Origin: Candidatus Methanomethylophilaceae archaeon
GTDB taxonomy: Archaea; Thermoplasmatota; Thermoplasmata; Methanomassiliicoccales; Methanomethylophilaceae
DNA length: 52,518 nt
Reading direction: 5' to 3'
Assembly (NCBI GenBank): GCA_017540825.1
Contig: JAFYAH010000037.1
Span: 1 to 52,518 of the forward strand
The stretch's first letter is position 1, and each line of letters starts with the position of its first letter. The position numbers were made by a program, and so were the translations under genes. Below, piece after piece: positions 1 through 52,518 of the stretch. The notes below the pieces were generated by a model. That model saw only the letters and a program-made list of their open reading frames with translations, ran no database searches and was not told the origin of the DNA.

Positions 1-177
1 CGTCTTGCTCTGCGCGCTGGAGTCGACCGTGACAGGATAGTACGTGTCGACCGGCGTGTCCGGCTGGGAGGGCCCGCTGGGCTTGTCCCCGCCGTTGTTC
101 ATCAGCACGACCGCGGCGGCTATCGCCACTATGGCGACGGCTACGACCGCGATCAGCGCCATTATTTTCTTATCCAC
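1..177 (-). CDS. secreted/lipoprotein-like binding protein, N-terminal part (cut by window edge)
   Basis: The 59 visible codons start at GTG 177 on the minus strand and stay open to the window edge. They encode a short basic start (MDKK), a hydrophobic membrane segment at about residues 5-22, then MNNGGDK and a Ser/Pro/Thr-rich linker. The same layout (membrane anchor, MNNGG, low-complexity linker) opens the two substrate-binding proteins at 14840-16234 and 51226-52518, so this is probably the start of another extracytoplasmic binding protein; that is inference because the domain itself lies outside the window. A TATA-like box on the minus strand (complement of gatttatgc, about 208-216) fits a transcription start near 187. 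No strong ribosome binding site is visible. Confidence 0.6.
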   Translation of the reverse strand, partial: MDKKIMALIAVVAVAIVAIAAAVVLMNNGGDKPSGPSQPDTPVDTYYPVTVDSSAQSKT

Positions 178-543
178 ATTATCACAACTGGATGTTTAAT
201 CCGATGTGATTTATGCTTGGCGTGTATTTCTTATTAAGTATCATCCAATATTCCTATACATACCCGAAACAGCATATCCTGTATGGAATCGTAGAGTGTG
301 CAACTCTATCGGTTCGAAGAATTGGTCTTGTTTTTTCCAGCAATGTTCTGTCAAATTCGATGGCAAGCGCAGCGCCTCGTCTTCGGTATGGATTGCCTGC
401 GAGAGCGCTCTACTAAAGATGTTCGAGCCTAGTTCGAACAACAGGATTCAGAAAAGGGTTCAGGACATGGCCGGCCATGTTGGGGGGGGGGCATGTGAAA
501 GGGAAGGCGAGAGGGGCAACCGCCCTCCCGTCCTCGTTCGGTG
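178..543. other. gene-poor interval with small hairpins
   Basis: I see no convincing gene in these 366 bases. The interval is more AT-rich than its neighbours near 200-320. It holds small inverted repeats at about 292-308 (TAGAGT/ACTCTA) and 420-439 (GTTCGA/TCGAAC), a perfect palindrome CATGGCCGGCCATG at 467-480, a run of ten G at 482-491, and a GAGGG/CCCTC hairpin near 511-527 that could end purM transcription. The overlapping short reading frames do not resemble known proteins. Confidence 0.5.
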
Positions 544-1560
544 TCAGTAATGGTCGTACAGTATGTTCCCCGGCTCTAGCAGGACTCCGTCGCCCTTCTC
601 CACGCGACCGACGACGTCTGCGTTGGGGTAATCCTTGGCTATGGCTTCCGCTGCGTCCGCTGGCGCGATGATCGCGAACCCCATGCTCATGTTGAGGGTC
701 TGGTAGATCTCCCTGTCGTCGATCTCGCCGAGCTCCTGTATCTTATTGAATATAGGGGCGGGCTTCACCGGGTCGCTGATGACGTATCTCAGGCCCTTCC
801 TCATCCTCAGGATGTTCCTCAGGCCCCCTCCGGTTATGTCGACGAGCCCGTGTACCGTATGCTCCGAGGTTATCTCCAGCACCTGCCTCACGTAGATTTC
901 GGTAGGGGTGAGGAGCTCCTCTCCGATGCTCTTCGAGAGGCCGGAGACCTTGTCGGTGTAGGCTATGTTGTTGGATTCCACGACCTTCCTCGCGAGGGTG
1001 AGCCCGTTCGAGTGTATGCCGGACGATCTCAGCGACACGATGAGGTCGCCTTCCTCGCACTTGTCCCCGGTGATGATCTTGTCCTTCGCCACGTACCCCA
1101 TGCAGGTCCCAGACAGGTCGACGCCGTTGATTATCTCCGGGAGGACGGCTATCTCCCCGCCCACGATCTCCATGTTGGACATCTCTGCTCCTTTCTGGAG
1201 GCCGATCCCTATGTCGCGGGTGATGTCGTCGTCGGGCTTGTCTATCGCGATGTAGTCTACGAACGACGTCGGCTCGGCGTTGACGCAAATGGTGTCGTTG
1301 ACGTTCATGGCGATGCAGTCTATCCCCACGGTGTCCCACTTGTTCAGCGCCTCCGCTATCATGAGCTTGGACCCGACTCCGTCCGTGGCCAGGGTGATGT
1401 ACCTGTCGCCGAAGTCGACCAGGCTCGCGAACAGCCCCGGGATGCGGACGTTCTGCCCTATCCCGGTCCTCTTGTACCCGATCTCGTCCACCAGCGCCTT
1501 GATCGCGCTGGATTTCCGGTCGATGTCGACCCCCGACTTCGCATATGTCCATCCGCTCAT
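544..1560 (-). CDS. purM: phosphoribosylformylglycinamidine cyclo-ligase (AIR synthetase)
   Basis: PurM closes the imidazole ring of 5-aminoimidazole ribonucleotide from formylglycinamidine ribonucleotide with ATP, the fifth step of purine synthesis in the cytoplasm. The 338 residues match the usual length. Family motifs are present: DGVGSKL at about 60-66, GIDCIAMNVNDT near 79-90, GGEIA in the middle, and SSGIHSNGLTLAR. The ATG at 1560 is supported by an AGGAGG ribosome binding site about 11 bases upstream. It ends with TGA. The next gene on the same strand lies upstream (flavodiiron protein, 55-base gap), so the two may be co-transcribed, although they share no obvious pathway. Confidence 0.96.
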   Translation of the reverse strand: MSGWTYAKSGVDIDRKSSAIKALVDEIGYKRTGIGQNVRIPGLFASLVDFGDRYITLATDGVGSKLMIAEALNKWDTVGIDCIAMNVNDTICVNAEPTSFVDYIAIDKPDDDITRDIGIGLQKGAEMSNMEIVGGEIAVLPEIINGVDLSGTCMGYVAKDKIITGDKCEEGDLIVSLRSSGIHSNGLTLARKVVESNNIAYTDKVSGLSKSIGEELLTPTEIYVRQVLEITSEHTVHGLVDITGGGLRNILRMRKGLRYVISDPVKPAPIFNKIQELGEIDDREIYQTLNMSMGFAIIAPADAAEAIAKDYPNADVVGRVEKGDGVLLEPGNILYDHY

Positions 1561-1615
1561 GTGGATCCTGCCTCCTAATGGCCTCGGTGGTTATTATACT
1601 AGCCCAGCAGCTGTC

Positions 1616-2803
1616 TCACTCCTTCTTTTCCGAGAGCAGGGCCTCCACAAGAGCGGGGACCTGGGCGAGGTCATCGTCCTCGGGGTTCCAGTTGGAGCGG
1701 ACGCACTCCTCGACGACTTCGAACCCGGCGTTCCTGAGCCTCTCCTGGAGGATCTTGACGGACTCTCCGCTCCATCCGTAGCATCCGAACGCCGCCGCGC
1801 GCTTGCCCTTGAACTTCACCTGGGCCATCATCTCCAGCAGCCCTGCTACGCTGGACAGTATCCCGTTGACGACCGTCGGAGAGCCGAGGGCTATCGCCTT
1901 GGACTTGAACATCTCGGTGATGATGTCGTTCTTGTCGGCCTTGGAGATGTTGAATACCTTCACGACCGTCCCGGGGGATTCCTTGTGGACCTCTTCCGAT
2001 ATGGCGCGGGCGATCTTCGCGGTCCCCTCCCACATGGTGTCGTAGACTATGGTGACCTGGTCCTCCTTGTATCCGTCCGCCCATTCGGCGTACTTCCTGA
2101 CTATCTGGAGGGGATCCTTCCTCCAGATGGCCCCGTGGGACGGCGCGATCATGTCGATCTGCAGCCCCATGCCCTCTATCTCGGCTAGCTTCTTCATCAG
2201 GGGCCCGGTGAACGGCCCGAGGATGTTGGCGAAGTACTTCATCGCCTCCTTCCACAGGGTGGTCTGGTCGGCCAGGTCCGCGAACATCTCCTCTACCGCG
2301 TAATGCTGCCCGAAGGCGTCCATCGAGAACAGGATGTTGTCCCCGGTCATGTACGTGGCCATGGAGTCCGGCCAATGGAGCATCTTCATCTCCACGAAGA
2401 CCAGCTTCTTCCCGTTGCCTATGTCGACGCTGTCGCCGGTCTTCACGACATGGAAGTCCCATCCTTTCTTCCCGTATTGTCCCTCGATGCTCTTCACGGC
2501 CGCAGCGGTGCAGTAGATGGGGGTCCCGGGGATCTCCTCCATGAGGGCGGTGAGAGAGCCGGAATGGTCGCATTCCCCATGGTTCGCCACGATTAGGTCG
2601 ATCTTCTTCAGGTCGACCTCCCTCTTCAGGTTCTCCACGAAATCGAACCTGTGCGGGGTCCAGACGGTATCGACGAGGACGGTCTTCTCCTCCTCGATCA
2701 GGTATGCGTTTTGGGAGGATCCGTGGTCTATGGAGTATTCGTCGCCATGGAAGGTCTCGAGATCCCAGTCCATGTACCCCACCCAGCTGACGTTGTTCTT
2801 CAC
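1616..2803 (-). CDS. fprA: flavodiiron protein, F420H2 oxidase type
   Basis: Flavodiiron proteins of methanogens reduce O2 to water with electrons from F420H2 and protect the anaerobic cytoplasm. The 395-residue protein has an N-terminal metallo-beta-lactamase-like domain with the diiron ligand motif H75-x-E77-x-D79-H80 (NHGECDHSG), further ligand motifs in LHWPDS, MDAFGQH and SHGAIWR, and a C-terminal flavodoxin domain from about residue 255 (IVYDTMWEGTAKIA) ending in the FMN-binding GCYGWSGE region. Length and domain order are normal. The start is a GTG at 2803; no in-frame ATG is better placed. No rubredoxin domain is attached. NO reduction is possible in this family, but O2 is the established substrate in methanogens. 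Confidence 0.93.
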   Translation of the reverse strand: MKNNVSWVGYMDWDLETFHGDEYSIDHGSSQNAYLIEEEKTVLVDTVWTPHRFDFVENLKREVDLKKIDLIVANHGECDHSGSLTALMEEIPGTPIYCTAAAVKSIEGQYGKKGWDFHVVKTGDSVDIGNGKKLVFVEMKMLHWPDSMATYMTGDNILFSMDAFGQHYAVEEMFADLADQTTLWKEAMKYFANILGPFTGPLMKKLAEIEGMGLQIDMIAPSHGAIWRKDPLQIVRKYAEWADGYKEDQVTIVYDTMWEGTAKIARAISEEVHKESPGTVVKVFNISKADKNDIITEMFKSKAIALGSPTVVNGILSSVAGLLEMMAQVKFKGKRAAAFGCYGWSGESVKILQERLRNAGFEVVEECVRSNWNPEDDDLAQVPALVEALLSEKKE

Positions 2804-2990
2804 TGTCTTTCTGATCGTATCACCCTGACGTGCGGGGAACGGCTCCGATGTTTCTTATGATTTCCGTGGGCATTCCGCAGGACAGCGTGAACCGGGAGCG
2901 ACGCGCTGCTTCCGGAAGCCTCTGCGCATCTGCGGCCATGAAGCGCGGCCCACGGCATCAGATTTAAATGCATGCGGTCATGCGCCATGC

Positions 2991-3677
2991 ATGGCAGACC
3001 TGCACGACCGCTGGGTGATGGAGAGGAGGAACGAGCACTACTACAAGCTGGCCAAGAAGCTTCATTACCGCTCCAGGGCCTCCTTCAAGCTCATACAGAT
3101 CGACGACAGGTTCAACATATTCGGCCCCGGGGACTCCGTCGTGGACCTGGGGGCATGCCCCGGAGGATGGCTCCAGGTCGCGCAGGAGCGCACTTGGCCG
3201 AACGGGAGGGTCATCGGGGTGGATCTCAGGTACATCAAGCCCCTGGAAGGGGTGGAGACCTTCGTCGGGGACATAACCGAGGACTCGACGATGATGGAGC
3301 TCCTGCGCAGGTTCGGAGGGAAGGCGGACGTGGTGCTGTCGGACATGGCGCCGAACATCGCCGGCCACTACTCCACCGACCATGCCCGCTCGATAGACCT
3401 CTGCATGTACGCCGTGGACGTGTGCGACCGCATCCTGAAGAAGGAGGGGAAGCTGGTCATGAAGGTGTTCATGGGCGACATGTTCCCTTCGCTGGAGAGG
3501 GAGCTCCAGAAGAGGTTCCAGTCGGTGAAGGTCCATTCCCCGGACGCATCGAGGCCCACCTCGTCCGAGGTCTACGTGATATGCAAAGGCTATCTCGCCA
3601 AGACCCGCGTGAAGGTGAAGGACGTCAAGCCGAAGGAGGAGAAGCCCGAGTTCACCGCCAAGGGCGGGGTGTTCTGA
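2991..3677 (+). CDS. rlmE: 23S rRNA 2'-O-ribose uridine methyltransferase (RlmE/FtsJ family)
   Basis: This is a SAM-dependent methyltransferase of the FtsJ/RrmJ family, which methylates the 2'-hydroxyl of a ribose in rRNA or tRNA. In 228 residues it shows SRASFKL (K33), the SAM-binding loop VDLGACPGGW (51-60), LSDMAPN (D118), LVMKVF (K158) and SSEVYV (E193), which give the complete K-D-K-E catalytic tetrad. A TATA-like atttaaatg sits about 25 bases before the ATG, so the message is probably leaderless. It is divergent from fprA and overlaps the next gene by one base (TGATG), pointing to a two-gene transcript. The exact target nucleotide cannot be read from the sequence; the C-terminal basic tail (about 205-228) is typical of archaeal members. 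Confidence 0.92.
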   Translation: MADLHDRWVMERRNEHYYKLAKKLHYRSRASFKLIQIDDRFNIFGPGDSVVDLGACPGGWLQVAQERTWPNGRVIGVDLRYIKPLEGVETFVGDITEDSTMMELLRRFGGKADVVLSDMAPNIAGHYSTDHARSIDLCMYAVDVCDRILKKEGKLVMKVFMGDMFPSLERELQKRFQSVKVHSPDASRPTSSEVYVICKGYLAKTRVKVKDVKPKEEKPEFTAKGGVF

Positions 3678-4420
3678 TGCCCGGCACGGCTCACGGGAAG
3701 ATCGTCTGCATAGGGTGGAACTACAGGTCCCACGCCAAGGAGCTGGAATCGGCTCTCCCTGAAGCGCCTACCGTGTTCCTGAAGCCCTCCAGCTGCCTGA
3801 TAGGGGACGGGGACGACATAGTCATCCCGGAGGGCGTCACCAACGTGCAGCACGAGGTGGAGCTCGCCGTCGTCATCGGGAAGAGGGCCAAGAGCGTCCC
3901 GGAGGACGACGCGCTCTCGTACGTCTCGCATCTGGCAGTCTTCAACGACGTCTCGGCCAGGGACATGCAGAAGGCATCGCGCCTCAGAGGGGACTCCTGG
4001 GACCTGAGCAAGGGGATCGACACGTTCGGGCCGATGTCGGAGCCGATTCCCTTCGACGGGCGCGACCTTCAGAATCTCGATCTGGTTCTGACCGTGAACG
4101 GCGAGGTCAGGCAGAGGGGGAACACCAGGGACATGATGTTCCCGGTGCCGTTCCTGATATCATACGTGTCCAGGTTCATGACCCTGGAGGAGGGGGACAT
4201 CCTGATCACCGGGACGCCCGAGGGGGTGTCCGAGATAAGGCCGGGCGACGTCGTCCGCGCGGAGATAGCAGGCGTCGGAACGGTCATCAACGCGGTCTCG
4301 GCACCCTTTTCGTCAAACCGGCGATATAATTGCAGATTGTGGTACTTTATTAACGCCAGATCACAATTTTTAATGATTCCTCAATATTTTATTATATTCC
4401 TAAACATACCATATATATAA
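3677..4420 (+). CDS. fumarylacetoacetate hydrolase (FAH) family protein
   Basis: The FAH fold covers acylpyruvases, oxaloacetate tautomerases and related metal-dependent enzymes; the substrate cannot be chosen from sequence alone. Motifs include GWNYRSHAKE at the start, FLKPSS, HEVELAVVIGK with the metal-binding glutamates, FNDVSARDMQ, and the family signature LITGTPEGVSEIRPGD near 178-193. The ATG overlaps the rlmE stop (TGATG), so translation is coupled. The domain normally ends soon after GVGTVINAVS. Here the frame runs on for about 37 AT-rich codons to a TAA inside the cbiM promoter, so the last residues (from about FSSNRRYN) look like run-on sequence rather than part of the fold. Confidence 0.88.
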   Translation: MPGTAHGKIVCIGWNYRSHAKELESALPEAPTVFLKPSSCLIGDGDDIVIPEGVTNVQHEVELAVVIGKRAKSVPEDDALSYVSHLAVFNDVSARDMQKASRLRGDSWDLSKGIDTFGPMSEPIPFDGRDLQNLDLVLTVNGEVRQRGNTRDMMFPVPFLISYVSRFMTLEEGDILITGTPEGVSEIRPGDVVRAEIAGVGTVINAVSAPFSSNRRYNCRLWYFINARSQFLMIPQYFIIFLNIPYI

Positions 4421-4518
4421 TATTTGTTGGATTAGTATGCCAAATCATTATTAATCAATTCTTGGTTGTGCTTGCCGTGCAGTCGGACGACTACGCCCGG
4501 CTGTTAAGGTGAAATCTC
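4400..4518 (+). promoter_or_regulatory. promoter and leader of the cbi transporter
   Basis: An AT-rich block with TATA-type sequence (about 4409-4424) precedes cbiM by roughly 100 bases, which predicts transcription from about 4440 and an untranslated leader near 80 bases. The leader contains an imperfect inverted repeat bounded by CCAA (about 4441) and TTGG (about 4463), a possible metal-regulator site. No cobalamin-riboswitch core is recognisable. Confidence 0.4.
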
Positions 4519-5193
4519 ATGCACATAATGGAAGGGTTCCTCGACCCGATCTGGTGCGCGGTATGGTTCGTACTCGCGATCCCGTTCGTGGCCTTCGGAG
4601 CCAAAAAAGTTATAGAACTCATGAGGGAGCACCCTGAGCACAAGATGACCATCGCCCTTGCAGGCGCGTTCATATTCCTGCTCTCGTCCCTCAAGATTCC
4701 GTCCGTTACCGGATCCAGTTCCCATCCTACCGGTACCGGGTTCTCCGCTGTCCTCTACGGGATCTGCGCCACGTCTTTCCTTGCGACCATCGTCCTGATC
4801 TTCCAGGCCATCCTTCTCGCCCACGGCGGACTCACCACCCTCGGAGCCAACATCTTCTCCATGGGAATCGCAGGACCTGCCGCCGGGCTCGGCGTCTGGC
4901 TCCTCCTCAGGAAGGCCACCAACAACATACCTGTCAGCATGTTCTTCGCCGCTCTGGTCGCCGACCTGTTCACCTATGTGGTCACCGCTTTCCAGATGAC
5001 CCTCAACCACGGCCAGTCGGTCACCGCTTTCGTCGACTTCATGACCAACTACGCCATCACCCAGATCCCTCTGTCCATCGTCGAGGGAATCCTGTTCTTC
5101 ATGTTCGCCATGTTCCTCCTCAACAACAAGCCCGAGATCTTCGACATAGCCGCAGGCCTAGGCAAGAAGGGAAGCAAGGGGGCCTCCGCATGA
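4519..5193 (+). CDS. cbiM: cobalt/nickel ECF transporter, substrate-binding membrane subunit
   Basis: CbiM is the metal-binding S component of group-I ECF importers. The 224-residue protein starts with MHIMEGFL; the invariant His2 and the free N-terminus form the metal site after Met1. Several hydrophobic segments follow, with the family stretches LAHGGLTTLGANIFSMGIAG and PVSMFFAALVADLFTY. It ends with TGA and overlaps cbiN by four bases (ATGA). Context (cbiN, cbiQ and two cbiO genes downstream) makes the assignment secure. Co2+ versus Ni2+ cannot be decided; methanogens need both, for corrinoids and F430. Confidence 0.95.
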   Translation: MHIMEGFLDPIWCAVWFVLAIPFVAFGAKKVIELMREHPEHKMTIALAGAFIFLLSSLKIPSVTGSSSHPTGTGFSAVLYGICATSFLATIVLIFQAILLAHGGLTTLGANIFSMGIAGPAAGLGVWLLLRKATNNIPVSMFFAALVADLFTYVVTAFQMTLNHGQSVTAFVDFMTNYAITQIPLSIVEGILFFMFAMFLLNNKPEIFDIAAGLGKKGSKGASA

Positions 5194-5474
5194 ACAGCAA
5201 GATGGTCTACATCGCAGGATTCGCGATCATCGCCATACTCGTCCTCGCCACGCTCGCCTACGGGGCCTCCCAGGGATTCGAGTTCGGAGGGGCCGACGAC
5301 GGCGCAGAAGGCGTCGTAGAAGAAGTGGACCCTGGCTACGAGCCCTGGTGGAACGGCATCTTCGGAGACTACGAGCTCCCTGGAGAGACCGAGAGCCTGC
5401 TGTTCGCGCTCCAGGCCGCCATCGGCGCCATAATCATAGGCTTCTTCATAGGTCGCGCGACCAGAAAAGCCTGA
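5190..5474 (+). CDS. cbiN: cobalt/nickel ECF transporter accessory subunit CbiN
   Basis: CbiN is a small two-helix protein that loads metal onto CbiM. This 94-residue protein has an N-terminal membrane helix (about 5-25), an acidic extracytoplasmic loop containing GGADDGAEGVVEEVDPGYEP and WWNGIFGDYELPGETESL, and a second helix (about 70-88) ending in a short basic tail. The size and the EPWW..IF motif fit the family. Its start overlaps the cbiM stop. A GC-rich hairpin followed by a U-tract lies directly downstream, so some transcripts may end after cbiMN. Confidence 0.92.
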   Translation: MNSKMVYIAGFAIIAILVLATLAYGASQGFEFGGADDGAEGVVEEVDPGYEPWWNGIFGDYELPGETESLLFALQAAIGAIIIGFFIGRATRKA

Positions 5475-5478
5475 TAAA

Positions 5479-5508
5479 CCGGGCCTCCGGGCCCATTTTT
5501 CTTTTTAG
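5479..5508 (+). terminator. hairpin with U-tract between cbiN and cbiQ
   Basis: GGGCC (5481-5485) pairs with GGCCC (5490-5494) around a four-base loop and is followed by ATTTTTCTTTTT. It lies inside the transporter cluster, five bases after the cbiN stop, so it would act as a partial terminator or processing point rather than an operon end. A weak TATA-like stretch follows near 5517-5528, which may restart transcription for cbiQOO. Confidence 0.6.
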
Positions 5509-5543
5509 AAACATAGTTTACCTATAAAGGTCACAGGGATCGA

Positions 5544-6365
5544 ATGTCAGAAGAAATGCAGATGGATACGCTCGCCTACAGCTCGAGGATGCTGAAGTGG
5601 GCGCCTTTAGGAAAGTTCCTGTTCGTCATCGCGGTGCTGATCGTGAACATCGTGACGAACTCTATGATGGTCCCCTTCGTGACCTTGGCGATAGGCCTGG
5701 TACTGATGGCCTACTCTACGAATTTCAAGATTCCTTTTTTCGTGGCGCTGGCCCTGGCCGAGGCGGTCCTGATACTGGCGATCGGCTGCGGCATGATATC
5801 GATCACCGGGGACAAGGCAGATCCAGCCATATGGGACACCAACCTCCTGTGGTTCGACGTGTACATGACGCACGACAGCTTCAACAAGGCATGGCTGGTC
5901 ATGTTCCGCGGAATAGCCGGGATGGCGGTCATGATGTCCTTCGCCACGTCCACGCCCATTCCCCACCTCTCCCAGGCCCTGAAGCAGGTGCACATGCCCC
6001 GCGAGGTCTCGGAGCTCGTAGTCCTCATCTACAGGTACGGGTTCTTTCTACTAGAGAGGCTGGACGCCATGTGGGAGGCCGCCCACTGCAGGATGGGGTT
6101 CAACGGGTTCATGAACACGATGAAGACCACGGCTTCGATAACCGTGGGGATATTCACGTCGTCGTCCAATCTTGCGGACAAGGCCCAGATCGCCTTGGAC
6201 TGCAGGAACTACCAGGGGTATTTCCCCATATACAACGCGCCGCCCAAGCTAGGGATCAAGTGGATCCTCGTCACCGTGGCCGCGGTGGCGCTGATCTATG
6301 TCTTCGGCATATACACCGAGGGATGGATCGACATGACGAAGCTGTTCTTCGGGGGGTCTGCATGA
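5544..6365 (+). CDS. cbiQ: cobalt/nickel ECF transporter, transmembrane coupling subunit
   Basis: CbiQ is the T component that couples the ATPases to CbiM. The 273-residue protein has hydrophobic helices at about 25-60 and 65-90, further segments near 115-140, and a C-terminal helix (about 240-262). The cytoplasmic region with ALKQVHMPREVSELVVLIYR, followed by ERLDAMWEAAHCRMGF, matches the coupling helices of this family. It follows cbiN after a 69-base gap containing a hairpin and overlaps cbiO1 by four bases (ATGA). Length is normal. Confidence 0.93.
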   Translation: MSEEMQMDTLAYSSRMLKWAPLGKFLFVIAVLIVNIVTNSMMVPFVTLAIGLVLMAYSTNFKIPFFVALALAEAVLILAIGCGMISITGDKADPAIWDTNLLWFDVYMTHDSFNKAWLVMFRGIAGMAVMMSFATSTPIPHLSQALKQVHMPREVSELVVLIYRYGFFLLERLDAMWEAAHCRMGFNGFMNTMKTTASITVGIFTSSSNLADKAQIALDCRNYQGYFPIYNAPPKLGIKWILVTVAAVALIYVFGIYTEGWIDMTKLFFGGSA

Positions 6366-7483
6366 AGGAGTGCATCTTCGAGACCGAGAACCTGGTCTAT
6401 TCGTACAGCACCAAGCAGGCGAAGCCTTCCTTGGACAACGTGAGCGTCGAGATACACAAGGGCGTCAGGACTGCCATCCTGGGCGCGAACGGCGCAGGGA
6501 AGTCCACCCTGTTCTACCATTTCAACGGCATCTTCAAGCCGGTCTCCGGCACCGTGAAGTACATGGGGAAGCCGCTGGAGTACACCCGCGAGGCGCTGAC
6601 CGAGCTCCGCAACGACATCTCCGTCGTGGTCCAGAACCCCGACGAGCAGATATTCTCCGCCACCGTGGAGGAGGACATAGCTTTCGGCCCGATGAACATG
6701 GGCATGGAGAGGGACGAGATCGAGCGCAGGATACAGGAGTCCCTGTTCAAGGTCGGCATGGAGGAGTACCGCGAGCGGCCCACCATCCAGCTCTCGTACG
6801 GGCAGAGGAAGAGGGTGGCGCTGGCCGGGGCGCTGGCGATAAGCCCGAAGGTCCTCATCCTGGACGAGCCCACCGCCGGCCTGGACCCCCAGATGTCGCA
6901 GGAGGTCATCGAGCTCGTGGAGCAGCTCTGCGAGGCCGGGACCACCGTAATAATCTCCACTCACGACGTGGACCTGGCCTACGCCTGGGCGGAGGAGATA
7001 CACGTGCTCATACACGGAGACCTGGTGTACTCCGGGGAGCCGGAGCCGTTTTTCGACGACCACGAGAAGGTCGCGATGACCGGGCTGGTGATGCCCCACA
7101 CGTTCTCCGTGAACTCCTCGGTGCAGAGGATATGCGGCAGAGAGGTCGCCCCGTACCCGAGGACGAACAGCCAGATACTCTGCAAGATGCTTCCCGAAGG
7201 CTCCAGGATAGGCAAGATAAGGCTGGTTCCGGTGGAGGACTCGCTGCCCGACGTCCCTGCGGAAGGCCTTCCCACGGGCATCTACGGCGCCATCACCAGG
7301 CGTCTGTTCAGAGCCGCCGGCAGAGAGCCGGACTATCATTTCAACGCCATAGAGTACTGCCTGATGGACGCCGTCGGAGGTAAGGACTCCGTCCTGTTCT
7401 GCGACGCGCCCATGAAGGACAGGGTCCTCGAGGTCATCGGGAGGATGGAGGCGTTCGGAAAGAAGGTCGAGGTGGTAATGTGA
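6362..7483 (+). CDS. cbiO: cobalt/nickel ECF transporter ATPase, copy 1, with extended C-terminus
   Basis: This is an energy-coupling ABC ATPase. It has Walker A GANGAGKST (41-49), the Q-loop VVQNPDEQIF, signature LSYGQRKR, Walker B LILDEPTAGLD and the switch STHDVDLAY. Start is the ATG overlapping the cbiQ stop. The ATPase core ends near residue 250; a further 120 residues (PYPRTNSQ, GIYGAITRRL, FNAIEYC, GKDSVLFCD) have no ABC motif but are matched in the next gene, so they form a shared extra domain. The paralogue pair suggests a CbiO heterodimer. It overlaps cbiO2 by four bases. Confidence 0.93.
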   Translation: MKECIFETENLVYSYSTKQAKPSLDNVSVEIHKGVRTAILGANGAGKSTLFYHFNGIFKPVSGTVKYMGKPLEYTREALTELRNDISVVVQNPDEQIFSATVEEDIAFGPMNMGMERDEIERRIQESLFKVGMEEYRERPTIQLSYGQRKRVALAGALAISPKVLILDEPTAGLDPQMSQEVIELVEQLCEAGTTVIISTHDVDLAYAWAEEIHVLIHGDLVYSGEPEPFFDDHEKVAMTGLVMPHTFSVNSSVQRICGREVAPYPRTNSQILCKMLPEGSRIGKIRLVPVEDSLPDVPAEGLPTGIYGAITRRLFRAAGREPDYHFNAIEYCLMDAVGGKDSVLFCDAPMKDRVLEVIGRMEAFGKKVEVVM

Positions 7484-8604
7484 CGGTCATCCAGACTGAC
7501 AACATCGTGTATTATTACGAGGGCGCCTCGAAGCCCTCCATGGACGGCGTCTCCATAACGATCAAGAAAGGGGTGAAGACGGTCATACTCGGATCCAACG
7601 GCGCAGGCAAGTCCACCCTGTTCTACCATTTCAACGGAGTCGTGAAGCCCAAGTCAGGAACCGTGAAGGTGATGGGCAAGCCGGTGTCCTACAGGAAGAA
7701 GGACCTCAGGGAGCTCCGCTCCAAGGTCGCCGTGGTTCTGCAGAACCCTGACGACCAGATCTTCGGGCAGACGGTGGAGGGCGACGTGGGCTACGGCCCC
7801 CGCAACATGAAGCTTCCCGAGGAGGAGGTCAAGGAGAGGGTCGATGAGGCCCTGTTCCAGACCGGGTTGGGGGAGTTCAGGGAGAAGAACACCATGCAGC
7901 TGTCCTACGGGCAGAGGAAGAGGCTGGCCCTAGCAGGTGCGCTGGCCATGAAGCCCGAGGTGCTGATCATGGACGAGCCCACCGCCGGCCTCGATCCCCA
8001 GATGGCCCTGGAGCTCATGGAGCTGGCCGAGCAGCTCCACCACAATGGCACGACTATAGTGATATCGACCCACGACGTCGACCTGGCCTACGCCTGGGCG
8101 GACGAGATACACGTCCTCAAGAGGGGGAAGCTCATCTATTCCGGGACCTCGGAGGGGTTCTATCGCGATTCCGCCGCCGTCCATTCGACAGGCGTGATGC
8201 AGCCGTCCATGTTCGTCATGAACGAGAACCTCGCCAGGATGCGCGAGAGCGACCCTGCGCCCTATCCCAGGACGGAGTCGCAGCTCATATCCAAGATGGC
8301 GTCCGGGCCCAAGGGAGGCCTGGAGATAGTCCTGGTGGACGGCGAGCTGGGGGACAGCGTTCACGCCGCGCTGAAGGGCGGCAGAAAGACAGGCGTGTTC
8401 GGGACTGTGGTCCGCAGGCTTGTCAGCGATTCGGAGAAGAAGGCGGACTACATGTTCAACGGGTTCGAGGCGTGCGCCGGGGAATGCCTTATGGGCAGGG
8501 ACTCCGTGCTCCTGTGCGACAGGGACTGCCTGGACCTGGTCAAGGCCAAGATCGAGGACCTGAAGGCCTTCGGAACGGACATCTCGTACAATGTGAACGG
8601 ATGA
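7480..8604 (+). CDS. cbiO: cobalt/nickel ECF transporter ATPase, copy 2, with extended C-terminus
   Basis: This is the second ABC ATPase of the transporter, a close paralogue of the previous gene along its whole 374 residues. It carries Walker A GSNGAGKST, LQNPDDQIF, LSYGQRKR, LIMDEPTAGLD and STHDVDLAY. It starts at a GTG that overlaps the cbiO1 stop (GTGA). The C-terminal extension repeats the cbiO1 features (PYPRTESQ, GVFGTVVRRL, FNGFEAC, GRDSVLLCD), which argues for a tandem duplication of an already extended gene. It is the last gene of the cbiMNQOO cluster; no clear terminator follows, only short repeats near 8650-8720. Confidence 0.93.
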   Translation: MTVIQTDNIVYYYEGASKPSMDGVSITIKKGVKTVILGSNGAGKSTLFYHFNGVVKPKSGTVKVMGKPVSYRKKDLRELRSKVAVVLQNPDDQIFGQTVEGDVGYGPRNMKLPEEEVKERVDEALFQTGLGEFREKNTMQLSYGQRKRLALAGALAMKPEVLIMDEPTAGLDPQMALELMELAEQLHHNGTTIVISTHDVDLAYAWADEIHVLKRGKLIYSGTSEGFYRDSAAVHSTGVMQPSMFVMNENLARMRESDPAPYPRTESQLISKMASGPKGGLEIVLVDGELGDSVHAALKGGRKTGVFGTVVRRLVSDSEKKADYMFNGFEACAGECLMGRDSVLLCDRDCLDLVKAKIEDLKAFGTDISYNVNG

Positions 8605-8958
8605 AACATGTGGCTGGGGGCATCTGCCCTCTCCCACAGCTTTTTCTGGAAGTGTCAGAAACCGACCCCTTGGAGCTTCCAAAGTGTCAGAAACAGCCTC
8701 TCCAAAACTTCTAAAAGTGACATTTTTTACTGAAGACACATAGTCCGGGTCTTGTAGGGGAAACTTCCCAGGAACTTGTGGAGCGGAAATACGAGGCTGA
8801 AAACCACAAGTTCTTCTGGAAATGTTTTCTTGAGCACCGAGATAACCTCCGAAGACGACGTGGTCGTCTCGTCGAAGGAGAGGTTCGACGGGAAGCTGTC
8901 CGTCATGTGACCGCACAGGGCCATGGTTATAACCGCGTCCGGCGTAGGGGGCGCGACA
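8605..8958. other. 354-base gap with short direct and inverted repeats
   Basis: No convincing gene is present. The sequence aagtgtcagaaac occurs twice (8650-8662 and 8682-8694) around an imperfect TTGGA/TCCAA palindrome. A perfect ten-base inverted repeat (gaacttgtgg 8772-8781, ccacaagttc 8804-8813) could fold into a hairpin with a 22-base loop. On the plus strand a frame ending in TGA near 8910 reads like the C-terminus of a lost protein (ITSEDDVVVSSKERFDGK), so this may be a decayed locus. Confidence 0.4.
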
Positions 8959-9627
8959 ATGATGGACAGGGACCAGGCTGCAGAGGCCGTCAGGGCGGTA
9001 TGCGACCATTTCGGCATAGAGGACGACAGCACCGACGAGTACGACGGCATGGGGCCGTACCAGATACTGGTCTCAACGGTGATCTCGCAGCAGATATCCG
9101 AAGCCTCCACCAGGAGGATATGCTCCGAACTGTTCTCGGAGTTCCCCGGCATCGAGGATGTATACCATGCAGATCCCGTCCGTTTCGAGGAGGCGATAAG
9201 GGCCTCGAGGTACCACCATCAGAAGGCGTGCTGCATACTCTCCGCCACCAGGACGATAGTGGAGGACTTCGGAGGGGAGGTTCCAGATGACCTCGAGAGC
9301 CTCAGGAGGCTGCCCGGCGTCGGGGACAAGACCGCGGCCTGCGTGCTGAGGTACGGGTTCGGGAAGAGGGCGGTCATAGTGGACTCCCACATCAACAGGG
9401 TCTCGAACAGGCTCGGGATATCCGGCTCCAAGCGTCCTGCCGACACGCAGAAAGCCATAGCGGAGGCCGTGCCGGAGGAGATGTGGGGTCTTCTCGACAA
9501 AGGGTTCATAGCCCTCGGAAGGACCTTCTGCCGTCCCAGGGACCCGCTATGCGAGGAATGTCCGGCGAAGGGCCTGTGCGAGCATCATGCACGGTCGATC
9601 CGAGGACATTCGACGGACGCAAGGTAG
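8959..9627 (+). CDS. nth: endonuclease III (DNA glycosylase/AP lyase)
   Basis: Endonuclease III removes oxidised pyrimidines and cleaves the abasic site in base excision repair. The helix-hairpin-helix LPGVGDKTA carries the catalytic lysine (K124 from this start), VDSHINRVSNR carries the catalytic aspartate (D142), and the C-terminal cluster loop has C191-x6-C-x2-C-x5-C207, the canonical [4Fe-4S] spacing. I chose ATG 8959 because AGGGGG stands eight bases upstream; an in-frame ATG at 8923 would add 12 residues of poor quality. The gene ends in TAG, and the same frame continues through three more TAG codons into the next gene. Confidence 0.94.
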   Translation: MMDRDQAAEAVRAVCDHFGIEDDSTDEYDGMGPYQILVSTVISQQISEASTRRICSELFSEFPGIEDVYHADPVRFEEAIRASRYHHQKACCILSATRTIVEDFGGEVPDDLESLRRLPGVGDKTAACVLRYGFGKRAVIVDSHINRVSNRLGISGSKRPADTQKAIAEAVPEEMWGLLDKGFIALGRTFCRPRDPLCEECPAKGLCEHHARSIRGHSTDAR

Positions 9628-9629
9628 AG

Positions 9630-9690
9630 GTTAAAGTATAGGTATGAGTATAGGTAGAAGTATAAGTATAGGTAGAGGCGATAGTATGGG
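9630..9690 (+). repeat. short imperfect tandem repeat of TATAGG/TATAAG units
   Basis: Between nth and the next gene the sequence repeats units such as agtataggt and agtataagt several times. The AT-rich repeat may carry the TATA element of the downstream gene. It also supplies three TAG triplets in the nth frame (9655, 9673, 9682). Confidence 0.6.
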
Positions 9691-9708
9691 CAGGGAAGCG
9701 GTGAGCAG

Positions 9709-11349
9709 ATGTCCATACCGATAGGCATCGACAGGATTCTGAACGGCAGATCCGTCGAGGGGGAGCGCATAGAGTTCAAGAGGTCGTGGAATCCAGAGAA
9801 GATCATGCACACGGTGTGCGCTTTCGCCAATGACATCGATAACAACGGGGGAGGGTACGTCATAGTCGGCGTCGACGACAGCCGCACCGCAGTAGGCGTG
9901 GAGCCCGACTCCGTCGACGGCATCAGGCGCGAGCTGCTGGGGGTCCTCCACCGGATAGAGCCAGCATGCAGCCTGCAGACCGAGTATTGCCCTTTGGACG
10001 GCAAGAGCGTTTTCGTCATATGGGTGCCCAGCGGCGACGAGCGGCCGTACAGGTGTCCCGAGACTCTGTCAAAGGGCTCTCCCAAGGCATACTATGTCAG
10101 GAGGCTTTCCAGCACGGTCAAGGCCAACCGTTCCGAGATCCACGAGCTCATGGAGGCATCGGAGATGTCCCCGTTCGAGTCTCGGGTCAACCTGGAATCG
10201 TCCATCGAAGACCTGGACCCGATTCTGGTGAAGGAGTTCTTGAAGTCGGCAGGCAGCTCGCTGTACGGATCCATGGACGGGATGCCGTTCGAGGAGGTCT
10301 GCGACAGGATGCATCTGCTGGGAGGGCCCAAGGAGTCGCGGCATCCTGTGAACTATGCGCTGATGTTCTTCAACGAGGATCCTGAGAGCTTCTTCCCGTA
10401 CACCCACATAGACCTCGTGGTCAAGCCGGACCCTACGGGCATAGGCATGAGGGAGCAGACGATAAGTGGCCCTATTGACAGGCAGATACGCACTGTCATG
10501 GACATAATAAAGAACACCGTCATAGCCGAGAGGGTGTGGAAGAACCTGGACTACGCGGAGTCGCGCAGGGCCCGCAACTATCCTCTGAAAGCTGTGGAGG
10601 AGGCGGTGGTCAACGCCATGTACCACAGGGACTACCGCATACCAGAGCCTGTCACGATAAGCGTTCTTCCCGACCGCATGGAGATAACCAGCGTGCCAGG
10701 CCCTTATCGCACGATATCGGACGAAGACCTGTCCAAGGGCCATATGGTGTCCAGAAGGTATCGCAACAGGCGCATAGGGGATATGCTAAAAGCCATCGGG
10801 CTGGCGGAGGGGCGGAACACCGGGATACCCCTGATCATGGAGGCGATGGTCCTGAACGGGTCAGGCCGGCCGATATTCGAGACCGATGCCGAGAGGAGCT
10901 TCATGACCGTGGTCCTTCCGATCAACCGCGGTTTCCTCGACGACCCGTTCGAAGGAGTTCCCAGGGGAAGGACGGCCGGAGAGGGGAGGCGCACAAGAGA
11001 GGAGATCGTGGAGGGGATAGTGTTCCAGCTGAGGGACGGCCCCAGGTCGGTGAAGGAAGTGTCCGCGGCGATGGGTTACAAGGCGGTGTCCCCGTCGTTC
11101 AGAGGCATAGTGTCCGCGATGATTTCAGACGGTACCTTGGAGTATACCGAGGAGAACCCCTTCAGCTCTCGCCAGAAGATCAGGCTGAGGTCTGGAAGGA
11201 GACGAGGGGGCGGCTCAAGGATAATCGGAGTAGAAATCGTATGGCAACATCCTTTCCGGACGGGAGGCGCGAGGACATCCATGTCTGTCCGCGAAGGCGT
11301 CGTTTCCGGCAGGATTCGATGCGCCCGATTACAGTATAATAGCCGTTAG
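9709..11349 (+). CDS. AlbA-domain/GHKL-type ATP-binding putative transcriptional regulator
   Basis: The 546-residue protein has the layout of the AlbA_2 (Schlafen-like) plus HATPase_c_4 family. The N-terminal AlbA-type domain (about 1-150) shows EGERIEFKRSW and GGGYVIVGVDD. The middle ATP-binding module (about 290-420) shows VEEAVVNAMYHRDY, DRMEITSVPGPY, and RNRRIGDMLKAIGLAEGRNTGIPLI. A winged-helix region follows (about 435-500, GPRSVKEVSAAMGYKAVS). Such proteins are often annotated as putative regulators; targets are unknown. The last 45 residues after KIRLRSG look like run-on sequence. The stop is TAG. The gene starts 81 bases after nth and sits 15 bases before the BspA-like gene in the same frame. 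Confidence 0.8.
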   Translation: MSIPIGIDRILNGRSVEGERIEFKRSWNPEKIMHTVCAFANDIDNNGGGYVIVGVDDSRTAVGVEPDSVDGIRRELLGVLHRIEPACSLQTEYCPLDGKSVFVIWVPSGDERPYRCPETLSKGSPKAYYVRRLSSTVKANRSEIHELMEASEMSPFESRVNLESSIEDLDPILVKEFLKSAGSSLYGSMDGMPFEEVCDRMHLLGGPKESRHPVNYALMFFNEDPESFFPYTHIDLVVKPDPTGIGMREQTISGPIDRQIRTVMDIIKNTVIAERVWKNLDYAESRRARNYPLKAVEEAVVNAMYHRDYRIPEPVTISVLPDRMEITSVPGPYRTISDEDLSKGHMVSRRYRNRRIGDMLKAIGLAEGRNTGIPLIMEAMVLNGSGRPIFETDAERSFMTVVLPINRGFLDDPFEGVPRGRTAGEGRRTREEIVEGIVFQLRDGPRSVKEVSAAMGYKAVSPSFRGIVSAMISDGTLEYTEENPFSSRQKIRLRSGRRRGGGSRIIGVEIVWQHPFRTGGARTSMSVREGVVSGRIRCARLQYNSR

Positions 11350-11364
11350 GCCATACGTGCTCTC

Positions 11365-14300
11365 ATGAACTATTGCGACAGACTTCGCCCGTTTCATGGG
11401 GCGCTGCTGCTTGCGACGGCGCTCGCATTGGCGATCGTCGCGATGGCGGCGACTCTCTCAGACGACTGCGACGCCGGATCGTCAGGCACATGCGGAGACG
11501 GCCTCACGTGGGTCCTGGACGACAGCGGCCGCCTGACCATATCGGGCGCCGGAGAGATGAAGGACTACAGCTCCGGCGGACCCTGGGGCAAGACGGTAAC
11601 GTCCGTCACCGTGAAGGACGGGGTCAAGTCCGTCGGGAAGTACGCGTTCCGTGGGTGCGTCTCCATCGCGTCTGCCAGGATTGCCGGGTCCGTGGCCTAC
11701 ATCGGGGACGGGGCGTTCTACAACTGCTCCTCCCTGGCCTCTGTGGTCATGGGCGAAGGGACCAAGACCATCGGGGGTTCCGCGTTCTACGGTTGCGCCT
11801 CTCTGAAGTCGGTCGCTCTGCCCGGGTCGCTCGAGTCGATCAAGAGCAGCGCGTTCTCGTACTGCGCCTCGTTGACGTCCGTGTCCATTCCGAAGTCCGT
11901 CACCTTCATAGAGCAGAGCGCTTTCACCCACTGCTCCTCCCTGGGAGCAATCGTCGTCGACTCCGGGAACGCGAAGTACAGCTCGTCGGGAGGCGTCCTC
12001 TTCAGCAAGGACAAGAAGAGCCTGGTCGTGTACCCCTCCGCGAAGCAGGCCAGCAGCTACCACATCCCGGGAACCGTCGAGTCATTGGAGAACTACGCCT
12101 TCTATCAGTGCCCCGGCCTGGCCTCGGTCACGCTGCCCGCCTCGGTGAAGACCCTGGGGAAGAGCGTATTCCGCGGGTGCGACTCCCTCTCGTCCATCTC
12201 CGTCGACTCCGGGAACGCGAAGTACAGCTCGTCGGGAGGCGTCCTCTTCAGCAAGGACAAGATGACCCTGCTGCTGTATCCCGCCGGGAAGCAGGGCTCC
12301 GCGTACACGGTCCCCGGCACCGTGGCCTACATCGGAGACTACGCCTTCGCCGATTGCAGGCACCTGCAGTCCGTCTCCATGCCGAAGTCCGTGACGTACA
12401 TAGGCGACTACGCTTTCTCCGGCTGCTCCTCCCTGTCTTCCTTGACTACGCCCAAGTCCCCGGTGAACATCAGGAACTACGCGTTCTACAACTGCTCGTC
12501 CCTGAAGGCCGCAGACATAGGCGAAGGGGCGACGGCGATAGGCGACAGGGCGTTCTCCGGCTGCGTCTCCCTGACGTCCGTCTCCATACCGGGCTCCGTG
12601 GCCTACATCGGATACGACGCGTTCATCAACTGCTCCTCCCTGGAGTCCGTCGCCGTGCCCGGATCTCTGACGTCCATCAGGGACTCCGCGTTCAGCAACT
12701 GCGTCTCGCTCAAGTCCGCGGTCATCGGCAACGGGGTCACGTTCCTCGGAAGCAGGGCGTTCTACAACTGCTCCTCCCTGGCATCGGTGACCATCGGGGA
12801 CAAGGTGGCGTCCATAGGGGACTCCACCTTCTACAACTGTGTTACCCTGGTTTCGGTAAAGATAGGGAGCGGCGTGACCTCCATAGGGGACTCCGCGTTC
12901 TACAACTGCTCCTCGCTGAGGTCGGCGGTCGTCCCGGACTCGGTGACGCACATAGGCAGCCGCGCGTTCTCGTACTGCGTCTCGCTGGAGTCCGTGGCCC
13001 TGTCTGGCTCTCTGCCGTACGTAGGGCTGGAGGCGTTCTACGGGTGCTCGTCCCTCTCGTCCGTGGCCATACCCGGCTCCGTGACGTCTATAGGCAGCTC
13101 CGCCTTCTCAGGATGCACCTCTCTTAGGTCGGTGAGCATACCGGAGTCCGTGAGGGCCATGGACAGCTCGTCTTTCTACGGGCTGACGTTCTACAGCGGC
13201 TCAGCCAGGCTGTCTCTGGCGGAGATCCCCGGCTACACCTATGTCGGCTCCGGGGACGGGAAGCTCTACCGCCAGGGCGGATTCTCGCTCGCCTATTCCG
13301 TGAGCGGAGGCAAGGCCGCGGTCACCGGCTACGCCGGGGAGATCAAGAACGTCGTCATCCCTGGAAGCTATATGGGATACCCGGTGACCTCGATCGCGGA
13401 GAGGGCGTTCTACGGCTGCACGAGCCTGAAGCAGGTGTCCATACCCTCGTCCGTGAAGTCGATAGGGAGCTACGCGTTCTTCAAGTGCCCGTCGCTGGAA
13501 TCCGTCAGCCTGGGGGCCGTCTCGTCCATCGGGATGAAATCGTTCTCCTACTGCCAGTCGCTCAAGTCGATAGACATCCCCGTGACAGCCAAGAGGATCG
13601 GAGACTACGCGTTCTTCGAGTGCGGGCTGGAGTCCCTGACGATCCCCGGGGACGACGTGAACATAGGGGCCAGCGCGTTCAGCGCATGCAGGTCCATGAA
13701 GGACATACATTTCACCGGCCAGGGGGCGGTCATAGGCGCCAACGCGTTCTACAAGAACAACGGGGTGTCCAGCGTGGACCTATCCACAGTGGCATCGGTG
13801 GGGTTCAAGTCGTTCCCCTACTGCAACGGGCTCGTCTCCGTCACGATCCCCGGCAGCATCGGCACCGTGGGCGAGTACGCCTTCTTCATGTGCGCCAACC
13901 TGAAGGACGTCACCATAGAGGACGGGGTGAGGAAGATCGGGAGGAGCGCCTTCAGCGGATGCAAGATCCTGGAGAGCGTCTACCTCTCCAAGTCTCTTGT
14001 GTACATTGGGCCCAACGCGTTCTACGGGTTCAAGTTCCAGGACCTGGACGGCAAGGCCGTCGACTCGGTGCTGGATCTGCGCGGGCACCTCTATGCCGGC
14101 TACGGCAAGACCCTCCGGATGACCGAGCGCCTGGTCGACGGCGAGCGGTTCTCCGTGGGCGGCCTGAGCTTCACGATAACTTCGGCAGGGTCCCGCGAGG
14201 CAGAGATAACAGGATACGAGGGATCCGTTTCCGCCGTCCCAAGCACCGTGGTCTACAAGGGATGGACGGTCTCGGTCGTCTCCGTCGCGCAAAAGGCGCT

Positions 14301-14544
14301 ATACGGCTGCGGAACCCTGGTGTCCGCGGACCTCACAAACGCGGGATCGATAGGCATGAAGGCCTTCGCAAACTGCCCGTCCCTCAGGGCCGTGACGTTC
14401 GGGGACGGCTTGGAGTCCGTCGGCGGGTATGCGTTCTACGGCATCGCGTTCTACGACGGGAAGACCAGGCTGGACGTTGATCCTGAAGCGCTCGCAGGTC
14501 ATACGTTCTCCGGCACAGCCTTCAGGCTCTATCTCGTCTCCTGA
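11365..14544 (+). CDS. BspA-like leucine-rich repeat surface protein
   Basis: This is a 1,059-residue exported protein made almost wholly of BspA/LRR_5 repeats of about 23 residues with the pattern SIGSSAFSGCTSLRSVSIP. The N-terminus has a basic start and a hydrophobic segment (about 13-32), then a cysteine-containing stretch and the module LTWVLDDSGRLTISGAGEM, which often precedes these repeats. The repeats are interrupted at about 195-225 and 278-300 by two near-identical inserts (SGNAKYSSSGGVLFSKDK). No C-terminal membrane anchor is visible. BspA-type proteins are linked to adhesion and are expanded in gut methanogens. The start is the ATG at 11365, 15 bases after the previous TAG. Confidence 0.88.
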   Translation: MNYCDRLRPFHGALLLATALALAIVAMAATLSDDCDAGSSGTCGDGLTWVLDDSGRLTISGAGEMKDYSSGGPWGKTVTSVTVKDGVKSVGKYAFRGCVSIASARIAGSVAYIGDGAFYNCSSLASVVMGEGTKTIGGSAFYGCASLKSVALPGSLESIKSSAFSYCASLTSVSIPKSVTFIEQSAFTHCSSLGAIVVDSGNAKYSSSGGVLFSKDKKSLVVYPSAKQASSYHIPGTVESLENYAFYQCPGLASVTLPASVKTLGKSVFRGCDSLSSISVDSGNAKYSSSGGVLFSKDKMTLLLYPAGKQGSAYTVPGTVAYIGDYAFADCRHLQSVSMPKSVTYIGDYAFSGCSSLSSLTTPKSPVNIRNYAFYNCSSLKAADIGEGATAIGDRAFSGCVSLTSVSIPGSVAYIGYDAFINCSSLESVAVPGSLTSIRDSAFSNCVSLKSAVIGNGVTFLGSRAFYNCSSLASVTIGDKVASIGDSTFYNCVTLVSVKIGSGVTSIGDSAFYNCSSLRSAVVPDSVTHIGSRAFSYCVSLESVALSGSLPYVGLEAFYGCSSLSSVAIPGSVTSIGSSAFSGCTSLRSVSIPESVRAMDSSSFYGLTFYSGSARLSLAEIPGYTYVGSGDGKLYRQGGFSLAYSVSGGKAAVTGYAGEIKNVVIPGSYMGYPVTSIAERAFYGCTSLKQVSIPSSVKSIGSYAFFKCPSLESVSLGAVSSIGMKSFSYCQSLKSIDIPVTAKRIGDYAFFECGLESLTIPGDDVNIGASAFSACRSMKDIHFTGQGAVIGANAFYKNNGVSSVDLSTVASVGFKSFPYCNGLVSVTIPGSIGTVGEYAFFMCANLKDVTIEDGVRKIGRSAFSGCKILESVYLSKSLVYIGPNAFYGFKFQDLDGKAVDSVLDLRGHLYAGYGKTLRMTERLVDGERFSVGGLSFTITSAGSREAEITGYEGSVSAVPSTVVYKGWTVSVVSVAQKALYGCGTLVSADLTNAGSIGMKAFANCPSLRAVTFGDGLESVGGYAFYGIAFYDGKTRLDVDPEALAGHTFSGTAFRLYLVS
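11956..12015 (+). repeat. 60-base perfect direct repeat inside the BspA-like gene, copy 1
   Basis: This block coding for the insert DSGNAKYSSSGGVLFSKDK is identical over 60 bases to 12202-12261. The surrounding LRR units are diverged, so the identity suggests recent duplication or gene conversion. Confidence 0.85.
12202..12261 (+). repeat. 60-base perfect direct repeat inside the BspA-like gene, copy 2
   Basis: Second copy of the block at 11956-12015, 246 bases downstream and in the same frame. Recombination between the copies would remove 82 codons without shifting the frame. Confidence 0.85.
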
Positions 14545-14802
14545 TGAAGGCGAGGGGCTTCTGTGAAGGGCCCCTCTCCGCATTCTCGAGGGAAAGAATG
14601 TCGAGTCGAACGAACGCGTCTTGCAGTATGCTTTCTCACAAGGATGGCGTACAGCCAGCCAAAGGGACTTTTCACGCCATGTTCATTCTATTCTTTGGTC
14701 AACAGCCGGATTCACGCCATTCCCTGTCGTGCCAATCGAGAAGATACGCGTCCAACGTTCATTCGAAGTGTTCGCATCGTCCCAACGGATATCAGAAGTA
14801 AG

Positions 14803-14823
14803 ATGGCGGGTATAGCCCGCCAT
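14803..14823. terminator. perfect hairpin between convergent genes
   Basis: ATGGCGGG (14803-14810) pairs perfectly with CCCGCCAT (14816-14823) around TATAG, followed on the plus strand by TTAATTT. It lies between the BspA-like gene and the convergent binding-protein gene and could end either transcript. The rest of 14545-14839 shows no gene; the words ttcacgccat recur twice near 14680 and 14712 without clear meaning. Confidence 0.6.
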
Positions 14824-14839
14824 TTAATTTAGGTTAGGT

Positions 14840-16234
14840 TCAAGCCTTCGCATATCCGGGCCCGTAGCTGCAGATCTTCGACACGTCGGTCCTGTCGCCC
14901 CATCCGATGAGGTCAAGGTACTCCTTGAACGCCTTGTCGGTGTCGAAGGCCTTGAAGACGGGGTTGTCCGGGAAGAACGTCTTCGCGAAGAACACGAAGC
15001 TGACGGGGCATCCGGGCCCAGCGGTGACCATGAAGGAGAGCGAGTAGATCTCGGTGTCCTCGCTTATGTACCCCTTGAGCTCGTTGATGCCTAGCTGGAC
15101 GGCGTCCCTGACGGCCTGCTCGCCGCCGTCGCCGTAGATTCCGGAGGGCTCGACGATGATCTTGTCCAGGCCCTTGACCTTCTGGCAGGCGGCCATGTCC
15201 TCGGCCGTGAAGGCCACGTAGCCGGTGCCGAAGTACTCCCCGACGTTGTTGCCGCCGCACTCGACGGACCTCTCGAAGTCCCCGCTGGTCTTGGAGAGGA
15301 CCTTGTTGGTGGCCCCGGGGTAGCAGTCCTTGACGTACACGGTCAGCACCTTGGGCTTGTCCGCGTCGGAGATCTTGGCGACCTCCCTCTTGATAGGCTC
15401 GTAGTAGCCCATGTACCAGTCGTAGTACTTCAGCGCCTGGTCCCAGCAGCTGTTCTTCTGGACGCCTCCGAAGAGGTACCCGTAGGTCATGACGCCGCTG
15501 AGGGTCCCGTCCTCCCAGGACGGGAGGCGGACGATGGACACGTCCGGGTTGGAGCCGAAGTCGTTCTCGAGGTTCTTCCCGTAGGACCCGGAGCTGCCGA
15601 GGCATATCTCGACGTGGCCGTAGGTCTTCACCAGGGTGGAGACGACCTCCGCCTGGACCTCCCCGTTGCTGGTCCCGGTCACGAGGACCTCGCCCTTGCT
15701 GGCGTCGGTCCCGAAGTTGAGGGCGACCTCGTTGTTGTACTTGTACACCTGCTGGTCCCCTCCGACGATCTTGCTCTTCGCGTCCTTGTTGATGACCATG
15801 AGGACGTCCTCCGCCTGGCACTTGTTGACGGCGACGATGTTCACGCCGTCGCGGACGGTGAACGACTCGATGTCGCCGTCGATGTCCTTGAAGTAGAGGA
15901 CCTTCGCCTTTCCGTCGATCATGGACTGGACGGCCTCTGCGTCCTTGCTGTTGACGGCCTTGTCGTTGTTGGCGTCGCACCAGGGGTACTGGCTGGCGGT
16001 CCCCTTCGCTTTGATTACTTCATTGATCACTTTGACATCGTCCGCATCGATGTCCTTGTCCCCATCGCAATTACCATACACCCAGAGGATAGGTTCTGAG
16101 GAATAGGAGTCTACATTCACGTCTTTCTTCTCTTCCCCGCCTCCTCCGTTGTTCATGAGCAGCGCTGCGGCTGCTACGACCGCTATGATGGCGATCGCTG
16201 CGATGATAATGGCATGAGTTTTGGTAAACTGCAT
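14840..16234 (-). CDS. dockerin-like domain plus iron/corrinoid-type ABC substrate-binding protein
   Basis: The 464-residue exported protein starts with a membrane segment (about 8-27) and the linker MNNGGGGEEKK. Residues 50-110 look like a type I dockerin: two calcium-loop repeats, NCDGDKDIDADD (55-66) and DANNDKAVNSKD (87-98), each followed by a helix (VKVINEVI, AEAVQSMI). From about 115 onward it resembles class-III periplasmic binding proteins (ESFTVRDGVNIVAVNKCQAEDVLMVI; LIGWGD near the end). It is divergent from a FecCD permease and an ATPase, so it is probably their binding protein for an iron or corrinoid ligand. The dockerin fusion suggests attachment to a surface partner; the ligand is unknown. 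It ends in TGA. Confidence 0.85.
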   Translation of the reverse strand: MQFTKTHAIIIAAIAIIAVVAAAALLMNNGGGGEEKKDVNVDSYSSEPILWVYGNCDGDKDIDADDVKVINEVIKAKGTASQYPWCDANNDKAVNSKDAEAVQSMIDGKAKVLYFKDIDGDIESFTVRDGVNIVAVNKCQAEDVLMVINKDAKSKIVGGDQQVYKYNNEVALNFGTDASKGEVLVTGTSNGEVQAEVVSTLVKTYGHVEICLGSSGSYGKNLENDFGSNPDVSIVRLPSWEDGTLSGVMTYGYLFGGVQKNSCWDQALKYYDWYMGYYEPIKREVAKISDADKPKVLTVYVKDCYPGATNKVLSKTSGDFERSVECGGNNVGEYFGTGYVAFTAEDMAACQKVKGLDKIIVEPSGIYGDGGEQAVRDAVQLGINELKGYISEDTEIYSLSFMVTAGPGCPVSFVFFAKTFFPDNPVFKAFDTDKAFKEYLDLIGWGDRTDVSKICSYGPGYAKA

Positions 16235-16258
16235 ATTATCTTTCCAGACATGGGGATA

Positions 16259-16292
16259 GTTTTATTTAAACGGATTAATCATCCAATGTCTA
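16259..16292. promoter_or_regulatory. shared divergent promoter of the ABC importer genes
   Basis: The near-symmetric AT-rich sequence TTTATTTAAA (16261-16270) is well placed as a TATA box on both strands. It stands about 27 bases from the start codon of the minus-strand binding-protein gene and about 50 bases from the permease ATG. A common control site would keep the two halves of the importer in step. Confidence 0.55.
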
Positions 16293-16316
16293 GAAACATT
16301 GCTGGCTGAGAGTTAC

Positions 16317-17408
16317 ATGAGAATTGGAAAAAAGGAATTTACAGAGACTACGGACGAAGACGTAAGAATGATTTACAGTCAGTATTCCGCGTTTCGCTAC
16401 AAAAAAATAGTCGCTATCGTGGGCCTATTCGTCGTGCTGATGGTCGCATCGTTATATGGTATGACTGTCGGATCCTATCCGATCAGCATGGGTGAGGTCT
16501 ATCAGGTCATAGTGGACCATCTGTTCGATCTGGGCAGTCCGCTGGAGAACATCGACCAGCGCGTGGTCTGGGACCAGCGCATGCCTCGCCTACTGACAGC
16601 GATCGTCGCCGGAGCAGGATTGGCGGTCGCCGGAGCGGCCATGCAGAGCATGATGAAGAACCCGCTTGCCGATCCGTACACGACAGGGATCTCCTCGGGC
16701 GCCAGCTTCGGAGCCGTGTTGGCGATCACGTTCGGAATCTCTTTAGGGACTTTCGAGGCGGCCACCATAGCATTCGCTTTCGTGTTCTCCTTGATCCCTG
16801 CGACGGTCATAGTCCTGCTCTCCAGGTTCAAGAAGGCAACCGCGGCTATGATGATCCTCGCTGGAATTTCGGTGATGTACATCTTCAACGCCATGACGCA
16901 GTACATGCTGATCGTCTCGGATGCGGAGAAGATGTCCGCTGCGTACGAATGGACCGTCGGGACGCTCAACAAAGCCAGCTGGTCTTCGCTCCCCCTCATG
17001 GCCGCCATCGTCATAATAGGCTCGATCGCTCTGATCATCCTGTCCAGGTACCTCAACGCAATGAATTCGGGAGACAACTACGCGAAGACCGTCGGCGTGA
17101 ACGTGGAAAGGATGAGGATAGTGATCCTAGTCGTGATATCGATCGTGTCCGCTTCCGTCGTCTCGTTCACAGGGATCATAGGGTTCGTCGGGCTGGTCGC
17201 GCCGCACGTGACCCGGATATTCCTCGGCTCCGACAACAGGCATCTCATACCCGGATCGCTGCTGATGGGTGCCACCATGCTGGTCCTCTGCGACATCCTG
17301 TCTAAATCGTTCACCACAACCGCCCTGCCCATAGGGATAGTCACCGCCTTCGTAGGAGGCCCCGTGTTCCTGATCCTCATCATAAGGCAGAAGAAGGAGG
17401 TGTGGTGA
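16317..17408 (+). CDS. FecCD/BtuC-type ABC transporter permease
   Basis: This is the membrane subunit of an iron-siderophore or cobalamin importer. After a soluble N-terminus of about 33 residues come roughly ten hydrophobic segments. Family motifs are present: RMPRLLTAIVAGAGLAVAGAAMQ, NPLADPYTTGISSGASFGA, and near the end IIGFVGLVAPHVTRIFLGSDNRHLIP. The frame opens at a TTG (16299), but I prefer ATG 16317. It overlaps the ATPase gene by one base (TGATG). The ligand cannot be read from sequence; the divergent dockerin-bearing binding protein is the likely partner. Confidence 0.92.
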   Translation: MRIGKKEFTETTDEDVRMIYSQYSAFRYKKIVAIVGLFVVLMVASLYGMTVGSYPISMGEVYQVIVDHLFDLGSPLENIDQRVVWDQRMPRLLTAIVAGAGLAVAGAAMQSMMKNPLADPYTTGISSGASFGAVLAITFGISLGTFEAATIAFAFVFSLIPATVIVLLSRFKKATAAMMILAGISVMYIFNAMTQYMLIVSDAEKMSAAYEWTVGTLNKASWSSLPLMAAIVIIGSIALIILSRYLNAMNSGDNYAKTVGVNVERMRIVILVVISIVSASVVSFTGIIGFVGLVAPHVTRIFLGSDNRHLIPGSLLMGATMLVLCDILSKSFTTTALPIGIVTAFVGGPVFLILIIRQKKEVW

Positions 17409-18244
17409 TGGAGATCAAGCTGGAGAATCTGAGCTTCTCGTACGGGAGCGTCCCGATCTTCAAGGACATAAACCTGGTGATAGACAGGCCGGAGCTCGTG
17501 TGCATCCTCGGCCCTAACGGCGCCGGCAAATCCACCCTCATGCATTGCATGAACAAGTTGCAGACCCCGACTTCAGGAACCGTGTACCTTGACGGCAGGG
17601 ACCTCAAGTCGTACACCCTCAAGGAGCTGGCCAAGCTCGTGAGCTTCGTCCCCCACTCCGAGGACACGACATTCTCCATGTCCGTCTTGGACACGGTACT
17701 AATGGGGAGGATGCCCCACACAGGCACGATGATGTCCCAGGAGGACGTCCTCATAGCCGCGGAGAACATCAAGCTACTGGGCATGCAGGAGTTCGCCATG
17801 CAGGGGTTCGACGAGCTCTCCGCCGGACAGCATCAGAAGGTCATGATCGCCAGGAGCCTCACGCAGGAGCCCCAGGTGATGCTGCTCGACGAGCCCACGG
17901 CCAACCTGGACGTGAAGTACCAGATGCTGGTCATGAGGCTGCTGAGGGACGTGGCGAAGCTGAAGGGGATAATCGTCATCACCATCTGCCACGACCTGAA
18001 CGTCACTTCGATGTATGCGGACAGGGTCGTGATGCTCTACGATCACCGCATCTACGCCGACGGGAGCCCTGCGGAGGTCCTAACCAAGGACAACATAAGG
18101 ATGCTGTACGGGATAGACTGCCAGATCATCGACGTCCAGGGCCGCCCTCATATCGCCCTGCTGGACGGCGACGAGCTGGATTCCCATCTGGAGGACAATC
18201 TGGCTCGGAGGTCTGCGGGAAAAGGAGATCCGAATTCCGGATGA
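17408..18244 (+). CDS. FecE/BtuD-type ABC transporter ATPase
   Basis: This ATPase energises the preceding permease. It has Walker A GPNGAGKST near 36-44, the Q-loop region SFVPHSEDTTF, signature LSAGQHQK, Walker B VMLLDEPTANLD and the switch histidine in ICHDLN. ATG 17408 is preferred over upstream GTG codons because GGAGG lies seven bases before it; it overlaps the permease stop. About 278 residues, normal length, ending with a short polar tail. It completes a permease-ATPase pair divergent from the binding protein. Confidence 0.92.
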   Translation: MEIKLENLSFSYGSVPIFKDINLVIDRPELVCILGPNGAGKSTLMHCMNKLQTPTSGTVYLDGRDLKSYTLKELAKLVSFVPHSEDTTFSMSVLDTVLMGRMPHTGTMMSQEDVLIAAENIKLLGMQEFAMQGFDELSAGQHQKVMIARSLTQEPQVMLLDEPTANLDVKYQMLVMRLLRDVAKLKGIIVITICHDLNVTSMYADRVVMLYDHRIYADGSPAEVLTKDNIRMLYGIDCQIIDVQGRPHIALLDGDELDSHLEDNLARRSAGKGDPNSG

Positions 18245-18349
18245 CGCCTGCCGCCCGGGAGGCGATCGTCGTCCCGGGCCGGCATATCATCTTCCCTAGC
18301 AGGCGCACGCGGCGTCTGTGGCGTCCCTACTCTTGCAATCGGGATACCA

Positions 18350-18394
18350 ATACTATAAATATTTTAATTGTATACAATTGAATTGAACACAATT
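18350..18394 (+). promoter_or_regulatory. OhrR/MarR-type operator overlapping the peroxide-defence promoter
   Basis: TATAAATA (18354-18361) is followed by a perfect 14-base palindrome AATTGTATACAATT (18366-18379) and a second, imperfect copy AATTGAACACAATT (18381-18394), 15 bases apart. Between them TACAATT-G-AATTGAA (18373-18387) differs by one base from the TACAATT-N-AATTGTA arrangement known for OhrR boxes. Transcription predicted about 25 bases after the TATA box would start inside the operator, so a bound repressor would block the promoter. The operon's last gene encodes an OhrR-type protein. Confidence 0.75.
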
Positions 18395-18408
18395 TAAAGG
18401 TGGAACAC

Positions 18409-18867
18409 ATGGCACAGAACGAGAAGCTCATGGAAGCCCTGCAGATGATCGTCACCAGCCTGTCCCAGCAGGCCGACGGGCACGCCCTCGAGTCGAGGAT
18501 CCTCGCCTCCAAGGGATACAGCAAGCTCGCCGAGAAGTACGCCGAGCACGCGGAGGAGGAGCGCGGGTACGTCCAGCAGATCGCCGACCGCATCCTCGAC
18601 CTCGGAGGGAAGCTCAAGAACGAGGCCAAGCCCGAGATGCCCGTCTGCGAGGACCCCGTCGAATGGATCAAGGCCGACCTGAAGATCTCCGTCGACGGGC
18701 TCGCCGCCCTCAAGCAGATCATGTGCCTCGCGGTGGAGGACGTCACCACCTACGACATCCTCAAGGACTACTACAAGGACGAGGAGGAGGACATGTACTG
18801 GGGAGAGCAGCAGCTCGAGCTCATCGAGGCGATCGGGGTCCAGAACTGGCTCGCCAAGCAGCTCTGA
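18409..18867 (+). CDS. bacterioferritin/ferritin-like diiron protein
   Basis: The 152-residue helical protein has ferritin-superfamily features: EKYAEHAEEERGYVQQIADR followed by ILDLGGKL closely resembles the bacterioferritin ferroxidase helix and the turn after it, and a late helix with EDVTTYDILKDYYKDEEED fits the second metal-binding pair. It could store iron or use peroxide to oxidise it. ATG 18409 has an AGGTG ribosome binding site six bases upstream; an in-frame GTG at 18400 is less likely. It is the first gene of an operon with glutathione peroxidase and an OhrR-type regulator, so a peroxide-protection role is inferred. A Dps-like or rubrerythrin-like role cannot be excluded. Confidence 0.75.
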   Translation: MAQNEKLMEALQMIVTSLSQQADGHALESRILASKGYSKLAEKYAEHAEEERGYVQQIADRILDLGGKLKNEAKPEMPVCEDPVEWIKADLKISVDGLAALKQIMCLAVEDVTTYDILKDYYKDEEEDMYWGEQQLELIEAIGVQNWLAKQL

Positions 18868-18877
18868 GGTGGGATCG

Positions 18878-19420
18878 ATGGGGATCTACGACTTCAGCGT
18901 CAAGAAGATGGACGGGACGGAGGTCCCCCTCTCCGACTACAAGGGCAAGGTCCTGCTGATCGTGAACACCGCCACCGGATGCGGCTTCACCCCCCAGTAC
19001 GAGGACCTGCAGAAGGTCTACGACGAGTTCCACGACAGGGGCCTGGAGATCCTGGACTTCCCCTGCAACCAGTTCAAGGAGCAGGCTCCCGGGAGCGACG
19101 AGGAGATCCACGCGTTCTGCAAGGGGCGCTTCGGGATAACCTTCCCCCAGTTCTCCAAGATCGACGTCCTCGGCGAGAACGCGAGCCCTCTGTTCAGGTA
19201 CCTGTCCGAGAACACGAAGTTCGAGGGCTTCGGCGCCAAGGGCCTGGTGCTCGGACCCATCGTCAAGGCCATGGACAAGGACTACAAGAACAACGGAAAC
19301 GTTAAGTGGAACTTCACGAAGTTCCTGATAGGCCGCGACGGAGAGATACTGGCCCGCTTCGAGCCCACCACGGACATGAGGAAGGTCAGGGACGCCGTCG
19401 AGAAGGCTCTGCGAACCTGA
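18878..19420 (+). CDS. glutathione peroxidase family thiol peroxidase
   Basis: Members of this family with cysteine in place of selenocysteine reduce hydrogen peroxide and organic hydroperoxides, usually with thioredoxin. The 180-residue protein shows NTATGCGFTPQY with the peroxidatic C35, FPCNQF with C63 and the catalytic Q65, C81 as possible resolving cysteine, and KWNFTKFLI with W144 and N145. All four catalytic-tetrad positions are present. ATG 18878 has GAGGTG six bases before it and follows the ferritin-like gene by ten bases. Use of glutathione in this archaeon is unlikely; a thioredoxin-type donor is inferred. Confidence 0.92.
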   Translation: MGIYDFSVKKMDGTEVPLSDYKGKVLLIVNTATGCGFTPQYEDLQKVYDEFHDRGLEILDFPCNQFKEQAPGSDEEIHAFCKGRFGITFPQFSKIDVLGENASPLFRYLSENTKFEGFGAKGLVLGPIVKAMDKDYKNNGNVKWNFTKFLIGRDGEILARFEPTTDMRKVRDAVEKALRT

Positions 19421-19431
19421 GGTGAAAGGGA

Positions 19432-19875
19432 ACGGAAGAGACGTACGAGTGCCTGAGGCTGGACAACCAGCTGTGCTTCCCGCTGTACGTGTGCGCGAAG
19501 GAGGTCGTGAGGAGGTACAAGCCCTTCCTTGACGAGATCGGCTTGACGTATACCCAGTACATCGCCATGATGGTCATGTGGGAGCGCCATTCGCTGACCG
19601 TCAAAGACCTGGGCGAGCTGCTGTACCTCGATTCCGGCACCCTCACCCCTCTCCTCAAGAAGCTGGAGGAGAAGGGCTACGTCTCGCGCTCCCGGGACCC
19701 AGGGGACGAGCGCATGCTCATAGTGTCGCTCACCGAGGCGGGAGAGGCCCTGAAGGAAGACGCCAGGTCCGTCCCCGCCTCCGTGGGGTCGTGCATAGAC
19801 CTCCCGCCGGAGGACGCCATGGAGCTCTCCAGGATCCTCAGGAGGATGATGGGCGGGTTCGGCGGGCGCCCCTGA
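19432..19875 (+). CDS. ohrR: OhrR-type MarR-family hydroperoxide repressor with a non-canonical ACG start
   Basis: OhrR repressors sense organic hydroperoxides through one N-terminal cysteine and release DNA when it is oxidised. The frame contains LDNQLCFPLY, RYKPFLDEIGLTYTQYIAMM, LTVKDLGELLYLDSGTLTPL and DERMLIVSLTEAG, closely like Bacillus OhrR. No ATG, GTG or TTG lies between the preceding in-frame TGA (19423) and GTG 19489, which would cut off the sensing cysteine. ACG 19432 stands about six bases after GGTGA and places that cysteine at residue 15, the known OhrR position, and the protein at 147 residues. I therefore call ACG the start, or a mutated ATG. Last gene of the operon. Confidence 0.85.
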   Translation, partial: TEETYECLRLDNQLCFPLYVCAKEVVRRYKPFLDEIGLTYTQYIAMMVMWERHSLTVKDLGELLYLDSGTLTPLLKKLEEKGYVSRSRDPGDERMLIVSLTEAGEALKEDARSVPASVGSCIDLPPEDAMELSRILRRMMGGFGGRP

Positions 19876-19880
19876 CCCCG

Positions 19881-21050
19881 TCAGCCCGAAACCGATGGCG
19901 CATGGGGCCATCGTCCGCGGATGTCGCCCATCAGCGCCATGTCTATGAACCTGACGAGGTCCTCGAAGCCCGGCGGCTCCATATCGGGGTCCGCCTCCAG
20001 CATCTTCTCCTCTATCTTGCACGGCTTCAACCCGCATTCCCTGAGCACATGCCTCACCCATCTCCTGGCGAACGGGTTCAAGGCTCCGATTATGACGAAT
20101 GGGTCTTTCACGCTCTCCACCGGCGACTTCACCCTGCTGTTCTCGTAGTATTCGTTCTCCAGTGTGCGCGGGTAGTGCCTGAGGTCCATGACGTACGGGA
20201 GCCTATCGTCGTACACGCGGTACAGGCGCACGGGGTCCGAGCCCTGCATCCCCTCCTCGCTCAACGATTGGAAGTGCCCGAACGCGATCACGTTCATGTA
20301 AGGGAGTTCTGGAAATGGCGCGGAGGCACCCGGCGAGTCCAGCCGCAGGACTCCCGATCCGTGGTCTATCGCCCCGCACATCCCTACAAGGCTCAGGGCC
20401 ACGTCCTCGAGCCTGGAGTCGCTGACCTTGCTTTCCGGCAGGAAGGGGGCCTCCGACCTGACCAGCCCGCTCATCTCGAACGGGTACAGGGTGCAGAACT
20501 CCGCGAACCCGCACTGCCTCTCGCCGCAGACCTCCACCGGCAGGAAGGACTCGCTTTTCGAGCGCACGGTTGCGAACATCTCGGGGAAGCCCATCATGTG
20601 CCCGGCCAGGTCGCTCCATCCCTTGTTGCCCGGGTCCTTCAGCATCTTCCCGAGGGAGTCCAGGTCCTGGCTGCCTTCGTACTCCCTGAAGCGGCCTTTA
20701 TCGAAGAACGTGACCATGGTGTTCGTCACGATCGCGGCGACGATCTCGTTCCTCACGTCCTGCGCGGAGCCGTTGGCCACCTTGTGATGCCTGCGGACCG
20801 CGTACGCCGTCCATCCCCTGACCGCCCTGGCCCTCTCCTCGAACCCCGCGACGTCCGGGGGCGCGATGTTCCTGCCGATCTCGGGATACATGCACGCCAT
20901 CGTCAGAGCCACGGAATAGGACGTCCTGTACGCGTCCGAATCCGCGGACGGCGGCCTTCCGGGCATGGAGCCCCTGAAGCGGCGGTTGTACTCGCTCCTG
21001 CCCAGGCTGAAGTCCAGCTTTACCCTCTTGGCTTCAGTCATCTTCGTCAT
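19881..21050 (-). CDS. cassette protein C, copy 1 (unknown family)
   Basis: I do not recognise this 389-residue family. Its closest visible relative is the 419-residue protein at 27268-28527, with which it shares most of its length. Shared features are KLDFSLGRSEYNRRF near the start, a RAVRGWT.YAVR segment, a cysteine cluster C175-x4-C-x5-C186 (CGERQCGFAEFC), the motif MDLRHYPRTLEN, and DPFVIIGALNPFARRWVRH. There is no signal peptide or membrane helix, so it is probably cytoplasmic; the cysteine cluster could bind metal. Its ATG overlaps the end of gene B by 17 bases, indicating translational coupling. It stops with TGA, convergent with the ohrR gene. Confidence 0.75.
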   Translation of the reverse strand: MTKMTEAKRVKLDFSLGRSEYNRRFRGSMPGRPPSADSDAYRTSYSVALTMACMYPEIGRNIAPPDVAGFEERARAVRGWTAYAVRRHHKVANGSAQDVRNEIVAAIVTNTMVTFFDKGRFREYEGSQDLDSLGKMLKDPGNKGWSDLAGHMMGFPEMFATVRSKSESFLPVEVCGERQCGFAEFCTLYPFEMSGLVRSEAPFLPESKVSDSRLEDVALSLVGMCGAIDHGSGVLRLDSPGASAPFPELPYMNVIAFGHFQSLSEEGMQGSDPVRLYRVYDDRLPYVMDLRHYPRTLENEYYENSRVKSPVESVKDPFVIIGALNPFARRWVRHVLRECGLKPCKIEEKMLEADPDMEPPGFEDLVRFIDMALMGDIRGRWPHAPSVSG

Positions 21051-21918
21051 CGCCTTTAGTGTAGAACGGGGTCTGGCCCATCGCTCCCAGGCAGCGCTTC
21101 TTCCGCACCGCCCTGGGCGCCTTCAGCTCGCGGTCCGCGCCCTCGAACATCTCGATCGGAAAGTCTCCCAGGCCAGCGCAGGCCTTGCCCGTTTCTCTCC
21201 AGAACACGTGGGGGAGGCCGCAGAGCCCGGATGCACCGAGGCGCGACAGGTTCTCTCTGGCGGTGGCATCGCCCTTTGCCGCCGCATACCAGATGAGCTT
21301 CAGGGCGTCCTCGGCCGTGGACTCCCTGCCTATCATCTCCAGGCCGTCCTTCCTGGACAGCATGCAGTACCCGACGGCCGAGCATGCCTCCGGGTGTCCC
21401 GATTCCGCAGAGCACACGACCCATCTCATGGACTGCGGGGTGATGTCCCTGCTGGCGATTACCAAGGCGTTCGCCAGCTCGTACTGGGCCGCCGGATGGC
21501 CGCATATGGCCGCCGCCTCGAGCCATCTCGTCCGCTCGGAGGCAGGCAGGGACATGGCGGTGGAGAACATGGCCTCAGGGCTCTCGTACCCTTCGTCCAT
21601 GGTCAGGCCGAACGTCTCGTCCTGGGCGTCCTCGTAGGAGCAGTCTGCTATGCCGCGCACCTCGAACCCGATGCTGCCGAGGACCCTCCTGTGGGCCTCC
21701 GCTGGAACCGGAAGGTCCGCGGCCCACTCGTCTTCCCCGTACTCCAGCCATCTGCCGGCCCTGGTCTCGGGAGAGGCTTCGACCGCTCTCATAAGACGTT
21801 CGAACTGGCCGTCCTCAGCTTCCTCGAGCAGGGACGAAGCCCGGTCAAGGCTCCATCTGGACATGACGTCGTCGGTCGATATGCTCCTGACCAGCCTTTC
21901 CGGCGCCACCCTGAACAT
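21034..21918 (-). CDS. cassette protein B, copy 1, Sel1-repeat protein
   Basis: The 294-residue protein contains Sel1/TPR-like helical repeats in its middle (GHPAAQYELANALVIASRD, GHPEACSAVGYCMLSRKDG, STAEDALKLIWYAAAKGDATA), preceded by a conserved N-terminal domain (MFRVAPERLVRSIS, ASPETRAGRWLEYGEDEW). Such repeats usually hold protein partners. There is no signal peptide. In-frame sequence continues upstream through six codons to the TAG that ends gene A, so an A-B fusion by amber readthrough is possible. A paralogue with internal amber codons lies at 28352-29389. It ends in TGA within the start of gene C. Confidence 0.75.
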   Translation of the reverse strand: MFRVAPERLVRSISTDDVMSRWSLDRASSLLEEAEDGQFERLMRAVEASPETRAGRWLEYGEDEWAADLPVPAEAHRRVLGSIGFEVRGIADCSYEDAQDETFGLTMDEGYESPEAMFSTAMSLPASERTRWLEAAAICGHPAAQYELANALVIASRDITPQSMRWVVCSAESGHPEACSAVGYCMLSRKDGLEMIGRESTAEDALKLIWYAAAKGDATARENLSRLGASGLCGLPHVFWRETGKACAGLGDFPIEMFEGADRELKAPRAVRKKRCLGAMGQTPFYTKGDDEDD

Positions 21919-21936
21919 GAAGCTTTCTATGCCTTC

Positions 21937-23058
21937 CTACATCTCTTTGTCTTCAGGGCCGGCGGATGCGCATCCTGCGATGGTCCCCAGCACGGGGACT
22001 ATCCTGTCGTACACCGCGAACTCCAGCTCAAGGCTCCCTTCGCATGCGTCTATGGCCGATAGCAGCCGCTCCAGGCCCATGTCCCTGTCGAGGCAGATCC
22101 TCACGGCGTACAGGGAGGCCGTCATCTCTGCGAGGGTCTCGGACGTCCTGTAGGCGTCCATGGCCTTGCGAAGCGTGTCGTCTGTGCGGTCTTTCACCAA
22201 TCCGCGGAGGCCGACCATGAAGGGGTCGTCCGAGAGCTTGCGGTAGAGCCTCCCGTTGGGGCCTTCGACCAGGATGTCGCGCGCGCCTTTTATGTCGACG
22301 GCGCCGTCGATCCCGCAGGCCAGCGCCATGGCTCTGCAGAACGGGCTCCCGTCGGCCATGACCGCCTCGGCTACGTCTCTGTCCGATTCCGCCGGCTCCG
22401 ACAGCGCCGCCATCAGGGCTAGGCAGTCGGCAGCCTCCTGCTCGGAGCCTTTCTTCCGAGAGACGAGCTCGCTGTGCCTCTTCATCCCTCCGCAGTCAAC
22501 GTAGTCGTAGAGGGACCGTTCCGGCAGGCTGTCGTTCGTCATCTTGTCCATGGACCCCGTCAGCGGGAAGTAGGTTCCCCTTCCGCCCAGGAAGTATTCG
22601 GGAGTCTTTCCGGGCTTGGATATCCTTCCGAGATACCCTGTCAGGGAATCGCCGTCTATGATCACGACCGAATCCAGGGCGCGGCATCCTTCGAAGGCGG
22701 TAGGGTCGACGTTGGCTACAGGCATCGTCACCGTCTGCAGGCGGCGGCAGCCTTTGAACGCCTCCCTGCATATGCGCCTCAGGCTTGGCGGGAGAACGAC
22801 TTCTTCCACCATCGATGCCGAGAATGCGAAATCGCCTACGGATCTGACCTTGAACGTCTCCCCATTCGCAGATACCGTTTCCGGAACGTATGCGAAGCGT
22901 CTTCCTTTTCCGCAAGAGATCACCTCTGCGATGCCGTCCTCGCAATCGAACTCGACCCCTTCCGTCTTGACGATGCGCCTCATTCCGTCCGAGTAATCGG
23001 CGGGAGGTTGATAGCGTTGTCGGGGCTGCTTCGGTGCTCGGGTGTCGTTGCGTCGCAT
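21937..23058 (-). CDS. cassette protein A, copy 1, with short LRR_5-like region
   Basis: The protein has a mixed N-terminal region (VEFDCEDGIAEVIS, RRFAYVPETV) leading into two or three BspA-type repeats (FAFSASMVEEVVLPPSLR, REAFKGCRRLQTVTMP, TAFEGCRALDSVVI). A long helical C-terminal region follows with ACGIDGAVDIKGARDILVEG, GPNGRLYRKLSDDPFMV and YDRIVPVLGTIAGCASAGP. It is homologous to the copy at 29408-30502 from GMRRIVKTEG onward. I chose ATG 23058; the frame is open to an ATG at 23208, which would add a hydrophobic stretch not seen in copy 2. It stops with TAG (21937-21939), seven codons before the in-frame ATG of gene B. No function can be assigned. Confidence 0.7.
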   Translation of the reverse strand: MRRNDTRAPKQPRQRYQPPADYSDGMRRIVKTEGVEFDCEDGIAEVISCGKGRRFAYVPETVSANGETFKVRSVGDFAFSASMVEEVVLPPSLRRICREAFKGCRRLQTVTMPVANVDPTAFEGCRALDSVVIIDGDSLTGYLGRISKPGKTPEYFLGGRGTYFPLTGSMDKMTNDSLPERSLYDYVDCGGMKRHSELVSRKKGSEQEAADCLALMAALSEPAESDRDVAEAVMADGSPFCRAMALACGIDGAVDIKGARDILVEGPNGRLYRKLSDDPFMVGLRGLVKDRTDDTLRKAMDAYRTSETLAEMTASLYAVRICLDRDMGLERLLSAIDACEGSLELEFAVYDRIVPVLGTIAGCASAGPEDKEM

Positions 23059-23724
23059 ATACCCAGATTCCGATGATGACGAGGCTGTCCAATACGTCGA
23101 GAGAATCAGCAAGGGCACGGAAGGCGGTTCTGAAATGTATTCTGTGAGCGCGCTGACGCATTCGACGAACATAAACAGCGCTATCAGCATGGCAGGGTAC
23201 GCCCCCATGTGCCTTCTCCGATATAGGTCAGGGCGGAGAGGATCTAGGGGACCGCGCCGAAAACCAGCGCTACGCTGGTATAGCCGGAGCCGTTCCAGGG
23301 CTGGATTGCATGAAGATCGCCCTGGGCGCTATCTGGAGAAGGTCCTGTGTCACGGCGCATCCTGCAGAGACGTGGAAGCTGCGGAGAATCTCGTCTGGCT
23401 CTGCGACAAATAAGGGTGTGACAAGCTGGACGAGATGGTCCTGTCCGGGATCGAGAGCAGGATTCGCGGTCCGTGAACCGTTCCGCTTCAGTTATCGCCG
23501 TTGCGGGACCTTCGGTAGCATCGGCATAAACTTCAAACGCTGGCCGTCCGAGTACAGGACTGTGGATCGAAAGTGCCTGTTCAGATGCGTCCCGATGAAG
23601 GCCGAGAGCAATGTGGCTGACATCTTCGAGAACAGGAACTTTCTGATGACGGGTCAAGGGCCTTGTGGATTTCTGCAAGACGATGGACGGCGCGGTAGTG
23701 ATGCTCAGGGTCATGGCGAGGGGC
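23059..23724. other. 666-base interval with probable decayed coding sequence
   Basis: No intact gene is seen. On the plus strand, protein-like pieces occur in different frames and are broken by stops: GRYLEKVLCHGASCRDVEAA then WLCDK, TAA, GCDKLDEMVLSGIESRI (about 23315-23475), MKAESNVADIFENRNFLMTG (about 23596-23655), and VDFCKTMDGAVVMLRVMARG (about 23662-23725). They look like remnants of one or more genes, possibly a transposase, but I cannot name the family. Promoters of gene A copy 1 must also lie here. Confidence 0.35.
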
Positions 23725-24147
23725 CTAAGCTGTCCAAGGCCCTCGTTCCAGGAGCTCCGAGAGGGGAAGGCTGTCCAGATAGTCGTCTATCATATGGTCC
23801 AGCCTCTCCCAGACCTTCCGGGTCTTGCACGTCTCCGAGCGGGGGCACTCGAACCCTCCCTCTAGGCATGCCACTGGGACCATGCTGCCTTCCGAGGCTC
23901 TGAGGACCTCCCCCACGCTGTACTCGTCGATGTCTTTGGACAGCATGTACCCTCCGCCTTTCCCTTGGACGGCTGAGACCAGGCCGGCCTTGACGAGGTT
24001 GGGCATGATCGCCTCCATGTACTTCAGTGAGATGTCCTGCCTCTCGGCTATCTCTTTCAGAGGCACGTAATTGCCTCCGCTGTTCTCGGCCAGGTCGAGC
24101 ATCATGCGCAGCGCATACCTTCCTTTGGTGGAGACCAGATATCCCAT
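23725..24147 (-). CDS. Rrf2-family transcriptional regulator with three conserved cysteines
   Basis: Rrf2 proteins (IscR, NsrR, CymR) are winged-helix regulators of Fe-S cluster, nitric oxide or sulfur genes. The 140-residue protein begins MGYLVSTKGRYALRMMLDLA, has the recognition region PLKEIAERQDISLKYMEAIM and LVSAVQGKGGGYMLS, and carries C94, C101 and C107 in ACLEGGFECPRSETC, the usual [2Fe-2S] ligand pattern. ATG 24147 has GAGG upstream; a longer frame from 24177 is unlikely. The stop is TAG. A candidate operator CCTA-N9-TAGG stands directly upstream of its TATA box, and the same element precedes metA, suggesting it controls itself and methionine or sulfur genes. Confidence 0.88.
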   Translation of the reverse strand: MGYLVSTKGRYALRMMLDLAENSGGNYVPLKEIAERQDISLKYMEAIMPNLVKAGLVSAVQGKGGGYMLSKDIDEYSVGEVLRASEGSMVPVACLEGGFECPRSETCKTRKVWERLDHMIDDYLDSLPLSELLERGPWTA

Positions 24148-24240
24148 GTCATCCCTCGGTCGTCGCCTTCGTGGCACGCAGGACGAGCCTATGCCGTGCC
24201 CTTGAGCCGGTGCGCGCCTGCCCAGGCATCGGCAGCGCGA

Positions 24241-24273
24241 TATTTAATATTGCCTACAAAACTGATAGGTAAT
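24241..24273 (-). promoter_or_regulatory. Rrf2 promoter with CCTA-N9-TAGGTAAT element
   Basis: On the plus strand CCTA (24253-24256), nine bases, then TAGGTAAT (24266-24273) form a 17-base inverted repeat CCTA-N9-TAGG. It lies just upstream of a TATA-like sequence (tatttaatat, 24241-24250) read toward the Rrf2 gene. The same spacing and the same TAGGTAAT occur upstream of metA at 25807-25827. Confidence 0.55.
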
Positions 24274-25664
24274 TAACCTCTGCTTAGGCCCAGCGCCTCC
24301 AGATAAGCCTTGACCTTCCATGCCATGCACAGGGGGACGAACGAGAACCCGTCCTTTCCGAGCTTGACGTTCTTCCTGGAGAGCACCAGGGCGGCTTTTG
24401 GAGCGTACCTGTCGCAATAGACTTCCAATGACACCGGCCTCCCGACCTTCCCGGATTTCACTTCCACGGGCACCAGGTCGCTTCCGAGCCTTATCTGGAA
24501 GTCCACTTCCGCATCGCCTTTGCGGTTGGCCCAGAAGAAAGCGTCGCCCTCGATGTCCAGAGACGACGTCATCTGGTTCAGCGCGTAGTTCTCTGCCAAG
24601 GCGCCGCGGATGTCCGACGTCCTGTCGTCCGCAGGGTTCAGCATAGGCGCGGTGACGTCGGCCATGCACGAAAGGAGGCCCACGTCCGGCAGGTACAGCT
24701 TGTAGTGTACCCCGCCTCTGGGGTTCTGGGGGACGGAGTCGTCGTTCACCTCCCAGACGCGTTTGACCAGGTCGGCATCCAGGAGCCATTGGATAGGGTC
24801 CGCCAGGGTCCTGCTCGTGCCTCCCGCCTTCTTCAGGACGAACCTGTCCCCCGCCTCGGCCGCCTGATGCGCTACGGAATCCCAGAGCGCTGTGATCCGC
24901 TGGTAGTCGTGCCTGCAGTACTTTCCCATGTCCTCTTTGAACGAACGGATGATGTCGTTCTGCACTTTTCTCACCTCCTCCATGCTCTCGGTGTCTATCC
25001 AGGTCTGCACGGATTCGGGCATCCCGCCTACCAGGAGGTATTCCCGGTATCTCGTCTCCAGGCGCTCTTCGAGCCATCCCGGCAGCTCTTCGCAGGGAGA
25101 GAGGCCGTCCATCATGCCGAACAGCTCTTCTCCCTCCGTCGCTAGGACGAATTCCCCGAAGTCCATCGGCCACATCCTCATGAAGCTGACCTTTCCCACG
25201 GGGAACGAAGTCTCATGCTGGCAGGCATCATTCTGGGCCTCTTTCTTCTTCCGGTCGGCCAGCGCCAGCCCGAGCAGCGATCCGGCGCAGATGATGTGTT
25301 GGTCCGGCAATTCTTGGCAGAAGTATTTGAGGGACGACAGCGCCGCATAGCAGTTCTGGACCTCGTCCAGGACGATCAGGGTCCTCTCGGTTATGCTCTT
25401 CCCGCATGCGGCAGAAAGCTCCTTCGTTATGCGAGCGGGGTCGAGATCCCTGAATATGTCTCCGAGCTGAGGGTTGCGTTCGAAATCGAAGTAAGCCAGG
25501 TCATCGTAGTGGCTTTTGCCGAATTCCTTCAGGATGTAGGTCTTCCCGCACTGCCGCATTCCCAGCAGTACAAGCGGCTTCCTTCTGTCGGATTCCTTCC
25601 ATGCAAGCAGCTTCGCTTCGACCGCTCTTCTCATGCATATGCAATCGTCTTGATCGTATTTCAT
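24273..25664 (-). CDS. AAA+ ATPase with DUF4143-type C-terminal domain
   Basis: This belongs to the archaeal/bacterial ATPase family with an N-terminal AAA domain and a C-terminal DUF4143, restriction-nuclease-like domain. Motifs are KPLVLLGMRQCGKTYILKEF (Walker A region, about 29-48), RTLIVLDEVQNC (Walker B), CAGSLLGLALA (sensor region), and C-terminally AENYALNQMTSS, AFFWANRKGDAEVDFQIR and PVEVKSGK, the nuclease-fold signature. No experimentally secure cell role is known to me; such genes are common on mobile or accessory DNA. I chose ATG 25664 (or ATG 25634). The frame opens at 25778, but that part is built from direct repeats. It ends in TAA. Confidence 0.85.
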   Translation of the reverse strand: MKYDQDDCICMRRAVEAKLLAWKESDRRKPLVLLGMRQCGKTYILKEFGKSHYDDLAYFDFERNPQLGDIFRDLDPARITKELSAACGKSITERTLIVLDEVQNCYAALSSLKYFCQELPDQHIICAGSLLGLALADRKKKEAQNDACQHETSFPVGKVSFMRMWPMDFGEFVLATEGEELFGMMDGLSPCEELPGWLEERLETRYREYLLVGGMPESVQTWIDTESMEEVRKVQNDIIRSFKEDMGKYCRHDYQRITALWDSVAHQAAEAGDRFVLKKAGGTSRTLADPIQWLLDADLVKRVWEVNDDSVPQNPRGGVHYKLYLPDVGLLSCMADVTAPMLNPADDRTSDIRGALAENYALNQMTSSLDIEGDAFFWANRKGDAEVDFQIRLGSDLVPVEVKSGKVGRPVSLEVYCDRYAPKAALVLSRKNVKLGKDGFSFVPLCMAWKVKAYLEALGLSRG

Positions 25665-25668
25665 TCTA

Positions 25669-25723
25669 TTTTTTGGGGGGCTAAAAGTGGAACAAATACA
25701 TTTTTTTGGGGGGCTAAAAATGG
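25669..25723. repeat. two 22-base direct repeats upstream of the ATPase gene
   Basis: TTTTTTGGGGGGCTAAAAGTGG (25669-25690, split here as a 20+2 run) recurs at 25702-25723 with one difference, a period of 33 bases. The repeats directly precede the ATPase start on the opposite strand and look like paired binding sites, or the trace of a small insertion. Confidence 0.7.
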
Positions 25724-25800
25724 CAAGAGACACTATTGAAAGCAATCTGCTAAATTGTAATGATAGGAACCAACGCAATCTACGCTGAGAATCGTGCCTC

Positions 25801-25867
25801 TAAAAACCTATCTTGATAATAGGTAATCGATTTATAATATGCTCCGCTATATGCATTCGAGAGAGCT
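25801..25867 (+). promoter_or_regulatory. metA promoter with CCTA-N9-TAGGTAAT element
   Basis: CCTA (25807-25810), nine bases, then TAGGTAAT (25820-25827) stand immediately before a TATA box TTTATAATAT (25831-25840). Transcription would start near 25860, giving a leader of about eight bases. The element matches the one upstream of the Rrf2 gene. Confidence 0.55.
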
Positions 25868-26863
25868 ATGCCGATAAACATTCCTGACGGCCTCCCTGCG
25901 ATGAAGGTCCTCGAGGACGAGAACATATTCGTCATGAGCGAGACGCGGGCACGGACCCAAGACATAAGGCCCCTGAGGATCGCCATACTGAATCTTATGC
26001 CCACCAAGATAGAGACCGAGATCCAGATAATGAGGCTCCTCAGCAACACCCCGCTCCAGATAGATGTCACCCTCGTGGTCCCGTCCACGCACGAGTCCAA
26101 GAACACCTCCCGCGACTACCTGTCCAGGTTCTACAAGGGGTTCTCGGAGATCGAAGGGGACAACTTCGACGGCATGATCATCACAGGGGCCCCTTTGGAG
26201 GACATCGACTTCAAGCGGGTCGACTACTGGGAGGAGATGTGCAGGATAATGGACTGGACCAGGTCCCACGCCACGACGACGATGTACATCTGCTGGGCGT
26301 CCCTGGCCGGCATGCATTACCTCTACGGCATAGAGAAGCACATGCTCCCGGGCAAGAAGAGCGGGATATTCGAGTATCGCAATCTCATGGCCAGCGATCC
26401 GCTGATGAGGGGCGTAGACGACATCCTGAGGATGCCCCAGTCCAGGTATGCGACCGTCCTTTCGGAAGACGTCGCCAGGTGCCCCCATCTGCATGTGGCG
26501 GCCAGGTCCGAGGACGACGACATAGGCATAGTGATTTCCGACGCCGGCGAGGTGTTCATAACCGGGCACATGGAGTACGACGTCAACACCCTGGCCTACG
26601 AGTACCAGAGGGACCTGGACCGCGGAATCGATCCCAGGGTGCCGTCAGGCTACTTCCCGGACGACGACCCCAGGTACGACCCCGTCCTCAGCTGGAGGAG
26701 CTATTCCATGCTGGTGTTCACCAACTGGCTGAACTACTATGTGTACCAGGCGACTCCCTATGACCTCAGGGAGCTTAACAGGAGGAAGGGACGACGTCGG
26801 CCGTCTCCTCCCTCTCACTATAGTGATAAAGAAATCAGGCGATCTGCCACTGCTTCAGGTTGA
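25868..26863 (+). CDS. metA: homoserine O-acetyltransferase, MetA type
   Basis: MetA enzymes acylate L-homoserine in the first committed step of methionine synthesis. The 331-residue protein has the catalytic C142 in YICWASLAGMHYLYG, H234 and E236 in ITGHMEYD, and LMPTKIETEIQIMRLLSNTP near the start. Position 111, which decides the acyl donor in this family, is glutamate (TGAPLEDIDF), the residue associated with acetyl-CoA; glycine there marks succinyl-CoA users. The fold ends about NYYVYQATPYDLREL; the last 29 residues look like run-on sequence and overlap the convergent small gene by 29 bases. A candidate Rrf2 operator precedes the promoter. Confidence 0.92.
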   Translation: MPINIPDGLPAMKVLEDENIFVMSETRARTQDIRPLRIAILNLMPTKIETEIQIMRLLSNTPLQIDVTLVVPSTHESKNTSRDYLSRFYKGFSEIEGDNFDGMIITGAPLEDIDFKRVDYWEEMCRIMDWTRSHATTTMYICWASLAGMHYLYGIEKHMLPGKKSGIFEYRNLMASDPLMRGVDDILRMPQSRYATVLSEDVARCPHLHVAARSEDDDIGIVISDAGEVFITGHMEYDVNTLAYEYQRDLDRGIDPRVPSGYFPDDDPRYDPVLSWRSYSMLVFTNWLNYYVYQATPYDLRELNRRKGRRRPSPPSHYSDKEIRRSATASG

Positions 26864-27068
26864 AAGTGCAGCACTGGACCTTGGAGGAGACTATAGTCCC
26901 ATCCTTCCAGAGCTTCATGAGGATCGGCTTCAGCTCTTTGACGTATTCCAGGTAAGTGGCGTTGTCTTTGAACTCCTCTGGGCGGAGCTTCTTCACTATG
27001 GCGCGGGTGCAGATCATCGGGTTCTCCTCGATGGTTCTGAGCAGCTCTTCCTCAGTAATCTGGTTCAT
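26835..27068 (-). CDS. small conserved-looking protein, possibly winged-helix
   Basis: This 77-residue reading frame has a TATA-like ATTTAAATAC upstream of its ATG and a composition typical of a real small protein: EEELLRTIEENPMICTRAIV and ELKPILMKLWKDGTIVSSKV suggest two helices and a beta-hairpin, as in short winged-helix proteins. It contains two adjacent cysteines near the C-terminus. I cannot name a family. It converges with metA and overlaps its run-on tail, and it contains one GACTATAGTC palindrome. Confidence 0.55.
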   Translation of the reverse strand: MNQITEEELLRTIEENPMICTRAIVKKLRPEEFKDNATYLEYVKELKPILMKLWKDGTIVSSKVQCCTFNLKQWQIA

Positions 27069-27167
27069 GGGAAGTTAGACTGTTCATTCAGTATTTAAAT
27101 GTAATATCGGTGTACTCGGATTATGCATCCATGAAGGTTTATGGGCCAGGCAGCTCATCATCAGCTC

Positions 27168-27262
27168 TAGAACTGCTTGATCTTGGCGCAAAGACTTCGG
27201 CGATCAGGATGCTTCTGAGATAACCGCCCTCGTTTATTTACGGCGAGTGTAGCAAGATGCAG
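27168..27262 (-). pseudogene. detached, decayed 3' fragment of the lhr helicase gene
   Basis: About 76 bases here (27170-27245) align with the 3' end of the intact helicase gene at 32695-32771, with roughly 80% identity and one base deleted. Weaker similarity continues to about 27262. On the minus strand it reads NEGGYLRSILIAE against the intact DEDGFLRSILNAE, but has a TAA in place of a tyrosine codon and the frameshift. It lies just after the stop of cassette gene C2 and has the same orientation as the intact gene 5.5 kb away. Confidence 0.75.
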
Positions 27263-27267
27263 CGAAG

Positions 27268-28527
27268 CTAATCAAATTCAAGGTGTGATGCAAGGGTTCC
27301 GCAGCTTGTTGTTTTTTCAGCGTCTTGTTCCAATAGCATGAAACCTTTGTATCGGTTGTTCTCTTCATGCTCGTCCTGTAACATCTTATCTATGAACTTG
27401 ACAAGGGTATTGAAGTCAGGCGGATCCATGTTCGGATTGGCTTCCAGCATCTTCTCTTCGATCTTGCATGTTTTGACTTTGCAGTCCTTGAGTATATGCT
27501 TGACCCATTTCTTGGCGAACGGGTTAAGGGCGCCCATTATAACGAATGGATCTTTCACGCTTTTCAGCGGAGATCTGACTTTGTTGTTATCATAGATGCT
27601 GTTCTCGAGGGTGCGGGGATAATGTCTGAGATCCATGATGTAAGGGCGTTCGTCGTCGTATATGCGGTAGAAGCGGACCGGGTTCGATCCTTGCATCCCC
27701 TCTTCGCTTATCGACTGGTAATGCCCGAATGCTATGACGTTCCTGAAAGGAAGATCCGGGTATGGCATCGAGGTCCCTGGCGAGTTCAGGCGAGAGACCC
27801 CTGCCTCATGGTCTATCGTCTTGCACATCCCTACAAGGCTGAGGGTGGCGTCTTCAAGCTTGATGTCTTCGACTTCGCAGTCAGGAAGGACCGGGGCGTC
27901 CGATCTGACGATGTCGGTCATTACATAAGGGTGCAGGATGCAGAACTTCACGAATCCGCACTGTTTTGTATTGCAGATCTCCACCGGCAGGAACGCGCCC
28001 TCCCCGCATGCATCGTCGCCAGTCTCGTTCGAGCATATTATGGAGAACAGCTTCGGAAAGCCCATCATGTGTCCTGCAAGATCGCTTCTGCTCCTGTCAC
28101 TCGGGTTTTTCAGCATCTTCCCTAGTTCATCGATGTCGACCGTGTCTTCGTATTCTTTGAAGCGGCCTTTTTCGAAGAACGTTACCAAAGAATTGGCAAT
28201 GATGGCGGCTACGACCTCATTCTTCACATCCTGCGCAGAGCCGCTCGCTATCTTGTGGTGCTTCCGGACTGCATACACGGTCCATCCCCTGACCGCCCTT
28301 GCTCTTTTCTCGAATCCTTCGATGTCTTCAGGCGTGATGTTTCTTTTGATGTTACGATACATGCACGCCATCGTCAGAGACACTGAGAAGGACGTCCTGT
28401 ATGCCTCGGACCCTATGGCAGGCGGCCTTCCTGGCACCGAGCCTTTGAAGCGCCGGTTGTATTCGCTCCTTCCGAGGCTGAAGTCCAAGCACACCCACTT
28501 GGCTTCGGTCATCGTCATCGTCTCCAA
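27268..28527 (-). CDS. cassette protein C, copy 2 (unknown family)
   Basis: This 419-residue paralogue of the protein at 19881-21050 keeps the same order of features: VCLDFSLGRSEYNRRF, RAVRGWTVYAVRKHHK, the cysteine cluster CNTKQCGFVKFC, MDLRHYPRTLEN and DPFVIMGALNPFAKKWVKH. It has an insertion containing NETGDDACGEG before the cysteine cluster and a longer C-terminus. It overlaps the end of gene B copy 2. The stop is TAG (27268-27270); readthrough would add only nine codons before a TAA. Base composition is more AT-rich than in copy 1, so the copies have separated for some time while both kept an open frame. Confidence 0.75.
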   Translation of the reverse strand: METMTMTEAKWVCLDFSLGRSEYNRRFKGSVPGRPPAIGSEAYRTSFSVSLTMACMYRNIKRNITPEDIEGFEKRARAVRGWTVYAVRKHHKIASGSAQDVKNEVVAAIIANSLVTFFEKGRFKEYEDTVDIDELGKMLKNPSDRSRSDLAGHMMGFPKLFSIICSNETGDDACGEGAFLPVEICNTKQCGFVKFCILHPYVMTDIVRSDAPVLPDCEVEDIKLEDATLSLVGMCKTIDHEAGVSRLNSPGTSMPYPDLPFRNVIAFGHYQSISEEGMQGSNPVRFYRIYDDERPYIMDLRHYPRTLENSIYDNNKVRSPLKSVKDPFVIMGALNPFAKKWVKHILKDCKVKTCKIEEKMLEANPNMDPPDFNTLVKFIDKMLQDEHEENNRYKGFMLLEQDAEKTTSCGTLASHLEFD

Positions 28528-29389
28528 GACTGAACGGGGTCTGTCCCATTCCCCTTCTGCAGTGTCTCTTCATAACCGCTCTGGGGGCCGTTAGTCTGCC
28601 TTTGACAGATTCGAGGCTCTATTTCGGCGCGGACTCACGTGCAGATGAATTGACTCCGAACGCTTCTTTCCAGCGCAAGCGCAAGGGGCTGCACAGTCCG
28701 GATGCGCTCAGGGTCCGCAGGTTTTTCAGGGCGGTCTGCTCGCCACTCGCAGCAGCATACCATGCGAGTTTCAGAGCGTCTTCGACCGTGGCTTTTTTCC
28801 CGATCATGTCCAGGCAGTCCTGTTTTGAGAGTATGTAGTATGCGATTGCCGAGCACGCTTCCGGAAATCCGGAGGCCGCAGAGCAGAGGAACCATTTCAT
28901 GGACTGGGGGGTTGTGGTCATGTTCAGCGCCACAAGCTCGTTCGCCAGCTCGTATTGGGCGGCAGGATGCCCTTGGACGGCCGCTACCTCAAGCCATCTC
29001 ATCCGCTCGGAGGCAGGCATCGAAGCGGCTGTCGCGAATATGGCCTCTGGGCTTGCATACTCCTCCGCCATGGCCGTCTCGTTACTTTCGTTCCTGGCGT
29101 CCTACAGGGAGCATTCTGCCATGCTGCGAGCCTCGAACCCGATGTTCTTGAGCAACTTCTTATGAAATTCCGGTAGCTCCGGCTGGTCTGCCGTCCATTC
29201 GTCCTCTCCATATTCAAGCCATCTGCTGGCCCTGGTTTCGGGAGAGGCTTCGACTGCCCGCATCAGGCGCTCGAACCTGGCGTCCTCCGCCTTTTCGAGC
29301 ATGATCGAAGCCCGGTCGAGGCTCCAGATTGACATGAGGTCGTCCGCAGATATGCTTTCTGTCAGTCTTTCCGGAGCTACCCTGAACAT
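28352..29389 (-). CDS. cassette protein B, copy 2, Sel1-repeat protein interrupted by two in-frame amber codons
   Basis: From ATG 29389 the frame matches gene B copy 1 (MFRVAPERL; ASPETRASRWLEYGEDEW; GHPAAQYELANELV; ATVEDALKLAWYAAASG). It has TAG at 29102-29104 (ECSL-TAG-DARNE against DCSYEDAQDE) and TAG at 28619-28621, after which homology continues (LTAPRAVMKRHC, RGMGQTPFSLGDDDDD). There is no TAA, TGA or frameshift over the homologous length. Both ambers fall where copy 1 appears to have Glu. The ancestral TGA at the end has become CGA, so the frame runs on to a TAA at 28352 inside gene C. It is either read through, for example as pyrrolysine, or a young pseudogene. Conventional translation gives 95- and 150-residue pieces. 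Confidence 0.6.
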
Positions 29390-29407
29390 AAAATCTTCAA
29401 TGCGCCG

Positions 29408-30502
29408 CTATGCTATCGTCTCGTCCGGGCCGGCGGAGGCGCATCCTGTTACGGCTCCCAGCACCGGGACGATCCTGTCGTACACTGCGAACTCCAGTTC
29501 TCTGCTCCCCTCGCATTTGGCTATAGCCGACAGCATCTGCTCCAGGCCCATGTCTCTATCGAGGCATATCCTAACGGCGCACAGAGAGGCTGTTTTTTCC
29601 GGAAGGGTCGTGGACGACCTCCATATTTTCATGGATTCGCGAAGGGATTCGTCGGTGCGTCCTTTGACGACCTCGCGGAGCCGGACCATGAACGGGTCCT
29701 TCGAAAGCTTGCGGTAGAGCCTTCCGTTCGGCCCTTTTTCTAGAATCTCGCGGGCCCCTTTCGTATCGAAGGCTCCATCGATGCCGCAAGCCAGAACCAT
29801 CGCTCTGCTGAACAGGCTCCCTTCGAGAAAGGCCGTCATCGCTATGGTCTCGTCTATCTCTGCAGGGTTAGACAGAACCGCCATCAACACGAGGGCATCA
29901 GCCGTCTCCTGTTCGGCGCCCTCCTTCGTGCAGAGGCTTTCGTGGGTTCTGTATGTCGACCCGATGTCCACGTAGTCGTATATGGATCTCTTCGGCAGGC
30001 CGCAGCATGGCATATCGTCCGCCGATCCGGCAAGCGGAAGATAGGGGCTACATATGCAGATCCGGTCTTTGGAAGCCTTTCCCAGCCTCGATATCCTCCC
30101 CAGATAGCCGGTGAGCCGGCCCTCTTCGACGATTATTACGGAATCCAAGGCGCGACATCCGTCGAACGCGGAGGGATCGACGTTCGCATAGGGCATAGCT
30201 ACCGTCTGCAGATTGCGGCAGTCCTTGAACGCTTCTTTGCAGATGCACCTTAGGCTCGGAGGCAGCACGATCTTTTCTACTGCAGATCTCGAGAAGGCGA
30301 GCTCCCCTATGGAGACTACCTTGAACGATCTCCCCTCCATCGACACCGTTTCTGGAATATATGCGAAGCGCCGACCCTTCCTGAACGAGATCACTTCTGC
30401 AGATTCGCCATCGCAATCAAAACCGATGCCGTCGACCTCGATCACATGTTTCATTCCGCTATTGGTAATAGTCTTGGGCATGATAGCGCTGTCAGACATC
30501 AT
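29408..30502 (-). CDS. cassette protein A, copy 2, with short LRR_5-like region
   Basis: This 364-residue paralogue of the protein at 21937-23058 has the same domains: IGFDCDGESAEVISFRKGRR, LRR_5-like units (ELAFSRSAVEKIVLPPSLR, KEAFKDCRNLQTVAMP, SAFDGCRALDSVII), then ACGIDGAFDTKGAREILEKG, GPNGRLYRKLSKDPFMV and YDRIVPVLGAVTGCASAGP. There is no signal peptide. It ends with TAG (29408-29410), five codons after the shared GP, then six codons and the in-frame ATG of gene B, exactly as in copy 1. A seven-base-stem hairpin (TAGGCGA/TCGCCTA, 30526-30544) lies just upstream of the start. Confidence 0.75.
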   Translation of the reverse strand: MMSDSAIMPKTITNSGMKHVIEVDGIGFDCDGESAEVISFRKGRRFAYIPETVSMEGRSFKVVSIGELAFSRSAVEKIVLPPSLRCICKEAFKDCRNLQTVAMPYANVDPSAFDGCRALDSVIIVEEGRLTGYLGRISRLGKASKDRICICSPYLPLAGSADDMPCCGLPKRSIYDYVDIGSTYRTHESLCTKEGAEQETADALVLMAVLSNPAEIDETIAMTAFLEGSLFSRAMVLACGIDGAFDTKGAREILEKGPNGRLYRKLSKDPFMVRLREVVKGRTDESLRESMKIWRSSTTLPEKTASLCAVRICLDRDMGLEQMLSAIAKCEGSRELEFAVYDRIVPVLGAVTGCASAGPDETIA

Positions 30503-30636
30503 TACGCATCATCCAGGTTGGTGGGTAGGCGATCTAGTCGCCTATTCGGAGCAGAATTCCTGACTTTTTTCTTCATGATAAGGGTTTTAGTTTGCCAAAC
30601 TGAAACGTTCTTTATATGCATTTATGATGAAATGAC

Positions 30637-31500
30637 ATGAATAAGCTCATTATTATTGCTGCGATCTGTGCAATAGCAGCAATAGGCGCCGTAGCGGCCG
30701 TTCTTCTGTCAGCGGGGGACAGCGATAAAGAGCACAGTGAGAAAGAGTTCAAGGATCCGTATCTTTTGGAGCTGAAAAAAGGGGACTATATCGAATATTC
30801 CGGCGACGATCACCACCTTGGTATAAGGATTTCTGAGGTCCTGGAAGGTGGCTGGTACAAACTAGAGGCATATGACGGCGATATGACGGAAGACGCGCGC
30901 CTCACAATGAACAGGATCCAGTTCCTGTCCAACATGTACCCGCATATCACTACTAATTGGAACCTTTTCAATTTGCCGGCAGTAGACGAAAGCAAATACG
31001 TGGGCGTCTCCCCGATCGACTTCAACGGCAGAACGATTGAATGCAAGGTCTACGGATCTTCCGTCTACACATTCGTAGGAGATTACGGAATCGTGTACGG
31101 GCAGGGGGACTCTCCTGACTCTCCTGACATCGTTCTTAAAACTTCGTTGCTGGACGGGTCCAAGCATGGCATAGCTAAGGATCCGTTCTCCAAAGAACTG
31201 AAGGTAGGCGATTACATAGAGAAGGGCGTTATTAGCGTAAAATATGACGAGAACGGATTCACAGGGTGCCTAAACAAGGTCGATTTCATGCTTGCATCCT
31301 GTATCTTCCCCCTAAATTCCTACGGGGAGTCGAGTGGCAAAAAGGCGATAAGCTTCAACGGAAAAATAATCGATTGCGATCTGTACGATGACGGGCCTTA
31401 CGGCTACGACTATTATGTCGGAGACTATGGCATCCTGTACAGATCCATCAGCGATACAGGAACATCCAACTTGAGGACTAACCTGGACTTCTCCATCTGA
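30637..31500 (+). CDS. secreted/membrane-anchored protein with internal duplication
   Basis: The 287-residue protein has an N-terminal membrane segment (about 4-22) followed by a charged linker. Two related halves follow: LELKKGDYIEYSG, PIDFNGRTIECKVYG and VGDYGIVYG in the first, ELKVGDYIEKGV, AISFNGKIIDCDLYD and VGDYGILYR in the second. The pattern suggests two small beta-rich domains outside the membrane. The start has a TATA-like TTTATATG about 22 bases upstream, so the message is probably leaderless. A shorter relative lies at 32017-32556. No function can be assigned. Confidence 0.65.
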   Translation: MNKLIIIAAICAIAAIGAVAAVLLSAGDSDKEHSEKEFKDPYLLELKKGDYIEYSGDDHHLGIRISEVLEGGWYKLEAYDGDMTEDARLTMNRIQFLSNMYPHITTNWNLFNLPAVDESKYVGVSPIDFNGRTIECKVYGSSVYTFVGDYGIVYGQGDSPDSPDIVLKTSLLDGSKHGIAKDPFSKELKVGDYIEKGVISVKYDENGFTGCLNKVDFMLASCIFPLNSYGESSGKKAISFNGKIIDCDLYDDGPYGYDYYVGDYGILYRSISDTGTSNLRTNLDFSI

Positions 31501-31516
31501 ATGCTGGTGTAATAAC

Positions 31517-31951
31517 ATGGACGAAGATTATGGAGACGTATTACATGCAGCGGACCGGCTTAAGGTCCTGATGCTCCTAGGTCCCGCTCTGATGGTGCTC
31601 GGAGTGTTCCTGGCATGGGTGAGCTTCTGGGGATTCAACATATCCGGATGGTCTTTGTTTACAGATTCCGCAGGATATGGAATATCGTCTGCATATGTTC
31701 CCGGATTGATCCTTGCGATAGGCATCTTGGCGCTGATACTCAGGCTGCCGAGGGTCTTGAGAGGGACCGAGATTTCGTTCGAATCCAGTCAAGGATGGTT
31801 CATCGCAAGGATCGCGACATACCTGATAGCCATGGCACTGATGTTCGTGTTCTCTGGCGATGTGGACGGAACTGTTGGGTTCGGCTACATCATGTCGTTC
31901 TTAGGGATACTGGTGTCGATCGGACGGCCGTTGATAGAGAAGTTCTCTTGA
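31517..31951 (+). CDS. small integral membrane protein
   Basis: The 144-residue protein has four hydrophobic segments (about 17-37, 58-78, 97-112 and 118-135) separated by short loops and a cytoplasmic-type charged N-terminus (MDEDYGDVLHAADRLK). I do not recognise the family. It begins 17 bases after the previous gene and precedes another secreted protein, so the three probably form a transcript for envelope proteins. Confidence 0.6.
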   Translation: MDEDYGDVLHAADRLKVLMLLGPALMVLGVFLAWVSFWGFNISGWSLFTDSAGYGISSAYVPGLILAIGILALILRLPRVLRGTEISFESSQGWFIARIATYLIAMALMFVFSGDVDGTVGFGYIMSFLGILVSIGRPLIEKFS

Positions 31952-32016
31952 TGATTGAAGAAGAATGACATACACTGGGCGTCGCTGATGCCCAGTCCTC
32001 TTATTATGGTGAGTAC

Positions 32017-32556
32017 ATGGAGAAGAAGTGGATAATTGTGGCCGTGGTCGCTGCGACGATCGCGATTGCTGGAGCTGTCGCATTCCTCATGCTGAGCTCC
32101 GATAAAGAGTGGGAGACGACGCCGGATGACTGGCTTTTAGATCGCAGCGTCGGCGTTGGTGATTGGATCGAGTTCGACAACACGGAGTACAAAGTCGTCA
32201 GCGTCAGCGGTGACAAGTACGAGGTGAAGGTCTCGAAGGGATACAGCACCTCCTACAAAGACATGACCAAAAAGGAGTTCCTTAGCCTTCTGACCTCCAA
32301 GGAGCAGCTCAAAGTCTGGGCGGAAGCGGTCAAGATCGACTACTCCCTCAATTACGAAAAGACCCAGTCGATCAGCACCTATCTCGGCACGAAGGAATGC
32401 AAGGTCTACACGGGAACTGCGACCGGTACCGTATTGGGGACCAAGACATCTTTCGATTTCTCGGTTTACATAGGGGCCCATGGCATATGCTATCGCATCG
32501 TCGCCAACGGCGTCACTCATGAGATGTCCTCGAGCCTCTGGTTCCCGGGTTCCTGA
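32017..32556 (+). CDS. secreted/membrane-anchored protein related to the gene at 30637
   Basis: The 179-residue protein has an N-terminal membrane segment (about 5-25), an acidic linker, and one beta-rich domain with VGVGDWIEFDNTEYKVVSVS, STYLGTKECKVYTGT and YIGAHGICYRIV. These recall the GDYIEYSG, IECKVYG and VGDYGIVY motifs of the protein at 30637-31500, so both likely belong to one family of archaeal surface proteins. ATG 32017 follows the membrane protein by 65 bases. The function is unknown. Confidence 0.62.
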   Translation: MEKKWIIVAVVAATIAIAGAVAFLMLSSDKEWETTPDDWLLDRSVGVGDWIEFDNTEYKVVSVSGDKYEVKVSKGYSTSYKDMTKKEFLSLLTSKEQLKVWAEAVKIDYSLNYEKTQSISTYLGTKECKVYTGTATGTVLGTKTSFDFSVYIGAHGICYRIVANGVTHEMSSSLWFPGS

Positions 32557-32685
32557 CAGTTCGCACGACTTTCCTAAACAGTTTGAAAACATTTCTGCGG
32601 CATGTGCGTCTGTTCGGCTATTGTGATGGCATCTCAAAGGCCGAGCCGGCGCCAAGCCGCTCCGAATGTGATGGCTCGGGCGCCG

Positions 32686-35433
32686 TCAGTCCCAGAACTG
32701 CTTGTTCTTGGCGTACAGGATCTCGGCGTTCAGGATGCTCCTGAGGAACCCGTCCTCGTCTATGTACGGCGTGCGCAGTATGCGTGACGCGGTGTCCGGG
32801 CCGATCCCCCTCCCTGCCAGGACCATCGCCGCCCGTCCGCCGTACTCGTTCACGAGGTTGGCGCAGCGGCTCATCCTCATCCGCGCCTTCGCCTCCTCCT
32901 TGTCGAGGTCGCGCTTCCTGACCAAGGCGGCAAGGTCCCTGTCGTACTCCTTCAGCACGGCTATCATGCATCCGTCGCATGCGTCGCATCTGAACCTCTT
33001 CGGGGCGTCTGCGACCCTGAACCTCCTCTGGCTTCCGCAGTTCATGCAGGTGGCGAACATCACCTCGTCCTCCAGCCTCTTCTTCAGGGCCATCAGGATG
33101 GCATGGTCCGCGCGGAGGGGCTGCATCAGCTCCTTGGAGCGCGTTATCCCTTCCAGCCCTATGCGGGACATCGACTGCAGGACGGTCTGGATCTCCCCGG
33201 AGGCCATCATGGAGACGACCTTCTCGGTGTTCGGGATGTCCAGGTCCTCCCACAGGACCTTGTCCACGGCCTCCTTGTAGGCGGGGGTCCCCTGGTGTAT
33301 CTCGAAGAGCTTCCCGAAGTTGATGAAGCGGTGGTCGGCGGTCTTCTCTATGATCCCGAACTTCTTGGCCACGAAGGCGAACCTCCATTTCAGGAAGGTG
33401 GAGTTCAGTATCACCATGCGGGCGAGCGCCTCGACCGTCCCCGGCTTTATCGAGACTATAGTCTCTTTGATGGTCTGCCCTTCCACGAAGCGGGGGAGCT
33501 CCAGCATCACCCTGTACGGGTCCGCGGTCACTCCGACGCTCTCCCCCAGCCTGGCCGAGAGCAGGGCCCCGTAGATCTTTCCCAGTGTCTCGTTCACGCG
33601 GGTCCCGAAGCACGCGTTCACGATAGCCAGGCAGTCCCCCACGTCCACGGTGACTGTCCTGTCGTCCGGCACCACGTGCCTGGGCTCCTGCTCAGCCAGG
33701 AACTTCTCTAGGACCATAGCGCAGCCCTCGTCCCCCGGATAGTCGGAGTAGTTGCGGACCCTCCGCATCCTGCCGACCTCCTGGGCGACCTCGAACGGTA
33801 CGGGGATGTCGGATCCGACCCACGATGGGACCTCCCCCATGTCCCTGACCTCCTCGACCAGTATCTCGTCCTCGCGCATCTCCACCACCCTCCAGGTGCG
33901 GCCCTTGGCTATGAACATCGCCTGAGCCTCCTGGAAGGTGGCCACGAAGCTCTCGTCCAGGGTCCCGATGATGGCCCTGGTGCCGATGTCGCGTACCTTG
34001 TACGTGCGCTCGTCCGGTATCATCGAGATGTTGCTGTAGAAGTAGTCCATCCCCTTCTTGGAGCGCTTGAACCTCTCCCCGTCGTCGAATACCATCCTGA
34101 TGGACTTCAGCTGCTCCAGGACGTCCTCCATGTCGCTTCTGGTGAGCGTCCTGAACGGGTAAGCGCCGTGGAACATCTCGAACGCGGCGTCTTTGCTTAT
34201 CGGCCCGGACATGGTCATCGCCACGAGCTGGTTCGCCACGACGGACAGCGGCGAGGGCCTCCCCGAATGGTCCTCCAGCTCCTTGGAGGAGCATCTGCGC
34301 GCTATCACCAGGGCCTCCGCCACCTCGTCCGGGGCGGTAGCGATTATCTTCGCCCTTATCTTCTCGCCTATCTTGTGCCCCGCTCTTCCCGCGCGCTGTA
34401 TCATGCGGGAGACCTTCCTGGGGGAGTTGTACTGGACCACCATGTCGGTGGACCCCACGTCGATCCCGAGCTCCAGCGAGGAGGTGCATATCAGCGTCCT
34501 GAGCTCGCCCCTCTTGAAGCGGTCCTCCATCTCCATCCTGGTCTCCTTCGACAGGGACCCATGGTGGACCTCGACGGATATGCTCTCGTCCCAGGCGTGG
34601 TAGCGCGAGGCCAGCCATTCCGCCGTCTCCCTGGTGTTCACGAAGAACAGGGTGGACCTCCCGCTCTCCATTATGCTCCTCGCCCTCTTCATCACGGCGA
34701 TTATCTCCGGGTCGCCCTGGAGCCTGTCGCGCAGCCTGGCGTCCTCCTCGTCCGGGGACGGGCTCTCCACGTCGATCTCGAAGTCGCGATGGGTGTCGTG
34801 CTTGCGGATGGATACCCTCCTCCCCCTTCCGCCGAGGAACATCGCCGTCGCCTCGGCGTCCCCGACGGTTGCGGAGAGCCCTATCCTCCGGTAATCGCCT
34901 GCTATGGTGCCGAGCCTCTCCAGCGCGACGCTGAGCTGGGCGCCCCTCTCCGTGTCGGCCAGCTCGTGGATCTCGTCCACCACCACCCAACTTACGGCGG
35001 CCAGGTGCTTCGCCAGCCTCTTCCCGGTGAACAGGACCTGCAGCGTCTCGGGCGTCGTGATGAGGATCTCCGGCGGGTCCTCGGACTGCCTGGCCCTCTC
35101 GTACTGGGTGGTGTCGCCGTGCCTCACCCCGACTTTTATCCCGAGGGCGCGGCCGTAGTCCTCCATCCTCCTGAGCATGTCCCTGTTGAGGGCGCGGAGA
35201 GGGGTGATGTACAGGCACCTGAACCCTTTCGGCCCGCCCTTGTCGCGGAAGATCATGTCCAGGACAGGCAGCATGGCGGCCTCGGTCTTGCCGATCCCGG
35301 TGGGCGCAACTATCAGTATGTGCTCCCCTCCCAGGATGCGGGGGATGGAGTCCTCCTGGGGAGGCGTGGGCGACAGTATGCCCTTCTCGGCCAGAACGGA
35401 CCTGAGCTCGGGCGACAGAAGATCGAAGGACAT
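32686..35433 (-). CDS. lhr: Lhr-type DEAD/DEAH-box DNA helicase
   Basis: This 915-residue superfamily 2 helicase corresponds to the archaeal Lhr core, a 3'-5' helicase acting on replication forks and hybrids in DNA repair. It shows a Q-like region (PTPPQEDSIP), Walker A APTGIGKTEA (about 44-53), ITPLRALNRDM, Walker B VVVDEIHEL, LSATVGD, TLFFVNTRETAEWLA, CTSSLELGIDVGSTDMVVQ and RAGRAGH. A late segment has paired cysteines (CMNCG...CDACDGC, about 790-820) fit for zinc. The start is the ATG at 35433, 42 bases after hdrD, with a GC-rich hairpin between. Its 3' end is partly duplicated at 27168-27262. Confidence 0.92.
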   Translation of the reverse strand: MSFDLLSPELRSVLAEKGILSPTPPQEDSIPRILGGEHILIVAPTGIGKTEAAMLPVLDMIFRDKGGPKGFRCLYITPLRALNRDMLRRMEDYGRALGIKVGVRHGDTTQYERARQSEDPPEILITTPETLQVLFTGKRLAKHLAAVSWVVVDEIHELADTERGAQLSVALERLGTIAGDYRRIGLSATVGDAEATAMFLGGRGRRVSIRKHDTHRDFEIDVESPSPDEEDARLRDRLQGDPEIIAVMKRARSIMESGRSTLFFVNTRETAEWLASRYHAWDESISVEVHHGSLSKETRMEMEDRFKRGELRTLICTSSLELGIDVGSTDMVVQYNSPRKVSRMIQRAGRAGHKIGEKIRAKIIATAPDEVAEALVIARRCSSKELEDHSGRPSPLSVVANQLVAMTMSGPISKDAAFEMFHGAYPFRTLTRSDMEDVLEQLKSIRMVFDDGERFKRSKKGMDYFYSNISMIPDERTYKVRDIGTRAIIGTLDESFVATFQEAQAMFIAKGRTWRVVEMREDEILVEEVRDMGEVPSWVGSDIPVPFEVAQEVGRMRRVRNYSDYPGDEGCAMVLEKFLAEQEPRHVVPDDRTVTVDVGDCLAIVNACFGTRVNETLGKIYGALLSARLGESVGVTADPYRVMLELPRFVEGQTIKETIVSIKPGTVEALARMVILNSTFLKWRFAFVAKKFGIIEKTADHRFINFGKLFEIHQGTPAYKEAVDKVLWEDLDIPNTEKVVSMMASGEIQTVLQSMSRIGLEGITRSKELMQPLRADHAILMALKKRLEDEVMFATCMNCGSQRRFRVADAPKRFRCDACDGCMIAVLKEYDRDLAALVRKRDLDKEEAKARMRMSRCANLVNEYGGRAAMVLAGRGIGPDTASRILRTPYIDEDGFLRSILNAEILYAKNKQFWD

Positions 35434-35435
35434 GA

Positions 35436-35470
35436 AGAAAGGCCCCCGGGGAGAAGCCCCCGAGGGATTT
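35436..35470 (-). terminator. GC-rich hairpin between hdrD and lhr
   Basis: On the minus strand a G-run and a C-run (CGGGGG...CCCCGG) fold around a short loop and are followed by TTTCTTC at the lhr start. It probably ends or attenuates hdrD transcription before the helicase gene. Confidence 0.5.
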
Positions 35471-35475
35471 ATGAA

Positions 35476-36675
35476 TCACTCCTTGGGCGCTTCGACCTTG
35501 GGAGCGGTGACTTCCAGGAGAACCTGGGACAGGTCCATGACCTTGATGCTGGACCCCAGCTTCTTCGCTCCCTGGGTGAGGTTGAGCACGCAGAACGGGC
35601 AGCAGGTGATGAGGACGTCGGCCCCGGTGGCCTCGGCGTCCCTTATCCTCTCCATGGCGATTGCGGTGGCGAAGTCGTTGAACTGGCTCTTGTACCCTCC
35701 TCCGGCTCCGCAGCACCTGGAGTTCTCCCTGGACCTTTCCATCTCGACCAGCTCGACCCCTTTGATCTTCTTGATGACGTTCCTTGGGGCGTCGAAGACC
35801 CCGGAGTGCCTCCCGAGGTGACAGGGGTCGTGGTACGTGACCTTGTGGTTGAACTCGTTGTTGAGGGGCAGCTTCCTGGCGTTGATCAGCCTCTCCACGT
35901 ACTGGGAGAAGTGGTAGACGTTCTGCCCGACCTTGGCGTAGAACCTTCCGAAGTCCGAGGAGACGGTCTTGTAGCATCCGGAGCAGGTCATGACCATGTC
36001 CTTCGCTCCCATGCCGTCGGCCTTCTCGACCACGGTCTCGGAGCACTCGAGGGACTCGTTGAGGTTCCCGGTCCTTATGAGCGGGGAGGAGCAGCAGTAC
36101 TCCTTGTCGCCGAGGCAGTTCATCTTGACTCCGGCGCGGCTGAGGACGGTGACGCCGGCCTGGGCGATGTGCTGCATCCTGTACGACCCGGTGCATCCTG
36201 CGAAGAATATGGCGTCGGGGACCTCCGCCCTCTCGACGTCCGCAGGCCACCAGGCGTCCCTCTTGGACGGGGGCTCGCCGTACGGGTTGTGGTACTTGTT
36301 GATCTTCTCTCCCATCCCCTTGTGGGCGGAGAGGGGTCCGGCGCCGTTCTTGACCAGCCAGGCCCTCATGTCCTCCCAGAGCTCGATCAGGTCGATCTGG
36401 GCATGGCAGACGACCTCGCAGTTCCCGCACCCGGTGCACTTGTACATCGCGTCCACGAAGTCGGGGGAGAGCTCGATCTTCCTCCCGAGCATCTTGTCCA
36501 CGGCGTCCAGGCCGTTGGTGTCGATCTGCCTGATGTAGTAGATCTTCCCTCTGGGGGTGACGGATTCCCAGGGGGTCTGGTTGTGGGCTTCGCACACGTC
36601 TATGCAGTATCCGCACTGAAGGCACTGGGTGAGCGCTTTCTGGACGCGGGGCAGGCTGAATTTGCTCAATTGCAT
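35476..36675 (-). CDS. hdrD: heterodisulfide reductase subunit D-like Fe-S protein
   Basis: HdrD reduces the CoM-S-S-CoB heterodisulfide at the end of methanogenesis. In 399 residues there are two [4Fe-4S] ferredoxin motifs, C18-x2-C21-x2-C24-x3-C28 and C80-x2-C83-x2-C86-x3-C90, then two CCG domains: FFAGCTGSYR with GDKEYCCSSP, and HDPCHLGRHSG with RCCGAGGG and ITCCPFC. This order is diagnostic of HdrD and related CCG proteins. ATG 36675 is chosen over 36777 because GGAGG lies about nine bases before it and homology starts there. A TATA-like sequence sits near 36736-36744. In Methanomassiliicoccales HdrD may couple to a headless Fpo complex; that is inference. GlcF-like proteins are an alternative. 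Confidence 0.85.
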   Translation of the reverse strand: MQLSKFSLPRVQKALTQCLQCGYCIDVCEAHNQTPWESVTPRGKIYYIRQIDTNGLDAVDKMLGRKIELSPDFVDAMYKCTGCGNCEVVCHAQIDLIELWEDMRAWLVKNGAGPLSAHKGMGEKINKYHNPYGEPPSKRDAWWPADVERAEVPDAIFFAGCTGSYRMQHIAQAGVTVLSRAGVKMNCLGDKEYCCSSPLIRTGNLNESLECSETVVEKADGMGAKDMVMTCSGCYKTVSSDFGRFYAKVGQNVYHFSQYVERLINARKLPLNNEFNHKVTYHDPCHLGRHSGVFDAPRNVIKKIKGVELVEMERSRENSRCCGAGGGYKSQFNDFATAIAMERIRDAEATGADVLITCCPFCVLNLTQGAKKLGSSIKVMDLSQVLLEVTAPKVEAPKE

Positions 36676-36822
36676 CGTCGATACCTCCGGAATCAGTGGC
36701 AATCCCGGTAATGGGGATTCCACAGGTTGTCCGTATATAATGGTTATAGCGGGAAGGCAGGCTACCGCCGTCCGCATCGCTGGATTAATGAGAATAAATG
36801 AGATTAACTAGGAGCTCGTTCC

Positions 36823-38049
36823 ATGATCATGGGCGGAGTCGGGACGTACTACGACTGGACAGGGAACGTCATCTCGGACGCGGACGTCAGGAGCCTGGAT
36901 CCCGGGGCCGTGAGGGCGCTGAGGGCGAAGTACGCGCTCCGCTATCCCGAGCAGGCCGACGAGGCTCAGGACTGGGACGCCGCGGTCCTGCTCACCAAGG
37001 CGGGGGTCCTCAAGAGGGGGAAGATCACCGTCGCGGCCGCCATACTCCTGGGGAAGGCCTCGGAGAGCCTGGTCCCGCCGTCCGTGCGCATACGCTGGAG
37101 GAGCCTGGACGTTGACGGGGCCGTCACGGATTCGAGGGTCTTCGACGGGCCCATGCTGCTGTCCGCGGTGCAGGCCGCCTCCGCCGTTCGGAACTGGTCG
37201 GTGGACCTCGGCCCACGCACGGTGAGCGCGTACCGCACGTCCAGCCTCGAGGAGGCCATATTCAACGCCGTGGCGCACCAGGACTACGCCATGGGAGGGA
37301 CGATAGACGTCATAGAGAGGGACAGGGAGTCGGTGTCGGTCCGCAGCGCTGGGTCGTTCGGCTCGACTCCGCCCGAATCCTACGCCGTGGGGAGGGCGTC
37401 TCCGTCGTCCGGCCGCAACCGCTTCCTCCGGGACGCCATGTCCAGGTCAGGCGTCGTCCAGGGGCGCGGATCCGGCATACGCGGGATGTTCCTGTCGCAG
37501 GCGTATCGCCATTTCCCTCTCCCGTCGTACCATGTCGACGACTCGTTCGTGACCGTCACGTTCCCTGGGACCCGTTACGGGCCTCTTCCGAGGATCATGG
37601 ACTCGTGCGACGGCCTGGGGCTGGAGACTATAGTCGACCTGGACAGGGTCTGCTCGGGGAGGTTCCTTCCGGAGAGGAGGATGAAGGCGCTGATAGAGGC
37701 CGGCCTCGTGGACACCCGCGGAGGGGTCCCGTGCCCGGCGGTCGGCCTCGCCGAGTCCCGCCGCATGACCGACAGGGAGGCGGTGCTGGAGCTCCTGCGC
37801 TCCGGTCCAGCGTCCCGCTCCGACGTGGCCCGCCTTCTGGAGTCGAGGGCGGCCAGGCCGTTGACCAAGGAGCAGGTGTCGGTGAAGGCGACGAACCTCC
37901 TCCAGTCGATGAGGAAGGAAGGGCTCGTGGTGAAGTCCGGGGGGAGCACGAGGTCGGCGGCCTACTCCCTCCCGGGGACCGACGGGGAGCGAAGACGAGG
38001 CCCGCGATGCTCTCTGCATCCGAAAGCGACCCTACATTATGGACTATAG
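36823..38049 (+). CDS. GHKL-type ATP-binding regulator lacking the AlbA domain (possibly truncated)
   Basis: The 408-residue protein matches only the later part of the AlbA_2/HATPase_c_4 family: a linker (GTYYDWTGNVISDADV to WRSLDVDG), the ATP-binding module (EEAIFNAVAHQDYAMGG, RNRFLRDAMSRSGVVQGRGSGIRGMF) and C-terminal winged-helix regions (about 320-400). Related proteins, including the one at 9709-11349, begin with about 150 more residues forming the AlbA domain. ATG 36823 has GGAG eight bases upstream and looks functional, so this may be a stable short form. It ends with TAG inside a GACTATAGTC palindrome, and the same frame continues without TAA or TGA into the Sel1 gene. Confidence 0.7.
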   Translation: MIMGGVGTYYDWTGNVISDADVRSLDPGAVRALRAKYALRYPEQADEAQDWDAAVLLTKAGVLKRGKITVAAAILLGKASESLVPPSVRIRWRSLDVDGAVTDSRVFDGPMLLSAVQAASAVRNWSVDLGPRTVSAYRTSSLEEAIFNAVAHQDYAMGGTIDVIERDRESVSVRSAGSFGSTPPESYAVGRASPSSGRNRFLRDAMSRSGVVQGRGSGIRGMFLSQAYRHFPLPSYHVDDSFVTVTFPGTRYGPLPRIMDSCDGLGLETIVDLDRVCSGRFLPERRMKALIEAGLVDTRGGVPCPAVGLAESRRMTDREAVLELLRSGPASRSDVARLLESRAARPLTKEQVSVKATNLLQSMRKEGLVVKSGGSTRSAAYSLPGTDGERRRGPRCSLHPKATLHYGL

Positions 38050-38154
38050 TCTCCTCATATTTCGAGCATCGTCGCACGGCGCGTTTCTTACCGGGCGGCG
38101 GCCGGTCGTCACCTCGTAATAGAGACAAAATACTTGCACGTGCATTCGCACCGC

Positions 38155-40431
38155 ATGACAGGGAATGGGAATGCATCTTCAGTGGAATCATGGCTTCTTG
38201 ACGGGGACGGGAAGGGCACAGAGATGTCCGCGCGTCTAAAGGCTAGGATGGCAGCCGGGCTCAGGATCCCTTCCAATGACAGGAGCGCGGTGTTGCTTCT
38301 CAAGAATAAGGCCGAGAACGGGGACGTGGACGCTCAGTGCCTCCTCGGGCTCGTCTTCGAGCACGGGCTGGGGGAGCGCGCGTCCTACCGCAAGGCTCTC
38401 AGATGGTACGGGATGGCCGCCGACGCCGGCGACGGTTTCGCCAGGAAGGCCGCAGGGATCCTGTGCTCTTATCTCATCGACAACGACGAGTCCGACGAGA
38501 CGGACTACTGCGAGCTTGGCGCGAAATACGGCAATACGGATTGCATCCTGAAACTGGGGCTGCGGTTCGAGGGGGAAGGCACTGAAGAGTCCTTGAAGAG
38601 GGCCGTCGAGCTGTACGGCGAAGCAGCCGATCTGGGCGACCCTAGGGGTTTCCGCTGCTTGGGTTACCTCTACGAGAACGGCAAGGGCGTGGAGAGGTCC
38701 TACGAGAGGGCCGCGGAATGCTACGGAAGGGCCGCCGAGATGGGATACGAAGTGGCCCAGTGCGACCTGGGCTACATGTACGAGCACGGCATGGGGGTCG
38801 AGCAGTCCTACAAGAAAGCCTTCGAGCTCTATTCCGAATCGGCCTCCAAGGAGTATCCCAGGGCGTTGAACAACCTCGGCCTGCTGTACTACAAGGGGGC
38901 GGGGACGGAGAAGTCCTACGAGAAGGCCTTCGAGCTGTTCACGAAGGCGGCCGAGGGCGGAGACGTCGATGCCGTGAACAACATCGGGATGATGTACGAG
39001 TTCGGTATGGGGACCGACCAGTCCTACGAGGAGGCCTTCAGCCGGTTCAGCGAAGCCTCGGAGCGGGGGAACGTCGTGGCCAGGCGCAACCTCGGGTCCA
39101 TGTACAGGAAAGGCGAGGGCGTGGAGAGGTCCTACGAGAAGGCCATGGAGCTCTTTAAAGACGCCGCAGAGAAGGGCGACGTCCCGTCCGAGTACTACCT
39201 CGGATGCATGTACCTCGAAGGCGAGGGCGTGGAGAAGTCCGTCGAAGAGGCGATGGAATGGTTCGGGAAGGCGGCGGACGGCGGAGACGAGGATGCATGC
39301 TTCGAGCTGGCCTTGCTTTATTATAACGGCGAGGGCGTGGAGAGGTCCTACGAGAAGGCGGCCGAATGGTACGGGAAAGGGGCCGAGCTCGGAGACATGG
39401 ACTCGCAGAACAACCTCGGATCCATGTACAGGAAAGGGGAGGGCGTGGCGCAGTCCTACGAGAAGGCCTTCGAGCTCTACACGAAGGCTGCCGAGCAGGG
39501 CCAGACGAACGCCATATTCAACCTGGGCCGGATCTTCTACGACGGGTCCGGAGCGGAGAGGTCCTTCGAGAAGGCCGCCGAATGGTACGGAAAGGGTGCG
39601 GATCTGGGGGACAAGAAGTGCCAGAACAACTTGGGGTCCATGTACGAGGACGGAGAGGGCGTGGCGCAGTCCTACGAGAAGGCCTTCGAGCTCTACACGA
39701 AGGCGGCCGAGCAGGGCCATGTGAACGCGACCTACAACCTCGGAAGGCTCTACCATTCCGGGTCGGGGGTCGAGCAGTCCTACGAGAAGGCCTTCGAGCT
39801 GTTTACGAAGGCCGCCGAGGGCGGAAGCGCGCAGTCTATGTTCTTCCTAGGGTGGATGTATTCCCAAGGCGAGGGCGTGGCGCAGTCGGACGCCGAGGCG
39901 TTCAGATGGTACCGGAAATCGGCTGAGATGGGCGACATGGACTCGCAGAACAACCTCGGTTCCATGTACGAGCACGGCCAGGGCGTGGCGCAGTCCTGCG
40001 AGAAGGCGGCCGAATGGTACAGGAAGGCGGCCGAGCAGGGGAACAGGGACGCGCAGTTCAACTACGCGGTCATGTGCTACGACGGAAACGGCGTCGAGAA
40101 GTCCTTCGAGGAGGCGTTCTCCTGGTTCATGAAGGCCGCGGAGAGCGGGGACGACAGCTCACAGAACAACCTCGGCCACATGTACGAGCACGGCGAGGGC
40201 GTGGCCCAGTCCTACGAGAAGGCCGCCGAGTGGTACCTAAAGGCCGCGGAGAGCGGGCATTCGCTGGCACAGTTCCACCTCGGCAGCCTGTACGAGAAGG
40301 GCAACGGGGTACGGAGATCGATCGAGGACGCGAAGAAGTGGTACAGGATGTCGGCGGAAGGGGGAGACAGCGACGCGTCGAAGGCCCTCGAGAGGATCGA
40401 CCCTAGGTGGAAGGAAAGGATCTCCTCCTGA
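38155..40431 (+). CDS. long Sel1-repeat protein
   Basis: The protein of about 758 residues consists almost wholly of some 18-20 Sel1 repeats of 36 residues with the pattern AAEQGDADAQNNLGSMYEHGEGVAQS and YEKAFELYTKA. Sel1 arrays form superhelical scaffolds that bind other proteins. There is no signal peptide or membrane helix, so it is probably cytoplasmic. The frame opens at TTG 38134; I prefer ATG 38155, and ATG 38224 is possible. Repeats in the second half are nearly identical at DNA level, pointing to recent expansion. The upstream gene reaches it in frame through one TAG. A hairpin follows the stop. Confidence 0.82.
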   Translation: MTGNGNASSVESWLLDGDGKGTEMSARLKARMAAGLRIPSNDRSAVLLLKNKAENGDVDAQCLLGLVFEHGLGERASYRKALRWYGMAADAGDGFARKAAGILCSYLIDNDESDETDYCELGAKYGNTDCILKLGLRFEGEGTEESLKRAVELYGEAADLGDPRGFRCLGYLYENGKGVERSYERAAECYGRAAEMGYEVAQCDLGYMYEHGMGVEQSYKKAFELYSESASKEYPRALNNLGLLYYKGAGTEKSYEKAFELFTKAAEGGDVDAVNNIGMMYEFGMGTDQSYEEAFSRFSEASERGNVVARRNLGSMYRKGEGVERSYEKAMELFKDAAEKGDVPSEYYLGCMYLEGEGVEKSVEEAMEWFGKAADGGDEDACFELALLYYNGEGVERSYEKAAEWYGKGAELGDMDSQNNLGSMYRKGEGVAQSYEKAFELYTKAAEQGQTNAIFNLGRIFYDGSGAERSFEKAAEWYGKGADLGDKKCQNNLGSMYEDGEGVAQSYEKAFELYTKAAEQGHVNATYNLGRLYHSGSGVEQSYEKAFELFTKAAEGGSAQSMFFLGWMYSQGEGVAQSDAEAFRWYRKSAEMGDMDSQNNLGSMYEHGQGVAQSCEKAAEWYRKAAEQGNRDAQFNYAVMCYDGNGVEKSFEEAFSWFMKAAESGDDSSQNNLGHMYEHGEGVAQSYEKAAEWYLKAAESGHSLAQFHLGSLYEKGNGVRRSIEDAKKWYRMSAEGGDSDASKALERIDPRWKERISS

Positions 40432-40451
40432 CGGACTATAGTGATTAAAAT

Positions 40452-40476
40452 GCCCGGGCCGAGCGGAAGCCCGGGC
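40452..40476 (+). terminator. GC-rich hairpin after the Sel1 gene
   Basis: GCCCGGG (40452-40458) pairs perfectly with CCCGGGC (40470-40476) around an 11-base loop, about 20 bases after the Sel1 stop. There is no long U-tract, so termination efficiency is uncertain. The rest of the gap up to 40633 shows a TATA-like gattttaaac near 40609 and no gene. Confidence 0.5.
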
Positions 40477-40633
40477 TATCCGTGGTCCTGCCTGCGGCGA
40501 TGTTCCTGGGTTCTGGAGTTTCAACAGGAAGCGTCGTCTTCGCATAATCTTCGCTATCGGCAACGGGCGTGCGTCGTGCTGTTCGATCGTAGGCGCTTTT
40601 CAGAGCAACGATTTTAAACCCTGCAGAGCATGG

Positions 40634-43600
40634 TTGGGTGTATTGTCCAATCAGATATCGCATGCAGACAATTCCAACAGATGCGCTGACAGCAGGCTTC
40701 ACGTGGCTTACCTTGCGATAAACACGATGAACACATGCTCCATGGTCGCATCTTGCAAGGATCTCGAGTGGGTCGACATCGACATCAGGGTATCCTTTGC
40801 GGACTCAAGCTCTCTCGAGAATGACGAGGAGACGTTCTACTCGTTCTTGGACACAGTCAGGGATTCTGATGTCCTCCTGGTGAACTCGCACGGCGATCCT
40901 CGCTCGATGACAAAGCTCGATCGCCTGTTGTCCGCAGCTTCAGAGAACGGGTCGCGCGTGATACTGGTGGGCTCGTCGGAAGAGACGGAGGCCAAGTACG
41001 CCCCTTTGTCAGGCCTTTCGGACGAGATGAGGCGGGAGATCAGCAAATATGTCCGCAAAGGCGGCGAGAAGAACAACCTGTCTGCGCTCATGTGGCTGTG
41101 CAAGAACCTGAAAGGGCACGACGTCCAGATCCCTTCGCTTTCCGTTTCGGTGCAGCAAGGGATATATCTTCCGGGCAAGGGTTTGGTGAAGGACGAGAAG
41201 GGGTTCATGTCTACCCTCCCTTCCGACAGGCCGGTAGTGGCGATCATGTTCCATCAGGGGATGTGGCTGGAGGGGAACCTGTCTCCGATAGACGCGCTGG
41301 CGGAATCCATTCAGTCCCAGGGCGCGTTCGCATATCCTGTGTTCTACCTGTCCATGGAGGACCGGACGTCCGGCGCCATAGGCGTGGATGCCGTCGTCAA
41401 AAGGTACCTGACGAGCAGCAGGAAATCTCTCGTCGATGCGATAGTGGTGGTCGGAGGGTTCTCCCAGGACAGCTTCCGGCGCGGATGCTGCGAGGAGAAC
41501 GTGTTCTCCCAGACCGATGTTCCCGTGATACAGGCCAACATACTCAACATGTCTCCGGAGACATGGGAGGAGGGCGTGGTGCCGATGAGCGCCTCGATGG
41601 TGTCCTGCGCAATCTCGCAGCCGGAGCTGGACGGCCAGATAATCTCAGTGCCGCTATGCTTCTCCAAGGTCGACAGCAGGGGTAACTACCGTTCGACATT
41701 CGTGAAGGACAGGGTGGACAGGATCGCGTCCCTGGCAGTGCGCTGGGCGCGCCTTCGCCGCACATCTCCCGATGACCTGAAGGTGGCTGTCGTCCTCAAT
41801 TCCGACAGGATGTCTCAGGGACGTGCGGGAACAGCGTCGGGGCTGGACTCCTTCGAAAGCCTCAGGAGGCTCCTGATGAGGCTGTCGAAGGAGGGTCTGT
41901 ATGTGGGCAAGGTCCCGAATAGCAACGACATCTTCAAGCTCCTGATGAGGTCCTCCTGCAACGTTTCAGGGTGGTCGGAAGTTCCCGAAGGCCATCCGGC
42001 GATCGGATCTGCCCAGTACAGGTCATGGTTCGAATCCATCCCCTCTCCGCTCAGAGAACAGGCGACTCTCCGCTGGGGATCTCCGCCGGAATCCGGATTG
42101 CTGCCGATCCCGGGAGCGATGTTCGGGAACGTGTTCGTCGGGATGGAGCCCGAAGGTTCTGTGGACGTTCACGGTTTCAAAGCCGTCCCGTCGCACGAGT
42201 TCTGCGCGTTCTATCTGTGGACCAGGCTCAGTTTCAAGGCGGACGTCGTGGTCCACATGGGCACCCGCGGCACGGTGGAGCACCTCCCGGGGAAGGAGAT
42301 CGCGTTGTCGTCCGGGTGCTGGCCGGATCTACTGATGGGCTCCGTCCCTAACCTGTACCCTTTCGCGCTGGATGATCCCGGGGAGGGCGAGGTCGCCAAG
42401 CGCCGCATCGCATCGGTGCTCATAGGATACCTGGGCCCGCCTATGGTGAGAACTGGCCTATACGGAGACATAGGGGAGATGGATGGCCTCATCCAATCCT
42501 ATATGGCGTCTAAAGCGTCCATGCAGCCGGAGAAGTCGAGTGTTGCAGGGAGGCGGATATGCGATCTGGCGAGGTCTGCCCACATCCTCCATGACGTCTG
42601 TCTGCCGCCAGACCTTTCGGACGAGGCCATCCTGAGGCATCTGGGGGAGATACAGGATTATATCATAGAGGTCAAGAACGCCTGTGTGGATTACGGTCTT
42701 CACGTCCTGGGCTCCCTGCCCAAAGGCCGTGCACTCGCATCGCTGGTGCTTGCAGCGACGTCCGACGGAAGAGGTTCCCTCAGCCCTCTGGAGGAGGCGC
42801 TGTCTCGCGATGGATCCTCCCAGGACCGTGCCAGGGAGGAGGCGCTGGAGCTCTTGGAGGCGTTCGAGAAGCTCAGGTTCGGCAGGGAGGATTGCGTCGC
42901 CCACTGCAATGGCCGCTCATGGTTGCTGCCGGCGGTCGTAGACATTTGCGACAGGGTCTATCCGGCCCTTTGCGGGGTCAGGAACGAGCTCGACATGCTC
43001 GTACATGGAATCAGAGGGGGTTTCGTCCCTTCCGGGCCGTCCGGCGCCTTGTCCTCGGGAAGGATGCACGTCCTCCCTACGGGAAGGAACATATGCCTCT
43101 CCGACCCGCGCACAGTCCCCACGGAGCTGTCCTGGGAGGTGGGGTCCGAGGCGGTGGAGGCGATGGTCCGTAGGTTCGCCAGGCAGAACGGCAGATATCC
43201 CGAGACGGTTGCCGTCGCCCTCAACGCGATAGACGTCCTAGGCCTGGGAGGAGATTGCCTGGCAATGGCCCTGAGGCTCATGGGGGCGAAGCCGGTCAGG
43301 GAATCCCCCGACGGGGTCGTCGTTCGTGTCGAGCCCATCCCCTTAGCGGAGTTGGGGCGTCCCAGGATCGACGCGGAGATGATGGCAAGCCCTGTCGCGA
43401 CGTCCTCGCTCCCCGATGTGGAGAGGCTGATAGGGATGGCCGTGGACGCCGTGTCGGCGCTGGACGAGCCGGATGGGCAGAACGCCGTGAGGAAGCATCT
43501 GGAGGAGGACCAGGCGGGGCATGTCCGCGACGGGATGGGGGAGCCAGAGGCTCTCGCCATGGCCAAGCGCAGGGTGTTCGTCGGCGGTCGCGGCACCAGG

Positions 43601-44254
43601 GTCCCGGACGTCTCGGTAGTGGGCATTTCTGACTCTCTGGGGCCCGATGCCGAGCGGATGGCAAGGGTATGTGCCTCATCGGGCGCAGGATCGGCCGCCA
43701 TCGGCCAGCGCCCTGTTTCCTCGGAGATAGCGCTGGCTGTGCGCACGAGGGTCCTGAACCCGTCCTGGGTGAAAGGGATGGCGGAGCACGGGGCCGACGG
43801 CGCCGGCGAAGTGTCCAGGACCGTCCACGCTCTCCTGACGTGGGCGCTGGGAGCCGGCGCCACAGAAGGATGGATGTTCGAAGAGTCGTTCAGGGTGCTG
43901 GTTCTCGACGAGGGAGTCAGAGGCTGGATGGCGGCCTGCAACCCGTTCGCAGTCAAGTCAGTGTGCGAGGACCTCCTGGAGGCTTCCGAAGCCGGATGCT
44001 GGGATGCTTCCAGAGGGGACCTGGAGATGCTGAGGGACGTCTGCCTGGAGGCAGAAGGCACGATCGAGGACATCGCGGTCGGATCCCCCGGAAGACCTCG
44101 TCGAGGATGTGCATCGCCCCGGACACCCCCAGCAGAGGACGAGGGACGAACCCCATCCTGTGCATGCTGGGGCGGCCGATGTCTATCCCTTTCTCGCACG
44201 TTCCCGCTCTCTCTGAAACAGCAGCGAAGTCGCCGTCGGCGAACAGGAACCTGA
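40634..44254 (+). CDS. cobN: CobN/BchH-like metal chelatase large subunit
   Basis: CobN-type proteins bind the tetrapyrrole in three-subunit chelatases. The roughly 1,200-residue protein has the CobN signature HMGTRGTVEHLPGKEIALSSGCWPD, then PNLYPFALDDPGEGEVAKRR, ALNAIDVLGLGGDCLAM, and a family-type end LRDVCLEAEGTIEDIAVG. The start is uncertain: the frame opens at TTG 40634, but recognisable sequence begins at LHVAYLAIN, so TTG 40643 or GTG 40703 are possible. After EDIAVG (about 44085) the frame runs on for 56 Arg/Ser/Pro-rich residues over the end of the convergent nitrogenase-like gene. ChlI- and ChlD-like partners are encoded nearby. Cobalt is the usual CobN metal, but the true metal and macrocycle here are unknown. 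Confidence 0.85.
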   Translation: MGVLSNQISHADNSNRCADSRLHVAYLAINTMNTCSMVASCKDLEWVDIDIRVSFADSSSLENDEETFYSFLDTVRDSDVLLVNSHGDPRSMTKLDRLLSAASENGSRVILVGSSEETEAKYAPLSGLSDEMRREISKYVRKGGEKNNLSALMWLCKNLKGHDVQIPSLSVSVQQGIYLPGKGLVKDEKGFMSTLPSDRPVVAIMFHQGMWLEGNLSPIDALAESIQSQGAFAYPVFYLSMEDRTSGAIGVDAVVKRYLTSSRKSLVDAIVVVGGFSQDSFRRGCCEENVFSQTDVPVIQANILNMSPETWEEGVVPMSASMVSCAISQPELDGQIISVPLCFSKVDSRGNYRSTFVKDRVDRIASLAVRWARLRRTSPDDLKVAVVLNSDRMSQGRAGTASGLDSFESLRRLLMRLSKEGLYVGKVPNSNDIFKLLMRSSCNVSGWSEVPEGHPAIGSAQYRSWFESIPSPLREQATLRWGSPPESGLLPIPGAMFGNVFVGMEPEGSVDVHGFKAVPSHEFCAFYLWTRLSFKADVVVHMGTRGTVEHLPGKEIALSSGCWPDLLMGSVPNLYPFALDDPGEGEVAKRRIASVLIGYLGPPMVRTGLYGDIGEMDGLIQSYMASKASMQPEKSSVAGRRICDLARSAHILHDVCLPPDLSDEAILRHLGEIQDYIIEVKNACVDYGLHVLGSLPKGRALASLVLAATSDGRGSLSPLEEALSRDGSSQDRAREEALELLEAFEKLRFGREDCVAHCNGRSWLLPAVVDICDRVYPALCGVRNELDMLVHGIRGGFVPSGPSGALSSGRMHVLPTGRNICLSDPRTVPTELSWEVGSEAVEAMVRRFARQNGRYPETVAVALNAIDVLGLGGDCLAMALRLMGAKPVRESPDGVVVRVEPIPLAELGRPRIDAEMMASPVATSSLPDVERLIGMAVDAVSALDEPDGQNAVRKHLEEDQAGHVRDGMGEPEALAMAKRRVFVGGRGTRVPDVSVVGISDSLGPDAERMARVCASSGAGSAAIGQRPVSSEIALAVRTRVLNPSWVKGMAEHGADGAGEVSRTVHALLTWALGAGATEGWMFEESFRVLVLDEGVRGWMAACNPFAVKSVCEDLLEASEAGCWDASRGDLEMLRDVCLEAEGTIEDIAVGSPGRPRRGCASPRTPPAEDEGRTPSCACWGGRCLSLSRTFPLSLKQQRSRRRRTGT

Positions 44255-45350
44255 CACGTGCGCTCGCATCCCCATCCATGGCGTCTTCGCAGCCGATTTC
44301 TTCCAGGAACCTCTCGATCTTTTCCTTGTATGGTTGGAACGCCCCGTCCTCCAGGACGATCGCCTCGGGGATCATGCGGAGGTAGGAGTGGAGCCACCTG
44401 GACAGCGGCAATGCCACGGACGAGTCCGCGACGCAGGAGAACCTGTAGAACTCCGTCCTCTTGGAGTAGACCGAGGCGGAGATCGCTGCGTACGCCCTCC
44501 TCCTGCCCTTCTCTATCTTCTCCATGACGGGCCTAGGGTCCTTCCCGGTAGCTTCCGCCACGGCCCTTATCCATCCTTCGTACGCGTCGAACCCCACCGG
44601 CGCGCCGCCTTCGAAGGAGATCGCCGGTATGCCGTACGAGTCCCGGTAGAACTCGGCGGTCCTGCGGCAGTACTCCGTCTGGACCACGATGTTGAACTCG
44701 GCCTCGACGGAGGACTCGACCAGCCTGGTGTCGCATCCGGCGCCAGGAGAGCAGATGACCTCCAGCCCCATGGACCTCAGGTCCGACTCCAGCTCGTCGA
44801 GGGCGTCCCTCCAGTCGTTGGACGTCACCGGGACCCCCAGTATGTTGACGGCGCCGCGGCGGGCCCTCCTCTTTTCCGGCATCATCCATTCCAGTATCGT
44901 CCTGACGGTATGGTCGTAGCTGGGAGCGAACGGCTGCGAGATGAGCGACTCCTCGATGGCCAGCGCCCTGTCGGAGCACCCTGCATCCGCGATGAAGTCG
45001 GAGACGCGGTCTCCGATGAGCGAGGCGCCGGGCGACTGCACGAACACGAAGAACCCTTCCGGATCGGACTCGCAGACCAGAGGGATGCAGTCCCTGAGCT
45101 TGTCCTCCGTCCCGTAGATGTAGTCGTTCTCGTCCACGAAAGTGCATGGGAGCCTCGGCATTCCGAAGAAGTACATCCCTGCGAACCTCTCGTGGTCTCC
45201 CGGCTCGGCGCGGGGAACGCACTGGGAGGACAGGAACCCGTGGTAGTTCCTGCATCCTCCCGGGCCATGCAGCACCGCATGCCCGTCGGCGAAGCTTTCC
45301 ACTGCCAGGAGCGCTCCTGCGAAACCGTCCATGGCTATCCTTTTCGTCAT
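43953..45350 (-). CDS. nitrogenase-like NifD/NifK-family subunit
   Basis: The protein resembles component 1 subunits of nitrogenase-like reductases (NifD/K, BchN/B, CfbD). It has MDGFAGALLAVESF, HGPGGCRNYHGF with C33 (numbered from this start), VFVQSPGASLIGD, and a late MHRMGFVPRPLLGVSGAMHILDEV. Of the three cluster cysteines typical of NifD only the HGP-x-x-C one is obvious; the SxC position before IGD is replaced by SP. ATG 45350 has GGAGGA six bases upstream and overlaps the stop of the NifH-NifD fusion gene (ATGA), so both are made together. After about 44120 the frame continues as unlikely sequence over cobN. It is probably the partner half of a heteromeric reductase. Confidence 0.82.
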   Translation of the reverse strand: MTKRIAMDGFAGALLAVESFADGHAVLHGPGGCRNYHGFLSSQCVPRAEPGDHERFAGMYFFGMPRLPCTFVDENDYIYGTEDKLRDCIPLVCESDPEGFFVFVQSPGASLIGDRVSDFIADAGCSDRALAIEESLISQPFAPSYDHTVRTILEWMMPEKRRARRGAVNILGVPVTSNDWRDALDELESDLRSMGLEVICSPGAGCDTRLVESSVEAEFNIVVQTEYCRRTAEFYRDSYGIPAISFEGGAPVGFDAYEGWIRAVAEATGKDPRPVMEKIEKGRRRAYAAISASVYSKRTEFYRFSCVADSSVALPLSRWLHSYLRMIPEAIVLEDGAFQPYKEKIERFLEEIGCEDAMDGDASARVRFLFADGDFAAVSERAGTCEKGIDIGRPSMHRMGFVPRPLLGVSGAMHILDEVFRGIRPRCPRSCLLPPGRRPSASPGPLWKHPSIRLRKPPGGPRTLT

Positions 45351-47485
45351 ATCCTCCTCCATCCCTCGGTTCCGGGGACTCTCGTGAGGTCCGCGAGCTT
45401 CCTGGCATATTCCAGGACGCAGTCTATCCCGGGCCCGGGGCGCGAGTAAAGCATGAAGCGCTGGCCCTCGGGGACCACGAGCATGCTGTCCGAGAGTACT
45501 GCATAGGGCCTCTCCCTCTCGATATCCTCTTTGAGCGCCTCTATCCCGTAACCGTCCACGAACGTGACGGACCCTTCGAACCTGGATCTGCGCGCATCCC
45601 TCGGCCGAGCGCGCCCAGGGCCCACGCCCACGAGAATGATCCGGGCCCCGATGTCGTCCAGGACCTCCAGCAGCCAGTCGATGTCCTGGGTGAACTTGTC
45701 CATCACGATGACGCTCCTGCCCCCGAAGCGCTCCCTGTGCCTTACCATCTCCGAGCGGTACTTCTCCTCTGCGGCGTACAGGACATCTATCGCAGTCGTG
45801 CGGTCTCCTGTGCGCTCCGCGATGCGCTCCGCGAAGGACCTGTATCCGCTCATGCCCACCGGGACCATCCCGTGCTCCACGCGGATTCCGAGCCTTCTCT
45901 CGATGATGCGGGACACGGCGTTGGCGGCCCGGTCTTCGGCGGCAGAGACCGTCAGCCCGGCGCGGCGGAAGCCCCGGATGTCGTCTATAGAGGTCTCATG
46001 CATGAAGCGGCAGTTCACCCTCATCCCGAACGGGCGGAAAAGGTCCGCCACGTCGCTCTCGCACTCCCCCTGCCTGAAGAAGTACCTCTCCCCGATCACG
46101 TTCACAGCCATCGGGTCCGGCTCGAAGCCGTCTTCTACGAGGTCCATGAGCATGTCCGCGGTCGCAGCGTAGCCCTCGTCCCATTCGCCTATGATGTTGC
46201 CGTCCGCCATCACAGCCCTGACGAAGGCTTCCGGATGGTCCCTGCCGACGGAACGCACGATGTCCTCCACATCGTCGCCGATGATCCCGGAGACGCAGGA
46301 GGTCACCACGAAGACGTACCTGGTACCGGAGTTTATCTCGTCCAGGATCGCGGTGCGCAGAAGGTCGCCGCCGCCGAACACCGAGACGGAGTCGTCCATG
46401 CCGGTGCATCTCAGTCTGGACGAGCAAGGGGCCAGCAGGGCTTTCGATTCGGCGTCGGTCATGTCCCTGGAGGCCGCCATTATGTGGGCGCAGCTGCGCG
46501 GCCCGTGCAGGATGGTGGCCGTTCCTTCGAGGAACAGCAGGGGATATACGGATCCCGCCGCCCCGCAAGAGTGGACTATCTTTTTCTCGGTCCCGGCGCC
46601 AGCCCTCCTGCGGGCCGTATGTCGGCACTGGCACGATCCGGGGGAGACCGTGTTGCAGGGGGATATGGGGAGCATCCTGGCGTATTGGAACAGCCCTTCG
46701 GAGTCCAGAGGCCTTGGATGGTATAGCTCGGCCCTCCCTTCCGAGATGCGGACGATGCGTTCCGCTATCCGGCGAAGGCTGGAAGCGGCTTCCGAGTCGG
46801 GGAACAGCTGCGCCACGGTGGCATGCCCGGATTCGGCGGACGAGAACAGACGGTCCCTCGGTATGACCGACACTATCGGGAGCCCTACGGCGTCGGCGAA
46901 GCGCTTCACCGCGTCGTACTCGCCGGCATCCCCTCTGCTGTTGAGTATGACCCCGGCCACCCTGGGCCGGCCGTCGTCGAAGTTGCGCAGCCCCTTCAGG
47001 ATGTTGTTCGCAGCGTATACGGACATGAACTCCCCTGACGTCACCAGGAATACCGCGTCGGAGTACTCGCTGCGGAGAGGGACGGCGAACCCCCCGCAGA
47101 CCACGTCCCCCAGGACATCGTACAGCTTCACGTCCGTCGGGAGCTTGTCGATCCCCAGCTTCCTGAGCGTGTCGAACGTGGTCAGGATCCCTCTTCCGGC
47201 GCAGCCGATCCCGGGCTCCGGGCCGCCCGCCTCCACGCATTTCACGCCGTTGGCGCCGTCCGCGACGACGTCTTCCAGCCTGCGGTCGTAGGGGGCCGTG
47301 TCCCTGATGTACTCCAGCACGGTCCTCTGCTCCCTTCCACCGAGGAGGAGGCGCGTGGAGTCGTGCTTCGGGTCGCATCCTATCTGGAGAACCTTCTTTC
47401 CCATGCCGGCGAGCATGTAGGAGACGTTGGCCGAAACCGTGCTCTTCCCTATCCCGCCCTTTCCGTAAACAGCTACCTGTATCAT
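45347..47485 (-). CDS. fused NifH-NifD-like nitrogenase-family reductase
   Basis: The 712-residue protein joins both components of a nitrogenase-like reductase. Residues 1-265 are a NifH/BchL/CfbC-type ATPase: Walker A GKGGIGKST (8-16), cluster cysteines C95 (GIGCAGRGI) and C130 (DVVCGGFAVPL). A linker (about 266-300) contains C277, C285 and C287. Residues 301-712 are NifD-like with cysteines at the three cluster positions: C307 (HSCGAAGS), C332 (HGPRSCAHI) and C397 (TSCVSGIIGDD). Such systems use ATP-driven electron transfer to reduce tetrapyrroles (chlorophyll, F430) or other substrates. Methanogens normally encode CfbC and CfbD separately, so the fusion and the chelatase neighbours suggest a distinct pathway. 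Confidence 0.88.
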   Translation of the reverse strand: MIQVAVYGKGGIGKSTVSANVSYMLAGMGKKVLQIGCDPKHDSTRLLLGGREQRTVLEYIRDTAPYDRRLEDVVADGANGVKCVEAGGPEPGIGCAGRGILTTFDTLRKLGIDKLPTDVKLYDVLGDVVCGGFAVPLRSEYSDAVFLVTSGEFMSVYAANNILKGLRNFDDGRPRVAGVILNSRGDAGEYDAVKRFADAVGLPIVSVIPRDRLFSSAESGHATVAQLFPDSEAASSLRRIAERIVRISEGRAELYHPRPLDSEGLFQYARMLPISPCNTVSPGSCQCRHTARRRAGAGTEKKIVHSCGAAGSVYPLLFLEGTATILHGPRSCAHIMAASRDMTDAESKALLAPCSSRLRCTGMDDSVSVFGGGDLLRTAILDEINSGTRYVFVVTSCVSGIIGDDVEDIVRSVGRDHPEAFVRAVMADGNIIGEWDEGYAATADMLMDLVEDGFEPDPMAVNVIGERYFFRQGECESDVADLFRPFGMRVNCRFMHETSIDDIRGFRRAGLTVSAAEDRAANAVSRIIERRLGIRVEHGMVPVGMSGYRSFAERIAERTGDRTTAIDVLYAAEEKYRSEMVRHRERFGGRSVIVMDKFTQDIDWLLEVLDDIGARIILVGVGPGRARPRDARRSRFEGSVTFVDGYGIEALKEDIERERPYAVLSDSMLVVPEGQRFMLYSRPGPGIDCVLEYARKLADLTRVPGTEGWRRI

Positions 47486-47489
47486 CTAG

Positions 47490-49397
47490 TCATCCTCGAT
47501 CGTCGTTCATGGCCATCGTCACCGAGCGCTCTATGTATTCCGCGTTGAGGTCCTCCAGCCTGAGGTAGGTCCCGTTCAGGGCCCTGCACAGCTCCAGCGC
47601 AAGCCCGAAGCGGAGCCTCCCAGCCTCGGTGTCTATCACGATGAAGCGCGTCCCCGTGCGGGACAGCGAGCCCGCGGTGGCCAGCATCTCGTCCACAGGG
47701 GTGATCCCGGGCGTGCAGGAGACGTTGCATCTGCCGTCGGAGAGGATGACCATGACGGGATGGAACCCGCCCTTGGCGCTGTCCTTCAGGATCTCGTGGC
47801 CTTTTATCAGTCCCTGTGTCAAGGGCGTGCGGCCGCCGGTGGGGATCTCCTGGAGGACATGATACGCCTTCAGGGTGCTCTTCGTGAGCGGGAGTATCTC
47901 CTCGCAGCGGTCGACGCGGAACACCGCCATCCCTATCCTGTCCCTCTTCTGGTAGGCGTCCCTGAGCATGGACAGTATCGCGCCCTTCACCGCCACCATG
48001 CGCTTCTGAGCCCCTATGGACCCGCTTCCGTCCACCAGGAACAGTATGTCGTTTCCCTGCCTTCTCTCGCGAACCTTTTCCCTCAGATCCTCCTTCCTGA
48101 GGACTATCGCCAGCTCCGAATGGTCGCGCAGGACCTGGTACGGAGCGGCCGCTCTGATGCTGGCGCACAGGGCGACGTCGGTGACCTTTCCCCTGGGTAT
48201 GCGGTATCCGATGCATCTGCCCGAAGAATCCTCTCTCTTGGAGCTGCTCCTGCGACCGGATGCGCCTTTCTCGAGCTTCTCCTCGTTCTTCGGCATGTAG
48301 TCGATGACTTTGAACGCGTCTCCGACGTCGAAGACCTGTTCCCTCAGGTCCTCGGGGTCTTCTGGAGGGGGAAGCTCGGGAGGCTCGCTGTCGCCTTCGC
48401 TGTCGCCTTCCCGGTCATCCTCCGAGGGGCTCCCGTCGTTCTCCGGGGGGTCGTCGTCCCTGTCCTCGGAGCCTTCCTGGTCGTCCTCATCCGGAGGAGG
48501 CTCGGGCGGCCGCTCCTGAGGAGGCGGGGAGGAGTCGTTGCGCCTGTGCTCCAAGCAGATCGCAGCCGCTACCTTGAGGTCGTCCAGATTGGCGGTGTCC
48601 CTGCCGTCCAGAGCTGCCAGCGCGCATGCGGCGTTCATAACGGAGATGTCTCCTCTGTGCCCGGAGACGCTGAGCTGGTTGCAGACCTCGGAGATCGCCT
48701 CGCAGTACCCGTCCGGCACTCTCGTGAATCTGGCTCTCTTTCTGGCCTCGGTTACGGAGCCCTCGGCATCGGCCGTCCTGCCCGCATACTCCTTTACAAA
48801 CTCGGACGGGCTTCTGTCGAAGCGGAGGCGACGAATCGCGAGCTCCGTCCTGAGGGCCTCGTCATCTATCGTGGACAGGAATACGCAAATGTCGAACCGG
48901 TCCAGGAGGTGGTCGGACAGGCTTCCCTCCTCGGGGTCCATCGTAGCCACGAACAGGAACCTGGTGTCGAACGAGTCCGATATGCCTTCCCTCTCTACGG
49001 AGTATGCGCCGTCTTCGGCGGCATTCAGCACCTGATGGACGATGTGCTCTGACATGAGGTTCACGTTGTCGGCGAAGAGGATGTTCCCGTCAGCCCTCTG
49101 GAGGACGTTCCTGACCATGGTCTTGCGCCCCGTCCCGAGGGTCTTCTCGACGTCCATGCCTCCGAACACCTGGTCCTCCGTGCATCCTACGGGCAGGTTC
49201 ACCATGACCCTCCCGCCCGACACGGATTGCATGGAGCGGGCGAGCACGGACTTCCCGGTTCCTCTGGCCCCGCAGACGAGGACGGAGTGGATGTCGGCAG
49301 AGGACAGGGCGACCATGATCGCTTTCCTCGCCAGGTCGTTCCCTACGAACGCCGGAAACGGGTATCTCAGTTCGTCCCGAAGGATTCCTTCAGCCAT
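47490..49397 (-). CDS. ChlD/BchD-like chelatase subunit (AAA+ and VWA domains)
   Basis: The 635-residue protein has the layout of magnesium/cobalt chelatase D subunits. An N-terminal AAA+ domain carries Walker A GARGTGKSVL, GNILFADNVNLM and VATMDPEEGSL. An acidic, proline-rich linker spans about 290-355 (PPEPPPDEDDQEGSEDRDDD). A C-terminal von Willebrand A domain carries the MIDAS motif VDGSGSIG and later VILSDGRCNV. It overlaps the ChlI-like gene upstream by 31 bases and is followed, after four bases, by the NifH-NifD fusion, so the four minus-strand genes form one operon. With ChlI it would power a CobN-type large subunit. Confidence 0.88.
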   Translation of the reverse strand: MAEGILRDELRYPFPAFVGNDLARKAIMVALSSADIHSVLVCGARGTGKSVLARSMQSVSGGRVMVNLPVGCTEDQVFGGMDVEKTLGTGRKTMVRNVLQRADGNILFADNVNLMSEHIVHQVLNAAEDGAYSVEREGISDSFDTRFLFVATMDPEEGSLSDHLLDRFDICVFLSTIDDEALRTELAIRRLRFDRSPSEFVKEYAGRTADAEGSVTEARKRARFTRVPDGYCEAISEVCNQLSVSGHRGDISVMNAACALAALDGRDTANLDDLKVAAAICLEHRRNDSSPPPQERPPEPPPDEDDQEGSEDRDDDPPENDGSPSEDDREGDSEGDSEPPELPPPEDPEDLREQVFDVGDAFKVIDYMPKNEEKLEKGASGRRSSSKREDSSGRCIGYRIPRGKVTDVALCASIRAAAPYQVLRDHSELAIVLRKEDLREKVRERRQGNDILFLVDGSGSIGAQKRMVAVKGAILSMLRDAYQKRDRIGMAVFRVDRCEEILPLTKSTLKAYHVLQEIPTGGRTPLTQGLIKGHEILKDSAKGGFHPVMVILSDGRCNVSCTPGITPVDEMLATAGSLSRTGTRFIVIDTEAGRLRFGLALELCRALNGTYLRLEDLNAEYIERSVTMAMNDDRG

Positions 49398-50401
49398 GCT
49401 TCGAGCTCCCCTGTGTCCAAGCTGGAGTCTTGGAACGGGTTCCTTCTCATGCGATGAGGCATCACGAGCTTCGCTACGTGGGTGACGTCCGACGGCCTGA
49501 CGTCCTTCCTACCCTGGAGCGCTGCGTAGGCCTCTGCCGCCTTTATGAGGGTGAGGTCCGCGCGATGGCCGTCCACTCCGAGGTGGAGGGAGATCTTCAC
49601 AGCCGCGCGGACGACGTCCTTGCCGGCTTCTATCCCTCTCAATATGTCCCTGGCGGCGAGTATCCGTTCCCTGATCTCGTCGTTCTGCTCCTTGTAGTCT
49701 TTGCAGAACCCCTCCGGGTTCTTCTCGAACTCCATGCGGCGCTGTACGATGCTGGTCCTCATTTCCTCGTCCTTTTCGGAGACGACGTCCACCATGAGGC
49801 CGAACCTGTCCAGGAGCTGCGGCCTGAGGTCCCCCTCCTCGGGGTTCATGGTGCCGACCAGGATGAATTTCGATGGATGCGAGTATGATATCCCTTCCCG
49901 CTCGATGTAGTTCACGCCCATGGCCGCTGCGTCCAGGAGAAGGTCGACGATGTGGTCGTCCAGGAGGTTCACCTCGTCCACGTACAGTATGTTGCCGTTC
50001 GCCTTCGCCAGGACCCCGGGCTCGAACCTCTTCTTTCCCGTGCTGATTGCCGACTCTATGTCCAGCGTTCCCGCGACGCGGTCTTCTGTGGAGCTCAGCG
50101 GGAGTTCCACCACTTTCATCGCGCAGACGGTCGAGGGAAGCTCCCCTTGCATCAGCCTCTCCTGGCAGCTGGGACACAATTCCCCGATCCGTTCGGGATC
50201 GCATCCGCAGGGGCAGCCTGTGACGACCCTCCTGTCTGGAAGCAGTCCAGCGAGGGCCCTCACCGCTGTGGATTTGGCGGTGCCTTTCTCTCCTCTGATC
50301 AGGACTCCCCCGATGAGCGGGTTAATCGTGTTGAGGATGAGGGCTTCCTTCATGTCTTCCTGGCCTACGATGGCTGCGAACGGGTAAGTCGGTCTCTTCA
50401 T
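49367..50401 (-). CDS. ChlI/BchI-like AAA+ chelatase subunit with cysteine-rich insert
   Basis: This is the motor subunit of a chelatase. In 344 residues it has PFAAIVGQEDMKEAL, Walker A RGEKGTAKST (36-45), GNILYVDEVNLLDDH (Walker B), and LVGTMNPEEGDLRPQLLDRFGL. After Walker A it carries CPCGCDPERIGELCPSC (63-79), five cysteines able to bind zinc or a cluster; a similar insert is seen in archaeal and some bacterial members but not in plant-type ChlI. It is first in the minus-strand operon. ATG 50401 has GAGG about nine bases upstream and a TATA box at 50441-50449. Confidence 0.88.
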   Translation of the reverse strand: MKRPTYPFAAIVGQEDMKEALILNTINPLIGGVLIRGEKGTAKSTAVRALAGLLPDRRVVTGCPCGCDPERIGELCPSCQERLMQGELPSTVCAMKVVELPLSSTEDRVAGTLDIESAISTGKKRFEPGVLAKANGNILYVDEVNLLDDHIVDLLLDAAAMGVNYIEREGISYSHPSKFILVGTMNPEEGDLRPQLLDRFGLMVDVVSEKDEEMRTSIVQRRMEFEKNPEGFCKDYKEQNDEIRERILAARDILRGIEAGKDVVRAAVKISLHLGVDGHRADLTLIKAAEAYAALQGRKDVRPSDVTHVAKLVMPHRMRRNPFQDSSLDTGELEAWLKESFGTN

Positions 50402-50404
50402 GGC

Positions 50405-50449
50405 GTTCTTCCTCGCGTTGACTGCGCTTCGGTACTTTCCAATATAAAC
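50405..50449 (-). promoter_or_regulatory. promoter of the chelatase/nitrogenase-like operon
   Basis: Read on the minus strand, TTTATATT (50441-50449 region) lies about 24 bases before a predicted start near 50417, followed by GAGGAAG and ATG 50401. The IS630-type element ends about 20 bases upstream of this TATA box, so its insertion may have replaced or cut off upstream control sites. Confidence 0.5.
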
Positions 50450-50465
50450 TCTTCTGGCGTTCGTC

Positions 50466-51134
50466 TATTTTTTACCTAATATTTTTTATCAATACTCTGA
50501 TTTCGGCTCAGCTCTTGCCTGTTAAAAGCAAAATATGGTCATATTATCCAACGCATGCGTCTGCGGCCATTTCCGGAGCTGCCCGTCGAAGGCATGGAAA
50601 CGTGTCTTAAACCCATCGAAGAGAGGATCACGTGCACCTGCTTCTCAGAATACGAGATGCCGAACGCATCCTCTATCGCCGACTGCGCTTCTTTCGTCGT
50701 GGAGGGTGATTCCGAGAGAATCCTCTTCAAGATTGACTTCTGTTCGCTGGTGAGGCTGGATTTCCTGCCGCCTTTGAACTCCGGGATGATGGAATCCATC
50801 TGAGATCTGTTCCATTCCCTTTGCCAGCGATACCCTGTCTGTACTGTGACCCCTATTATGGAGGATGCCTCCTTGACCGAGAAGTCCTTGTAGCGGAGGT
50901 GGATGAATCCGAGTTTCTTCACTGCCCTGCTCACAGTAGGCACGCTGAGGTCTGACGCCCTCAGGCGCTTCATCCCGAGGCTGATGTCTCCGATGGGTAC
51001 GGACTTGTCGATTTGCTCGTGTGAAGTGTTGGCCACGTCCTGCAATACATTTAGTGTGCTATAATCATAATCGCTCATACGTCGGCAACCAAGGCTTTTC
51101 AGAGTTATTGATAACATAAATTAAGTAAAAAATA
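50466..51134. mobile_element. internally deleted IS630/Tc1-type element
   Basis: The terminal inverted repeats are 50468-50499 and the complement of 51100-51132. Both begin TTTTTTAC at the outer edge and share TTATCAATA and CTCTG further in, with about 30 matches over 34-35 positions. Each end is flanked by TA (50466-50467 and 51133-51134), the target duplication of this group. The body is only about 665 bases, against roughly 1.1 kb for complete members, and encodes the DNA-binding half of the transposase without the DDE catalytic half. It is therefore a non-autonomous, MITE-like derivative. Confidence 0.75.
50539..51078 (-). pseudogene. truncated IS630-family transposase, N-terminal DNA-binding half
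   Basis: About 179 codons from ATG 51078 (an upstream ATG at 51117 lies in the terminal repeat) encode a helix-turn-helix region typical of IS630 transposases: KDFSVKEASSIIGVTVQTGYRWQREWN, FKGGRKSSLTSEQKSIL, and FGISYSEKQVHVILSSMGL. After this the normal proline-rich bridge and the DDE domain are missing; the frame ends in unrelated residues at 50539 next to the left terminal repeat. It might still bind the element ends and act as a repressor, but cannot catalyse transposition. Confidence 0.8.
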
Positions 51135-51225
51135 TCGCTGCCACTACAAGTCTTAAATACGGCTATATGGAACCGTGGTGCCGTTGGCAGTGATGTCCAA
51201 ATAATTCGCTGCCCAAGGTGTGAAC

Positions 51226-52518
51226 ATGGATTCCAAAAGCAAGATTATCGTCGCTGTCATAGCAATGGTTGTGATCATCGCGGCTGCAGCGGTCGCTCTC
51301 ACGATGAACAACGGGGGCAACAGCGATGACAAAGGCAAAGACGTCTCCGTCACCGTCACCGACGGAATCGGAAGGACCGTCACCATCGACAAGACGGACA
51401 GGATAACGTCCGCATCGGCAACCGCGACCGCTATGCTCTGCGGCATAGGGCTTTCGTCCCACATCGTCGCGGTCTCGAGCGACAGCGGCGTATACGACGA
51501 GGCTCCGAAGATCATCGGGCTCACCGATGACGATTTCCCTAAGGCTATCACTCAGGGAATCGACAGCGGCAAGATAAAGCCTCTCGGCAAGATGTACAAC
51601 ATGTCCGCAGAGACCATCAGCAGCGTCCCCACGGACATCGTGGTGTTCACCGAATACGGGTACTCCCCCGCTACCGGCGAAGCTTTGGACAAGGTGGGGA
51701 CAAAATATATTGTCCTTGCCAACGAGAAGAGCATCCAGACCGCATACGACAATTTCGACCTCCTGGGCAAGGCGTTCGGGAAGCAGGCGGAGGCGAGCAA
51801 GGTCGTCTCCGAGATGAAGGCCACCATCGGAAAGATTTGCTCCTGGTGCAAGGACATTGTGGACAATAAGCGCAGTGGCGACAAAGTGGATGCCGCCCTT
51901 CTGATCTCCGCGACATATGCGGCAGGTTCCGAGTATATCGCTGGGACCATCCTTACCGATCTGTATGCAAACAACGTCTTCGCATCCCTTGGAATGTATG
52001 GGGTGGTCTCCAAGGAGGCAATCGCAGAGAAGAACCCCGACTCCATCATATTCACCTCTCTCGGAATGGGCGACGGAATTACGGACATACCTGCGTACAT
52101 CGATGAATTATGCAATGATCCGATCGTCGGCGACACCGGAGCTGCAAAGAACAAGCGTATGTTCGCTACGTCTGGATCCGCAAAGAACTCCATGAGCTAC
52201 GTGGACCAGGGCACCGTGATGTCCTACGCCATGTGCGCCATGTTCCTGTACAAGGACTATCTCGCATTCAGCGTTCCTTCTGTGCTCGACGGCAGCAATT
52301 ATTACGATTTGGTCGTTAAGTTCTGGGACCAGGTGAACGGCAAGATCTCCGCCGTCACGGTCACCGACGGCATAGGCAGGACCGTCACCATCGACAAGAC
52401 GGACAGGATAACGTCCGCGTCCGCCACCGCCACCGCCATGCTGTGCGGCCTGGGGCTGTCGAAGAACCTCGTGGCGGTCTCCAGCGACGACGGCGTCTAC
52501 GGGGAGGACCCCAGGATC
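51226..52518 (+). CDS. iron/corrinoid-type substrate-binding protein with tandem domains (runs off window)
   Basis: The open frame of 431 codons has no stop before the window edge. It has an N-terminal membrane segment (about 6-26), the linker MNNGGNSDDKG, and a class-III binding-protein domain beginning VTVTDGIGRTVTIDKTDR (about 42) with ATAMLCGIGLSSHIVAVSSD. A second domain begins at about residue 377 with the same VTVTDGIGRTVTIDKTDR and SASATATAMLCGLGLSKN, a period of 335 residues. The domains belong to the family used by Fe-siderophore and B12 importers. ATG 51226 has AAGGTG about six bases upstream, and a TATA-like cttaaatac near 51151 is suitable. Neighbouring chelatase genes suggest a tetrapyrrole or metal ligand; that is inference. 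Confidence 0.85.
   Translation, partial: MDSKSKIIVAVIAMVVIIAAAAVALTMNNGGNSDDKGKDVSVTVTDGIGRTVTIDKTDRITSASATATAMLCGIGLSSHIVAVSSDSGVYDEAPKIIGLTDDDFPKAITQGIDSGKIKPLGKMYNMSAETISSVPTDIVVFTEYGYSPATGEALDKVGTKYIVLANEKSIQTAYDNFDLLGKAFGKQAEASKVVSEMKATIGKICSWCKDIVDNKRSGDKVDAALLISATYAAGSEYIAGTILTDLYANNVFASLGMYGVVSKEAIAEKNPDSIIFTSLGMGDGITDIPAYIDELCNDPIVGDTGAAKNKRMFATSGSAKNSMSYVDQGTVMSYAMCAMFLYKDYLAFSVPSVLDGSNYYDLVVKFWDQVNGKISAVTVTDGIGRTVTIDKTDRITSASATATAMLCGLGLSKNLVAVSSDDGVYGEDPRI
51349..51441 (+). repeat. direct repeat within the tandem binding protein, copy 1
   Basis: This segment is nearly identical to 52354-52446. The stretch coding RTVTIDKTDRITSA matches almost base for base, which is stronger than the similarity of the surrounding domains and suggests recent duplication or conversion. 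Confidence 0.75.
52354..52446 (+). repeat. direct repeat within the tandem binding protein, copy 2
   Basis: Second copy of 51349-51441, exactly 1,005 bases (335 codons) downstream and in frame. It marks the start of the second binding domain. Confidence 0.75.

Follow-up and report, generated by a model that had tools for sequence, protein, structure and literature searches.

Two adjacent reading frames on the minus strand, A and B, probably constitute a single gene in which the TAG at their junction is read as pyrrolysine (Pyl), so that one protein is made; we give this reading a probability of roughly 0.84. The tRNA-Pyl(CUA) would decode the junction TAG as pyrrolysine, and the product would be a single protein of about 650 residues, with a BspA-type LRR cap and a helical repeat array ending in Sel1-like repeats. 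The Pyl residue would probably lie in or beside a helix of this array, and the split into A and B would be an artefact of applying the standard code. The one-protein reading rests on the pyl operon, on wide use of TAG as a sense codon in the genome, on coding homology and purifying selection that extend to either side of the TAG, and on its occurrence in four copies belonging to two species. We infer that Pyl is inserted at the site, that full-length A-B predominates among the products and that the residue may have a role. The window (the whole stretch of DNA that was analysed, 52,518 nucleotides) carries two copies of the cassette, with these features:

21037..22983, minus strand: copy 1 A-B, one ORF with the TAG read through, starting at a Met invariant in four copies
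21937..21939, minus strand: junction TAG of copy 1, predicted to encode pyrrolysine at residue 424 of the longest ORF (349 counting from the likely start)
28529..30502, minus strand: copy 2 A-B, a single ORF containing three TAGs but neither TAA nor TGA
29408..29410, minus strand: junction TAG of copy 2, in frame
29102..29104, minus strand: second in-frame TAG of copy 2, within B, aligned with Glu in the other three copies
28619..28621, minus strand: another in-frame TAG of copy 2, the third, where the C-terminal part is variable; homology picks up again beyond it
19881..21050, minus strand: gene C copy 1, 389 aa, overlapping the end of B
27268..28527, minus strand: gene C copy 2, 419 aa as called, the ORF itself ending in TAG
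30637..31500, plus strand: gene D, divergent, adjoining copy 2, with an N-terminal hydrophobic segment

The preliminary description of this DNA had pointed to an in-frame TAG followed by an in-frame ATG at matching places in both copies, and this pattern is real. On the minus strand, the junction reads ...AGPEDKEM-TAG-EGIESF-MFRVAPERL in copy 1 and ...AGPDETIA-TAG-RRIEDF-MFRVAPERL in copy 2. Within one frame, the TAG stands five codons on from the shared GP, as first described, and exactly six codons intervene before the ATG. The A-B frame of copy 1 ends at a TGA (21034-21036) and is open upstream as far as an ATG at 23208. Two further in-frame TAGs of copy 2 had been missed; homology to copy 1 continues past both of them. 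It had also been proposed to look at the junction codon in homologues. Two copies were found in a sister genome ("Methanomassiliicoccaceae archaeon isolate Tb.RUG.172"), and the codon is TAG in both, at the same column and with the same spacing, so that a codon alignment shows the junction TAG in 4/4 copies from two species, in frame and followed by six codons and the ATG. This recurrence in a second species makes the match at the junction better than expected by chance. The six-residue spacers are EGIESF, RRIEDF, DVIEDF and EKIWRF. The view that their differences are mostly silent or conservative was overstated: three of six residues differ between copies 1 and 2, and across the four copies only Ile and Phe are invariant within the spacer, as is the Met that follows it.

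We searched 147 genomes of the order with the full-length sequence and found the A-B family only in this genome and the sister genome, with two copies in each; those of the sister genome are at about 50% identity. Gene C, an uncharacterised family of about 390 aa, has the same distribution (two genomes of the 147) and stands beside A-B in all four cassettes, and homologues of gene D adjoin both cassettes of the sister genome. No relative of A-B was found in viral contigs, and a viral origin was rejected on that ground. The A part matches LRR_5 (PF13306) with 34.2 and 35.3 bits against a cut-off of 27.7, which identifies it as a BspA-type LRR protein. For B, Pfam gave no match, Sel1 (PF08238) above its cut-off included, and profile comparison gave weak matches to Sel1 structures (E 1e-4 to 9e-3); we therefore term it only Sel1-like. 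Neither MtmB, MtbB nor MttB was matched by A-B, its only matches being to LRR_5, to Sel1 structures and, weakly, to unrelated families. Searches with gene C against Pfam, NCBIfam and PADLOC returned nothing, nor did AlphaFold, the model being unusable (pLDDT 38). Judging from its repeats, A-B likely acts as a binding or scaffold protein together with gene C. A 1059-aa BspA-type LRR protein is also encoded elsewhere in the window (11365-14544).

The genome carries the complete pylTSBCD set whose presence the preliminary description had left to be confirmed. The window is contig 36 of the assembly; on contig 68, tRNA-Pyl (anticodon CTA) is followed by pylS, pylB, pylC and pylD in order; pylT was identified by ARAGORN, pylS and pylC by family match, and pylB and pylD were named from place and sequence. 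Within the genus, 28 of 31 genomes have pylS, the sister genome among them. We then quantified the use of TAG over 1.41 Mb of the 2.37 Mb assembly, with a gene set from a simple codon-usage caller, which makes the counts approximate. Under the standard code, the 917 ORFs end in TGA (734), TAA (95) or TAG (88); thus TGA ends eight times as many ORFs as TAG, and TAA about as many. Among ORFs with at least 10 open codons beyond the stop, the frame continues to look coding in 36% for TAG, 9% for TGA and 6% for TAA. Internal TAGs flanked by coding-like sequence for 40 codons on both sides number 38 in 1.41 Mb, and the same test yields 51 for TGA and 4 for TAA. When the count was restricted to the 450 ORFs that look most like genes, 19 had TAG as their stop; roughly half of the 19 plainly extend beyond it, and the remainder are without clear coding sequence downstream. 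Single Pfam domains spanning a TAG are MttB, in which Pyl is expected, HTH_3 (in an HTH-CBS regulator), an OB fold, an integrase, a HAD hydrolase, DUF6270, a T4SS (conjugation) coupling protein and RNA polymerase Rpb1 domain 1 (A' copy). Taken together, the reading frames of this genome indicate that TAG is widely used as a sense codon.

Several of these genes deserve separate mention. The RNA polymerase A' gene (L050:2414-5413, on contig 13 of this genome, G000) has its in-frame TAG at codon 40, in Rpb1 domain 1. The assembly also holds a second A' copy without the TAG (G000:C48:40528-40794; 88% identical over 89 aa). With this copy present, the first gene no longer serves to show that TAG decoding is required for an essential function; the pair may reflect either a genuine duplication or the presence of two strains in the bin. 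Proteins with Sel1 repeats and LRRs are very numerous, with LRR open frames of up to 5062 codons. One ORF (L058:1428-2861) joins Sel1 repeats and a BspA-type LRR, with an in-frame TAG at residue 276 separating them; it thus resembles A-B in the placement of TAG between Sel1 and LRR, with the domain order reversed. Two DUF6270-Sel1 proteins, L045:3165-5156 and L055:14956-17601, contain two and three in-frame TAGs, respectively.

An AlphaFold model of A-B, run with Lys in place of Pyl, shows an LRR cap and helical repeats, and Foldseek searches with it gave confident matches only to LRR proteins. One helix (343-369) passes through the TAG residue 349, with a local pLDDT of about 66-72. Since the model is poor overall (mean pLDDT 52.7, pTM 0.34), the single helix is weak evidence that the junction TAG may fall within a helix and not at the edge of a domain. 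The invariant Ile, Phe and Met across the junction would be compatible with a helix through the site.

Could the TAG nevertheless be a nonsense mutation, or a true stop? That the copies are decaying pseudogenes would agree with the three in-frame TAGs of copy 2 and with an in-frame TAA in one sister copy. We regard it as very improbable, given that TAG is the only stop codon found ahead of the C-terminus in the two A-B frames of the window, with neither TAA nor TGA nor any frameshift there, that four copies carry the same TAG, and that most comparisons give a dN/dS far below 1 on either side of the TAGs. Over A and B, dN/dS is mostly 0.2-0.5, and synonymous sites are close to saturated, with pS of 0.55-0.67 in A and a dS of around 1 or higher. 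Purifying selection is hence evident on both flanks; for the spacer, where it had also been expected, the estimate (spacer plus ten codons, four sequences) scatters from 0 to 1.36, the stretch being too short for a reliable value. The TAA just mentioned, in the copy on contig 10 of the sister genome G061 (L118), lies 27 codons past the junction TAG between otherwise conserved residues, and may reflect either a sequencing error or recent decay of the gene. A genuine stop, with B made as a separate protein by coupling or by re-initiation at the ATG 18 nt downstream, is somewhat less implausible, and we still consider it improbable. The ATG of B and its distance from the TAG are invariant across the four copies, and the sister copies have a GAGG motif in one case and a strong one in the other, the purine-rich GGAGGT 3 nt from the ATG (GGAGGTTC-ATG), where a separate start for B is conceivable. 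The statement that there is no good ribosome binding site thus holds for copies 1 and 2; of the sister copies, one has a weak motif and the other a strong, very close one. However, copy 2 is without an SD motif, and that of copy 1 is weak and sits at the distal end of the spacer. In the four copies the best anti-SD energies are -5.5, at a distance of 19 nt from the ATG, -1.7, -5.8 and -10.0, the last only 3 nt from it, and no ribosome binding site is conserved among them; as the SD-like signals are not conserved, a conserved separate start for B is unsupported. Moreover, the spacer Ile and Phe are invariant, the genome widely reads TAG as sense, and copy 2 and the second sister copy would in any case need TAGs elsewhere in the same genes to be read.

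Two further possibilities accept that Pyl is inserted and concern why the TAG is there. In one, a stronger version of the one-gene reading and not exclusive of it, two products are made by design: some ribosomes would stop, giving A, and others would insert Pyl, giving A-B, both being needed, with the TAG kept for this reason and the ratio of A to A-B tracking the supply of Pyl-tRNA and hence of methylamine. In the other, which is compatible with the one-gene reading and competes with the idea that Pyl matters, the TAG would be a sense codon like any other, retained in the four copies by chance. The five codons before the junction TAG and the two after it are all variable, and the TAG is invariant; among columns with equally variable surroundings, 3/126 keep one codon in all four copies. 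When we considered only columns where copies 1 and 2 share a codon, again in equally variable surroundings, 3/30 were also common to both sister copies. This 10%, which is not negligible, is the fairest estimate of chance survival, and the case for selection on the TAG is on this account modest statistically, suggestive and not strong. With dozens of TAG sites in the genome, one survivor would not be astonishing either. Against chance stand the synonymous distances of about 1 or more and the fate of the other TAGs. Five occur inside cassette genes, of which A-B has three and C two, and none of the five is shared between copies: they lie within the LRR part of one sister copy, B and the variable C-terminus of copy 2, and gene C of both sister copies, which have one each at different places. 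All five align with sense codons, that of the copy 2 C-terminus weakly. Likewise, the other TAG sites of the genome that have a homologue in the sister genome are sense codons there, none being TAG, which would also suit two products. On balance, we rate chance survival somewhat below even odds, and two products as unlikely: few genes end in TAG and many ordinary ones have it read within them, a pattern that suits steady decoding better than a switch; the model places no domain border at the TAG; and at the junction we found no Rfam match, little covariation and, after the TAG, a folding energy equal to that of codon-shuffled controls. For the same reasons we set aside amber control as the main reading. 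The cassette had been put forward as a candidate "amber-controlled two-domain system" that would be made partly as one protein by readthrough. Readthrough in a Pyl-decoding member of the Methanomassiliicoccales is the best explanation, and the word "partly" finds no specific support; TAG is a general sense codon, found in the cassettes themselves within coding sequence of A, B and C type, and neither a conserved RNA element nor a conserved ribosome binding site accompanies it. Partial termination or regulation at the TAG is possible.

The single A-B protein read through its TAG can be compared with several known systems. In MtmB, MtbB and MttB, as in A-B, an in-frame TAG is kept across homologues, and in the methyltransferases it is decoded as Pyl; an MttB with in-frame TAG is present in this genome. 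A-B differs in being a repeat protein with no methyltransferase family match. Ca. M. alvus has 1.6% TAG stops and 16 predicted non-methyltransferase Pyl genes, and steady TAG decoding rather than a switch has been argued for it (Borrel et al. 2014, PMC4153887). Our genome is similar to those Methanomassiliicoccales in having the pyl operon, rare TAG stops and TAG in ordinary genes. In the "Pyl code" archaea of Kivenson et al. (Science, 2025), all TAGs are reportedly read as pyrrolysine. Here, too, TAG would be read as Pyl across the proteome, although some TAG-ended ORFs lack clear downstream coding and full reassignment is only a possibility. Finally, A-B is like BspA-type LRR and Sel1-repeat proteins in its N-terminal LRR_5 match and the weak Sel1 profile matches of B, and unlike them in its combination of LRR, helical and Sel1-like parts with gene C, which in our searches is confined to this genome and its sister.

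Pyl in non-methyltransferase proteins has already been predicted for the order, and A-B would add a further case; what would set it apart is that the Pyl site is conserved in a protein other than a methylamine methyltransferase. That Pyl is selected at this site of a non-methyltransferase scaffold, whether for its chemistry or because it sets how much A is made relative to A-B, as a readout of Pyl or methylamine supply, is a tentative proposal that we consider somewhat unlikely. The splitting of real genes by standard gene calling in such archaea is a warning in itself. Predicted Pyl outside the methylamine methyltransferases often seems to be a tolerated accident, absent from relatives; this one persists in four copies across two species with synonymous changes close to saturation, which makes it a testable candidate for a useful Pyl elsewhere.
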